This document shows, in pieces, positions 1-64,000 of a stretch of 64,000 nucleotides of DNA (its first letter is position 1; every line of letters starts with the position of its first letter). The DNA lies in contig CM043793.1 of the NCBI GenBank assembly GCA_023974075.1, positions 6,543,628-6,607,627 on the forward strand, in the 5' to 3' direction. The notes beneath the pieces were generated by a model, which did no database searches, had not been told where the DNA came from, and saw only the letters and a program-made list of their open reading frames with translations. The position numbers were made by a program, and so were the translations under genes. Source of the DNA: Chaenocephalus aceratus. Taxonomy: Eukaryota; Chordata; Actinopteri; Perciformes; Channichthyidae.

Positions 1-57
1 GAAAAAGCAGCGCTGGTTCTTACCTGTGCAGGTGAGTCTCTGGTGTGTCTGTCGGAG

Positions 58-323
58 AAGTTAAGAGGGTGTTTCTCTGCACTGCTGAGCTCGGTGAATG
101 CGACATCAAGAGCCAAACCGCACAGGCTTTATTCACGCTCGTGGGGCTTGACGCGTTGTCCATAAAAGGAGAGGTTATCCCAGCGGGCACTCTCATTGGT
201 CCAGGTGAGCAGGATGCCTCAGTTTCTCTCAGCTCGCGTTTTGATTGGCTGCAGCAGGCATCTGTCAGGAGGTGGATGCAAACCATACAAACTAGTTTCC
301 AAAAAAACCGGAAGAGTGAGTAA
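58..323 (+). CDS. Probable terminal coding exon of an unidentified gene
   Basis: The frame is open from about position 36 to a TAA at 321-323, and an AATAAA polyadenylation signal follows at 380-385, as expected of a last exon. The peptide has an ordinary globular composition (for example TAQALFTLVGLDAL, then GEVIPAGTLIGPG) and ends in a basic tail, KNRKSE. An in-frame TGA at 33-35 means a splice acceptor must lie downstream of it; the AG at 56-57 is a possible one, while the stronger-looking AG at 30-31 would put that stop in frame. The rest of the gene would lie left of the window. I do not recognise the family. The opposite strand also has a long frame and a good donor (CAG/GTAAGA) near position 24, so a minus-strand first exon is the alternative. 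Confidence 0.35.
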
Positions 324-345
324 AGACGTGGGAAGTGTAATAGCA

Positions 346-1480
346 ACGTGGATGTGAAAACGATCCCTCAGAAACCAATCAATAAATGATTACTCCTTCA
401 TATATGTTCTGCTGTTGGAGGAGACAACTTGCAAAAGTGGTTTAATGAAAAACTAAGACATTTTAAAGAGGGCTCTTTATTTATATTTGTTTATTTTGCA
501 TTTCCTTTTTGGCAGAATGTCGGTGCTGCACAAAGGTCTTCTGCTTTGCTTCGCTGAATAAGTCAAACTGGCCTGGAAAACACAAAACAGATTGTTGGGA
601 TAACAATGTATGACAGGTTTCGGACAATATCAAAAACACAATTGGTCAAGATAATTGCAATTCATGGTATTATCCTCAAAATCATAAAAATAAGTTTCGA
701 ACTCAAGCTAGAAAATATAGAAAACATGTTATATTTATTGAAATATTCATTAGATCCCAACATTATTTCAAATCCGATAATCAGACAAAAAATTCAAATA
801 AATCTTCTTGTTTACGTCGGTCCATGCACTCACTGGATAGATTTGAGTAAGAACAATATATTAGTGATTTATGTTCAGAATGCTATACTCATAATGCTAA
901 AATAGGGTGACTAGCTTTGGATTTAGCTTAAAAAACGTGCTTAATTGCGCCATTTTTTAAATGGCATTACAATATACAACCACTTTATCTGAAATTAAAA
1001 TAAGAAACTTATATTATATTCTATTGTTTAGATATATTTTAAATGTGTGCATCATTTTTTGTGAAAAAACAACTGTCATAAATAAGGTCACCTTGCATAA
1101 AAGAGGATACATATGTTCGAAGTACAATTATAACAATGAATTTACTCCTGTGCACCAAGATAGCAAACTAAACACTCTGTTTTGATTCAAGATCATTCAT
1201 TATTACGGAAATGAATCTTGATCAACTTATTGTTCTTTATCCCCATCCACGATACAATCTCATACCTATCCCTTTTACAGTGGCACTTTTACCAAGGGGG
1301 GGTTTGAGGGGTTTGTGGTCAGTTTTGTAATGTAGCTTCATTCAGCAATGAAGAGAAACCCTTAAGACTAAATATTAAAACCCAAGTAACTTTCATGTGT
1401 TGGTAGCAGAAAGCTAAGAGGAGATCAGCACTCTTCTTTATTTCCTTTTTGGTTCATGTGTTTTTTTCCTTGCATTTCAG
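346..1480. other. AT-rich intergenic stretch, nothing recognised
   Basis: Apart from the AATAAA at 380-385 there is only AT-rich sequence with short frames lacking any recognisable motif. The frames at 606-905 and 961-1185 have the biased Ile/Lys/Tyr composition expected of translated AT-rich DNA and are not called as genes. Confidence 0.5.
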
Positions 1481-1489
1481 GTTTATCTT

Positions 1490-1790
1490 TTGATAACAGT
1501 TAAAGGTGACATCACTCTGTGTGACTCCCAAGTCACTGCTGTGGAGTCTTTCCGCTTCCTGGGCAGCATCATAGCCCAGGACCTCAAAGGGGAGCAGAAC
1601 ATCACCAAAAAAGCCCAGCAGAGGATGTTCCAGGACCCTGAGGCGGGCAGGGGAGATAGTGGCCGACTCCCACCCTGGACACAAACTGTTCACCCCCCTC
1701 CCCTCTGGCAGGAGGCTGCGCTCCATCAGGACCAATACCTCTCCCCTCCGCTACCGGCCTCATCAACATGGCCCGGCCCCCGCACTGACA
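1490..1790 (+). mobile_element. Decayed LINE fragment (CR1/L2-type reverse transcriptase C-terminus)
   Basis: The first frame reads VESFRFLGSIIAQDL followed by KKAQQRM, the usual stretch just after the reverse-transcriptase core in fish CR1/L2-like LINEs. About 170 bases on, another frame (from 1659) carries HPGHKLFTPLPSGRRLRSIR, the standard C-terminal signature of the same ORF. The two halves are in different frames and the sequence between them is shortened, so this is a dead, internally deleted copy on the + strand. Confidence 0.75.
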
Positions 1791-2033
1791 CTTCACCTCA
1801 GCCACATCATGGACTCTATGCATTACATTAGTGCACACAATGTTTCATGTCATTGTTGTTCAACATCAAGGCCCCGACAAGCCCTTGATTTAGCTTCTGC
1901 ACTGGGTTTCACAACAAACAAAACCAAAAGCTGAAAAGGTGTGAGAGTTGCAAAAACGAAATGTTTTTATCTGTTGATTAATAACCTAAAATAATCTTGT
2001 TTGCAACTATCTTAACTGTCTGTCAATGTAAAG

Positions 2034-2935
2034 CAGGGGTGTCTCAAACACACAGTGGGCCAACATTAAAAAATGGGTACTAGTCGAGGGCCGGACTGGG
2101 TCAATGTTTATTGCAAAACGTATTGAAATGAACTTGTTGCACATATTAAACCTGGAACTAACAAAGCTTAAATTATTGCCTATAAAACAACATGAAACAT
2201 TAAATAATCAGTTGCATTCATTTCTCATGGCTCTATCTGCAGCTTTTCCGGAGTCATTTCTTATGATTACATTTTCCCACAGGCCAACAACAGCTTCAAG
2301 AAAACAATTCCCCTCAAAGAAGAAACCAAACATGCCCTGCTGTCGTGAGAGAAAAAGTGCAGAAGGAAACATCCATTGAACTAACGGCCCGTCCACACAG
2401 CGGAGTGCGTTGACGCTTGCCGGCGGGCGTGTCTGAAACTCGACCAACAACCAATCACATGAATCTCCCGCCCCTGACACACAAGCAGCGGTTTGATTGG
2501 CTAGAGCTTGTACTGGCATATGATTCGATTGGCTGACGCCTCGCCGAGGCGTCAAAAGTTGAACATTGCTCAACTTTTGCTGCGAGACACGCCAGCTTCG
2601 CTCCACGTCGCTTCCCACAATGCATTTCGGCTAAAAGTGACGTCACCCCCATTCAAAGTGAATGGGGAAGCGTCAACGCACGCCGCTGTGTGGACGGGCC
2701 GTCAGTGTGCTGCTCTGTGATGCTAGTTCAGATACTTGGCATCTCATTTCGGGTGAAAGGTCATCAATGTTTGGGCTCAGGCTCTGAGCGGAGGAGACCC
2801 TCAGGATGGAGTGAAGGTGTGCGTGCAATATACCGGCGGGCCAGATCTCATAGTAATTAGAAATGATCCTGTGGGCCGAAATTAAATCCACCAAGGGCCT
2901 GATTTGGCCCCCGGGCCTTGAGTTTGGCACATGTG
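2034..2935. mobile_element. Non-autonomous hAT element with perfect 8-bp target duplication
   Basis: The element starts CAGGGGTGTCTCAAACACAC and ends with the imperfect complement, TTGAGTTTGGCACATGTG. It is flanked by ATGTAAAG at 2026-2033 and again at 2936-2943, the 8-bp duplication typical of hAT insertion. The interior has no transposase frame and contains a second miniature element (2384-2702). Confidence 0.85.
2384..2702. mobile_element. Nested MITE with about 20-bp inverted repeats
   Basis: The left end ACGGCCCGTCCACACAGCGG is matched by CCGCTGTGTGGACGGGCCGT at the right end. The 319-bp element is GC-rich, lacks coding capacity and sits inside the 2034-2935 hAT copy, so it is the younger insertion. 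No clear target duplication could be assigned. Confidence 0.8.
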
Positions 2936-2943
2936 ATGTAAAG

Positions 2944-5150
2944 TGTATGCTTTAAATGGAGCACTGAACAAATGCCACAAAATAAGTACATTTTAAAAGC
3001 AACTTAAAAAGTTCCACATTGCAATGCTTTGAAACATGTGTAGATCACAGGCATGTGTGAAACCCCAGCTTATTTCAGTGTTCAACCAGTCATGTAAATC
3101 AGAGTCTTGTTTGTCAGGTTCTTCTTTCTGCTACTGACGTAATGATTTGAAAACAAAAGCTTGAGAGCAAGAACTCGGGTGGACTTGGTTTTGTTTAATT
3201 ATCAAGCTGCAAGTAATTCCTGCAAATCAGGACCAACGACGTGAGTTCATCTCGTTACAATGTGTCTGCTCTACTATGTTCTCTCTCTCTTGGTTGAGAC
3301 CTAGCTGTTTTGTGCATCATCTCCCTAAATGATAGCTGGTTGGAGATCTTTAGAATCTTAGCGGATGTTTAGAAATAAAGGTGTGTGAAGGTTATGGACC
3401 CACACTGGTAAATAATGAAACACATGAGAGGTATATCGAATTTGTAGTGTTTGAACCTTTGATGATGAACTTTCTTTTGACGCCAAAACTGATCTAATAA
3501 TGAAACTTGAGATCTTTGCTGCGGCCGATTTGATCTGTTTTCTAACATCAATCATGCCAAAAAAGCTATTACATTTTTAATCAAGTTAAAAATGTGCCGT
3601 GTAGTTTTTTTCAGTTTGTTACCGTCTCATCTTTTTTAAGATCTTCTCCTTTTTCTCTTCTTATCTACTGCTATTTATTCGCTAACCCTTCCTCTTTTTG
3701 GGTCAAGCAAATACCCCCAACTATGACATAATGTAAACGTCTGTTGTTTAGTTAAAGGACGGCCTTCCCAAAGGCGTGTTTCACAGCGAAGCAGAAAGGA
3801 AGAAATACGTCTGGCCCTAACTGTTGCGGGAAACACGCATTGGGAGGTGAAGCCTGTCGTGTAGCTGCTGATCACAGAGACCAGCTGGTCCCTGCACTGT
3901 AATGTGTCTGTCCTTGTGTGCACACAAACTGTCTGCCACAAAAGAGTGGCCAATATGAAATATGAAGTATATTAAAACTGAACAATTCAAAGTTTAAAAC
4001 TTGTACATTTGGATGTTCCATGTATCTGCATCTACAGCTGACTGCAGTGACCTCAAGTGAACATTACCAGCACGGTGTTACTGTACAGTCTTGAATTGAC
4101 TCATTCTATTTACATGCATGGAGACTCCTGCATGTACTTGTTCACTTACAACATTCTCTGCAACATTTAGCTTATTTAAAAACATGTGTTGACATGTATA
4201 GTTTGCTTCATCTATGACTTGCACATTGGTCTTGAAAGGTAATCTAGCACTTTTTTTTATTCTCCGCTGTTTCTTCTTGCAGTATTTTATTCTTTTCTGA
4301 AATGAATAGTAAAGGAGCTCGGGACTTAAGATTTTCATTGCCATATCTACTCTGTAGCTACTGTGCATATGACGATAAAGCCTTTGACTCTGGAAAGCAG
4401 TGCTCCAGGTATTGTGTCCACACCCTGAACCTGCACAGACATGTCAGAATATTTCACTTCCTCAAGTGCCTCTCTTTCACTGCACTATTTTTTTTGTACT
4501 GCAATATAAAGTCATGTTTCTGATCCCCAGAATCTGTTCCCATTTCAAACTTCTACCTGGACCAGGACTTCAGGGTGTAACCTGAGTCTGCGGGGTGTGG
4601 GGTTGTCCTCACCAGGCTGGACCACGCCTCCTGTGCTTTAAACTGAAGCTTCTACTCATGTTGTCCTTGTAAGGTCTTAACTTCAGCTGGAAGTCAACCA
4701 AAAGGCACTCCTCCAACAAAATGGGGGGGGGGGGGGGGGGGTACTTTCAATAGACCTGCGGAACTTTTATGGCTTTACCTGGAGGTTGCAGGTACCGGAT
4801 ACCTTCGCAAATTGACAGTGTCTGTTGGGTGTTCTATGTTTAAAATCTGAAGTCTACAATACCTTTAAACTCCATTAAAGTATAGAAGTAGCCTACATAA
4901 GTGATGCATACAACATATATGTTGACTTTTGCGGTTCTGCTCTGACAAGACATAAAATAGGTGTTCTTGTAAATGAGTTTCTGACAGTCGGCTTTCCTTA
5001 TATGGACTGAAGAGAAGTTCATCACTCTGGAGGCAACCAATAATATGCTAATTATAAAGTACGGTACAAAAAGGCATAAAAAACACGAGTAGCTGTTTGG
5101 TTTATGATGCTGGAGACACCTTTCCACAGAGTTAGTTCGTCTTAGTGATG
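2944..5150. other. Intergenic stretch with LINE-tail-like remnant and a G homopolymer
   Basis: No gene was recognised. Around 4365-4395 the string CATATGACGATAAAGCCTTTG resembles the 3' tails of fish CR1/Rex LINEs. At 4723-4741 there is an uninterrupted run of 19 G. Frames at 3358-3555, 3675-3953 and 4078-4368 show no motif and are not supported. Confidence 0.4.
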
Positions 5151-5166
5151 GACCCATTCTGTCTGT

Positions 5167-5520
5167 GTGGCAGATACTGAGGATTTGGAGATGGATCAGC
5201 GCATTTATAAATGTTTGCAAAGATGTGACGTTCTGTCTCACCTCTCCAATCAGAGGCAGAGTATGACGGTCATGCCTTCTCCATCCTCGGATCATAAACA
5301 TCGTGCCCTGGAAGTCAGGCAGAGGATTGTCCACATTCTCCGGCTGGTTCAGGCCTGTTTGAGGAGCCGCGGGAATGTGAGTCTGTCAAACCACACACTG
5401 GTGAACATGCAACAACACAACAAAGACCAAAGGAGGTGTGAACACAGGAGACACTTCCTGCCTGCCTGCCTGGGAATCATCTGTTGGTTCAGAAAGAGCT
5501 TTTTAGAAAGAAATCAATGA
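5167..5520 (+). CDS. Unrecognised open frame, possible single exon
   Basis: The frame has no upstream ATG but is preceded by CTGTGTGGCAG, which could be a splice acceptor. The product is hydrophilic and rather natural in composition, for example KCLQRCDVLSHLSNQRQSM and ALEVRQRIVHILRLVQACL, the latter predicted amphipathic helix. It ends at TGA 5518-5520. I cannot assign a family. A long frame on the opposite strand over the same bases has less natural composition. It could be a chance frame or an exon of an unassembled gene. Confidence 0.2.
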   Translation: MADTEDLEMDQRIYKCLQRCDVLSHLSNQRQSMTVMPSPSSDHKHRALEVRQRIVHILRLVQACLRSRGNVSLSNHTLVNMQQHNKDQRRCEHRRHFLPACLGIICWFRKSFLERNQ

Positions 5521-6232
5521 AACCTGAAACCTGATAATAATCCAACGCAGTCTTTGTCAGAGGAACAGTTCTGTTGGCTGACAGAGATTATATTCAGGTT
5601 TCAATTCTCTACAGAAACTAGGCTGCGGGAAGAAGGGTCAACGCATTGAGAAATATAAAACTTGAGTTTGTAAAATGGTTGGCGTAAGAGCAAAAGAGAG
5701 GGAAATGTTCTGTGTGAAGGATATTCCAAATCCAAATTATTTTCATTTATTATTTTGTTTGTTGAATGTTAGAAAATGACATTTAAAATGCGCAATTTGA
5801 AGGTACAGGGATCTCACTGGTGTTTTAATCATGATCTGAAGCTGTCTATATATGCAGATGATATTCTGGTAACCCTATCCAGCAAATACAGTCTCATATG
5901 GAAGCATAGACACGCCCACACACTCCCTATGGAGATCACAAACACCTATATAAAAAAGGGAAACCTCAAAATAGAACAATAGGGCCCCTTTAAAGCGCTG
6001 TACAGACATTACTCACCTCAGACCAGCTCCTGTTGTTTGGAAAACAGAGTGGATGATTGAGTAATGATTAGAACAACCATGAGACCTGAGAAGGTGAATC
6101 TCATTTCTCTGTCCTCATGGTGCGATGCTGAAGTTGATTAGAAATGCGTCTGATGTTCTGTGACTTGTGTTGTCCAAGACGATAGAAAGTGAACAGAACA
6201 AATATATATTATATTGATAACCACACTGTTAA

Positions 6233-6609
6233 AGTTGGGGTAGGTACGTTTGAGAAACCGGCTCGAGATACACTTTTTGTTATATTCCATGGAATGCTCT
6301 TAACATCCCGATAGCAATGAATATCTTAAGTGCTTTGACAAAAAATCCATAAAAAATTTCATCTGTGGAAGCCATAATACTGTAAAAAGTACAACCAATC
6401 AGTTTAGGGCCGGCTAAACGGACTGGATGGCCTACCTGCCTGTCAGCCTTCCATCGGGGCACAAACTTATCTCGTGCCCTCATTGGTCATGTGCGCGTTC
6501 GTGTGTGTTGGAGGAGGGGCTCTGTAAGGAAGAGGCAGATTTTCTCCGGTTGTGTATTTTCAAATTCTAGCGATCTCGAGCCGGTTTCTCAAACTTACCT
6601 ACCCCACCT
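6233..6609. mobile_element. TTAA-flanked MITE, copy 1 (family with GGGGTAGGTA ends)
   Basis: The ends AGTTGGGGTAGGTACGTTTG and the complement of CAAACTTACCTACCCCACCT are inverted repeats that run on through GAGAAACCGGCTCGAGAT. The element lies between TTAA at 6229-6232 and TTAA at 6610-6613, which suggests piggyBac-type cross-mobilisation. It is 377 bp, has no coding capacity and would form one long hairpin if transcribed. Confidence 0.85.
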
Positions 6610-6613
6610 TTAA

Positions 6614-7892
6614 CTGTTGCACATCCCCACTTAAAATGTTTTGATTAAAGTTAATACTACTTGTTAAACTCTTCTCGTTTCAAGACAGCAAAATGTGTCT
6701 ATTGTTTCTTTCATACATACAAATTCCTTTTTGTCTTAACTTTCGTAGTCCTTGAATTTCTTTTATTTCCTCGTATTAAGTTATTGTTCTGCACCAAAGT
6801 CATTCCTGTATGTGAACAACTTTGCAATAAATAAGACTTTGATTGTGATATGTTTCTTTAATCAGTATCAGACTAGTAAAACATTACATGTTCATTACAT
6901 TATGTAGCATGATAAAATATTCCACTAACCGTCATCACTGTTAAGTTATTGTTTTATCAGTCAATGCTATATTCAGTTGTGGAAGAAGTAATTTGATTTG
7001 TATGTCAGTAAAAGTAGTGATATCACAGTGTATAATTACAGTTAAGGTCCAGCAATCAAACATTACTCAATTAAATTAGCAAGAGTATAGTATTATAATA
7101 TTCTTAACAATGTGAAAGTATACAGAATAACCCATTTCAGAATAATATATTTTATATAACATCATTTTAATTATTAATGCATTGATGTGTTAACAGTTTA
7201 TAGTTTCTAAAACTAGAAAACTGCTTTAATAAAAAACTAAACAATGCAACTAAACAATATTCACCCAAACATGTATTTTAAAATACCTATATGTATGCAA
7301 TGAAGTAACATGGAATACGAATACTATATGTATTGAACCAAAGACGAACGTAACAAATGAAGATACACAAACAAATGATATGAATGATAATGACAGGAAC
7401 AGGAATCATATGTAATGCTAATTCTCACTGCAGGGACAAAATAAAACTTTAAGAACAAGCTGCTCACAGACCTGGATCACTCCACCTGTGCTGGGAGCTG
7501 CCCTTTATGCTTCCCTGCTCCCCTACACCACCCAGTGTCAACACGAATATTACAACAGATAAACAAAGGATACATACAGATATGATGACTGTAACACTTA
7601 CAACAGCAGGATTCATTTACTTAATGAAAGCACACCGTGTTAAAAAGATTCACCTAGAACAACTGATTTGTAAACTATTTAATTTATTTTTATTTGAGCA
7701 TTAGGTCGATAAAACCGAGAGATTATCTGCAATTTAGAGTTGGTTAAACTCTTGACAAGTAAAGAGTTCTGTAGCTATTTGGGGAACATTTGCGATTAGT
7801 AAAAATGAATCTTTCTGGATTTCGAAACACCAATCACATTATGGAAACAAAACTATGTTATTCAAAATATTTACCAGAAACCTGATGTTAAA
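6614..7892. other. AT-rich intergenic stretch, nothing recognised
   Basis: The stretch holds only AT-rich sequence; no coding frame with a recognisable motif, inverted-repeat pair or tandem repeat was seen. Confidence 0.5.
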
Positions 7893-7896
7893 TTAA

Positions 7897-8344
7897 AGGT
7901 GGAGTAGGTACGTTTGAGAAACCGGCTCGAGATACACTTTTTGTTATATTCCATGGAATGCTCTTAACGTCCCGATAGCAATGAATATCTGAAGTGCTTT
8001 GACAAAAATACACAAAAAATGTAATCCGTGGAAGCCGTAGTACTGTAAAAAGCACGACCAATCATCTGAGCCGGCCCGGCTAAAGTAACTGGATGGCCTA
8101 CCTGCCTGTCATTTCATTTCATTTCAAACCTTTATTTAACCAGATTGGTCCCATTGAGATCATAGATCTCTTTTTCAAGGGAGACCTGTCAGCCTTCCAT
8201 CTGTGCACAAACTTATCTCGTGCCCTCATTGGTTCTGTGTGTTGGAGGAGGTGCTCTGTGAGGAAGTGGCAGATTTTTTCCGGCTGTGTATTTTCAAATT
8301 CTAGCGCACTCCAGCTGGTTTCTCCAAAATGACCAACCCCACCT
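7897..8344. mobile_element. TTAA-flanked MITE, copy 2, carrying an L2 tail insertion
   Basis: Same family and orientation as 6233-6609: the left end reads AGGTGGAGTAGGTACGTTTG and the right end CAACCCCACCT, flanked by TTAA at 7893-7896 and 8345-8348. It is longer than copy 1 because a truncated L2 LINE tail sits at 8112-8184. It abuts the 3' end of the GIMAP relic. Confidence 0.85.
8112..8184 (-). mobile_element. Strongly 5'-truncated L2-type LINE tail
   Basis: Read on the - strand it is the 3' end GATCTATGATCTCAATGGGA, then TAAATAAAGGTTTGAAATGA and TGAAA repeats, nearly identical to the tail of the L2 copy ending at about 10163. It interrupts the surrounding MITE between two copies of CCTGTCA (8105-8111 and 8185-8191), the target duplication of a LINE insertion. 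Confidence 0.85.
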
Positions 8345-8348
8345 TTAA

Positions 8349-9065
8349 GTTGACATCATGATGATCAGGAATCAGTGGAAAGATTAGGCGATAATGCAAT
8401 TTTCTTTGAATTTCACTTCTAGTTTTCTTTCTGTTCAAGTTTTTCTCCTTCCTGATTGTATTCTTCTTGCAGCTCCTGAAGTCTTGTTTGCTCCTCTCGT
8501 CGTCTCTTTTCATTTCTTCTCTCTCCGTCTCCCATTCTTCTTTTTGTGTTCTCATCTCTTCTTTATTGTCCTCCAACTCTCCTTCTAATTTTTCCTCCCA
8601 TCCCTTGTTTCTATTTTCATCCTGCCTTTTATTCTTGATATTATCTTTTTTTCTCAGTTTCTTTACTCTCTTTCTCTCCTCTTGATCCTTGTTGATTATT
8701 TCCTCCATCTCTTGAAGCCGTTGGATCTCTTTTGCTACATTTCTGCTCTCTCCTGTTCCATTCTTTTCATCACTTCTTCCATTTCCTCCTGTGTTTTCTT
8801 TGGAGCCCCTCCCTCTCTCTCTGCATTTCTTCTTCCTTCTCCTTCAGGATCTTCTCCACTTCCTTCTGTATGGCAGTCTCGGCCTCTTGGAACGTCTCCG
8901 AGGTGTAGCAGCTGCCGCCATTTTCCTTCAGCATTTTGTTGGACTTCTTCATCAGCTCTCTGACTTGCATGCGGTTTGTCTGATCTTTTTATTGAAGACC
9001 TGGTATCTCCCTCCACAGTCATTTATCAGTTTTTTCAAAAAGTCATCACAGTTTTCCATAGCCGT
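8349..9065 (-). pseudogene. GIMAP (AIG1-type GTPase) C-terminal region, broken
   Basis: On the - strand the segment starts with ENCDDFLKKLINDCGGRYQV, the typical end of a fish GIMAP GTPase domain. It continues with LMKKSNKMLKENGGSCYT and a long charged coiled coil (KEVEKILKEKEEEMQREREG, then KDQEERKRVKKL), as in fish GIMAPs. GIMAPs are membrane-associated GTPases of lymphocytes and other cells; the coiled coil follows the G domain. Several frameshifts split the reading frame (near 8975, 8770 and 8710), so it cannot make a normal protein. Its upstream part is displaced to 11.0-14.4 kb by inserted elements. A TTAA MITE lies directly at its 3' end. Confidence 0.85.
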
Positions 9066-9103
9066 GGGAACATGTTTCAAATGGGGGGTGCTGTGGGGAT
9101 GAC

Positions 9104-9545
9104 ACCAGGGCCGGTTTTGACCAATTTGCTGCCCGAGGCAAGATTTTAGCTGCATGAAAAACCTCTATAAAAGACCACTATACTACAAACAGAGAAACGG
9201 ATTGACATGGTGGACAGCTTATATAAAAAGGCTTCAAATGTATTTAGTATTGCATGAACATGTTTTAATTGGGGGGGGTGGACTTCATATCCTCTAGGGG
9301 GGTCCGGGGGTGTCCCCCCCGGGAAGATTTGTTTTAAACATTTTAAAGTAAAATGCTTCAATCTGGTGCACTTTGAGCGCACAATTACTAAAGACTGATC
9401 TAGGGGATACAACTCTAAAACACCCATATGAAAAAGATCGGTTTGCATTTTAATAATCAAATAAGTATGTGAACATAACCGATAACCTACCATAGCAAAT
9501 AACAAATACATGTAGGCTAACTTGTTTTATTTTTGTGGATCATTT
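9104..9545. mobile_element. hAT-related remnant inside the GIMAP relic
   Basis: The segment begins CAGGGCCGGTTTTGACCAAT and continues TTGCTGCCCGAGGCAAGATT, the look of ZMYM1-type hAT ends in fish. The part at 9295-9440 (CCCGGGAAGATTTG, later TCAATCTGGTGCACTTTGAG) recurs at 36300-36490 (+) and 53920-54110 (-). CGGCCCTG at about 10972 might be the other end, but the flanks do not give a matching target duplication. Confidence 0.55.
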
Positions 9546-9589
9546 ATATCTTATTTTATCAGTTAACATTTATTTATTTATTATTCCTG

Positions 9590-10163
9590 AGCAAATTGGA
9601 TGCTGCGTATCACAGTGCTCTGAGATTTGTCACAAATTGTAAAGCGCTTACACATCACTGTACCCTGTATACCAAGGCAGGTTTACCATCACTCTCTGTA
9701 CGGAGGCTCAGTCATTGGTTCACGTTTATCTATAAAGCTTTGTTGGGTAAACTCCCGTATTATATCTGCTCTCTGATAACACGGAGAGTTGCAAGCAGCT
9801 ACTGTCTGAGATCGCATGATGTAGTCTTGTTAGATGTGCCAAGAGCAAGGACTGTCTTCGGTAAGACAGCTTTTATGTGCGCAGCTCCACTTGCTTGGAA
9901 CAATCTTCAGCAGAATTGAAACTGAGCAATCTCATTCCTCTGCATGTTTTTAAAGCTAGGCTAAATGAAATGCTTGCTGATACAATGGGCACTTGTAAAT
10001 GTCTATAACTATGTATCCTGTAAATATAATGTGTAATGTCCTTTATTGTTTTTATGTTTCATGTGGAACCTATATGCTGCAGGTCTCCCTTGAAAAAGAG
10101 ATCTATGATCTCAATGGGACCAATCTGAATAAATAAAGGTTTGAAATGAAATGAAATGAAAAT
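9590..10163 (+). mobile_element. 5'-truncated L2-type LINE, ORF2 C-terminus and 3' tail
   Basis: The frame from about 9595 reads KLDAAYHSALRFVTNCKALT, HHCTLYTKAGLPSLSVRR and APLAWNNLQQN, the C-terminal region of vertebrate L2/Maui-type LINEs. It ends at a TGA near 9918. The tail carries GATCTATGATCTCAATGGGA, then AATAAAGGTTTGAAATGAAATGA repeats near 10130-10160. Everything upstream of the last part of the reverse transcriptase is missing, the normal outcome of truncated reverse transcription. Confidence 0.85.
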
Positions 10164-10510
10164 TTATTTTACATATTTTTAACTCTCTGCAGTTTTAAAG
10201 GATATCTTTGGTTTACTGTCCTATAGTAATACATTGGAATGACTTCAAACCTGTTCCAGTCCCAATAATTAATAAAGGAGTACCGTTGGAAATAGTGTTA
10301 CATAGAATTGTGATCAAAACGTTTGAGACCCACTGAGATAACTTAGACTAAAGTGAACTATCTAAGGCCCTCTGAGTCCTTTACCTCACTGAGCTGTAGT
10401 TATCAGCCTCAGTCTGACTGGAGAGGACTCTCCCTCCACATTATTGTAGAAACAGCTTCTTATATCCGTTAGCGCAGCAGAAGCTAACAACATTCCCCTC
10501 CGGTACCGGT

Positions 10511-10511
<1 letters not shown>

Positions 10512-10546
<35 letters not shown>

Positions 10547-10623
10547 CTTCTCCTCTCTCCTCTCCCCCCTTCTCTCTCTCTCTCTCGTCTTCTCCTCTCC
10601 TCTCTCTCATCTTTCTCTCTCTC

Positions 10624-10658
<35 letters not shown>

Positions 10659-10674
10659 TCTCTCTCTCCTCTCT

Positions 10675-10720
<46 letters not shown>

Positions 10721-10725
10721 CTCTA

Positions 10726-10768
<43 letters not shown>
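10512..10768. repeat. Long interrupted (CT)n microsatellite
   Basis: Nearly pure CT dinucleotides with scattered CCT and single-base interruptions run for about 255 bases. Open frames over it on both strands (Leu/Ser or Arg/Glu repeats) are artefacts of the repeat. Confidence 0.98.
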
Positions 10769-10770
<2 letters not shown>

Positions 10771-11004
10771 CTGCGGGCGCCTGATAATCCAACATCCCCC
10801 ACTTTCATCACTTACAGTGCTCACGTACGGGGCAAATGGAAAATGTAACCGGGGTGAAAAGGGTGTTATCTTTACTTAATTATGAATGTTGTTACATCAA
10901 GGCTGAAAATTCATTTTTTTTTGTATTATATTTGTATTTAATTTTGTGGAAGTGCAGATCCCCTGTCCCACGGCCCTGCCGTTTTATACGTAACTCTCTA
11001 TTGT

Positions 11005-11631
11005 TTCATCATTCAGATCATCTCCGCTGGTGAAAATAATGAGGATGAAATCTCCAGATTTCTTGCCAAAACATTTCTTGATCAGTTCCACTGAGTCTTT
11101 TTCCTCTTGTGTAATTTCGGCCGATCTGCAGCACAGTTGTGTGTAAGAACACATGAGGTCCAGGAGACAACATGCTGATGCATTTCACAAGCTCGTCTTG
11201 AACATAATCATTGGATAGTGTTGTGTCAAACCAACCGGGGGTGTCTAGCACAGCGACAGGTCGTCCATCAATCTCTCCTGTGCTTTTTTGCATAACTTTT
11301 GTCGCTGAATTTGTGCTGGCAGTAGATGTAAAATGTTTTTTTTGCCCAAAATGGTGTTTCCAGTTGCACTCTTCCCACTGCCTGTCTTCCCAATCAGCAC
11401 CATCCTGACACACTCTCTGTTCTGACTTTCATCAACTTTTTCATCGACTTTTCTTTTAACATCCTGCAGTTCAGCTTAAGTCTTTTGTTAGTGTTATAAA
11501 CTCTACAAACCTTCGTCATATGAGCCTTGGTGAACATCTTCATTGTGAAGCACCTGGATCTTCCGACTCTGGTCTCTCCCACAGCATCCAACAGCTCTGG
11601 GATCTGCTGCCGGTCCTTGATGTTGAGAACA
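11005..11631 (-). pseudogene. GIMAP8-like pseudogene: end of one AIG1 domain and most of the next
   Basis: Read on the - strand, the block begins with LNIKDRQQIPELLDAVGETR, the end of a first AIG1 domain, then a linker. A second domain follows with the P-loop [20 protein letters not shown] (G1), a conserved [13 protein letters not shown] (G3 region; the usual family residue at W is L or F) and [10 protein letters not shown] run of seven A after the P-loop shifts the frame. A second shift follows PHVF, after which [20 protein letters not shown] and [17 protein letters not shown] are found in another frame. Two AIG1 domains in tandem point to a GIMAP8-like gene. It is clearly non-functional. 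Confidence 0.88.
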
Positions 11632-11633
11632 AA

Positions 11634-14199
11634 CAACCCAGTCTCACAAAAAAAATGTGTAATAACTACGTTGTGTCCACAACTTGGGACGTAGTATTTC
11701 CTACAAAAACGCCTCTGAAAATTGTAAGATCCCTACGTCATTTGATGCGAGAAATATGAGTTGTTATTTCATATTATGTGTGCAGTGGATGTACATGATC
11801 TTTAGTTTGCTAGTTATTACGAAGATTACTTCAGGAAATTGTGTCCATTCAACGTTTTCATTGTTACCAAGGTGGTTGCTAGGGAAGCTGGTATCGATAT
11901 TATTTCTGTTATGTTGTGTAACTGTTTAATGGTGTTATCTTTATTGCTACCTCCTTCCCCGTCAATGTATAGTGTTAGTCCACAGCGCAAACGTATTAGT
12001 TTAACAAAATCCGCATCTAGAATTGTGGCATAGATACGTTATTTCCCCCTGTGCAATTCCAGTCTCACATCTCACATCACATCGTCATAAACAAATACCG
12101 GAAACAGACCGAAAACATTTAAAAAAAATAAAATAATACTTTATTCCGAGTGTGCTTGCTTTTCTCTTTGAAAGTCATCACATAACGGCATTGTAATACA
12201 CGGTTCGGCTGCATTAAATATTACATATCTGCCGTAGTTCTCTATTTATAGAGCCCTGATGAGAAGACTTCTAGACAAACAGGAGGAACTGCCGCCAAAA
12301 CTGAAAACATGACGTGGATCATAAATATATCAGCCATTAAACAACATCTTACATTTCTTTTCACACAATACGTCTCCTTGTAGTATCAACACTAATTCGG
12401 CTGACTTTTATATTTGATCCAGTTGGTAGATAGGCTGTATTTACACCATAAAGGTACATAGCTGATATAAAGGGACACCTAGTGGTTAAAGCATGTTATT
12501 GAATTTCATTATTTTTATTGTTAGATATTAATAGGATCCCTATAAAGTATATTCATTACTCGTTATTCTCTACTAATAGTTAATTAAAGACTATCAATAT
12601 GTGTGTAGACCTCCAGCAATGTTAACTATGTTGAAGCACTTATTTTAACTGATATTATACATATGTATTATACTCTTATAAGATGTATGTAGATAGTATA
12701 AGAAATGTGCAGAATATGACAGTTTAATGGTGGAGGTATACACACATATTGATAGATGTCTTGTAATGCACTGTTGAGGAACCTGCGACCCAAGTTTTTC
12801 ATCTCCGGCCTTGTCAGGTATTGAATACAATAAATAAAGAACACAGAATTATTAAATATAAAACACAGAATTTGTGTGATTATACTAAATGATTTACAAA
12901 TAAACACCACTGCATATTTACAACTGTTCCACATGCTGATGTAACGCAAATGTTTCCAACTTGGGATCAATAAAGTATATCTTATCTTAAGATGATCGAT
13001 GGCTACTGCCATATTTGCACAATGTGCCTCTGAACCTTGACAAGTGCATGTTTCAGGCTCATCAATGAACAACAGGAGGGGTCACAAACATAAGACCAGC
13101 TGTTAAATAAAGCTCTTCTGACCTTAGCTGTCGTGTGGGTATATATTAATGCTGCCCATTATGGGCACAAGCAATTTTCACCCATTTATTAATTATATGT
13201 TTTAAATGTGAGTGTTTCCTATCCCCTAAACCTCCAGGGATGTACACAGTTTAATACTGGCCACTTCTTATTATGGGAAATACGAAAACATCTTTTAAAA
13301 CTACAATTCCCAGTAGAGACGTGCCATAGAGAACATGTTGCGAAACAGAATAGCCAGCATGTGTAGTTCTGGGGACGGGGTGGGGGAGGGGGGGACGGGG
13401 TGGACCCGTTCAAATCCAGTTTTGGACAGTCTGCCGTGGTTCCATCCCATTTCAAGTGCTGTTCGACACTCGGCGTAACCCTCGGAGCACACTCAAACAT
13501 CCAATCACAGAGCTTGAGGACTATCACGGGGTTTGTCAAGCGAAGCGGAGAGAATACTTACTTCCGGGTGTAATATTCTCTAAAGCAATGAGCTGCTCCG
13601 ACCCTCGGTCCTGACGGACTCCAACTTGTGTTTATTAATCAAACAAATAAATAAACACAAGGATAATTATGTGTTATTGTTGAGTAAATGGAGAATTGCA
13701 CAGCGGAAAATAACGTATCTATGCCACAATTTTAGATGCGGATTTTGTTAAACTAATACGTTTGCGCTGTGGACCAACACTATAAATTGACCAGTTACAC
13801 AACATAACAGAAATAATATCGATAGCAGTGTCCCTAGTATGCTAGGGATGCTAGGGACACTGCAACCACCTTGGTAACAATGACAATGTTGAATGGACAC
13901 AATTTCCTGAAGTAATCTTCGTAATAACTAGCAAACTGCACACATAATCTGAAATAACAACTCATATTTCTCGCATCAAATTACATCAAAATTGTAATGG
14001 CCAAACTAACCACCGAGAATAAAACAAATGTCGGCCATGTTTTTTTTTTCTGCAGGGAGAAATTTGAAGATCACGTGACAGACGCCAGCCATTGGAATGA
14101 ATGGTGAAAAAAAACGGGATCTCACAATTTCAGAGGCGTTTTTGTAGAAATACTACGTCCCAAGTTGTGGACCAACGTTTTTTTTGTGAGACTGGGTTG
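11634..14199. mobile_element. Element A: 2.57 kb palindromic (foldback) transposon inside GIMAP
   Basis: The left end CAACCCAGTCTCACAAAAAA is the exact reverse complement of the right end. The inverted arms continue, with small indels, for about 400-500 bp each (about 11634-12060 and 13690-14199). They share ACTACGT, ACAAAAACGCCTCTGA, TTAGTTTGCTAGTTATTACG and TAGTTTAACAAAATCCGCAT. The host sequence on both sides is GIMAP coding sequence: GGRHVV lies to the right and LNIKDR to the left. The flanks share GAACAA, consistent with a duplicated, slightly diverged 8-bp target. No intact frame is present. The core (about 12060-13690) recurs in pieces in the element at 58435-63900. Confidence 0.85.
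12950..12996 (+). repeat. LINE 3'-tail remnant
   Basis: The string CCAACTTGGGATCAATAAAG followed by TATATCTTATCTTA matches the general form of fish Rex/CR1-type LINE tails, a pre-tail then a short tandem repeat. It lies inside element A and is not shared with element B. Confidence 0.5.
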
Positions 14200-14207
14200 G
14201 AACAACA

Positions 14208-14422
14208 TGTCTTCCTCCACAGCTCTGACAGAGCTTCTGGATGTCCTTGTTCTCCTTTAGAAAGTTAACAACAGCTGGAGCTGTAGGATCTGACTCCACA
14301 GTGAACAGAATCAAGGTGAAGTCGTTGACTCAAGAGCTGAATGTGTTCTGGATGGTCTCTAACTCTCCCTTGTCTTCATCAGTGATGGGACCCACAGGTA
14401 GGACCAGGATGAAGGCATGGAC
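14208..14422 (-). pseudogene. GIMAP AIG1 domain fragment (middle part), broken
   Basis: On the - strand the block reads HAFILVLPVGPITDEDKGEL and ETIQNTFSS, then a premature TGA. It continues in frame with VNDFTLILFTVESDPTAPAV and NFLKENKDIQKLCQSCGGRH, the typical G4/G5 part of a fish AIG1 domain. The text continues across element A into LNIKDRQQ at 11631. On its upstream side it is cut at HAF by the hAT end CAGTGGCGG at 14423, so the P-loop half of this domain is not seen in the window. Confidence 0.85.
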
Positions 14423-16969
14423 CAGTGGCGGTTCTAGACCAATTTGACTGGGGGGGCCACTGGGGGGCCAGTTATTTTCTGAGGGGGGCACAATAAATGC
14501 AGGACGAAAAAGAGAACTAGACAGTATGAAGTAATTGCGCAAAAACAATGCAATACAGTTATTGGTATTTGTTTCAGTACACTTATTTATTTCAGATTAT
14601 CTTATAGTTATTACTGTTAGCTTCAGCTTAAGTTATAGTACAATTGTTGCACTAACACCATATAATATTTATATAAAAATAAAGGCAATGAACAGTTACA
14701 TCTCTACTTTACATAAGGGTGTCTGCATCCCAGGCTGTAGTTTCCTTCCCAAAATCTCACATTACAGCAACAAAATCCTGCGGTTTTTGGCAAACCGATC
14801 AACAAGTTTACGCAACAAGAGTACCAGAAAATATACATTTTTAAATCCACAGAAAATGATTTAATGTAAAAGTCTACACATCTTAAATGTTGACTTTAAA
14901 TGAAATAAAATACATGGATATAGATAGAAAACATAGATTTCAGATGTATTTTTCCCATAAGCACAGACACGTAGGCTATTTAACAAACATGAAGACTGAA
15001 TACAGAATGCACACCTGTTCTGCATGCGCACTAATCAGTTTCGTCTAATCCGTCACATTTCTAATAAATGTAAAACAGTGATATCTGGAAAACACACAGA
15101 TTTATATAAAAATAAAGGCAATGAACAGTTACATCTCTACTTTACATAAGGATGTCTGCATCCCAGGCTGTAGTTTCCTTCCCAAAATGTCACATTACAG
15201 CAACAACATCCTGCGGTCTTTGTGATTTTTGGCAAACCGATCAACAAATAAGTCAAGATTCAAAGCCTTTGACCTCCTTGACTCAATACTAAGCAGACCC
15301 AGATTGCTCAGTCTCTCATCAGTTATGGTGGATCTGAGAAAAGTTTTGACCAGCTTCAATGTAGAAAAACTACGCTCACAGGAAGCAGAACTGACTGGGA
15401 TTGCGACAGCTATTTTGCAGAGTCTGAAGAGCTCAAAAAACACTTCTTTATAAGGCTCAATGAACTGAACAAGCTCCACTGTAATATCAGGTCTCTGCAT
15501 CCCAGTCTTTATTTTCCTATCTAACATTCTGCTGAACTGATGTAGCTCATGCCCCAAGTCCTCAATATTTGCATCATACAACTGAGCAAATGAAAACAGA
15601 GTTGTCTCCTTCAGAAATACATCACTTTTGGGGTTAAGAGCTTGGATGCTATTCATCATGTCACAGTTTGTGTTTGAAAACCGTCTATTAAGCTCACTGA
15701 GCATCTGATCAATGACAGGGTAGAAAAAGGCTGTACGAAACCCGTGTTTATCTTGTTCTGTCTCTCTCTGTCCAACAGTAGGCAGTACGAAGCTTTCAGC
15801 AAGTTTAGAGCTCAGTCGTTTTTGTCGTTTTGCTGCTGTATTGCAGTATCACATTGCTCAGAGATGTTCAACACTTCATCCCACAAGTTATCAAAAAATG
15901 ACTCCTGCCTGAAGTCATTCAATGTCTGAACTAAATATCCAACTAAATCCACAGCCTTTGAAAGGTCAAGGGATGAAGACTGTAACATGTCAGAGAGAAA
16001 TGTTGTTTCTGCAAACACTTTACGGAGTGTTACAAGATGCACGATGAATTATAGATCCAACTGTGCCAGCAGACCACGTGCCTCAATAGATCTCTCACCA
16101 TTGCGTTCTTGGGCTATGTCTTGCAGTACTCGCTTGAGGGCCGGTAATCTATCCATAATGTTACGGAGAGATATAAATCTGCATGCCCATCTAGTGTCAC
16201 TCAATCGCTGGAGTTCTCTTGGGGCACCTTCGTACATCTCTCTTTGGATATCTAGCCATTTGGGGTGGACATACGACCCAGATGTGAAGACCTATAGCTT
16301 TTCTAGTAAGGAGAAGAACTGCTCTGCTTCTGGGACAGCTTTGACTCTCTGCTGACTCAAAATGGAGAAAACTCTCCTGGATAGCACCATTGAAGTAGTA
16401 CCTGACTACAAGAGAAATCTGTTCTTTTTTAACATCTTTTGTTTCATCTGCCATGATGCTAAAGACTTCACTGTTTTTCACTTCCTCTGTTATTTCAGAT
16501 CGAACCATGTCTGCAAGACAACCCAGAACTTCATTCTGAATGGTTTTGCTTGTGTACTTTGCATTATGAATGGAAGTTAACCTTTTTTTAACAGCTTTGT
16601 CATGATTAGCAATTGTCTCTAGAATGGTCATGAAGTTCCCTTTATTATCTGAGCCTGCAGAACCAGTGTGTCCTCTTTGAGCAATGTTTTGTGTCACAGA
16701 AAGCACTTCGGCTATGGTTTTTATATATTCCCGATTTTCTTGAACCAGTTTCTTATGTTCTTTGTTAAGTACATTTGCCAATGTTGCATTAGATGTCACA
16801 GCTCTCTGGTAGTCTTTCCATGCCATCATTGCATGCGTGTACCGCTCAGATTTGGCATGGATTGCAAATCCCCCCTCTTTGTATGTTGACAGTTTTTGAA
16901 ACCTGAAGGTGAATCAAATACAGTGTCTGTGCTATTCGGAGGGCTAAAATGTCTGCAGGCGTAACATTA

Positions 16970-17539
16970 GGCGCGTTCACACCGCAGTACTTTTCCCACT
17001 TTAGTTCCAATATAGTTCCGAAATGTTGCGTTCACACCAAAAAGAGCCGGAACTAAAATGAGTTAATCAGAACCTTTTCACCAACTTTTCAGTCCCTGCT
17101 AGAGAGCAGGGACTTTCGTGGGATAAAAAGGTTCCTATTTCTGATTGGCTGGGCGGATTGCAAACCACGCCCCGTAAAACTCCCAAAAAGTTTTGTGAAG
17201 CCGCCATTTTATTATCCTCGCATTAGCATTATTAGCATTAGCACAGCGCAGAAAGGCAGAGAGACTAATTTATGGCAACACAAAATAAAACATGGGAGCG
17301 GTGGAGATGAGGAGGTGTCGGCGTTCTGGCGATTTACTCGGAAGTTGGGGACTGGCGGCCAGGGACTTTGGGCGGCAGTATACGCCGTGAAGTGGTTTGC
17401 GGCCTGCCAGTAAACCCAAGGAGAAGAAGAAGAAGTGACGTCAGCGGCTTCATTTGCTTAATCCTCCCCCAGGGACTTTTTCCGAACTAAAGAGTTCTCA
17501 TGAACCTTTGTGGGAAAAGTACTGCGGTGTGAATGCGCC
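16970..17539. mobile_element. MITE inserted in the transposase zinc-finger coding region
   Basis: The ends GGCGCGTTCACACCGCAGTA and its near-complement TACTGCGGTGTGAATGCGCC continue inward through CTTTTCCCAC, giving inverted repeats of 30 bases or so. The element lies between TA dinucleotides (16968-16969 and 17540-17541). It is 570 bp and non-coding for any transposase. Its insertion separates the WLEYSKMSDSA and CYACRHF parts of the TTF finger. Confidence 0.85.
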
Positions 17540-17714
17540 TAATGAGCAGAGTCTGACATTTTGGAGTACTCAAGCCAGGGGTGAATCTTGTACCAGTCAG
17601 CCTTGAAACTCCTTCTCCGGTCGCCCATCCAGGTCCTTGGAAATAATTTAGGGTGTGGTTGCATTGGTGGCTCCTCTTTGCACTTGCTGATATCTGTGGA
17701 GAAAGATAACGCAA

Positions 17715-18418
17715 ATAAATATGTTTATTATTATTATTAATTGAAACAGATCATTATAAATTATATATGCACATTTACCAGAGCAATGAACAACCACAAA
17801 TTAGATATCTCTATTAATAGATTTATGACACGAAGCTGCTTTCTCCCTGTTATATTTGGTTAAGCCAGACAACAGGCTTTGGGATAAGATAAGGGCTTGC
17901 CTGGACTCAAACCATCTCGGCTTGTAAATATAATAATATTAATAAATAAATATAAATAAGCTATGAAGAAACAGAAAAAATAATTGTAATAAAGAAAGAA
18001 GTTAAATGGGAAATGGATGAATAGGTGAATTAATCAGAAAAAAGGAAGAGATATGTATGTGTGTGTATAGTACATATGTGTGCATATATGTATCTATTTA
18101 TTTATTACACCTTTTTTTTGTTTTATAATAAAAAAGAGGAACAAAATAAGTATATCTATATTATGAAGCAAATCATGTATCAATACAACGCCATATGCAT
18201 ACATAAAATGTAACTGACACTGTAATCTCCCTACCCCCCACCCTTCATGTTATTGTCCTGTCCTATTTGTGATGTGTGTGAGCCATGTCCTTGTCCGTAT
18301 GTTTTTGTCTTTGAAAATGTTTAATAAAATATAAATGTAAAAAAAAAGGATGTATGACATGAGGGAAAATGAATTAGTCTCACACACACTCCGACAAACC
18401 ATTTGAACTGTAACTAAG
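17715..18418. other. Intron-like AT-rich stretch with a poly(A)-tailed remnant
   Basis: It lies between the splice sites of the hAT transposase pseudogene. It is AT-rich and contains, at about 18290-18348, GTCTTTGAAAATGTTTAATA then AAATATAAATG and nine A, which looks like the tail of an L1-type or processed insertion. No coding frame is supported. Confidence 0.4.
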
Positions 18419-18809
18419 ATTAAAGCAGGCACATTTGTCTTTCAAAATCACAAACCTGATGTTCCAGTACTTGTGGATCTATCCTCTGTCTCACTCTCGA
18501 TTTCATCCTCAGCCTCACTCTGTGACTCCCCATCTTTCTCTCCCTGCTCTGAACCTTCAATTTCCAGATCAGTCTCTCCTGAAAAGTCCTCCGGCTCTGT
18601 CTCTGTGGCAATCTGCACTTCCTGCTGTGTGTTACTGTCTGCCTCATCATATATTTTTTTGGGGGACGAAAAAGGACATATTGTCCTTTTTTCGCTTCAT
18701 TTTGAAACTATAGAGCAAACACAAAGGGGGAGGACAACACTTCAGCAAGGCAGAATATAAATGTATAACCGCTAGATACATTTCACAACTATATAGCTAG
18801 GGTGACCAG

Positions 18810-19851
18810 GGGCCTATACTACGAAGCTGGTTCAACCTAACCTGGATATGTTTGAGTTAGCCGGTTGGCCTAATCCAAAACATACGTGCTCTCACTAAGC
18901 GGTCCTACGACGCTGGTTATCAAGTGGATCGCTCAAGCCAGCCGTTGTCCTATCTAGTTAGGTGCGCGTTCACATGAAAGGGGTGGTATTTGGAGCATTC
19001 GACCAATCACAAACATGGAGAAGCGCACTGACAGCGCAGCGTCATACTTCCTGAATGAAAAGTGAACTTTAATACTAGTCAAAAATTAAGAAGTTAAACT
19101 TTAAACATCCATGACTTAAACACTTGATCCAGGATCAAAGCCACAGAGCTGCACCTGCAAGGTGAATACAGCTGGCAAAAGAAAAGTGTTTGAATGCGTA
19201 CATTAACAGGTTTATGATATCACTGCCCCGTCTAAGACACGATCTGACTTCAATTACATTTGTCTCGAGTGTTTCGTCAACTTAATGTGTTGCTTAAAAG
19301 AATACTTCTGCATACAGTCTGTGACACTGTGAGTGTTGCACGGCCAGATACGGCTCAGCTGACTCAGATCAGGAGATATATGATACATTATGAAGTGATA
19401 TGCCGCGGACTGTACTTAATGTTACTCTGATCCGGTTACTTATGTTGTGGCAGATATTTAAGTAAGCTTTCTTAACGCTAATGTTATAATAGTCAGATTG
19501 CTCTGAAGATGGAGGTGATATTCTATTAATGTTCACGTTCACACAGTCGGTGATTTTTGCCGGCCGTCTTTCCTGCGACGGCAGTTTTTCTGTATTTCCT
19601 TTCTCCTGTAATATGACTTGATCGCTTTAAACTCCGCACACTGAGCTCTGATTGGTCAGCAGGCAGTGCTTTCACTGAGTTGAGCTCTTAGCCTGCAACC
19701 TAACCTGGTCCCGACCAGGTTAGCTGCTAAGCATAAGTTACCATGGAGATCTAGCCTGCTAAAAAGAGAACCAGCTTTGTAGGACAGGAAAGCCGGAGTT
19801 TCCCCTGAATTTAGCCGGCTAAGCGAAAATCCTGCTTCGTAGTATACCCCC
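18810..19851. mobile_element. Harbinger-type MITE with CAG target duplication
   Basis: The left end GGGCCTATACTACGAAGCTG is matched by GCTTCGTAGTATACCCCC at the right. The trinucleotide CAG occurs at 18807-18809 and 19852-19854, the 3-bp duplication expected for PIF/Harbinger insertion. The 1042-bp interior has further imperfect inverted repeats (CTAACCTGGATATG and AACCTAACCTGGTC) but no transposase. Removing it rejoins GGTGACCAG with GTGTCCCTC, which looks like the end of an older element. Confidence 0.82.
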
Positions 19852-19854
19852 CAG

Positions 19855-22060
19855 GTGTCCCTCTTAAAATAGAACGAAATGGCGGGATAAACTTTTGGTG
19901 GTGTAAAATGGAGCCTGTGACAAAGAAAAATGCAGCTACAACAAGCAGGGAAGGTACTTATTATTGGGTAAAACCGGTGGATGGAGATTCCCAGAGCGTG
20001 TTCTGGCTCGGTTCGCTGACGGCCGGCACCACCCTTTATTATTTATTTATTTTAAACGGCATCATTTAAGGCGCTGACAGGTGACAGATGATGAATGCAA
20101 ACTGTTTGCTGTCGCTGATTACTTTGCACACTACGTTAACTACGTTAGTCACAACAAACACTTACTGACCTAAAGTCTTACCTTGTAACAATTACACGGA
20201 TACAATAGAGAGGCGAAGTCCCTCCCCTTCCGGGAGCCTCCATGGGACCCCGGAAGCGTAAAATTATACATTGAAGTCAATGGAGAGAGAAAAGTTATCT
20301 TTTGATCCCGTTTGAATTGTGCCACGAATGACACATATGATATTTGTCAATTTAAAAGAACATTTTGCAAGACAAAAAAATAAAAAATGTGTCGTAAAAC
20401 TGTGAAGTTACACATTTTTTGTTGTGTGAAACCACTCAGTGAACTACAGGTCTTGGTCTCGCACAATACGCGTCACCATCACAAAGACGGCCGTTGTTGC
20501 CGTTTAACTGGTTACACCGGGGAACTCGTGACGTTCAATAACGGTAGGAATGGGGCGTGTAGGAAATACACATTTCGATCGCTTCTTCTGTTTACATTTA
20601 TCTTTTGGTATATTTGGCTCCATAGGAAAACTTTGATGCACATTCAGTACCAGTGTGTGAGATGTGGTTGCGATGCCGATATCCGGACGCCTACAGCGAG
20701 GACTACAAAATGACAATGAGGTGACTGGGGATGTCTGTTCAAAACATTGCAAACGTGAATAAATCATTTCAAATATGTATTTGTCTCCGACTTTCATTTG
20801 TACATCGTTGTTAATGTGATGTTTAGTAGCTTTGATAGCTGTCCATACCTCCAGACAGCCTAAAAGTAAGACACAAGTTGTTTACTCACAGCCCGAATGC
20901 AGCATCGAGATCCGTGGCCAGCTGTGATCCTCTCCGATTAACTTGTGACAGGACTTCTGTAGCTATTCTCCAGCGAGCAAGGTTTTTATTAAATACCTCC
21001 ATCCCTCTCATCACAACAAGACTCTACACTGTGCAGAAAAAAAACAACATAAATGAAAATAACCTTGCTGGATAGCTTTGAATGAAACAAACAAACTATC
21101 TTCCATGGCTGATACTGATGTCACAGTGACGGGTAAACCACAGACAAGTCCAGCGGGGCACAAGTTGAATCCATATAATGAAATTGTTATTTTATAAATT
21201 GAGATTTAATACATTTATTAAAAGTTGTAATTATAATAATAAATGCATAACAACATAACAATAATCCTCATACATATTTGTCATATTCTAAGTACTATTC
21301 TATATTAAGTACATCTATAGAAGTACTGTACAATGATGTACTTCCTTGCATGCTCCTTAATACTTCACTACATTTCAGAGGCAAAGATTTGACTCTTAAC
21401 TTCATTGATTTGATAACATGAGTTACTTTGAAGATTTAGTACAATAATATAAACAGACAATGCATCACGAATGATTATGGTGAAGAACTTAAATGATCCA
21501 TTGATTTGATACACAGCCTACCCAAAAGTGTGGTAAAATAATAAATAAGCTCCACCTTGTAGGAGCAGACACAGTTGTGGTGGCTTAAAGCCCAGCTCTG
21601 CTCCGCGCCGTCCGTTAGATGAGCCTGGTCAGATTAATAAGAAAAGGAGTTCAAAACACCGGCATACAAGTTATAACAATAATCTGATTTTAATGGTAAA
21701 AAGACACAATACGAAAATACAGAGTGCCCTGTAACAGAGCACTCCGGGCTCCCCGCTCCACTGCCGTGCGATACAGGTATCGGGACCGGCCAGTCAGCAA
21801 CAGGGGGCACCGTGCATGAATAAACAACAGTATATATGGACATTTTTAGGGCGGAGAGTCACTGCTTATCTTCCACCGGACTGTACTCCTTTAATTTCCC
21901 AGGAAAGGTTTCACACAAATTATTAATTTCCCAGAGAAGGTTTCCCACAAACTATTCTTTATCAAACAATCAAACATTGTACACAGATATATTAGTATCA
22001 AACATTGGCCCCAAAAAGAACCTTGAAAAGGACATGTGTGTGTGTTTGTTAAAGAGGAAG
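19855..22060. other. Repeat-like intergenic DNA, no gene called
   Basis: The segment from about 20200 (CTTCCGGGAGCCTCCATGGG, then CATTGAAGTCAATGGAGAGA) has the look of a dispersed fish element. The frames at 20387-20713 (+) and 20504-20797 (-) contain no motif I can name. A 53-codon ATG frame at 19909 is also unsupported. Confidence 0.4.
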
Positions 22061-22073
22061 TGTATGTGTGTGT

Positions 22074-22107
<34 letters not shown>

Positions 22108-22165
22108 GATATCTTGGTCAGGGAGTGTGTGTGTGTCAGGGTGTCTGGGAAAGTGTATGTAAGAA

Positions 22166-22197
<32 letters not shown>
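22061..22197. repeat. (GT)n and (TA)n microsatellites
   Basis: A GT tract runs to 22106, a second degenerate GT tract is at about 22123-22145, and a pure TA tract is at 22169-22197. Frames across them are repeat artefacts. Confidence 0.95.
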
Positions 22198-22324
22198 GGA
22201 TTACTTAAAAACAGTCCCAAATAATACATGTTCACTTCAATACATGTTCAAGATAATACCTGTTTACTTGAATACAGTTTAGAACAATATCTGTTTGCTT
22301 TAACCTTTATGCATGTTCTGACAT

Positions 22325-22405
22325 ACAAGGGATTGAGCGGGATTCGAAACCGGCTCGCAGGGTGTATTTCGGCTACTTCACGGTTATCCAACCTTGGCGC
22401 CACAG
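22325..22405 (-). ncRNA. tRNA-like sequence (tRNA pseudogene or SINE head)
   Basis: On the - strand TGGCGCCAAGGTTGG resembles a polymerase III box A with one extra base. About 36 bases further, GGTTTCGAATCCC is an almost perfect box B. I could not fold a convincing acceptor stem (GGGAGGC against CAATCCC pairs poorly), so a functional tRNA is unlikely. Confidence 0.3.
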
Positions 22406-22409
22406 CCTC

Positions 22410-24560
22410 CCTCTTCAACTAATTGGAGCGAAGTCAGAAATGTCACAAAGCCCATTTCATATAGATCCATACATTTGTAAATAACTTAACATATTAGCCT
22501 ATATATTTGTATAAAATATAAATAATGAATTTGCATATTTACAAACCACACTGTATTTTTGTACTTTACAAAATGATAGGTCTGCCATAGAACTGTTTGT
22601 GGGTATTCAAATAATTGTCGATAATGCTTGCTTTTTTGGTGGTCTCCTTCTGGTTTAAGCAGATTTACCATCATCAACTGATATAGACATAATTGTAATT
22701 CAACTTTTTTGTAGAATTTATCACACTTGGGACCCATTTAAGAGGCCAAATCCAGTGTCAGTTTACGAAAGCGGTGGTCAAAATAATTGTTACTCTTCAG
22801 TAACCGCATTGTACTAAGTGTAATGTTGACCTTGTGATCGAGCTAACAAGGCATTTTACTCCCAAACATGTCATTGGCATATAGTTTTATAACTTAATTT
22901 CTCAGAATAATAGCTTTATTGTTTTGTGTTAACTACTTATTACGGATATCATTAAAATAGACTGCTGCTGCTCTGCAAAAAGCACAACTGAAGTTAAATG
23001 TATTTTTGAAAGTTTTAAGGAGAGGGTGACAGCAGACTGTGTGTTATACACAATATAAAGTAAGTTATATTTAAAGTGCAAAAATGCATGACTTAATTGA
23101 TATGGTGGACAATGTTGTTTTTTTGGAGACCAACCTTTACTTTTTATTGTTATTTCAAGGGAAATTATCTACAATAGCTAAGGTAGCTAGCTAACCGTGG
23201 ACACAAATGTACATTTTTAGTGGGCATATTCTAAAAAATTAAGCAACACTTAAAACTAAAGTAACATGAGACTGTGTGAAATATATAAAAAATACGTTCA
23301 CCTTAAGTTGACTGCTGTGACTGTGAGGCTTCAATGTCCTGTGTCTTGGGAAAATGGAGACCTTCTCTTGCTGCATCCACATACCGTTAATTAGCATCAC
23401 TATCTTCAGGTGTGTTCATCTTATACAGAGGAACGTACCCGCCTAACAGATGCGCAGACTAACCCGTTTCCTCGTTTTTATTCAGCTGTTCGAATGACAA
23501 ATAAAAGTGTCACACGTCGGGAAAGAGAAACTTTAAAGGCCAAGTGATTTCCACTAACACCCAGGAGTTAGTTTTACCTGAAGTCCGGGGGATATGTGTG
23601 AGAAACCGGTCTAACGACGACGCTGTTTGGAATGAAGGCGGGACACTAATCACCGGTGACTAAACGGTAAGAGCAGTGTGCGCCAACCCTCATTCATACA
23701 TCTTACACTTGTAGTTTCCTGGTTGTTAAAAGTCAGACAGTTTGCAAAATCGGTTATTTTGAATGTAAAACATATGAAGAGAATCTCAAGGTGAAATCGG
23801 CTTGGATGACTGCTAACAAAGCAAAGCGTTACATCGAAAAAAGGGCTGTCCGTATTGTAAAGGTACACACTACAACTTTGTCTGTCCTTGCTCCTGCCAT
23901 GATGGTGTACCAAGCATAAATAAATTGCCATTTGTCCAAAATACGTGTTGCCTTGAATGTCGAATTTAGAGCAATTCAAACTGCGATTGTATTTTTATTT
24001 TCTTAATTTTTTTTGCAGTTTCTGGAAGGTATTTTCCATAACGTTATACATTGTAGACTAACTTGCCTACTTTTTGCATTCAGTTTGGTGAGGAATCTTT
24101 TCACGATTTGGTCACTTTTAATTGTTTTTGTGTGTGTGTTTTAAACGTAGAAGCCTGAATCCCTGTTACAGCTAGTCCTGAGTAGTCTAAAAATTGTTGT
24201 TATATATTTATGTATATATTTAAAACCAGTTCAGAGATAATCAGGAACTGATAGGAGATCAGCTGATCTGTTGTTGATTTACACCTAGTTACATCGCACA
24301 GGACCTTTTTTAATTAATATAATAAATAAAAGCCAACCATTGTGACACTCAATAAAACACTATAATGAGATGACTTCTTACATATTGTATGATATCTCCT
24401 GTTTGAGGTGTTTCTGCAAGAAGCATGGCTTGGTTATTAATTTCAGAATGGCTTTAAGTGATACAGAAGCAAAATGATACCTAATGCCAAATCTGTCATT
24501 TCATTAAATGGGTCTGATCTGCTCCATTTTTGTCAACTGAGACGCAATGGTTTTCATTAA
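22410..24560. other. AT-rich intergenic region; possible non-coding first exon near its middle
   Basis: No coding gene was recognised. A less AT-rich island around 23440-23670 ends with GGTGACTAAACG/GTAAGAG, a good splice donor at about 23668. It could be the start of the RING-finger gene downstream, but nothing proves transcription. Confidence 0.3.
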
Positions 24561-24599
24561 AATTTCAAGCAGAATAATCAAATCTACTCAACAGGTGAT

Positions 24600-25018
24600 T
24601 CAGTTATAGGCATGGACGTGGGAAGGGGGGTGCTGAGGGGGCTGCAGCATCCACATCTGTTGGCGGAGAGTTGTAACTGCAACGCCAAAAAGTTCACTAA
24701 ACAAATAAATACAAAAGTTTTATTTTGAGTTACTATAAAAAGCTTCACTATAAGAGAAAGTGATAATGCGGTGTGCTTCTTCTGTTGCTCTGCTATAGAA
24801 AAGAAGCTCGTCAGTGCAGACAAGATCAGGGATGGGAGTTTTGTGAAAGGAGGATTTAACAACTGGCGAAAGGCAGGGGGAAAATGTAGGGAGCATGAGA
24901 AGTCCCATCAACACACAGGCCGTCAACAAACTGGCAGCATTAAAAAGAACACCGATGAATGCGCTGCTCTCACAAGCTGTTGCTAAAGACCAAATGACTG
25001 CATTAGATATTAAGTTAT
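24600..25018 (+). pseudogene. hAT transposase fragment: TTF-type zinc finger
   Basis: The + strand frame from about 24760 reads AVCFFCCSAIEKKLVSADKI and DGSFVKGGFNNWRKAGGKCR, then EHEKS, the C-x2-C and Cx-H arrangement of the TTF finger found in ZMYM1-like hAT transposases. At about 24900 the frame shifts by one base, and the continuation SPINTQAVNKLAALKRTPMN then AVAKDQMTALDIKLL is typical of the same protein. The rest of the transposase is absent, so this is a truncated relic belonging to a different copy from that at 15-18.7 kb. Confidence 0.82.
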
Positions 25019-25023
25019 TATAC

Positions 25024-25260
25024 AGGGCCGCCCCTCCCTACACGGCACGCAGATCACGCAGACTGTGAGGCAGGCTGAGGTGAGGCAAAATGTGGCTCAT
25101 TTTGCGGAGGGAGCCTCATCTGAAGCGCAAACGCGGCGCACCTACAGCGCGCCACAGTTTCGCCGCTGTGAGGCTCCACTAGCCTCCCCCCCCCCGGCAC
25201 CTCCCGCACCCCCAACTCTGACTGACTTCCCGTGTACCTGGTTATAGGGCCAGCTTTTTT
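25024..25260. mobile_element. Possible end of another GC-rich transposon
   Basis: The sequence starts CAGGGCCGCCCCTCCCTACA directly after the transposase fragment and ends about GGTTATAGGGCCAGC. The CAGGGCCG start resembles hAT termini, but a convincing partner and target duplication were not found. Confidence 0.35.
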
Positions 25261-25619
25261 GATTGGAAAGCTCCACTGTAACAGGACATGTCTGCCAAGA
25301 GGACATGTCAGTGTGCCAGACATTGCAGTATGTATGATCTTTTGTACATTTTTGGTTGTGTTGATAGCTTTAGGTGATCCCTGCCGGGTGTTCCCAAGTG
25401 TCAGAACATAAGCGCCAACTTGTTTTGCATCTTATTTCCCTTTTTCAAATGAAATATGCGATGCAAATTTCTTTCCTGTTGACGCCAGATACACTGGAAC
25501 CTGAATCCGGTTGTGTGGTACAGTGTTACTGTGTTATTTGGATACAGACCAGCATCGCCAGTTCTTCCTAAACCTGTACAAAGAGCAGTATAGTACTGAC
25601 GGCTAATGTCTTCAAAATG

Positions 25620-25647
25620 ACTGTAGCTCTCCATTACTGTGGAGGTG
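25620..25647 (+). other. Possible 5' non-coding exon end upstream of the RING gene
   Basis: The sequence CCATTACTGTGGAG/GTGAGTACC is a near-consensus splice donor at 25647/25648. Paired with the acceptor TTTTCATCTATAG at about 26572 it would give an untranslated exon joined to the RING exon. This is inference from splice-site quality only. Confidence 0.3.
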
Positions 25648-26119
25648 AGTACCGTCTCTCTTTCAATAGATTCATCGGGTTCTCTTTAAGCTTTGGAAAG
25701 GGAAAAAAGGTTTTAGATAACTTTTTATTTATGTTTCAACATGATAAATGTGGTGACTTTAGGTTCTTAAGTCAAGTTTAAATCTGATTCATGGACACAT
25801 TTATAAGGCCAGGATTAGAGATTTAGTAGTACTTGAATGTACGTCAACACGATCACTTTTTTGATTTGGTCAAATGTTATATATATATATATATATGTAT
25901 ATGTGTGTGTGATACATCATGTGTAACAGAGGACAGGGAAGAACTTATTTCAGTGGGCACCTTTGTATTTGATTTCCAACAATTACGAACAAAGCACTTA
26001 TAAAGGCTACTAATAAAGGGCTGGCTTATCTAAAGCAGTTGAGTAGCACTTGAAATGTTTGGCTCTATGAAACCTGATGTACTTATATGATTCTGTTTTC
26101 TTCAAGTTTGTATCTTCTT

Positions 26120-26178
26120 GGTCGAACGCACTTATTGTAAGTCGCTTTGGATAAAAGCGTCGGCTAACTGCAATGTAA
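26120..26178 (+). repeat. Fish SINE/LINE 3' tail remnant
   Basis: CTTATTGTAAGTCGCTTTGG followed by ATAAAAGCGTCGGCTAACTG is the well-known conserved tail shared by many fish SINEs and L2-like LINEs. Confidence 0.7.
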
Positions 26179-26636
26179 CTTTGAGCATTGTTTAGTTGGC
26201 AAATGTTCCCTTTTTAACATCCTCTTGATTTGCAAATCCTAAAAAAAGTTTTACTGTGCACTTTTTTTAGTCTGTATTTTAATTATACTTTTCTCACAAC
26301 ATGTCAGCTGTTTGTATGCAGAGTGTACCGTCATCAGGATGCACACTTCTGATGACTGACATGAATGATCATGTACAGAGACAGTATGAAAAGCTGTTGA
26401 CTTTTGGCGTTTTCTTTTACTTGGAGTTAAGAGTTTGCTTGTTGGAATTTCTTTTCATAATAAAAAGAAATAATGTAATTTTATAAGAAGTAGACGTTTT
26501 TATACTGTTTCCCCTGTTTTGTGAGTCTGTAAAATGTAATCCTGGTGGGTGATGTTGTATTTTCATCTATAGATAGCAGCAGGAGCATCTTCATCATTTC
26601 TTCATCATCCTCCATCCTCCGTGCTACTGATGCCTC

Positions 26637-26774
26637 ATGTCCCTGCTGACGGCTGAAAGCGCAACATCCTCCATCTGTTCATCCCCTCAGAGCTCCACCC
26701 CTCCTTTAAATCGCTCCTCCGCAAGTCATGAATCCCTACAGGGACACAAATCCATTTCCATATTTACCTCCTGA
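26637..26774 (+). other. Upstream ORFs in the RING gene leader
   Basis: A 45-codon ATG frame runs 26637-26774, and a second ATG frame starts at 26728 and runs through the RING exon in the wrong frame to about 27267. Both precede the ATG that fits the RING frame. If all lie in the mRNA they would reduce translation of the RING protein. Alternatively, a one-base indel could hide a longer N-terminus. Confidence 0.4.
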
Positions 26775-26860
26775 TCCTTATGACAATTCCCATCATGCAT
26801 CTCAGTCCTCCCTGCCCTCTGCTACAGTCGTGCAGACGGGTTTCAGCTCCGTGACACTTT

Positions 26861-29800
26861 ATGCGGCCTCATCAAACCAAGATGGAGGTCACACCTTGTC
26901 CCATCACCGTATTAGACCGCCCCACCTCAACACTTCCAGCCTCAGATCCAGGCTCTGTCTTCAGCTCCAGACCTCAGTCCAGTCTACTTCCAGTCCCATC
27001 TCTAGCTCAAACCCCATCTGCTCCCACACTGAACCCTTATCCTGCCCTCGTCACCCCCCCATCGAGCCAGGTCTCAGTCATCACCTTGTCCCCAGACCTC
27101 CGCCCGTCCCCTCTCCGACCGCAGTGCTCCGAGGAGAGCTGCCCGGACCTGGAGTGCTCCATCTGCTTCAGCCAGTTCAACAACGTCTTCCGCTGTCCCA
27201 AGATGCTTCAGTGCAAGCACACGTTCTGCCTAGAGTGCCTGGCGCGCATGAACGTCAAGTCTGCTGATCCCAACGCCATCCAGTGCCCGCTGTGCCGAGG
27301 CTTCACCCCCCTCCCCAGCCTGGGCCTGCCCCGGCTGGCCACCAACTCTGACATGCTGTCCTACCTGCCGGCCGCCATGCAGCGAGTGTACAGCATCCGC
27401 TTCGTGCGCAACAAAGGGAAGCTGCAGGTCAAAAGGTAACAATATATAGCTTTTTTTTAAAGAAATGCCATTTAAACAATTCAACAACATGCTGCCTGTG
27501 TTTCTCACTTTTAAAGCTTTTTCTAAAAGCTTCATATTTATGGGTCTCAGGCAGGGGCGGACTGGCCATCGGGACGTTCGGGACGAATCCCGATGGGCCG
27601 GGTACTGAAGTGGGCCGGTCGGACGATGTGGGCCGGCCGGTAACCGGCAGGGCTCGACATTAAATGGCCCGCTGGCCCGGAAGCTCTATTTAGACACCCC
27701 GGGCCAGCATAACATACTTTCCACTTGCCCGCTCGGGCCACTAAAAATATTGCTTTAAAAAAAAAAATTGTCCTGTGGTATTGGTATTTTGACTAGCAAT
27801 TTAGTTAAATTGTTTCGTTTATAAACGCTACAACATAGCGTTCCGTGAGTCGGTTGTCGTTGTTGTTGGGTGAAAAGCAAACAGCTGTTTGCTGCGGAGC
27901 GCAGCGGGAGCAGGCTCCCTTGAGCGGGAGCGCGCTCCTTCACTACAGACTATCGCGCCACCTGACCATTCGCCAAATGTTTTTAATACCAGCCGTAACC
28001 GGCCAAGCGCCGGGCAAAAAACAATCTTCAAATAAAAGACAGTCACCGGAGGAGTTAAAGGAGAGTGACAGGGAGTATGAGAAGAAGAGGGAGAGTAAGT
28101 TTCAGCCTGCTTGATGGAGTTGGCTGCAGTGACGCGTCCTAAAACCCTTTTATAATCTATCGATTAGATTTATGATTCGAAAATGATAAAGTAGGGTAGA
28201 CATGTGGAGATTATCCGGCTGAACAAAACGTGCATTTATCAAACAGGTTTGTTTTCCACAGACCTTATTTCCAGCTATTTTCCAAAACCCTTGTCGAGGG
28301 AACCAGCAGCTACTTCCTGGTTTCAGGACGCGTCACTGGCTGCACCTCTCAATATGATGCCAATATAAACAAGGTCTTCTGTCGGCTCTGTACATCAATG
28401 CCCACCTATGCTGACAAGTAAGTGAAGAGTAGACAATATAAAGGTATTGGCGAAATGTCCCAGCAGTTTAGGATAATGAAGGTTCAGGTTCTAATCAAAT
28501 CAATTACATAGCCATTACATGTCTAACTCCTAATGACAGGAAGGCAGAACGTACAATACACATAATAATAATAGCAGAAATGTTTTAACAATGACCACAA
28601 TATCATTTTAATAAACCAAATATGAACAATTGAGGGAAATGAGGAAGAACTGATGATTAAAATATTGTAGTACAAGTAGTAAGTTAGTGCATACATTACT
28701 ATTGCAAGAAATGTGTTAATTTTCTTCATTATTAGTCAATTTTTTTTTTTGGACGAATGCTCCGGGCCAGTTATACATTATTTACCCTTAATGTCTACCG
28801 CTAGTAAATTGTCTACCCGTCCGTCCGTCGACAATTTACTAGCGGTATTTACTGGCGGTACCGCGGTGGGCCGGCGGTACCGAAGTGGGCCGGTCGAGAG
28901 TCCCGGGCTGATTTGTAGTCCCAGTCCGCCCCTGGTCTCAGGGTTCTCGGACTAACCTACGACATTTTAAAACTACATTGAAAATGTAATGAATTTATTT
29001 CTTTGGTATTGCTGCTTTTTATCTTTTCATTTATGGGATGTTGGTTAAAATTAATATGCAATGTAAATTGATTGCAATATTATCAATTGAATACCATTTT
29101 TTTGCCCAATGTGCCAGTTTTTTACCTAAAAAATACAAATGTATTTTTAATACTACATTTCTATTTTTGTGTGTTTTTATTCGATTGATAATATTGCAAT
29201 CAATATGTTTGTTCAATGAAACACATTCATTCGATTTATCATTCTCTAACTGATTGTTGTTGTCGTGTCGATTTGACTCGTACAAACAACAAATCTCAAA
29301 GTCATATGTCCGCCGAGTTGCCAGAGAAAATCCTAAGAGGCTCTATTGTGCGGTTTTCCCTTTCCTGTAGTGTGCTCTATAGGTTTTTTAAAATCCCAAA
29401 GTTCCCTCCAGAGGTGAAAAGCACAGGCAGTATGAGAAGGGAAAAAAAACAGCCTTTTTAAAAATATGAAAGCATGGAGACGGGCACAGTCGAGGCACTT
29501 AATACAAATATAAAGCTGAAAAAGAGCATTATCAGGTCCCTTTTTTAAATCAACCATAACAATGTTAGTTTATAATTACAGAACAAATGGCTCCAGCAGT
29601 GAAAGATCATTGCTTGATCAATAACGCTCTGTGTTTCTCATTAAGGTCGACTGAAGGTCACCTGCGCTGGGGTCGCGGGTCACTGAACCGCTCACTTGAC
29701 GTGGGGCTTCCCAGCCCACCTGTCAGGGGCCGCTCAGAGGTGCCCGGCCTGGGCGGAGCTCTGTTCCGACTGACGGGCCGGCCCGTGTGCCGAGCCTTCC

Positions 29801-29865
29801 TCCTGATCGCCGTGGTGATGATGATGGTGCTGCTGACCAGCATCATCATCTTTCCTCCTCCATAA
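26861..29865 (+). CDS. RING-finger E3 ubiquitin ligase, RNF223/RNF183-like, C-terminal membrane anchor
   Basis: Two coding exons (26861-27435 and 29646-29865) join in phase across AAAAG/GTAACA and ATTAAG/GTCGAC to give 264 residues. Residues 1-95 are Pro/Ser-rich. A C3HC4 RING finger follows, with C99, C102, C118, H120, C123, C126, C142 and C145, within DLECSICFSQFNNVF and QCKHTFCLECLARM. Residues 242-261 (AFLLIAVVMMMVLLTSIIIF) form one transmembrane helix, and the protein ends PPP. This layout matches the RNF183/RNF223/RNF225 group of membrane-anchored ubiquitin ligases; RNF223 is closest by the RING text, but I leave the symbol empty. The intron (27436-29645) contains a hAT copy. A different-frame ATG frame (26728) overlaps the N-terminal part, so the true start is uncertain. 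A possible polyadenylation signal is AATAAA at 32022. Confidence 0.85.
27552..28934. mobile_element. hAT element, copy 1, in the RING-gene intron
   Basis: The ends CAGGGGCGGACTGGCC and CCAGTCCGCCCCTG are inverted repeats. The 8-bp duplication GTCTCAGG stands at 27544-27551 and 28935-28942, proving transposition of a hAT-type unit. The 1383-bp interior contains short + strand frames (GKKQSSNKRQSPEELKESDR, then YEKKRESKFQPA at about 28000-28110, and VTGCTSQYDANINKVFCRLC at about 28330-28390). These look like remains of a ZNF862-like hAT N-terminus with a zinc-finger-like C-x2-C. It is a deletion derivative without catalytic core. Confidence 0.9.
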
Positions 29866-30045
29866 AAACAAGGACAGCGGTGAGTGACATCACATCCTGT
29901 CTTCCTCCTGCTTTTATATCTGTGTTGGGAAAAATGCTGTTACAATTCCACCACCCTGAGGGGATTGAATGCAGTTAGTGAGCAACATCTGTCTCACTGC
30001 TCTGGCAAAACACAGAAGAACATTTCAGGCTGTGAGACAACAAGC

Positions 30046-30087
30046 AACTCCTAACTCCTAACTCCTAACTCCTAACTCCTAACTCCT
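30046..30087. repeat. Heptanucleotide tandem repeat
   Basis: AACTCCT is repeated six times without interruption within the 3' region of the RING gene. Confidence 0.95.
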
Positions 30088-30670
30088 GACGAAGAGCTGC
30101 TCCTTCAACACTCGCTGAGCTGAGCTGAGACAATGGACTATTGGTTTTTTTAAGTGCCACAAGTTCCCAAAAGAATCCCACAACTATACTCGCCACTTGC
30201 CACACAACCACTGAGGTGATCATCTTGGAACATGTTTTGCCGTTATTAACCTGTGCCAAGAGCTTTACATGTTTGTTTAGCTGCACTTGAGCCCTTTCTG
30301 TATGAAGTCCCAGCGTGTCAGTCAGGTAACAGGGGAGGTGGGACAGCACTGCAAAGTGAGAAGCAGCAGACTTGTATCTTCTTCACATCACTTTTCTCCA
30401 AAAGCCTCAAGTACACACCCAGTGTTGGCCAACCTAAAGGTCATTTGATGGCAGTGAAGATATACACATGTGTTGGTCTATAAAGCATTATTCATTGCAG
30501 GTTTATTATAACACAAGGTCAAAGTCTGGTGGCTGCACAAGTCCTCATAAAACACTTGATTCCAACCATATCAAAAGAAATGTGGTATCACTTGGTTTAT
30601 TTCAAACATACCATGACTGATCGGAAACAATGTGCCGTAATAATCATATGAACATGTTACCAGGTGCACC

Positions 30671-30712
30671 TTCTTCTTCTTCTTCTTCTGTGTGTGTGTG
30701 TGTGTGTGGTGT

Positions 30713-30749
<37 letters not shown>

Positions 30750-30842
30750 TGGTGTGTGTGTGTGTGTGTTGTGGGTGTGTGTGTGTGTTGTGTGTGTGGT
30801 GTGTGGTGTGTGTGTGTGTGTGTGGTGTGGGTGTGTGTGTGT

Positions 30843-30907
<65 letters not shown>

Positions 30908-30920
30908 GTGTGTGTGTGGG

Positions 30921-30951
<31 letters not shown>

Positions 30952-30964
30952 TGTGTGTGTGTGG

Positions 30965-31032
<68 letters not shown>

Positions 31033-31042
31033 TGTGTGTGTG
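30671..31042. repeat. (TTC)n followed by a 350-bp interrupted (GT)n microsatellite
   Basis: Six TTC units are followed by GT dinucleotides with GGT interruptions to 31042. Cys/Val repeat frames across it are artefacts. Confidence 0.98.
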
Positions 31043-31325
31043 TTCTTACACCCTCCGACCTCCTGTTGGAGCTGCAGCCCCGCCCCTAGCGCTTAACCAA
31101 AGGCTGTAAACGGGAGCCATGCAAATCGAGCTGAGCCACAGTTAGTCTGACGCAGAGAGCCGAGGGTTTCCATGGATGCTGTGACATTTGAAATGTGCAG
31201 CTGGAGAGTGGAAAGGGTCAGTTCGACAAAAGAAGTCCTTTTCCAACTAGGAGATCTCTACATGCATGCTGGTTTTCGGAGATTGTAGTCAATACAATAG
31301 AGGTGATTTGAATGTATATAAACCT

Positions 31326-31326
31326 G

Positions 31327-31410
<84 letters not shown>

Positions 31411-31426
31411 CTCTCTCCTCTCTCTC

Positions 31427-31480
<54 letters not shown>
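31326..31480. repeat. (CT)n microsatellite
   Basis: About 155 bases of CT dinucleotides carry several CCT interruptions. Frames on both strands are artefacts. Confidence 0.98.
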
Positions 31481-31486
<6 letters not shown>

Positions 31487-32021
31487 AGCACATTTTACAA
31501 CAGAAAGTAGACTTGTTGCAGTTTAACTCTTTTTAAATGTTTTTTTTTTTTCAAAACTTCCTTTACCCTTATTTTATGCCTGAGACAAATATCTAAAAAC
31601 CTGTATGTGATATTGTATGAATGGTAAGACTTTTTAAAGAGCCGTAAATCACATTTGACCCAGCCAATCAGTGGATCTCGTGACAAAATTCTACTTTTCC
31701 AAAACAATCGTGGCCTTATTCTCACGATCGGCTGAGAATAGAGGGAACTAACCACAAGCGAAACCTTTCCCCAGAACACTTGACTTGCAAATAAAATGTG
31801 CCATCCCAAAAAGTCCTCCATTAAGATAACCATGAGGTAAATGATGTGAAGGAGAGGAATATGTTTTAATCAGATGTTTTCGTCCTGTGTTTGAACTGTT
31901 GCTTCTTCTTTGTGTACTTTGTGTTTTTAGGCTCCGGGCCTGTTTTACTGTGCAATGTAACATACATTATCTTATATATTTATATAAATGTTTTAACAAA
32001 GCTTGCTTCTTGTTGAACTTG

Positions 32022-32027
32022 AATAAA
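32022..32027 (+). terminator. Candidate polyadenylation signal of the RING gene
   Basis: AATAAA lies 2.16 kb downstream of the RING-gene stop codon, within TTGAATAAATTCC. It is a plausible end of a long 3' UTR, but other A/T-rich sites are possible. Confidence 0.3.
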
Positions 32028-32429
32028 TTCCTTTTTAAATTACACTTGAAGTGATTTCTTGAAAGTGGAAAATGGGTTTTAAATCTCATTCCCAGAGTTA
32101 TTAAAATGTATATATTCTGAATGCATGATTTAAAATACATGTCTTTAGGTTTGTAAATGTGGCGAATGCTGCTAATAGCAGAGTTTTAAAGATGACATAT
32201 AGTCAGGAAAGATATTTAAACAATATGTAAAAGGTTTTACAGCCTGATGCTGCTACAGGATCCACAACTTCCTTTATGCCAACTAAAATGTAGTTATGTT
32301 CTTCATACGGTAACGGTCTACGGAAAGATGTGTCCAGAAATACCTTCTATTATAGGTACACTCTTTATTTGTTAACTTTTATGGGGCATTTTCTATTTTA
32401 TTTGTCTTTATTTATTTGTTGGCACCTTC

Positions 32430-32535
32430 TTATGACTTATCTGTATATCATATTTTATTTTGTTCTAAAATGGAACAAATGTCCCGAAAACCAATTCCCC
32501 TGGGATAATTAAATGCCCTGATTCTGATTCTCCAT
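32430..32535 (+). repeat. LINE 3'-tail remnant
   Basis: CCAATTCCCCTGGGATAATT followed by AAATGCCCTGATTCTGATTC matches the general form of fish Rex/CR1 LINE tails, a pre-tail with a GATTCT repeat. The upstream AT-rich 100 bases may belong to it. Confidence 0.55.
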
Positions 32536-32748
32536 GCATCACCTAGTAACTGGGCTCTAGAAAGCATGCTCATACTGGTGCATTAATGGAGGATACATGT
32601 ATACATTGTTACTAGCTTCAGTAGAGTATGTCAACTCATTGCTCAATTGAAGTGTTCCACAGTCTTGATCTGCCAGCAGGGGGAGCTGTAGCACCAGTCC
32701 CGCTGCAGCTGACTTCTTCCCGTTTTGCTAATGCTCACATACTAGCTG

Positions 32749-33708
32749 TTGTTTGAGACACATTGCGGCTCGCCTCGAAAGTAGACGAGAGTAGCCGATC
32801 GCAGCCGGGGGAGGTGTCAAAAAGCTTGCCTGAAGTCGGACAGCTCCGAGTCGGCTTCTTCTTCTTCATCTTCTTCTTTGCATTCTTCTTCTTCTCTCGG
32901 TTTTTTGGCGGATTGCAATTTGCAAACAACTTGAAGGTGCATACCGCCACCTCCGGAGTCCGCTTGACTCGGTTTGCATTTATAAAGAATGCACACATGT
33001 GTTTAATCGTTAATGTCAGATATGTACTAAGTAAATACATTTGTTCCTGCTCAAGATTAGATTAAACTGTATTGTTATTGCACAGATTACAGGTACTGAG
33101 ACAACGAAATGCAGTTAGCTTCTAACCATGTGCAACAAGCAGTAAAGTGAAAGTAATGTACACCATCTACAGAATAAAATATAGATGAATTGAATGATGA
33201 ATAAACAGTGTGTATGAATACACTAGATATCAGCCTGTGAGCAGAATGAACAGTGTGTATGAATATACTAAGATATATAAAGTATGAAAACGGTAAGCAG
33301 TATAGTATAAAATATATAGATATTAATTTCATGATGATAAACAATGATGACAAATGGGAATGGATGTGGCGACGTAGAACTGACACAACAACAACACACT
33401 TTTGCCAGCCAATTGGAGAGTTTCATCAGCAGCACGTGGTAAAAACCAAATGAGCGCTCAGCTCGAGATACCAGCGAGCCGTTTCCCATCAAGCATTTCG
33501 CTTCCGCAGCTCGTGGAGAGGAACTGCGCCAACTCGCCTCGCCTCGCGCTCAAGGCTGCGGGCGTCTTTGTCCCGCGATATTTCAAAGTCTCATGTGGGC
33601 GAGCCTCCAGAGCAAGTCGGACAAAATGACTAACCATCATGCAACGCACTAGCAAGACGTTGATCGCAACTGCGCAGGTCTGCGCAGGTCTTGCTTGTCT
33701 CAAACAAG
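32749..33708. mobile_element. Non-autonomous DNA element with TTGTTTGAGACA ends
   Basis: The terminal TTGTTTGAGACA is matched by TGTCTCAAACAA at the right. GC-rich ends (GCGGCTCGCCTCG and CTCGCCTCGCCTCGCG regions) bracket an interior that includes a CTTCTT-rich tract and, at about 33060-33125 on the - strand, a Rex/CR1-type LINE tail (CTAACTGCATTTCGTTGTCT). No transposase frame is present. Confidence 0.6.
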
Positions 33709-33738
33709 CCTAGTGAATGTTCAGAGGGAGGTCAGACA

Positions 33739-34814
33739 TGGGCTGAAGTCGAATAGTCCATTTAGCTTAGGAACCTTCCTAAAGGAGTGAAATGACCCGG
33801 AAGTCCCTCAGTGGCAGCCATGATAAGTGCCGTTCGAATTCTCTAGAATGATGAGAATGATAGGAAAGGAGGTTTCAAACTTCCTTTATAACCTCCTTTA
33901 GCTTATGAACCACTGGACCTCCCTAACCGACAGGAGAAGCGAAAATGCTGCCCCACAATGCCTTGCAGCCGCAGCATTGACGTCACTCAACAGTCGGCCG
34001 TTCACGGAAACAACCGATTATGACCGAGAAATGATATCATGAAAGTTACGGTGCTTATTAAGCATTTTAAAACATAGGTGGTAAGTTGCCAAAGTGCTTT
34101 GTTCTGAACGTTCATCAGTATTATAATCAAAGAGAGAAATATGAACGTTAGTTTTTACTGAAATTATCAAATAAAGTCAACATTTCAGTCTTTACTGAGC
34201 TGTGTGGAGTTTGTTCAACTTGTAAAAGATGTTTGAATGGTGGAATGGTGATACACACACAGTGATAGATGTTAAGGACTAACGTTTATAATAAATACAT
34301 CTGTATTGATTTTAAGATCTTTAGTTCATACAATCATACGTATTGGGATCATTTGTATTAATGTGGACCGGAGGGAGAGGGTGACGAGCATAAGTTTCAC
34401 TTTCCTTTTTTTTCAATTCCAACTTTGGTCATGAAGAATATGTTTCTCTGTTGTTCACGTTCATAAAGCAAAGCAGCAGCATCAGAGCACGGTGCAGAGT
34501 CTCTAGATGAGTTCACAGTAGTCCCTCGTTCTTATTGAACATCCATGTTGTAGTCCGCTGTATAGAAAACTGTGGTTTCCATAGTTTCCCCACAGCAGCA
34601 GACGCACATTCATGACGTCCGCTGGCGCATCATAAACACGTCGGATAGTGAAAGTGCATTCGGATTCTCTAAAGTACCGCAGTCTCTTCTCCTAAGTCCT
34701 TTTGAATTCTCCTATCCACTATCCCTTAACCCCGTGACGTTTCACTCAGAGGTCAAGGAATAGACGATAGGGTTAGAACTTAGGAGCTGATTTTTAAACT
34801 ATCCGACTGCAGCC
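33739..34814. mobile_element. MITE with GGGCTGAAGTCG/CGACTGCAGCCC-type ends
   Basis: The left end GGCTGAAGTCGAATAGTC is an imperfect inverted repeat of ACTATCCGACTGCAGCCC. Inner sequences TTCGAATTCTCTAGAATGAT and ATTCGGATTCTCTAAAG are also repeated. No coding capacity was found. The target duplication is not clear. Confidence 0.6.
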
Positions 34815-35986
34815 CTGGTTCAGTATCAATGCTTTAGGATCAACAGGGTATATGATTAATAATGAGATAAACCTACAGCATTTGATGTGGGAAGTACAAA
34901 TACTTTGTTACTGTATTTAAGTAGATTTTTCTGGTATCAGTTCTACTCCAAGACATCGCTTTACTTTAGTATCATAAACAAAATACAGGAGTGTGCATGT
35001 TCTCCAGTCTTTTTCCCCCATTTACCCCCCCCCCATACAGAACAACACAACAGTAATAGTACGGAAACATTCAAAAATGATATACAAATTAAATAAAACA
35101 AGGAAAGCAATACAAATAAATAAGTCACATATTATCATTATTGACAAACGATAACTATATTTTCAAACATACGTACACCAGCCAATTAATCATACACTTC
35201 TGTATTCTGATTGAGTTCAAAAAATATTCACGTAAATGGGAAAAGCATCCTGGTTCCACCTAATGTCATACAGAAAACATGGTCAGCGTATGTGGCAATG
35301 ACAGTATTATAATTTTAAATATATCTTGATGTTCTATTAATATAGTGAGGTCCAGTTACCAGCTTGACTCAATACAACAGTTGGTAGTTATGGCTACTTT
35401 TAACCTATAAGTACATTTTAAAGCCCAAACTTCTTTACCTTTACTTGAGTAAAGAAGTTTAGTCAGTAGTACTTCAACTTTTACCAGAGTATATTCAAAC
35501 GTGTGGATCTGTACTTCTACTTGAGTGAAGGGTGTGTGTACCTTTGCCATCTCTGATGTGGGACGGAGCTTCAACAAAAATAACATTTGTCGGACTTGGT
35601 TTGAAGAACACAAGGGTCGCCGGGTCAAGTCCTGATCGGACTGGGCTCTGGTTTCAGACAGAGGGTGAAAAGAGGTGCTGCAGTATGAGAAAAAAGAGAT
35701 TTTGAACATTAAAGCATGGACATGTCACAGTAGAACCTGAAAATGAGCAGCATGTCCTGTTTAAATATGATTTTGTAAACTGATTGGTTTTTGCAACAGT
35801 CTCTGTAAATAAACAAACACCAATGCACGCGTCCGTTTTCTAGATTAGACAGGTATATTTGAAACGGAGTAAAAAAAAAGGAAATACAATGTAATCTTTA
35901 AGTTGTTTACATCAGTATGATAATTATAAAGGTATATCTTATTTTTCCCAGTGTATTTTATGTGTGTACAAGGGGAGGGTTTAGAG
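34815..35986. other. Intergenic, no gene recognised
   Basis: The stretch holds AT-rich and repeat-like sequence, with nothing coding. Around 35420-35545 the text ACTTTTAACC, TTTACTTGAGTAAAG and TACTTCTACTTGAGTGAAG is a degenerate repeat based on ACTTGAGTA, common in fish non-coding DNA. Confidence 0.4.
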
Positions 35987-37074
35987 CAGGGGTGGGGAAC
36001 CTTTTTCCTCTCAAGGGCCATTTCAATTTTTACAATATCCTCCGAGGGCCGTATACAAGTTATTGACCTCTGCTTAAAAATACTAAAATCACAGATTCAT
36101 TTGGCCTTTCTTTCATGCTGTGCAAAGAAAAAACAACCTCTTAATCCAGATATTTTACCATGACTCGCGCACGCATGCATGCATGCACGTGCACGGTTGT
36201 GGCATGACCACCAAAACAGAAAGATATGGACACAAGATGTGTGCAAATGTATTTAGACTCCTATCCATGTGGACACGATTTAAGTGGGGGGGAGCTAACC
36301 TCCTCTTGGGGGGGGCATCCTCCGCCGGAAAGATTTTTTTTTAAATGTTGAAGTTAAAAGCATCAATCTGGTGCACTTTGAGAGCAACATGAGGAGATCT
36401 ATGGATACATCTCTCAACACCCAGATGAAACAGAACTGTAAGCAGATTTATTTTTCTTTATGGATATTTTACAAATCACTCCCCTTTCAAACTGTGTTCT
36501 TGTTTATTAATATAACAACTTATTTTACCGTCATAGGGCCTATACTTTTTACCCGTTTACTTTATTCTCTTATTTTTTTATAACTATAATGATCATATAA
36601 AGATGTGCCTTTACCTCACTGGTTGGAGAACAAGCTTCTTATATTCGTTAGCATAGCTAGCTAACCAGATGCTAATAACAACAAAGTTATTGACTGTCTG
36701 ATCAGTATGACAGATGAGCAGATCGCCACTGGGCTATCAACTAAAGACACAGACACGCAGAAACTGCGGCATGTGTACGGCTCCTTATGGGTACTGCAAT
36801 TTCTGGAAGTGCCAGAGCGACGTTCTGGTGCTCTCCGGCAGAACTGCACCCCTGTCAGACGAGACATATACCATGTGATGACACGTTCGGCTCGTGTTGT
36901 GTTCAAGGACCCTGACCTTGGCTAGGAAAAACAGACACTCGCTTGTTTAATTTTTTTGCGGTCTCGATTTCTCTAATTTTTTTCTTTTTTGCGTGTTTAT
37001 AAATTACCTCGAGGGCCGCACCAAATTGTCTCGCGGGCCGTATACGGCCCGGGGCCGGAGGTTCCCCACCCCTG
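35987..37074. mobile_element. Non-autonomous hAT element with perfect 8-bp target duplication
   Basis: The ends CAGGGGTGGGGAACCT and AGGTTCCCCACCCCTG are perfect inverted repeats. GTTTAGAG flanks both sides (35979-35986 and 37075-37082). The interior (about 36280-36500) holds part of another repeat, also seen at 9300-9440 and 53920-54110, and a GCATGCAT tract near 36175. No transposase is present. Confidence 0.92.
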
Positions 37075-37408
37075 GTTTAGAGGTTGGAGTGACAGCGCCC
37101 TCTAGGGGCAACTGACATGAAAAGTTGTGAATGTAATCCTTTAGTCTGGAGAGGAAAACACTTCCCCTGGCTTCATGTTGTTATTAAACACCACTTGTTC
37201 ACCTCTTCCATAAATAAAGATACTGTCTGATTGTGTTCAGACCTACTGACCCTTTTTATTTAAAAAAAACATATGAGTTGTTGTTTAATATTAAAATCAC
37301 CTGTTTCCATGACTCTTCTGAACACTTCCACTACGTTCTTTTCTGGACACTGAGGGAGGAGGGTGCTCTGTAGTTTGTTGACCTGATTTGACAACAAACA
37401 ATTTAATG

Positions 37409-37532
<124 letters not shown>

Positions 37533-37724
37533 CCACAGAGAACATCCACAGAGAACATCCACATTGTTTCATGATGCCTCTTGTCCAGGATCCCCTCCTC
37601 TGCATGGACATGTAGGTGGGGAGGGGAGGGGGGTGACATATTATGTAATTATAATATATTACTGTTGTGTTACCAGGAGAAACTCCCTCTGGAGGAAACA
37701 GGGAATGTAGCCTTTGCAGACCAT

Positions 37725-38155
37725 TTATAATCAATCAATCAATATTAATGTATATAGCCTAATATCACAAAATGATTTGTCTCAGTGGACTTCACAGTGT
37801 GTACAGAATATCAGTATGACACTACGACACCCTCTGTCCTTAGACCCTCACATCGTACAAGGAAACACTTCCAGAGAAAACCCACAGTTTAAGGGGGAAA
37901 TGGGAGAAACCTCAGGGAGAGCAGCAGAGGAGGGATCCCTCTCCCAGGACGGACAGACGTGCAATAGATGCCGTGTGTAATCGAAAAGATAATACATTTA
38001 CAACATAGGTAGACCAAATGTTTGGAAATGCATGTGTCTGTAATAAGAAGATGAATCCACGAGGATGTCAACAATCCTGTGGGAGCCATCAGGGAAGCAG
38101 TATGATGAGAGTCAGGCAGGACCACAGGGACAGGTTCAGCCACGACTCGAAGTCC
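37725..38155. mobile_element. Dispersed fish repeat with (ATCA)n head
   Basis: ATCAATCAATCAAT is followed by GAAAACCCACAGTTTAAGGG, AAACCTCAGGGAGAGCAGCA and GAGGGATCCCTCTCCCAGGA, then GACAGACGTGCAATAGATG. This is the familiar body of an abundant teleost interspersed repeat. The family name is not certain. Confidence 0.6.
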
Positions 38156-38428
38156 ATGTATTAACATGAAGCCAAGTTGTTGCCTCTCAACTCAATCGCA
38201 CAACGTCACGTCCGTTAATTCCACAACCGCACACATGGATTACATCGATTTAATACATTAATGTAGCCGTTGTTTCTGCTAAAAGAGGTGTTGACCAGCT
38301 GGGGAAACAAGAAAATCAGTGAAATCGAGGTGTCATTATTATATTAATATTGACAATAACAACCGACCGTCGTGGGACAGCATTTGCTTGGCATTCGGGT
38401 ATTTGTGCCATGTAACCATACCGTGTAA

Positions 38429-38832
38429 ACTGGGTGTTTCTTAATGTCGAGTACGCTTGCTTGGTAGCACATGTCTTCTGAGCGTCTTGCTTCAGAAGCG
38501 AGGCAAGAATAACTTCCTGGCATTCGGAAAACAAGTGGAACGAGTGGAACAGGCTAGCAAGTGTGCAGGTGTGCATCATATGAGAGGCCCGCCTTACATT
38601 TTCTGCCACATATTTGGGGAAATTGGTCCGTGCGCAAAGCATTGTGGGGATTTTAAGACCGCGGAGTTACACATGTGCAGCCTCGAAATTTCTCCAAAAC
38701 GAAGTACGCCGGGCTCGGTAGATTTCCAAGTATGCTGGACATTGAACAGTACTTCGGTGGCACTCGATGACGTAGTATGCTTGAAATAGTGGCTCTGGAG
38801 CAGCTTTACTCGCGATGGAGAAACAACCCAGT
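38429..38832. mobile_element. MITE of a head-to-tail pair, copy 1
   Basis: The ends are ACTGGGTGTTTCTTAATGTC and the complement of GATGGAGAAACAACCCAGT. The interior (CTTGCTTGGTAGCACATGTC, AAGCATTGTGGGGATTTTAA) aligns along its length with the neighbour at 38833-39219. Confidence 0.75.
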
Positions 38833-39219
38833 GGCCGTTTCTCAATCGCGAGTACGCTTGCTTGGTAGCACATGTCTTCCGAGTCCTTCCTAGACAAGAA
38901 TCCTTCCTGGCATTCGGAAAACGAAGAGGGGAAACAGGCTAGCAAGTGTGCAGGTGTCCGTCATATGAGAGGCCCCCGCCTTACATTTCCGCCACAGATT
39001 TAGGGAAATTAGGTCCGTGCGCAAAGCATTGTGGGGATTTTAAGGACGTGAAGTCTACCCATGTGCAGCCACGAAATTTCCCCCAAACCAAGGAACGCGG
39101 CCTCGGTGGAATTCCAAGTATGCTGGAGATTGACAGTCCTTCGGCAGCACTCGATGACGTAGCATCCTTGAAATATTGGCTTGGAAGCCAGTTCTCCTCC
39201 TCGAGATTGAGAAACGGCC
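38833..39219. mobile_element. MITE of a head-to-tail pair, copy 2
   Basis: The ends GGCCGTTTCTCAATCGCGAG and GAGATTGAGAAACGGCC are inverted repeats. It begins at the base after copy 1 ends and has the same orientation. The two share most of their sequence but differ in their outermost bases, so they are subfamily members and not a simple duplication. Confidence 0.78.
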
Positions 39220-40326
39220 TCTGTGACGTTGAAGGGTTATGGCTAGAAAGGATCCGTCTTGTGTAAAACTCTCGCGAGAATTGCAAGTCACGTGGCTGAA
39301 TGTTTACGTTTGGCAGGCAGCCTTTCAGTTGCGATCGTTAACATCAATGGGCCACAGCAAATGATGAGAAGCTAAACTATTAATTTAGTCAATTACAGGG
39401 AGTGAGATTGTTAAAATAGGATGTTAGCGGTCTTGCTGTTCAAAGAAGAATGACAACACTGCAGATCACCAACACTATGGTTTATTTTTTATTCACAGGC
39501 AGGTCAACGTTGTCGCAGTAAAAGTCCCAAGATAGTTCCTGGTGCAATAAAATGTTCCCTTTCAGTGTTTCACTATTATATCTGATGTTTCTCTATTCAT
39601 ATTGCTGCTGCATTAATGTGTATGTTGCATGTTACTGCTGTAGATGTGTTTCCGAGCCGCTCCGATTACAACGAGAGTTACAACGAGAACGTGACGTTAT
39701 ATTTACACAAGATGGATCCTTTCTAGCCATAACCCGTTTGAAGGGACGAAATCGTGACATCTTCACGTCTTGCCGTGATACCGGGTTGCCTATAACACAT
39801 TTCAGGAGAGAAAAACACCAAAAAGCATTAAAGGGTCCCTTTACTCATTCTGTTATTACCATTTATGACTTATCAAGCAAACATAATCTTAAAATACATG
39901 GGTAGTTGGGTATCAGCTAAATCAAATGCAATGCAATTATTTAATCAGATTTTGATTCAGATTGATCTCAAACTGTCTACTTTTAAGCAGTCCAAAAACT
40001 CCTGAGACTTAACACGAAATGTACCTGGCGATATAACATTTGTATCCGCTCGATGTTCCTCAAGTCTTTCTGTTATTCAGTGTCTTCTTTATAGGCTGGT
40101 TTCCTGTACAAACACTTATCTTGTGCGTGAAAATTAACCAACTTGAAAAAGACTTAATTAAATTGAAGCGTATTATTGTATCTCTATGGTCCAGGTTCCG
40201 TGATAATGTCATAATACAGACTTGATATCTTTATCATGTTATAATATATAAATGATATAAAATAGTAAGTGTCAAAAAATACTTTATTCATTATATTTGT
40301 AATTAATGCAGATGTGAATATGAATA
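39220..40326. other. Intergenic, no gene recognised
   Basis: The sequence is of mixed composition and has no coding frame with a motif. GGATCCGTC/GACGGATCC-like words at about 39249 and 39710, near a shared TTTACACAAGA/TCTTGTGTAAA, form an inverted pair about 460 bases apart that may mark a further small element (about 39250-39760). Confidence 0.4.
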
Positions 40327-40330
40327 TTAA

Positions 40331-42190
40331 AGGTCCCATGTCATGGTCATTTCTACTGATCATAATTCCATTGTTGAGGTCTACTAGAATAGATTTACAT
40401 TGTTCAATGTTCCAAACTCACATTGGTTTCTCAAACAGCATCTCTGTAAAGTATGTGTATTCACTCTCTGTCCAACACGGCTTGTTGGACAACACACTCT
40501 CACTCCCTAAGCGTCCAGGAGCGACGCTTGGTCAGGGTCCCGTGGCGTGCAGTTGGGACGCGCAGAGGGTCCTTCAGCTTCATAAACGGACGCAAAGAGC
40601 TTTCAACTGAGGGGTGCGGGAGGAGACGAAAGGGAGGATACACGGGAGCAGACTAGTGGAAGTGTTTTTACTACTCGCATATAAAAGCCCCGCCCCCACC
40701 TTCACAGCTGGTCGATTTCAACAGAGGAAAACCGACAACTGGAAGATGAGTGGAAAAGCGTAACATAAATGTATAAGTGCTCACAGCTCCGTGGGAATTA
40801 TTATGTGCAATTCATTTCTAAAAGGCTTTCACATTACTATAATTATATTTTTATTTAAATGAAGGCTACATTTTACACCAAAACGGAACACAAAAGCAGG
40901 ACCAACCATCCATCCATCCATCCATCCATCTTCTCCCGCTTATCCGTGGTCGGGTCGCGGGGGTAGCAGTTCAGCAGAGAGCCCCAAACTTTCTTTTCCC
41001 TGGCGACATCAACCAGCTCTGACTGGGGGGTCCCAAGGCGCTCCCAGGCCAGCGAAGAGATATAATCCCTCCACCTGGTCCTAGGTCTACCCCTTGGTCT
41101 CTTCCCAGCTGGACGTGCCTGGAACACCTCCCTAGGGAGGCGCCCAGGTGGCATCCTAACTAGGTGCCCGAACCACCTCAACTGGCTCCTTTCGACGCGA
41201 AGGAGGAGCGGCTCAACTCCGAGTCCCTCCCGGATGACCGAACTTCTCACCTTATCCCTAAGGGAGACACCAGCCACCCGGCGGAGGAAAACCCATCTCG
41301 GCCGCTTGTATCCGCGATCTCGTTCTTTCGGTCATGACCCATCCTTCATGACCATAGGTGAGGGTAGGAACGAACACGGCCCGGTAGACAGAGAGCTTTG
41401 CCTTCTGGCTCAGCTCCCTTTTCGTCACAACGGTGAGGTAAAGCGACTGCAGTACCAACCATCATACATTGAATTCCTTGACTAACAAGAGAAAGATTCA
41501 TTCATTTAAATAAATGTTTACCAACAAATGGGCCGGTTCTAAGGGGTTATTCAGTTAAGCCCGATGAGAGGGGATACAGCTGTGCACATGTCATCATTAA
41601 CAGACGTCGTTTAAAAGTGACGTTTGAGTGAACGAGGACATCCCAATTAATACCTGAGGACTCCTCTGTCCTCGCGTCACCTCCTCGTGTCTCTCGCTCA
41701 CATCTTACGGAGACGGAGCTAAGACGCAAGGAAGGGAAGCGAGTGAGGGAAAGGAGGAGTCGAGGAGGGGTATTGGGATGAGGCTAGTGTGTTGTGTTGG
41801 AGCTCCTCCCCCCCCCCCCTCTGAGCCCACTGTGCTCTGATTGGTCAGCTTGCCCACTCTGTCTTGATGAGTCCACCACCGTTACAGCGGAACATCAGTG
41901 ATTATGTGTTACAATGGCGTTTGTTGGAAATCAGAAAATGACACCAGTAATGACAAACAGATGAGAATGCTGCGTGGGGTCTGGGTGCCGTGTTGGCGGG
42001 ACGTTCCCGGGCTCGCTGGTCCGCCCTTTCCAACGAGGCGTTCTGGGGCAGCATAGACAGGTATTTTCTGAGTTGTACTCGCTACAGGGTGTACTTTGAG
42101 GGTGTGTGGCTTTGCAGACCGTTTACATGCATAAAAGGCTATAACACACAAGGGGACGGGTAATAACCAGAAAAGCATGTCATGGGACAT
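40331..42190. mobile_element. TTAA-flanked non-autonomous element with nested LINE tail
   Basis: The left end AGGTCCCATGTCATGGTCAT and the right end GCATGTCATGGGACAT are imperfect inverted repeats. They lie between TTAA at 40327-40330 and TTAA at 42191-42194. The interior contains the RTE-like LINE fragment (40895-41458) and other repeats. GTCCAGGAGCGACGCTTGGT and TTCAGCTTCATAAACGGACG at 40515-40590 recur inverted at about 50060-50150. Confidence 0.7.
40895..41458 (-). mobile_element. Non-LTR retrotransposon 3' end (RTE/Rex3-like), frameshifted
   Basis: On the - strand VTKRELSQKAKLSVYRAVFV and LTYGHEGWVMTERTRSRIQA are followed by a frameshift at about 41280. The next frame continues REGLGVEPLLLRVERSQLRW, FGHLVRMPPGRLPREVFQAR and RPRGRPRTRWRDY. 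This is the conserved post-polymerase C-terminus of an abundant fish non-LTR element. The 3' end is the tetranucleotide tail (ATGG)n, seen on + as CCATCCATCCATCC at 40905-40930. The family label is by memory of the motif only. Confidence 0.8.
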
Positions 42191-42353
42191 TTAAAAAAGG
42201 AATGAAACCAGCAGTCATCAAGTATAATGCTAAAAAGTCTCTGGTTCCACTGTCTGATACTTTTCTGCTTTTTAAATTCTAAATATCTTGAATTGATTTA
42301 TTTTGACTGTATGACAAAAAGGACATTTACAAATGTGTTTTAACTAATGTTAG

Positions 42354-44482
42354 CAGTGGCGTTTCTATATGTACAAAAGTGGTGGGGCACAACACACTTA
42401 GATGTCTATATATAAGCTTCTGCAGTGAGGTTCATGGCTGTGAGGCACTGGCACTGACTCTTCAGGTTTACAAATATTATATTTTGACCTAAATCAAAAT
42501 ATAATATTATTTTCAAAAGCTTTTTTTGTCTGATGCTTCAATTAATTTTAAACAGACAGTTCAACAGAAGGATACCCACAACATGTAATTTTATCATTTA
42601 AATATTGAATTGTTCTCTCTTAGTAAGATCCCATTTTCAATAACATGGCGGTCTTACCTTGACTTGAAGATTAAGTCAATTTGCCTATCCTTCTGGACAA
42701 AAATCGCTATTACATTTTTGTAAAAGTCCTCCTTATGTTCTTGTAGTTTCAAAAGTCTATCATAAATCTAATCTAATCAATAGATTTATGATTCGAAAAT
42801 TATAAAAGTAGAGTAGACATGTGGATATTATCCGGCTGAACAAAACGTTCATTTATCGAACAGGTTTGTTTCCCACAGACCTTACAGTATTTGGAGCTAT
42901 TTTCTAAAATGCTATGGAGAAATATCATTGCTTTTTTTGTCGAGGGAAGCCATGCGCAGCTTACTTCCGGGTTTTAGGACGCCTCACTGCAGCTCTCTCG
43001 TCTCCTCTTCACACACCACTTTTCGCGGCACACGTACTTACAGCCAATCAGCTCTGAATGATGTGAGATGACGTATGGTGGGGATGGCAGCACTATGCTC
43101 CTCGGGTCATTATTTTTTTGCCACACACATTAAATAGGAAAATATTCTGAGCATGCGCAGTGTAGTTTTTACAGTCACCATTGACTTAGACAGTAATGCC
43201 CCTTTCACACCAGCGCCTTTTCAGCTCCGGCTCGGAGCTGGAGCCTGAAAAGCGCCGGGTTTTCCTGTTCACACCGCAGCGGCGCCGGCTCTTAGTTCCG
43301 GAATCCGCTTCATTTCCAGCTCCACAAAATTGTCGGTCCAGAGGCAAGAGCTTTGGAGCTAAGAGGTGACGTTGCTTCCGTCTCTCTTACGTCGAGGCGT
43401 GCAGGAAACTAAACCCACCTCCCTGAACATGGGTCGACTGTCATGCCTGCCTACAAGCAGTAGTGCCTATAAACACACTTTATAAAGTCAGGCAACACTA
43501 ACCAGGCTTCGTGTGATTCTGTTTATTTGTACCTTACTTTGACCATCCGTTCACTGTTATCGATCATTGTGGAGAGAGGCAGACGTGTTGTTTTGTATTA
43601 TTGCAGCTATCGGATGCAAGTAGTCAGTTTAGCTTCGGTTGCTATGCCAACATCACCCGTTTTATACCAGAGAAACTTTCATAACAGCGTTGTGATACCA
43701 AACAGCGTCAATTCAGACTGACACACATTCACTTAGGCTAAGGGGAGCTGGGGATATGCATCAGCTGCTTGTGTGAGTCGGACAGTGAATACTTTAGAGC
43801 GGCCGCTGCAGTGCGAGCTAACCGGGAGCTAACGGGAGAATAAACTCCCGTGGAAGAGCAGCCAATACTGCAGCGGTCGGTAAATGCTGCAGAAACACAT
43901 TAATAAACAATGAACCACGGCACTCTGGAGCAAAGCATAAGGTTGGAGAAGTCGTTATTCAATTTATTCTGGCTTCGTGTGATTAAAAGCAACACGATCA
44001 TCGACCCGACGCAGTTGTTGTTGTTGTTGTTGTGAGCGCTGTAATGGCTGCCGTTGGGGAGCAAATCAGCGATGTAAAGGGTGACGTCATGACGCAGCAA
44101 GGGCAGCTCTGGGGCGCCAGTGGGCGGTGTGAACAGAGCGGGAGCTGAAAAGGGAAACCGGAGCTGAACCAGAAAAGCTCCCGCTCGGAGCTAGAAACTG
44201 AAAAGCGCTGGTGTGAAAGCCGCATAAGAGGGAGGGGCAGGATCGGGTTTTGTCCCACATGGCTCTAAACAGCTCAATAGGCACACTGTAGACACTAATT
44301 AGAAGAACACAGACTAAAACAGCAATGTACAGACGAATCAGATGATTAAACATGATCTTAAAATATATTTAATATATTTTTTAATTCATTTTTTGCATTT
44401 TTTTGTAATCATTATTTGTAATACTTTCTGCTGACACTAGGTGGGGCTGTGCCCACCTGCCCCTAATGACCAGTCACCACTG
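42354..44482. mobile_element. hAT element with 8-bp duplication, carrying nested insertions
   Basis: The left end CAGTGGCGTTTCTATATG and right end GACCAGTCACCACTG are hAT-like termini. AATGTTAG occurs at 42346-42353 and 44483-44490. The 2129-bp span contains a Harbinger-type MITE (43197-44224) and a segment (about 42765-42990) matching the hAT copies at 27552 and 58755. No transposase was recognised. Confidence 0.85.
43197..44224. mobile_element. Harbinger-type MITE nested in a hAT element
   Basis: The ends TGCCCCTTTCACACCAGCGC and GCGCTGGTGTGAAAGCCGCA are inverted repeats that extend through CTTTTCAGCTCC/GAGCTAGAAACTGAAAAG. TAA flanks both sides (43194-43196 and 44225-44227). A (GTT)n tract is at about 44010-44032. 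No coding frame. Confidence 0.82.
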
Positions 44483-44490
44483 AATGTTAG

Positions 44491-44996
44491 GAGTTTGCTC
44501 CTATTTTCTGTCATTTTCTGGATTAATCAAAGATATAAAAAAGAACAAGTCAACAAACTGACTTTGCAACTTACAAATGTTCAAAACAGTGATCATCAAG
44601 TGTCAGAGGAAGAAACACATTTATCTACATTTTATTTACAGCATTTATATATTACTGATGACTGTCTGCATGGAGGGGGGGGCTCTGGATCAGTCACAGC
44701 TGAGTTCCCTGCGGATGGACAGAGCATTTATTAAAAGAGTACATCATGATTATTGATGCATACACGTGTTTGTCACAGCTGGTAAAGGTGAATCTAACGT
44801 TCATTACTTAATATACTGCTGCTGGATGTCTCAACCAATAATTATAACTTAATGTTTTTTTATTAGTTGATTTATATTAGGTTTTAGATAATATTCTCAA
44901 TCTGTAAAATAACTACAGCTTTCAGACCAAGAAGTATTGGCTTCTAAAAGTAAATGTATCACATTTTGCGTACATAAAAGGAAAATATTAAAGGTA
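44491..44996. other. Intergenic, nothing recognised
   Basis: AT-rich sequence. A short stretch (CACAGCTGGTAAAGGTG at 44776) recurs at about 50732, indicating an old shared repeat. Confidence 0.4.
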
Positions 44997-45000
44997 GGGT

Positions 45001-45340
45001 AGGTAAGAATGGAGAAACCAGCTCGAGTGCGCTAGAATTAGAATCAGACTTCCTCACAGAGCCCCTCCTCCAACACACACGAACGCGCACATGACCAATG
45101 AGGGCACGAGATAAGTTTGTGCACGAGATGGAAGGCTGACAGGCAGGTAAGCCATCCAGTTATTTAGCCGAGCCGGTGAAAATAATTGGTCTAGCTTTTT
45201 ACAGCGCCACGGCTTCCACAGATGACATTTTTTTATGTATTTATTGTCAAAGCATTTAATATATTCATTGCTATCGCGATGTTAAGAGCATTCCATGGAA
45301 TATAACAAAGTGTTTCTGAAGTGAATGACCTACCCCACCT
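45001..45340. mobile_element. TTAA-flanked MITE, copy 3 (reverse orientation)
   Basis: It lies between TTAA at 44997-45000 and TTAA at 45341-45344. The interior is the reverse complement of the 6233-6609 copy (GAGGGCACGAGATAAGTTTG, AAGAGCATTCCATGGAATAT). It lacks the L2 insertion found in copy 2, which confirms that the insertion is secondary. Confidence 0.85.
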
Positions 45341-45479
45341 TTAAGCCAAAATTCAAGTACCTCAAGATTGTTGTTGTTCTGTACTTTAATTAATGAAGTT
45401 AATGCACTTGGCATAGTGGCTAAAGCATACAGTCTGATTACCTTAAATTGACTTAAAGTTCTCCAATTATACAATTTTT

Positions 45480-45900
45480 CATCAATATATTACAGGTCTC
45501 AGATATATACAAAACATGTCTCTGAAGTGTTTGGCTCCAAATACCAAACAGATCGTTGTAGCATCCCATAATCCCCTCTGTTTCAGCCCTGTTTCCAAAG
45601 TGCTGATTCTCTGTCTGTTACTTCAGATGAAAATAAGGAGCCCCTCCCCACGCCCCTCTGAGAGACATTTGGTTAGAAAGAACACATTAGCCGCTTTCAC
45701 ACCAAGTACTTTGCCGTACTTAGTGCCCAGCACCCATGGAACTAAGATCCCGTTTACACGAGGACGATACGGGTTGTATCGTTTCACTTGCGTATAGCCC
45801 TTTAGTTTACACGAGGCCGTAACAAAACAGACCCCGCAAACGATAACGGGTCCCAAGGTGAATAGATCTGCAAACGGAACGCTCTGGGGGGTCAAACGGC
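45480..45900. repeat. Dispersed repeat shared with 56415-56640, plus MITE remnants
   Basis: The segment 45480-45690 (ACATGTCTCTGAAGTGTTTG, CAGCCCTGTTTCCAAAGTGC, CCACGCCCCTCTGAGAGACA) is the reverse complement of 56415-56640. From about 45690 there are remains of MITE ends (GCTTTCACACCAAGTACTTT and CCGTTTACACGAGGACGATA). Confidence 0.65.
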
Positions 45901-45904
45901 TCCG

Positions 45905-48111
45905 TTTTTTTTTTTTTTTTTGTGAGACATGGCTTCATCAGGATATTCCCGACTCTTTGTGTGAACTGGAGGGTTTTTCACTCATCCGCTCGGACAGGAG
46001 TGAAACGTCGGGGAAAGGCAAAGGTGGGGGCATCTGTGCATTTATCAATGATAAGTGGTGCAGACAACACACTTTGCGTAAGACTATCTGCAGCCCCGAC
46101 GTTGAACTTATGTGCTTGAGCCTAAGACCCCTGTACCTGCCAAGAGAGTTTGGGAATATCATTCTCTGCACTGTTTATATTCCACCCAGCGGGAACGCAG
46201 CAAGTGCAGCAGCTCAAATCACTGACTGTTCACCAGCAGCTACTACACACTCCTGACGCTCCGGTATCGGGGACTTTAATCATTGCAAACTTGAACTGTC
46301 ACTACCCGGTTTTCAACAATACGTTACATGTGAGACCCGGGAAGATACAATTCTAGACAAATGTTACGGAAATGTGAACAACGCATATGTGAGTAGAGCC
46401 AAACCCCCGCTTTCGAACTCGGACCATAACACTGTTCATCTAATACCGACCTACAAAACGGTTCTCAAGCGAAGTAAACCACAGACCAAGACTGTGAAGG
46501 ATTGGACTAGTGACAGCATGTTTTCTCTCTACTGAGTGGAGCATCTTTCATGAGATGGACGTGGATAATGCTACTGAGACGGTAACTGACTATACACAAT
46601 TCTGTGTTGACAATGTGATACCTCAGAAAGAAATAACTGTGTACCCCAACAACAAACCATACATAACTAAAGAGGTTAAGGACTGCATAAACCGTAAAAA
46701 TATAGCTTTTAAAAACTGGGATAAAACGCAACTGAAATGTGTGCAAAAGGAGCTTAACCACATGCTCAGAGAAGCTAGAAGGAGACATAAGGACATTATT
46801 GAACAGAACTTTTCTACAATGAACTCAAAGGAACTTTGGGACACTATGAAGGCAATCACAAATATGACTCCAGCTAAAAAAACTCTCTGTACCTCTGATG
46901 ACCTGCAAAAAGCAAATGAACTGAATGACTTTTACATGAGATTTGAAACCCAGACTTCTCCTCTGAATGTACAGACATCGTAGAGACAATCTCTGCTACC
47001 TGACCAGGACCAAAGGGTGGTGATTGACCCTTTAAAGGTCCGATCACTTTTCAAACACACCTGTACTAAGAAGGCCACAGGGCCAGATGGCATCTCTGCA
47101 TTCCTTCTCAAGACATTTGCAGAACAACTGACATCAGCATGGTGTCCCATATTTCAAAAATCTGTTGATCTTCACACCATCCCCACCCTCTGGACAAAAT
47201 CAATAATAAAACCTGTCCCCAAAAAACCTTGTCCAAAGGTAAACAACGATTTTAGGCCTGTTGCATTGACATCCATTGTCATGAAATGTTTTGAGAGGAT
47301 CCTGGTGCCGCTGCTAAAGATGGAGGTTGATGTACATTTAGACCCTTTTCAGTTTGCCTACAAGCAAGGGCGTGGCACAGACGATGCTCTAAATAGCATC
47401 ACACACCTGGTCACTAAACACCTGGAAGACCCTGAGGCATATGTACGCCTACTGTTTGTGGATTTCAGCTGGGCTTTTAACATACTGCAGCCTCACATCT
47501 TGCTTCAACAACTGATAAAGATCAGTATAAATCCTTTTATCTTGAAATGGTATTTTTCGTTTTTAACCAATCGCACTCAGCATGTCAGGGTCAACAATGC
47601 CCTCTCAGAGCCCCGGACCATCAGTACAGGAGCCCCCCAGGGTTGTGTGAGCTCCCCGGTCCTCTTCACACTGTACACAAACGACTGTACGAGAATCCAC
47701 CCGGAGAATTATATCCTCAAATTCTCAGATGATACAGCCATCCTTGGCTTAGTGCACAAAGGCAGCAGTTCATCGGCTTATCACTCTGAAATAGAGAGAT
47801 TTGTGCAGTGGTGTGATTTTAACCATCTAGTGCTGAATGTGAAGAAGACTGAGGAGACGGTGTGGGACCCAAAGGCAGTGGGTGACCTTAGGCCGGTGGT
47901 TATCCACAATGAACCCTTATCTCAGGTCAGCTCCTATATGTACCTTGGTGTCCATCGTACATCAACATACAAACCCTGCACAGATCCTCAACTCCGGTGT
48001 GTCTCACTCATTAACCTGTTGAACCCCATCCCTGTTTTTCATGTCTCAGGCTCGAAAATGACATTTCCAGAACAAATGACCATAACTACACTTCCAAAAG
48101 GGGAAAATTAA
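45905..48111 (+). mobile_element. CR1/L2/Rex1-type LINE, partly intact reverse transcriptase
   Basis: An endonuclease fragment comes first: ETWLHQDIPDSLCELEGF, IRSDRSETSGKGKGGGICAF, then in another frame GDFNHCKLEL and PLSNSDHNTVHLIPTY. Next is a connector (46510-46983, for example EVKDCINRKNIAFKNWDKTQ) ending at TAG. The reverse transcriptase frame (47017-48111, 364 residues) carries motif A LLFVDFSWAFNIL (D149), GAPQGCVSSPVLF at 205-217 and FSDD at 236-239. Catalytic aspartates are retained, but frameshifts at about 46250 and 46535 and the stop before 47017 inactivate the element. A 17-T run (45905-45921) stands at the 5' boundary; the N-terminal endonuclease part and a recognisable 3' tail are missing. 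Confidence 0.88.
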
Positions 48112-48509
48112 TAATCTTTTTTCTCAAAGTAATGATAAACCTGTGAGTTGGATGTAGAGAAGTTAGAATCAATATAGATGTTAGATGACACAATTTCCTG
48201 AAGTAATCTTCGTAATAACTAGCAAACTAAAGATCATGTACATCCACTGCACACATCATCTGAAATAACAACTCATATTTCTCGCATCAAATGACATCAA
48301 AACGCATTTTAATGGCCAAACTAACTTTAAAATAGGCATTTTCCACCAAGAATAAAACGAAGTTCGGCCATGTTTTTTTTTTCTGCAGGGAGAAATCTGA
48401 AGATCACGTGACATAGACGCCAGCCATTGGAAAGAATGGAATTGCAGTTGGAGGTCAACCAATCACAGAGCTTGAGAACTAATCACAGGGCTTGTCAAAC
48501 AGAGCACAT

Positions 48510-49684
48510 GGGCCCTTTCTCATTTCTCTAACTCCCCTCCTCGACTCCCCTCCTCGACTCCTATCCTCGAGACTTAGTCCCGCCCACAGGAGATGCGAGC
48601 GGAGGAGCCGAGGAGGGGAACCGAGGAGAGAGGAGGGGAAGCAGCAGGCGGTTAGAGAAATGAGAACTCCTCTCCTCTGAGCGGTCATTTTAAAGAGACG
48701 TCCATTAATGATGACAGGAGCCCTCTGTCTGATGGACAGATGTGTTCATGATGACTTATATATTTACTTTGATTCATTCACAGTGCGGTATAATGAGACA
48801 ATAACAGGCTACAGATGCGGACACACACACACATATATATGTGTATATATTTATATAAATATATACAATTTCAGAATCAAGCAGAGCACTCTCATAATAA
48901 CGTAACACTATCAGAGACTGGATATACCCCCCCCCCTCTGGTCGCTACAATGAGGAAAATAAATTACGGGCCAAAAGTTTTATTTACAAGTATTACAAGT
49001 TAAGCAGAGGACACCAAACCAACTGAGACCTGTCTGTCCGCTGCATCTACATACACACACTGTACCACACACACCTACACATTGTACCACACACCTACAC
49101 ACTGTACCACACACACCTACACACTGTACCACACACACCTACACGTAATCAGGCTACAGCCGTGGTGTATTTTATTATGTGAAGCACTGAATGGTTTTAG
49201 AAAAATATCGACTCTTTGTTTGTAGATATCTACTAAACTAAAGCAAATAAAGAGAGTAGGCCTGTTATAGAGTGATATATATTTTACACACTGCTCTGCT
49301 TTCTGCACGGACCTCACAGCTGTTCTCTCTGGAAACATCGCGTCGCGATGAAAGCAGTTTCTAAAATAATATCCAGGGGATGCATGCAGAGCTGTCATTG
49401 GCTGAGATAAGTCCGGCCGTGCGTCACGAGTCTTTGAAACATCTCTGTTCCCAGAAATGTATCCGCGAAGGAGCCGTGGAGGACCAGTGGAGGACCCATC
49501 AGTGTATCCTCGGTTAGAGCTCCTCCAGAGAGCCTCCTCGATGCTCGATGCTCGTCCTCGACGTGCATTTAGAGAAATGGGATGTCCTTCAACATGGCGC
49601 GCTAAAATTCATTTCCGGGTCACTACCGGAGGACAGAGGAGTCGAGGAGTCGAGGAGGGGATTTGATGAAATGAGAAAGGGCCC
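48510..49684. mobile_element. MITE with GGGCCCTTTCTCATTTC ends
   Basis: GGGCCCTTTCTCATTTC at the left pairs with GAAATGAGAAAGGGCCC at the right. Subterminal CTCCTCGACTCCCCTCCTCG pairs with GAGGAGTCGAGGAGGGG. Its interior contains a 22-bp minisatellite (49056-49144). A related GGAGTCGAGGAGGGG end is at 41755-41770. Confidence 0.78.
49056..49144. repeat. 22-bp minisatellite, four units
   Basis: Units of the form ACACTGTACCACACACACCT plus AC are repeated four times, one shortened to 20 bases. Confidence 0.9.
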
Positions 49685-49984
49685 CGGTGTAGTCCTAAAC
49701 GATAGCTGGGGATTCTGGGTAGTGTCTGCCATCCTTTACTCCGAAAAAATATTCGTTTCTCCGAATCGAAGGGGAAAAATACAAAGGCATTGTACACAAT
49801 TTAAACCAATCAATGTTGTGTAATTAACAAGGATAATCTGGTGTTTTTTAGTCGATGAGTAGAGCAGATATCACTGTAAAATCAATCGACAGTAAGGCGA
49901 ATACTTACTTCCGGGTGTACAATTCTCCGTTATCCAATGGGAATGGACGCTCACATTGCCTTTAAGGGCAGCCGGCATAAACGA

Positions 49985-51090
49985 ATGCTGTGCTTCCATG
50001 AGCGTCAAATCCCGACGCAGATGGGAATACATTGCAATCAGTTGAAAGCTATTTGCGTCCCTTTATGAAGCTGAAGGAGCCGAGGAGCGTCACAACTGCA
50101 CGCCACGGACACTGACCAAACGTCGCTCCTGGACGAATATGGAGTGACAGTGTGTTGCCTTTTACAACAACATTATTTGCTTTAAATATCATTTTTTTCC
50201 CAACAAAAAAGCAGCGTGTGCACGGCTACACGGTCAACAAAAACGTTTTATCTTCCCAGTCCCAAATCACACACCTGTACCAGGGACATCCATGATATGC
50301 TGTTGCCCCATTACGCCATCTAGTGTTCAAAATATAAAAAATAACATTGTAATGGGTGCAACATTATAACTATTTTAAGTATTCATATTTATCCACTCCC
50401 ATGTTGAAAAGAGTATTGAACATTTGTAAAATATATGTTTAAGCTGCATTTGTGATTAAACACTAATAATCAAATGATGTTAATTACATATTTGGCTTGA
50501 TTGACTGCCCTAGTTTTATATCTTATAATCACCTGCAGCTTACATAAAAGCTACCTGTAGGAACATAATGTTTGTAAAGCATACTGTCTGCGTGTCTGTC
50601 CGTACACTGTGGTGTGTAGCATGGCAACATACAGCATATTTAAATCATAGATATTTAAAATTGTCCCATTTCAGAATCGAATATATGAAATTACTAGATC
50701 ATGATTGCTGATTCATAAATGTGTTCATCACAGCTGGTAAAGGTGGAGCTCATTTTCATTTCTACAGCGAATCGGAGGCTTAAGGAAAACGCATGTGAGC
50801 TTGTCTATGGGCCCCATTGGATCCGTCTATTTTTGTTCTGCTAGGGTCCGGCCATTTTAGCTCCATTCCTAACTCTCATAGAAATAAAAAGGGCCTCGCC
50901 TCCAACACTTTATCATGTTCTCCTTAGGTAACCATGTTGAGCCCCCGTATGTAGGCCACCAACTATACCAGGTGAGCAATCCGGTATCCAGAGTTCTGGG
51001 TTTGAATGAACAGGAAGTGTGCTGTGTTCACATCACTAATCCACAAGTCATAAAGTAAGAGACACAACCCAGCACAGGAAGATTCAAGTA
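49985..51090. other. Intergenic, old repeats only
   Basis: At 50060-50150 TTTATGAAGCTGAAGGAGC and ACCAAACGTCGCTCCTGGAC are the reverse complement of 40515-40590. The remainder is AT-rich, and no coding frame is supported. Confidence 0.4.
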
Positions 51091-51106
51091 CCTGACGTCA
51101 GGGGGG

Positions 51107-54100
51107 TCAGAGGCCGGGGGTCTCTCCTGCACGGGTCTGCTCAGGAGTGGAGCCTTCATTCGAGGGGGCGCTTCTCTGGAGGATCTCCAGCAGACTCTCA
51201 TACTGAGCCGTGGAGGACTTCCCCTAAGAGGACAGACAGCAGCATAAGGAAATATTTCATTGGATTTCAATACTTCTTAAGTTGTAGCAGACATTACATT
51301 ACATTACGGGTCAGAACTGTGTTTGTACCTTCATAATCTGCCTGAGAACAATGATCGCCTCCTGGCTGACGCCCTCCAGCCTCCTCCTCCGCCTGCTGGC
51401 CCCCAGTATTTTGGCCCTCAGTTGTTCTGGGTCTTCTGTTTCCTGCTGATTCGATGTCTGATTACATCTATTAATGAAGGCAGGGATGTGAGCTAAAATG
51501 GAACTTTTTATTTTAAATGTTGAAGATTTTTGCATAACCCAGATCTTACATGACAATACAAGGGAATCTTAGGGTTGAATGTAGAAAAAGAGTAAACTTT
51601 CACCTGAGAAGCTTTTCCTCAGCCAGAAAGCTCTCGCTGGTTGTGCTAAATTGCTTCAGCTCCACCTTCAGCGACTGGCACATCTTCATCAGCGGCTCCA
51701 CCTCCTTCTGAATAGAATATGTTAAATTGTTATTCGATTTGAAAAAGGAGGACAAGGTAAAAAGGTGCTTGGCCTGGAAAGCCCCGAATGTTTTTTCTGT
51801 AGCCCCGGACAATTCTCCCTCAATAATATAATACATTGTAGTGATCACTAATTAACTAATTAACATAATTCACTCATGGAACTACAGGTTGGGGGTATTG
51901 TTTCCGCACGGACATATATGTTGTTGACTGTACTTATTGTGTGCCCTCCTTGCTTCTTCCTCCTTGCTTCCCGGGCTTCAAGCCGGCAACATGTGCTTTT
52001 CTGCTGCTCAATAAAGCCAACTTTGCACCTTCGATGCATCGCCTCTGACTCCCTTCTCTCTGCACTACAACATCAACCGTGCTTTACCATGACACTAGAG
52101 AGGACGGCAGAATTGTAATTTCCCGTGTTCAGTGAATGCAACAGAGGCAAGACACCAGACCAACCAGAGAGTTGAATGGAATTAAACATCTGTCTTATCG
52201 GCTGAAAGGTACCTATCCTGTGAGCTGTGACAATGTCAGTCGGACTCAGAGTTTTTGAAGATGGACATAAGACATTTTTTTCTTAAAAAAGACTAACATT
52301 CTCAAGTGGTGGCTCACACAACAACCCCAGAGCCACCACTTGAGCCAGGTAAACAAGGTGTAAATGTCAGTAAACTTCCAAGTTATGCAAACATGTAAGC
52401 AAAGCATACATTACAGCTACGTTGACGTTACTTTGAATTGCGGGGGTAAGCTACACCGTTAGCAAGTAGCTATAGCTAGCCAGAGATATTAAAGTGGACC
52501 TATCATGCTATATTGAACAATATATTGTAGGGCCATACCTATATAAAGTATATAAATATAGTTTTTTTTTCAAAATACCAAACAGATCCTGCATTTTAGC
52601 CATGCCTCATTTCGCTCTATTTGCTCTTTCCAGGCCTGTTTTTGCAGGGGGCTGATTCTGTGACGTAGCTTTAATGCAAATGAGCTGCAGCTGACCACGC
52701 CCCCCTTCAGGAGAGGGGAGTGTGCTTTGAGATCAGCTGCTGGGCTGTCAGAAGAGGGGGAGAAAAAAAGATATCCGTCCTCCGTGTTTTATTCTTATAT
52801 TATTATATAGAGTCATTATTCATTTGTTTTAAAGCTCAATAAATAACAAAGAAGACCTTTGACCGGCACTTTTCTAATTTTGTCCGGAAGATTTAAACTT
52901 TAACGGACATGTTGACCGGCGAAAACAAATCTAACTGAAACTCTGCTGCACGGTCCCCTCGTTCCTTGGAAGAGGCGGAGAGGTGGGTGTTTGTCATCTG
53001 CTGGTGGACTACCGGAGTGAATTACAGCGAGGGAGGGATTGCATTGAATTACAGGAGCAAACGCTTGCCTCAGGGAGGGAGAAAAAGAGCCACAGCGGAG
53101 AATAAACAGAAGGGCAACCATGTGCGGGAAGTCTTCTTCGCTGCTTTTGTGGCAGACTACAGCCCCACTTACAGGCCTGGCATATGTACTACAGCGTCTC
53201 CAGCGCTTTCGAGCGGCAATGGCAGGCCGTGGCACAACCTCTCATTCCCCTGATAGGTGGAGAATTGACCACTCAGCGGAGCTCCCCTTTTGTGACGTAG
53301 AAAATAATTCAAATCTGGATCAGTCTGTGTCAGATCCGTTACAGCCCCTTTTTTTTTTTTTTTTTTTTTGAGATTTGGGTATAGAGGAAAAGAGAGAGGG
53401 TAGGTCCCCTTTAAATAAACACTTTGTCATACAATCTAAGTGTAATGTTTTTTAGCGTTACCTGGTGATTTCAAAGAAAGCTCTCTGGGAAATGTTGACT
53501 TACTGTTCGACATGAAGCTAGAAGCTACCTTACAGTACGCAGTTGATCCTGAGTCCTGTCAGTTAAAGTGTTTCATAGTTAGCTTAGCTAAGCATCAACC
53601 TAGCACTGAAATATATGGATGTTATGTGACAGTATTTCTGAGAAAAAGTCAGCTGAAATGGTGGCATAGTTGCCACTGCTTTACGTGTCGACAGCATGTT
53701 TGAACGTATTTGCAGCAGTAAATGTGGCTGTTTGGCCACTGACGTTGCCATAACAACACCTGAATTTAAATATGCAACCTCTTTTTGTGACACATTTTTG
53801 CATGAAATTTAATTCTTCTGATTGATATTTACTATTGACAGCTAGTCAATAATGTGAACATTATGAGATGGACAGCCAGAGAGAATAAATGAAAAACAGT
53901 TATGAAATACTATATGACAGTAAAACAAGAATAGCGTCTAAAAGGGGAGTGATTTGTAAAATATAAGAAAAAGAAAATCTGCTTACTGTTCTGTTTCATA
54001 TGGGTGTTGAGAGAAGTATTCATATGTCTTAATTTTGCTCTCAAAGTGCACCAGATTGATGCTTTTAACATCAATATTAAAAAAAAAATCTTCCCGGGGC

Positions 54101-57100
54101 ACTGGCAGCATGTAAAAAATAGCACTTTACCCCTGCTTACACCTATATGCCCTGAGCTGATTATCGAGCCTTCATTGTAAGAGTCACGGGTGTACTGTGT
54201 ACGTGCGTGTGGGGAGTGTTGCAGTAGAACATTCCACTGTAGCACCGCGGCCGCCGCCACTGTGGGCTAACGCCCCGAATGTTTCCAGGTCCAGGCGACT
54301 TCTTTGAGTCGGAATAGCGCAAAATTAGTTAGCACTTACAGACCTGTTCATCCTAAAGGCAACTTTTTTAAAATCCTTTTTCGGTTAGATGCATGAAGTA
54401 AGGTCAGTGGTTGACTCAAAGCTTTAAAGATTTTCAAGTTGTCATAAAATACTTAAGTAAAAACCCCACTCCTACTTTTCTGAAGCTTCTAAAGTATTTG
54501 TCTTAAAAATTACGGCTGCTAACAAGTGGCTAAGTGAGAGTACTTAACATCATCAGGCCAAAGATTGTCTGCCTTTAGCTTAGCGTTGGTGATGCGCAGT
54601 CATGCGACTGTTATGTAGTTCCTGGTGTTAAAAGTGAAGGCAGGCTCTGACTGTTAGCATTTTACTCCTTTAAAAAAACTAAAAAGTGGTGTTAATGTGT
54701 AAAGTCTATTCCGTAACAGAACGTGTTAGGGCCCGTGTTCACATAGCGCCCGTTTCTTTGAGCGGAGACAGCTGTGTTCTAACCTTTCTGTCGTTGAGGT
54801 TCTTCTGGTTGACCACGTCATTACTCTTCCTCATAATGTCTGTCTCACGGCAAAGATGGTCCACTTGTTTTCGCGTTTCGAAATTCTCCTTCCACACAGG
54901 TATGCACCTGTTCAGAATGGCGTTGACCTTGTCCCGCAGCTTACTGTGCTCAGCCCTCTCCTTCTGGACGATATTTGCGACCTCAGCTTCAACGTCAGAA
55001 TCTACTCTTCTCCACGCCTCCACCTCCCTCCTGTCGTTGCAAAAAAAACCTTTAGTGTCTCATTGAGAAAAATGTCCGTGAGAGTTCCTCTGCTCCATTT
55101 AATGCTAACTGTCAACTGACAGACAGTACTTTGTGTGAATGAATCATGCCATTGATGTATAACTTGAAGGACATAGTGGTTAAATTGAACCAGATGGATC
55201 GAAACATTTACAAATGTGTCCACAACTTTTTTAACCTGTGTTTTGAGGTAACTTTACCTTTCCTTCTCCTCCATTACTTCGACCTTCAGGTTGCTAATTG
55301 CAGCTTCCTGTTCAGTCCCCTGCTTCTTCAGGGAATCTGACTCGGACACTATCTCTGACACCTCCTGCACCAGCTGCTTCTCCAGCACCTCCAGGTCCTC
55401 GTGCTTGGCGATGTCTGCCCCTGAAGGGAGAAGAGGAGAGTGAAGAACGAGAGGACGATAAACAATGGTTGTCATAACTTCACAGGTTAGGGTTGCAAGC
55501 TTGGAACTGCATAAATTAGGTATGACTGAACATGAGATGAATGTAATCCTCTAGTTATTTTATTGTATTGAGAGCTTTTTCACTGTATACAATGACCTGA
55601 TCTCTAGTCTAATTGCATACTCATTAACCTTAACAGCATCTAACTAGTGTTTGAGGGCATTCAGGGGATGTTGAGCTTGTTGACAGGAAGAAGGTTTCTC
55701 ACCAGTGTCTTTTCAAATGCCAAAGAATGCATCAGGGGTAACCAAGCTGACGGGCCCACAGACAGGGGTGCAGTTATCGGCAGTCCGCCACAAATTAAAA
55801 TGCAATATGGAAAAATATAATATGGATTTTGGGGGGGGACAATGCTTTAGTCAGTGTTGGTGTTGTTGACATACAGCTAGCTAACAATGATCCAGTCATT
55901 CATGTAATGACTTGCTTTAATTTGACTTTAGTAAAATGCAGGGACTAAAACCCTCTGTAGCGTGTGGGTCCATCACCCCTAGTTGATTAGTATAGTATGT
56001 TTTAAAGATATTTAGGGGCAACCAGTGTCTTTATTGAAGTGACAGTGTTGAAAGGAGGAGACAGATAACACACAGCAAATGGTCACAGGCCTTCACCTTG
56101 ACTCTTACATCATTTCAATTCATGGTATTATGAATGAAGTATTGCCACCACAATATTTGTTAAAGGGCCTGTGATCGATATGAGGAAATATCAAGCTAAA
56201 TCTACTTGTTCTTGTCTTTGATACATGTGTCCCTTCTGTGTGAAGAGATTCTGAACGTTTCAGGAAAAAAGATTCTCTCACTTTTTGTCCTGATCCATTT
56301 ATATAAAAAATGTGTCTGAAAATGAGCTGATCAGATTTTGGCCACTTTGTGATGTCATAATGTTTTTTGGGGTTGTGTAACCCCCGACACCTGATCACCT
56401 GAATCTCCTCCTAGAGCACCATTGTATTCTTTTTAACCAAATGTCTCTCAGAGGGGCGTGGGGAGGGGCTCCTTATTTTCATCTAAAGTAACAGACAGAG
56501 AATCAGCACTTTGGAAACAGGGCTGAAACAGAGGGGATTATGGGTAATGCTGCAATGATCTGTTTGGTGTTTGGAGCCACACACTTCAGAGACATGTTTT
56601 GTATCTGAGGCCTGTAATATATTGATGTAAAACAGTATAAACGTTTTGCACGTCAAAATCTTTTTCTGAAGACACATTCCCTCACCCAGCACCTCTGTGG
56701 AGAGTTCCTGGACCTGCTCGTGCATCTCCTGCAGCTCCTGCTGGTGCTTCAGCTTCAGGACCTCCAGATTCTCCTCTGCACCCACCTGCTGACGCTGCGC
56801 CCGCTGCGCCTTCTCCTCCAGCTCTTTCTCTCCTGCAGCTATGCATCGTTCCACATGCTCAGCGATGTCTTTCGTGTCCCCCTCCATCATGCTGTGGAGA
56901 CAGTCCAGTCTCTTTTTCTCGTTCTGCAGCTCTTCAAAGTGAAGCTTGCGTCTTATAAAATAAGATTAAAATACAAATCAGTTCAAATCTAAATTAAAAA
57001 GGTGGGTCTTGAGTTTGCTATGAACGCTCTCTGCTGCCTTCAGGTTCTCTTGGAGGCTGCTGATGAACAGACGCCTCACCGTGGGTCTTTGTTTTCACTT

Positions 57101-57876
57101 TGGGTGTGAATAAAAGGCCGGTACCAGAAGACCTGAGGGCTCTAAGGGCTCAAAGGTTAAAAGCAAATCCGATAAAGGACCATTAAGAGCTTTTAAAACC
57201 AATGCAAGTATTTTAAAATAATTCTGTAGCTCACAGGGAGCCAATCTGCCAATCTGGATCGATGTATGAAAAGATTAGATAAGATATACTTTTTTTTGTG
57301 ACAGCATGTAAAAAAGACGTTGCACATGAATTATAATGACATACAAATACTATAAAAATACATATACAAACAATAGAAGGATATATATATCTATAAAGTA
57401 TATTTAGAGTTCATTATATATAATACAATCAAACAATATAAAGTTAAATTAAGTTTTAAACTTAATATTATTACTTCTAACTAACCTAATACAGTTGTGT
57501 GAAATCTGTTGACATAATCCATTTAATTAAAGATAACGTTTCAGTTTTTTCAGTGTACATCAAAATATTATTTACAAAAGACCTACAAAAACACCAAAAT
57601 AGTGTTTTATGGTTTTGAATAAAGCTGAAATCACAAGTTGATTAATTCTTATGGATTCAATTATTGATATACTGTTTTGATCATCTTTTCAGTACATTTT
57701 TACTTTTACGTTTTTTTTCATATTTGCTGCACACACGCGTGCATATAATAAAGACCATAAACACATTATAACATTAAGCTAACTCAGTCGTACCTCTTCA
57801 ACTCTTCCTCCATATGTTTAACTTGTTTCCGCAAAAGCATATTCTGTCTCTCCTCAGAACTGATTCTATCCGCCAT
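51107..57876 (-). CDS. Seven-exon coiled-coil protein, DUF4515/CFAP157-like (probable ciliary)
   Basis: Exons on the - strand are 57876-57794, 56951-56686, 55420-55258, 55030-54784, 51707-51604, 51467-51329 and 51223-51107. All introns have GT/AG ends and every junction keeps frame, giving 372 residues and a TGA. The start MADRISSEERQNMLLRKQVK is the first ATG after 5' A/T-rich DNA. The protein is almost wholly charged coiled coil. A central block (KLRDKVNAILNRCIPVWKEN, then KQVDHLCRETDIMRKSNDVV) resembles the DUF4515 region of CFAP157/CCDC83/CCDC166-type proteins of cilia and basal bodies. The tail is Ser/Thr/Gly-rich and polar. It is shorter than CFAP157 (about 500 residues), so orthology is unproven. 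Intron 4 (3.1 kb) contains a solo LTR-like element, a TTAA element and other repeats. Confidence 0.82.
51837..52069 (+). mobile_element. Solo LTR-like element in intron 4 of the coiled-coil gene
   Basis: The 233-bp unit begins TGTAGTG and ends CACTACA, as LTRs begin TG and end CA, and is flanked by ACAT at 51833-51836 and 52070-52073. It contains AATAAA at about 52009 inside CTCAATAAAGCC, a typical R-region polyadenylation signal, followed by a CT-rich end. No internal retroelement genes are present, so it would be a recombined solo LTR. Its orientation is antisense to the host gene. Confidence 0.55.
52493..53410. mobile_element. TTAA-flanked non-autonomous element in intron 4
   Basis: The left end AGTGGACCTATCATGC and right end GGTAGGTCCCCT are short imperfect inverted repeats between TTAA at 52489-52492 and 53411-53414. 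A T-run of about 21 occupies 53349-53369. The frames inside (52966-53253 and the reverse) have no recognised motif. Confidence 0.65.
53915..54270 (-). mobile_element. hAT-derived repeat shared with 9.3 and 36.4 kb
   Basis: TCTCAAAGTGCACCAGATTG, GTTCTGTTTCATATGGGTGT and GGGGAGTGATTTGTAAAATA are the reverse complement of 36320-36490, and part matches 9310-9440. The segment lies in intron 4 of the coiled-coil gene. Confidence 0.6.
56160..56645. repeat. Dispersed repeat in intron 2
   Basis: It starts TTAAAGGGCCTGTGATCGAT, resembling the TTAA-type ends seen elsewhere. Its right part (56415-56640) is the reverse complement of 45480-45690. The opposite terminus was not found. Confidence 0.6.
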
Positions 57877-58434
57877 AGTTATATTTTTCTCCTTCTTTTA
57901 TATTTTCTGCCTTTTTTTTGGGTAACAACCGCTTTTTAATCCTTCTTTCAAGTCGTTTAAAAAAAAGAAAAGAGAATTCAAAGAAAAATAAACAATGAGA
58001 AACTAACATCACACTGTTGCTAGGAAATGCCGCATTCTGCTCGGAAACTGCTTAGAAGGTTGTACTCTTTTCAAAAATAAACTAACCATCCAAGCATTTC
58101 AAAAGTAATTCAACATAATATTAAGAATAATTCCCATTGTCGCAAGCCTACGGAGACTCCTCGGAAAGTTTTACTCTTTTCAAAAGTAAAGTAAGGAAAA
58201 TCACAAATATGCAGACATAACTCAAATTGGTTTTGAGTGAGTTTCTTGCAACACAATGAGATTTTCTTTCTAGCCCTGACTAAATAAAAATATTGATTTT
58301 CTCTTAGTGTTAGCTCAAGCCCCAAGCAGTAAGTGAGATACAAAGTTTCATTTTTTATTTTAGCTATGTACTCATGGCAGACAGTTGTCTCGTTGCAGCA
58401 GGCTAAACAGCAAGGTTCTTTGTTTGTCCACATG
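57877..58434. promoter_or_regulatory. Upstream region of the coiled-coil gene
   Basis: This is the interval between the start codon and the large foldback element. It contains a repeated motif, GGAAAGTTTTACTCTTTTCA at 58156 and GGTTGTACTCTTTTCAAAAA at 58058. GTTGCTAGGAAATGCCGC at about 58016 contains GTTGCTAGGAAA, close to a half-to-full X-box (RFX site), the usual promoter element of ciliary genes. This is inference from the motif alone. Confidence 0.35.
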
Positions 58435-58500
58435 CAACCCTGTCTCCTAAAAATTACGTTCCCACAGAACTAAACTGCATTCTCAATTACGTTTAGCTAG

Positions 58501-58754
58501 AAACGTATTTTCTCCCACGTTACGTTAGTTATGAACGTATCTCAAATACGTTTATTTTCTACATATCTTCTAGAAACGTATTTTCTCCCACGTTACGTTT
58601 GTTATGAACGTATCTCAAATACGTTTATTTTCTACATATCTTCTAGAAACGTATTTTCTCCCACGTTACGTTTATTATGAACGTATCTCAAATACGTTTA
58701 TTTTCTACATATCTTCTAGAAGCATATTTTCTTCCACGTTACGTTAGTTATGAA
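58501..58754. repeat. 73-bp tandem repeat in the left arm of element B
   Basis: Units start at 58501, 58574, 58647 and 58720, each AAACGTATTTTCTCCCACGT, then TACGTT and ATGAACGTATCTCAAATACG, then TTTATTTTCTACATATCTTC. The last is cut by the hAT insertion and resumes at 60098. The right arm has only about two units (63690-63835). Confidence 0.9.
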
Positions 58755-60097
58755 CAGGGGCGGACTGGCCATCGGGACGTTCGGGACGAATCCCGATGGG
58801 CCGGTACTGAAGTGGGCCGGTCGGACGATGTGGGCCGGCCGGTAACCGGCAGGGCTCGACATTAAATGGCCCGCTGGCTCGGAAGCACTAGACACCCCGG
58901 GCCAGCATAACGTACTTTCCACTAGCCCGCTCGGGCCACTAAAAATATTGCTTTAAAAAATGGTCCTGTGGTATTGGTATCTTGTGGTATTTAGTTAAAT
59001 GGTTTCGTTTATTGACGCTAAAACACAGCGTTCCGTGAGTCGGTTGTCGTTGTTGGGTGAAAAGCAAACAGCTGTTTGCTGCGGAGCGCAGCGCGCTGCT
59101 TCACTACAGACTCTCGCGCCACCTAACCATTTGCCAACATGTTTTTAATACCAGCGGTAACCGGCCAAACGCCGGGAAAAAAACAATCTTCAAATAAAAG
59201 AAAGTCACCGGAGGAGCTAAAGGAGAGTGACGGGGAGAGGAGAAGAAGAGGGAGAGGAGGTTCCAGCTGGATGGATGGAGTTGGCTTCTCGTGGTGCAGT
59301 GACACGTCCTAAAACCCTTTATAATCTATCATTAGATTTATGATCAGAACATTATAAAAGTAGGGCAGACATGTGGAGATTATCCGGCTGAACAAAACGT
59401 GCATCTATCAAACAGGTTTGTTTTCCACAGACCTTGTTTCCAGCTATTTTCCAAAACCCTTGTGGAGAAATGCTCTCTGTGGAGGGAGCCAGCAGCTACT
59501 TCCTGGTTTTAGGACGCGTCACTGCACCTCTCAATACGATGCCCATATAAACAAGGTCTTCTGTCGGCTCTGTGCATCAATGCGACCTCTGCTGACAAGT
59601 AAGTGAAGAGTAGACAATATAAAGGTATTGGCGAAACGTCCCAGCAGTTTAGGAGAATGAAGGTTCTAATCAAATCAATTACATAGCCATCACATGTCTA
59701 ACTCCTGATGACAGGAAGGCAGAAAGTATACAAATAATAATAATAGCAGACATTTTTTAACAATGACCACAATATCATTATTTTAATAAACCAAATATGA
59801 ACAATTGAGGAAAATGAGGAAGAACTGATGATTCAAATGTTGTAGTAAAGTAGTAATGTAGTTAGTGCATACTAACTATTGCAACAAATGTGTTAATTTT
59901 CTTCATTATTAGTCGATTTTTTTTTTTTGGACGAAAGCTCCGGGCCCGGTAGACATTATTTACCCTTAATGTCTACCGCTAGTAAATTGTCTACCCCCCC
60001 CGGTCGACAATGTACTTGCGGTACCGCGGTGGGCCGGCGGTACCGAAGTGGGCCGGTCGAGAGTCCCGGGCTGATTTGTAGTCCCAGTCCGCCCCTG
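58755..60097. mobile_element. hAT element, copy 2, inside element B
   Basis: Same family as 27552-28934, with ends CAGGGGCGGACTGGCC and CCAGTCCGCCCCTG, and the two copies are nearly collinear. GTTATGAA occurs at 58747-58754 and 60098-60105, so removal restores the interrupted 73-bp repeat unit exactly. The 1343-bp interior carries the same short zinc-finger-like and basic frames (for example TSQYDAHINKVFCRLC). Confidence 0.92.
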
Positions 60098-60317
60098 GTT
60101 ATGAATGTAACTTAAATACGTTTATTTTCTACATACCTTTGCCATTTATTGTCTTGCTTATAATAATGATAATAGTCATTTATAAATATCATTTTAGAGC
60201 ACACCTTTGAAATCGACAATCGGGCTCGATATATGGTTAAATTAAAATCAGTAGGCGAGGCTGTAATTTCGCCAGGTGTTACTCTCATGAGCGAGGCAGA
60301 ACATAATAGTTTTAACA

Positions 60318-60443
60318 TGCCAAAAAGCTGCTGTGTCGTTTATTGCACCTCAAACATTAAAACAAATCCAGAGTTACGTGTTTCTGTACTTCCTCTAAGA
60401 AGAAAGGACAGTAACAGAAGAGCTCTGTGGCTTCAGGCTTGAT
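60318..60443 (+). pseudogene. THAP-type zinc-finger fragment, left arm of element B
   Basis: The ATG frame reads MPKSCCVVYCTSNIKTNPEL, then RVSVLPLRRKDSNRRALWLQ and A before TGA. The N-terminal MPKxC, C-x2-4-C spacing, a hydrophobic-LP turn and a W near residue 38 are THAP hallmarks. The second half of the domain (C-x2-H and AVPTIF box) is missing, so it is a truncated exon 1 copy. THAP domains occur in P-element-type and some Kolobok transposases. Confidence 0.7.
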
Positions 60444-63396
60444 CGCCGTTCAAATGACAGCGCTGGTTTCCCCAAAAGTGGGCGGGGCTGTAAAGTGAAG
60501 TAGATTTTACTGTCATCTATTATTCAAAACCATTCTATTTATTCTAACGTATTACATGCCAGTGTTTTATCTTTTATTTATTTGTTTTTATTTTAAATCG
60601 TATAATGTCGGACTTTTTTTCCGTCTGTGAGGAAAAGAAATGGGGCTCAGAGCCTCAAAATACTGAAATCTGTATTTTTTTAAATCTTTTCCTTCTAATT
60701 TATTATTCTTTTCTAAATAACACACTGTTATTTACTCAACAATAACACACAATTATCCTTGTTTTTATTTATTCATTTAATTCTATAATCTTGGGCTTTT
60801 TAGCCGTAAATAAAGTCACCGGAAACAGACGGGACATTTTGAGCGATACACACCACAAACCCACTAAACTGATTACCCAAGATCCTCAGCTTGAAGCTTG
60901 TTGATTGGATGTTTTAGTCGCAATGCACGCTGGGATATGGTGTTGATATGATATGGAGATATGATATCCGACAACGAAAAATAAAATAATACCTAATTCA
61001 GAGTGTGCTTGCTTTTCTCTTTGGAAGTCATCACATAACGGCATTGTAATACACGGTTCGGCTGCATTAAATATTACACATCTGCCGTAATTCTTTATTT
61101 ATAGAGAGAGACAAACAGGAGAACTGCTGCCAAAACTGAATACTTGACGTGGATCATAAATATATCAACAATTAAACAACATCATCAATTTCTTTTCACA
61201 AAATACGTCTCCTTGCAGTATCAATAGTAATTCGGCTGACTTTTATATTTGATCCAATTGGTATATAGGTTATATTTACACCATAACGGTGCACAGCTGA
61301 TAGAAAAGGACTTGTAGTTTTTAAAGATATTACTGATTTTCTTTGAATATAAGAATCTAAATACTGAGTTGAGAGAATAGTCAGGGGATTTGGGTGATGG
61401 GAGACACATCTATGGAATCACAATTTCAATAGCTTACTATTAAATGACGGATAGCCTATGCCTTTCTGTCTGTGATGTTTTACAAATCAGATATTAATGT
61501 GTAGAAGTAAAACAAGAGAAATAGTATAGCAATATCCTGTAAAATTATGTAAAAACATGAATAAAACTACACATCTTCAGATGTTATACATAAGTGTCTA
61601 CACTAATAATACAAAGTTATTATTAGTATGCTGTGTGTACCTTGTGTGCACCGCCTAGTGGTTAAAGCATGTTATTGAATTATTTTTGTTGAATAATCTT
61701 ATTTGATCAAAACAATATTAAGAGTACATACTTTCATAGGGGGAAAGTAGAAGGTCAATGATAGAAATATAGAATATAAAAAGTCAAGAAGATATTAAGT
61801 GATCTCTACAATAAAACAGTTTAGTGCTGGATGTACAAAGATATTAATAGGAGGATGTGCAAAACAGAAAAACGAATTAACCTTTATTAACACATTCAAA
61901 AATACTTTAGGTTAAGGTCTTCTTTTAAACAAGAAAAAAGCTCTGGGGGTATCTATCTACAGATGAATATTAAGCCTGACAAAGTACTTAACGTCTAAAA
62001 TATTGCTTTCCTGCAATGTTAACTATGTTGAAACACTTATTTTAACTGATATTATACACATTAATTATACTCTTATGTATGTAGATAGAATAAGAAATGT
62101 GCAGAATATGACAGTTTAATGGTGGAGGTATACAGTACACACATATTGATAGATGTCTTGTAATGCACTGTTGAGGAACCTGCGACCCAAGTTGTGTATA
62201 AGATCAATACACCTTAGAAAACCTTGAAATCTTGAAAGGGATATGCAAAATAGCCATTATACAGTTTTTAATTAACTATTAGTAGAGAATAACGAGTAAT
62301 GAATATACTTTATAAAGATCTGCAGATAAATGTTTAGTCTTCTCAAGCACCAACTATCAAATATCTCTCCTGATTGTTGGCACTTGACAATCACCTTCCC
62401 TGAATTGTATTCAGGTGTAACTAAAGTCTGCTTTAAGGGTTGTTTATATTCCACATCATTAATCAGAATCTGCAAAGTAACTAAACTAAATGTAATGGAG
62501 TAAAAATACCAGGTTAACCTCTGAATTGTAGTGGAGTAGAATAACAAAGTAACAATGAGCTGTCGTGTGGGTATATATTAATGCTGCCCATTATGGATAC
62601 AAGCGATTTTCACCCATTTAGTAATTACATGTTTTAAATGTGTACACACCAATGTGTTTCCTATCGCCTAAACCTCCAGGGCTGTACACAGTTTAATACT
62701 GTCAACTTCTACATTTGGGAAAAACGTCTTTTAAAACTACAATTCCCAGTAGAGACGTGCCATAGAGAACATGTTGCGAAACACAATAGCCAGCATGTGT
62801 AGTTCTGGTGGGGCGTTCGAGTCCAGTTTTGAATAGTCTGCCGTGGTTTCGTTCCATTTGAAAGAGCTTGGCGCTCGGCGTAACCTTGGCGCAACATCAC
62901 GGGGTTTGTCAACGGGACTGTAGTCACAAACGATAGCTGGGGATTATGGGTAGTGTAGTGTCTTGGCCCCTCCTAAATCTCGAAATGTCCCGTCTGTTTC
63001 TGGTGACTTTATTTACGGCTAAAAAGCATGCTAAAATGCCCAAGATTATAGAATTAAACGAATAAATAAAAACAAGGATAATTGTGTGCTATTGTTGAGT
63101 AAATAACAGTGTGTTATTTAGAAAAGAATAACAAATTAGAAGGAAGAGATTTTAAAAAATACAGATTTCAGTATTTTGAATCTCTAAACCCCATTTCTTT
63201 TCCTCAAAGACGACAAACAAAGTCCGACATTATACGATTTAAAATAAAAACAAATAAATAAAAAGATAAAACACTGGCATGTAATACGTTAGAATAAATA
63301 GAATGGTTTTGAATAATAGATGACAGTAAAATCTACATCACTTTACAGCCCCGCCCACTTTTGGGGAAACCAACGCTGTCATTTGAACGGCGATCA

Positions 63397-63522
63397 AGCC
63401 TGAAGCCACAGAGCTCTTCTGTTACTGTCCTTTCTTCTTAGAGGAAGTACAGAAACCCGTAACTCTGGATTTGTTTTAATGTTTGAGGTACAATGAACGA
63501 CACATTAGCTTTTTGGCATGTT
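63397..63522 (-). pseudogene. THAP-type zinc-finger fragment, right arm of element B
   Basis: This is the mirror copy of 60318-60443 on the - strand. MPKS is followed by a stop codon in place of the first cysteine, then CVVHCTSNIKTNPELRVSVL and the same remainder to WLQA. The premature stop shows that this copy is not translated as a finger. Confidence 0.7.
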
Positions 63523-63907
63523 AAAACTATTATGTTCTGCCTCGCACATGAGAGTAACAGCTGGAGAAATTACAGCCTCGCCTACTGATTTTAATTTAAC
63601 CATATATCGAGCCCGATTGTCGATTTCAAAGGTGTGCTCTAAAATGATATTTATAAATGACTATTATCATTATTATAAGCAAGACAATAAATGGCAAAGA
63701 TATGTAGAAAATAAACGTATTTAAGATACGTTCATAAGGAACATAACCTGGGAGAAAACATGTTTCTAGAAGATATGTAGAAAATAAACGTATTTGAGAT
63801 ACGTTCATAACTAACGTTGGGAGTAAATACGTTTCTAGCTAAACGTAATTGAGAATGCAGTTTAGTTCTGTGGGAACGTAATTTTTAGGAGACAGGTTTG
63901 CCACATG

Positions 63908-64000
63908 GCACTAATCTTTAGCAAAATACAATCATTGGACAGTAAGTAAAGTGTTAAACTGGGGCAATCATCATCATTTTATCTGTGGGTTATTTCTACC
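63908..64000. other. Right edge, nothing recognised
   Basis: About 90 bases of unique-looking sequence follow element B; no feature is seen. Confidence 0.4.

What the first reader, a model, noticed from the sequence alone, without database searches (positions are those of the whole stretch)
58435..63900. Large THAP-fragment foldback element with mirror-image gene fragments in its arms
A 5.5 kb unit has inverted terminal repeats, likely target duplication CCACATG, long mirror arms (about 0.9-1.1 kb without the nested hAT), and a THAP zinc-finger exon fragment in each arm. Foldback elements whose arms contain a captured DNA-binding exon of a P-element-like transposase are unusual. The transposase binding domain may have become part of the termini, so an RNA from it would form a very long hairpin.
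Basis: partly seen in the sequence, partly recalled or inferred. Interest (0 to 1): 0.75.

Follow-up and report, generated by a model that had tools for sequence, protein, structure and literature searches.

The report
Fish foldback transposon with THAP-fragment arms
This is one copy of a recently multiplied, non-coding jumping DNA in what appears to be a fish genome; its two mirror-image arms each carry a broken piece of what looks like the DNA-binding part of a mobilising enzyme, and it is probably a vertebrate counterpart of fruit-fly Galileo/P elements.

Summary
Window 58435-63900 is a foldback DNA transposon: ends CAACCCTGTCTCC/CAAACCTGTCTCC, exact 7-bp target duplication CCACATG, arms of 1.06 and 0.92 kb (94-95% identical once a nested hAT at 58755-60097 is set aside), a 2.1-kb non-coding core, and the N-terminal half of a THAP-like domain in each arm. 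The left tip matched 39 other places in the same genome at 93-100% (40 of 2554 candidates scored). Of 24 copies read, 19 show both arms. In 16 loci with both ends inspected, 13 duplications are 7 bp, two 8, one none. Twelve full copies, drawn from the best-matching loci and so biased to young ones, differ by 0.64% on average: the unit spread recently, as a foldback. The THAP match is weak (21.9 bits after bridging a frameshift; cut-off 23.9), and the frame ends at 41 codons or fewer in 35 of 36 arms read, so it is no working binding domain. A second element (11634-14199) shares the core but has different arms. Anatomy fits the P superfamily, especially Galileo, where transposase sequence inside the arms is already in print. 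No transposase was found; the genome search that could settle membership did not complete. New variant of a known kind; hairpin silencing is possible but untested.

The parts
58428..58434 (+). left target-site duplication CCACATG
   Evidence: the same 7 bases at 63901-63907
58435..60843 (+). left arm (terminal inverted repeat), 1.06 kb once the nested hAT is set aside
58497..58755 (+). tandem 73-bp repeats near the left tip, each with several ACGT motifs; 19 ACGT in the first 320 bp against 4.7 in shuffles
58747..58754 (+). left target duplication GTTATGAA of the nested hAT
   Evidence: the same 8 bases at 60098-60105
58755..60097 (.). nested non-autonomous hAT-like element (hAT judged from its ends and 8-bp duplication), not part of the foldback
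   Evidence: related sequence at 27552-28936; absent from the 12 uninterrupted full copies
60317..60439 (+). THAP-like N-terminal half in the left arm (41 codons, then stop), inside ORF 60176-60439
60844..62978 (.). non-coding core between the arms; pieces 79-92% identical, and one inverted 58-bp piece 95% identical, to the core of the second element
62979..63900 (-). right arm, 0.92 kb
63398..63520 (-). THAP-like N-terminal half in the right arm, with an early stop in this copy (MPKS, stop) and the same later stop
63901..63907 (+). right target-site duplication CCACATG
11634..14199 (.). second, related foldback element: ends CAACCCAGTCTCAC...GTGAGACTGGGTTG, arms 11634-12059 and 13693-14199, core shared in part with the first; inserted in a GIMAP (AIG1 family) coding frame
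11627..11633 (+). target duplication GAACAAA of the second element (right copy GAACAAC at 14200-14206, 6 of 7 identical)

Best explanation
A non-autonomous DNA transposon family with long inverted arms, most likely of the P superfamily and closest in anatomy to Galileo, in what is taken to be a teleost genome. Inferred origin: an ancestral element had its 5' end (tip, ACGT-rich tandem repeats, first THAP exon of its transposase) copied in inverted orientation over its 3' end, so that a piece of the transposase gene became part of both terminal repeats, and the transposase body was lost. Shown: the two-armed unit is what multiplied, by insertion with 7-bp target duplications, recently. Inferred: a transposase encoded elsewhere binds the ACGT motifs at both tips, cuts at CAACCC.../...GGGTTG and inserts with a 7-bp stagger; the THAP pieces are passengers.
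For: Same unit at many places: 39 distinct other places at 93-100% to the left tip, with 40 of 2554 first-look candidates scored. 17 of 20 loci and 2 of 4 more have both arms. Duplications, 16 loci examined: 12 have exactly 7 bp by script, 2 have 8, 1 (L024, in an AT repeat) has none, and L021, whose right end the script missed, has 7 by eye; L029 and the window copy add two of 7 bp. Twelve uninterrupted full copies of the 20 fetched (4036-4252 bp) differ pairwise by 0.64% on average, range 0.22-1.78%. In 15 copies left arms differ among themselves by 0.8%, right arms by 0.7%, left from right by 3.6% both within and between copies: the arms parted before the burst. Leaving out the second element and one duplication copy gives a continuous 120-codon frame that matches AIG1 positions 117-205 at 22.4 bits, cut-off 27, where the frame at 11018-11428 matched 23-117. 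THAP-like match in both arms and four homologous ORFs at 79-88% identity. The family end agrees with the zebrafish P element Pdre2 (CATACCTGTCAAC, PMC10983969) at 9 of 13 positions; 3486 of 200000 shuffles that keep the first two bases do as well. ACGT is more frequent in the tips than in shuffles and not in the cores.
Against: No transposase was linked to these ends; the search of the genome for a P-type catalytic domain did not complete. The THAP match stays below Pfam's cut-off, the four homologous ORFs gave no THAP match at E<=1, no PDB chain matched by sequence at E<=10, and a long-query search for full-length relatives gave nothing. The second element's end agrees with Pdre2 at only 7 of 13 and the medaka P element Izanagi's end with this family's at 5 of 13. 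CAACC departs in its last base from the P terminal consensus YARNG quoted in PMC2820524. Galileo's target consensus GTANTAC matches none of the duplications. ACGT counts in a tip made of tandem repeats are not independent, those of the second element only equal or fall below the best of 300 shuffles, and an 8-kb flank is also somewhat above its shuffles (20 against 12.6).
Confidence: 0.66

Rival explanations
1. A long-armed transposon of another superfamily that makes 7-bp duplications picked up a THAP exon from a host gene or from another transposon, so the THAP piece says nothing about its transposase.
For: No transposase was identified. The THAP match is weak.
Against: The piece lies just inside the tip with its start codon nearest the tip, where the first exon of a P-type transposase gene would sit; the duplication length is Galileo-like (PMC4168063).
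Confidence: 0.2
2. A THAP-bearing transposon of a different known superfamily (ISL2EU, Kolobok) or the 6-7-bp-duplication superfamily Dada.
For: ISL2EU transposases can carry THAP (PMC4482050, passages). Dada makes 6-7-bp duplications and occurs in fish (PMC3706591, passages).
Against: ISL2EU duplicates AT and usually begins with GG; here it is 7 bp and CA. Dada elements with clear ends sit in small-RNA genes and the U6 and U1 families lack terminal inverted repeats; here the duplications differ from locus to locus and the repeats are long. Kolobok duplicates TTAA (recalled).
Confidence: 0.04
3. The THAP resemblance is chance, and the element is simply an unclassified foldback transposon.
For: Below the gathering cut-off even after bridging the frameshift; homologous ORFs do not hit THAP; only half of the domain is present.
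Against: THAP is the only family out of 24736 reported for either peptide at E<=1, with E 0.00031 for the left arm; the start Met-Pro, the first two cysteines at C-x4-C spacing, the following Pro and the Trp lie where THAP has them (motif recalled). Four database ORFs keep the frame at 79-88% identity, though they may be further copies of the same family.
Confidence: 0.12

Closest known systems
Galileo (P superfamily, Drosophila)
   Same: Long, internally repetitive inverted arms (0.5-1.2 kb), 7-bp (rarely 8-bp) duplications, two-arm copies without transposase, subfamilies with different arms, recruitment of internal sequence into the arms; in D. willistoni copy 147 transposase segments form part of the arms (PMC4168063: passages and section 6; PMC3573991: passages; PMC3688188: parts 1-3 of 6).
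   Different: Host taken to be a fish; ends CAACCC; the arm carries the THAP end of the gene; no transposase seen; target consensus GTANTAC not met.
Pdre2 / THAP9-type P elements of zebrafish
   Same: 13-bp ends CATACCTGTCAAC, 9 of 13 identical in register to this family (PMC10983969: passages and section 9).
   Different: Short ends, 8-bp duplications, full-length gene.
Izanagi, non-autonomous P element of medaka
   Same: Fish element without transposase that keeps degenerate THAP exons (PMC2820524: passages).
   Different: 27-bp ends (5 of 13 positions shared with this family), 8-bp duplication, 1.3 kb, not described as a foldback in the passages seen.
Mu killer (maize)
   Same: Inverted duplication of a terminal repeat plus part of the transposase gene, proposed to give a hairpin RNA (PMC3440606: start of abstract in a search listing).
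   Different: A derivative of MuDR in a plant; here a multicopy family that itself transposes, with no RNA evidence.
Foldback (FB) and Tetris elements of Drosophila
   Same: Long arms (Tetris, PMC4079207: title and start of abstract in a search listing only; FB and its tandem repeats recalled or as mentioned in PMC3688188).
   Different: No THAP piece known to me in their arms (recalled).

Membership tests
Foldback-type DNA transposon | long inverted arms making up much of the element, moved as a unit with target duplications | tested here: met
P superfamily | 7- or 8-bp target-site duplications | tested here: met
   15 of 16 loci (L021 by eye); window copy; L029
P superfamily | THAP domain at the transposase N-terminus | tested here: inconclusive
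   N-terminal half only, 21.9 bits against a cut-off of 23.9; homologous ORFs no hit
P superfamily | P-type RNase H transposase (PF21787, name recalled) in an autonomous partner | not tested
   the request did not complete (first, last)
P superfamily | terminal sequence like other P elements | tested here: inconclusive
   9 of 13 with Pdre2, about 1.7% of shuffles do as well; second element 7 of 13; Izanagi 5 of 13; CAACC misses the last base of YARNG
Galileo | 0.5-1.2 kb internally repetitive arms | tested here: met
   arms 0.92-1.06 kb with 73-bp tandem repeats
Galileo | target consensus GTANTAC | tested here: not met
   none of the duplications or 79 matches it
Galileo | Galileo transposase | not tested
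   no transposase sequence obtained
ISL2EU | 2-bp AT duplication, GG ends | tested here: not met
   definition from PMC4482050
Dada | insertion in small-RNA genes | tested here: not met
   duplications differ from locus to locus; second element sits in a protein-coding frame. The flanks were not searched for RNA genes.
Kolobok | TTAA duplication (recalled) | tested here: not met
Mu killer-like silencer | hairpin transcript and small RNAs against the autonomous element | not testable with these tools
   no RNA data

The most novel reading that the evidence does not exclude
A mobile, multicopy vertebrate counterpart of maize Mu killer: because each copy is an inverted repeat of the tip plus the first transposase exon, read-through transcripts would fold into hairpins of about 0.9 kb per arm and make small RNAs against its own transposase gene, so that the burst both used and then silenced the P-type transposase of this fish.
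Probability: 0.07. Interest if true: 0.75.

Novelty: new variant of a known kind. Interest (0 to 1): 0.42.

Why it matters
Copies only 0.64% apart on average (in a sample that favours young ones) imply that a transposase recognising these ends was active recently in this lineage. If it is P-type, that is a long-armed, 7-bp-duplicating branch of the P superfamily outside Drosophila, which my five paper searches on the theme did not turn up. It also adds a case, after Galileo, of transposase sequence becoming part of the terminal repeats, with enough nearly identical copies to study how such arms form, and a silencing idea that small-RNA data could test directly.

Tried and rejected
Rejected: assembly artefact or single odd locus (many copies with distinct duplications). 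Arms kept alike by ongoing gene conversion: first suspected, but one search shows left and right arms as distinct lineages in 15 copies, so conversion need not be invoked; the right-type states in the window's left arm may be ancestral. Working THAP domain: frames broken. Autonomous copy among the fetched loci: ORFs of at least 90 codons in the interruptions of L014, L015, L022, L024 and L025, of at least 85 in L030 and at least 100 in part of L031 were read by eye; only the two large L015 ORFs were given to Pfam, and they match a piggyBac-type transposase (DDE_Tnp_1_7) and DUF4371. Nothing looked P-like, but this is not a systematic search. Viral contigs: 6 stretches matched a pattern, none was a relative. 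Full-length protein relatives: none. PDB sequence match: none. The P-type catalytic domain (PF21787) in the own genome was asked repeatedly, and two further DNA queries and; none was answered. Of all genome-search requests only the one was answered (searches were the same request, unanswered). Of the 60 diagnostic columns, those beyond the arm edge are not meaningful; one search replaces it. Changed on checking: the confidence of the best explanation went from 0.70 to 0.66, because and the YARNG consensus turned the terminal-sequence test from met to inconclusive.
Full report
What is there. Window 58435-63900 begins CAACCCTGTCTCC and ends GGAGACAGGTTTG, between two copies of CCACATG. After setting aside a nested hAT-like element at 58755-60097 (duplication GTTATGAA; related sequence at 27552-28936), the left arm is 1058 bp and the right 922 bp; they pair at 94.6% over 759 bp and 93.8% over 209 bp. 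The left tip has 73-bp tandem repeats (three copies in register), the right tip fewer. Between the arms lies a 2135-bp core whose longest stop-to-stop frame is 101 codons.

THAP piece. The left arm has an 88-codon ORF, 60176-60439, whose last 41 codons read MPKSCCVVYCTSNIKTNPELRVSVLPLRRKDSNRRALWLQA and match Pfam THAP positions 1-36 at 15.4 bits, E 0.033. Bridging one frameshift raises this to 21.9 bits, E 0.00031 (left arm); the right arm, with an early stop also set to X, gives 17.4 bits, E 0.0076; the cut-off is 23.9. The second half of the zinc site is missing. Four database ORFs from contigs of 518-1289 bases are 79-88% identical, and three of them start with a longer N-terminal stretch; none hit THAP at E<=1. 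The PDB sequence search gave no hit. I read it as a decayed first exon of a THAP-type transposase, probable but not proven.

Copies. The genome search was answered once: 42 rows, of which one is the window itself and two are second rows of the same copies, leaving 39 other places at 93-100% identity to the left tip; 40 of 2554 candidates were scored, so this is a lower bound. The 20 best-scoring were fetched: 17 have both arms in the 10-kb stretch, 3 do not. Four more were fetched: 2 have both arms, L031 is interrupted, and L030 is a rearranged relative. The remaining 15 of the 39 were not fetched. Duplications: 16 loci were examined; 15 had both ends found by script, of which 12 show exactly 7 bp, 2 show 8, 1 none; L021, missed by the script, shows TCACATC by eye. 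L015, L022, L026 and L027, without a readable right end, were not examined. L029 shows CCATGAC. They share no consensus that I could see.

Age and unit of spread. Twelve uninterrupted full copies differ pairwise by 0.64% on average (0.22-1.78%); the window copy differs from them by 1.1-1.8%. The other 8 of the 20 loci were left out as interrupted or incomplete, and the 20 were themselves the best matches, so this sample favours young copies. In the inner arm, 15 copies with both arms give left-left 0.82%, right-right 0.68%, left-right 3.61% within a copy and 3.60% between copies, with 30 diagnostic positions. The window copy was set aside for that count; L015, L020, L021, L022 and L027 contributed one arm only and L026 and L028 none. 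So the foldback was formed once, its arms diverged, and the finished unit multiplied. Of 36 arms whose THAP frame was read (18 left, 18 right, window included), 35 end at 41 codons or fewer; L014 left is shifted and reads 59 codons without the end of the domain. A further stop before the Trp marks 12 of the 18 left arms and 1 of the 18 right arms.

A second element. Window 11634-14199 has ends CAACCCAGTCTCAC/GTGAGACTGGGTTG, duplication GAACAAA/GAACAAC, arms at 73-83%, and a core with pieces 79-92% identical to the first core plus one inverted 58-bp piece at 95%. It sits in a GIMAP-type gene: leaving out the element and one duplication copy gives a continuous 120-codon frame that matches AIG1 positions 117-205 at 22.4 bits, below the cut-off of 27, while the frame at 11018-11428 matches positions 23-117 at 60.6 bits. 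Its arms are otherwise different; I noticed no THAP piece there but did not test for one. Related sequence also lies inside L014 and L015. Shared core with different arms recalls the subfamilies and chimeric copies described for Galileo (PMC3573991, passages).

How it probably works. Shown: insertion with 7-bp duplications, recent spread of a two-armed unit, no long reading frame in the core. ACGT occurs 19 times in the left tip (320 bp; shuffles 4.7, maximum of 300 was 11), 8 times in 200 bp of the right tip (shuffles 1.6, maximum 5), 6 and 5 times in the two arms of the second element (shuffles 1.7 and 1.8, maximum 6 in both), 5 and 3 times in the cores (shuffles 4.6 and 3.9), and 20 times in 8 kb of flank (shuffles 12.6, maximum 23). 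The tips are tandem repeats, so their counts are not independent. Inferred: these are binding sites for the transposase, as THAP sites lie in the tandem repeats of Galileo arms (PMC3688188, parts 1-3 read); the Galileo motif itself was not compared. Inferred: an inverted duplication of the 5' end made the foldback. For Galileo, arm extension by recruiting internal sequence (PMC3573991, passages) and transposase segments inside arms (PMC4168063, section 6, copy 147) are in print, so the anatomy has a precedent.

Membership. Duplication length fits the P superfamily; THAP and the terminal sequence are inconclusive (9 of 13 with Pdre2, reached by 3486 of 200000 shuffles, but 7 of 13 for the second element and 5 of 13 between this family and Izanagi; last base of YARNG missed); the catalytic domain is untested because the search did not complete (and repeats). 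For Galileo proper, the target consensus is not met and the transposase is untested, so I say Galileo-like, not Galileo. ISL2EU, Kolobok and Dada do not fit.

Novelty. Paper searches for Galileo/foldback/P superfamily/THAP with or without teleost terms listed no fish foldback of this kind by title or abstract; repeat libraries such as Repbase were not available, so the family may be catalogued there. The most novel reading is a Mu killer-like self-silencing hairpin, resting on anatomy alone (for the maize case, start of abstract only).

Noticed in passing
window 60844-62978: The core carries ACTACAATTCCCAG (found in 16 of 20 fetched loci on the oriented strand, and ACTACAATTCCC in the second element's core) and GGGATTATGGGTAGTG (17 of 20 loci, not in the second core), which resemble the ZNF143/THAP11 promoter motif (name recalled); this could mark a promoter inside the element.
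   Followed up: partly
window 11018-11428 and 11634-14199: A related foldback element interrupts a GIMAP (AIG1 family) coding frame.
   Followed up: partly
window 27552-28936 and 42769-42997: Further sequence related to the hAT-like element nested in the left arm.
   Followed up: no
L031, about 2.2-6.2 kb from the start in element orientation: A Gypsy-like retrotransposon with a 1353-codon open frame sits inside one foldback copy; name judged by eye.
   Followed up: no
L015 3614-6228: ORFs matching a piggyBac-type transposase (DDE_Tnp_1_7, 264 bits) and DUF4371 of hAT-like elements (82 bits) sit inside another foldback copy.
   Followed up: partly
L028 201-2363 and L030 101-6979 (element orientation): Rearranged relatives with the same tip: one a short 2.2-kb foldback, one with core pieces inverted and spread over more than 6 kb.
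   Followed up: partly
window 15195-16913: hAT transposase remains on the minus strand (Dimer_Tnp_hAT, DUF4371).
   Followed up: no
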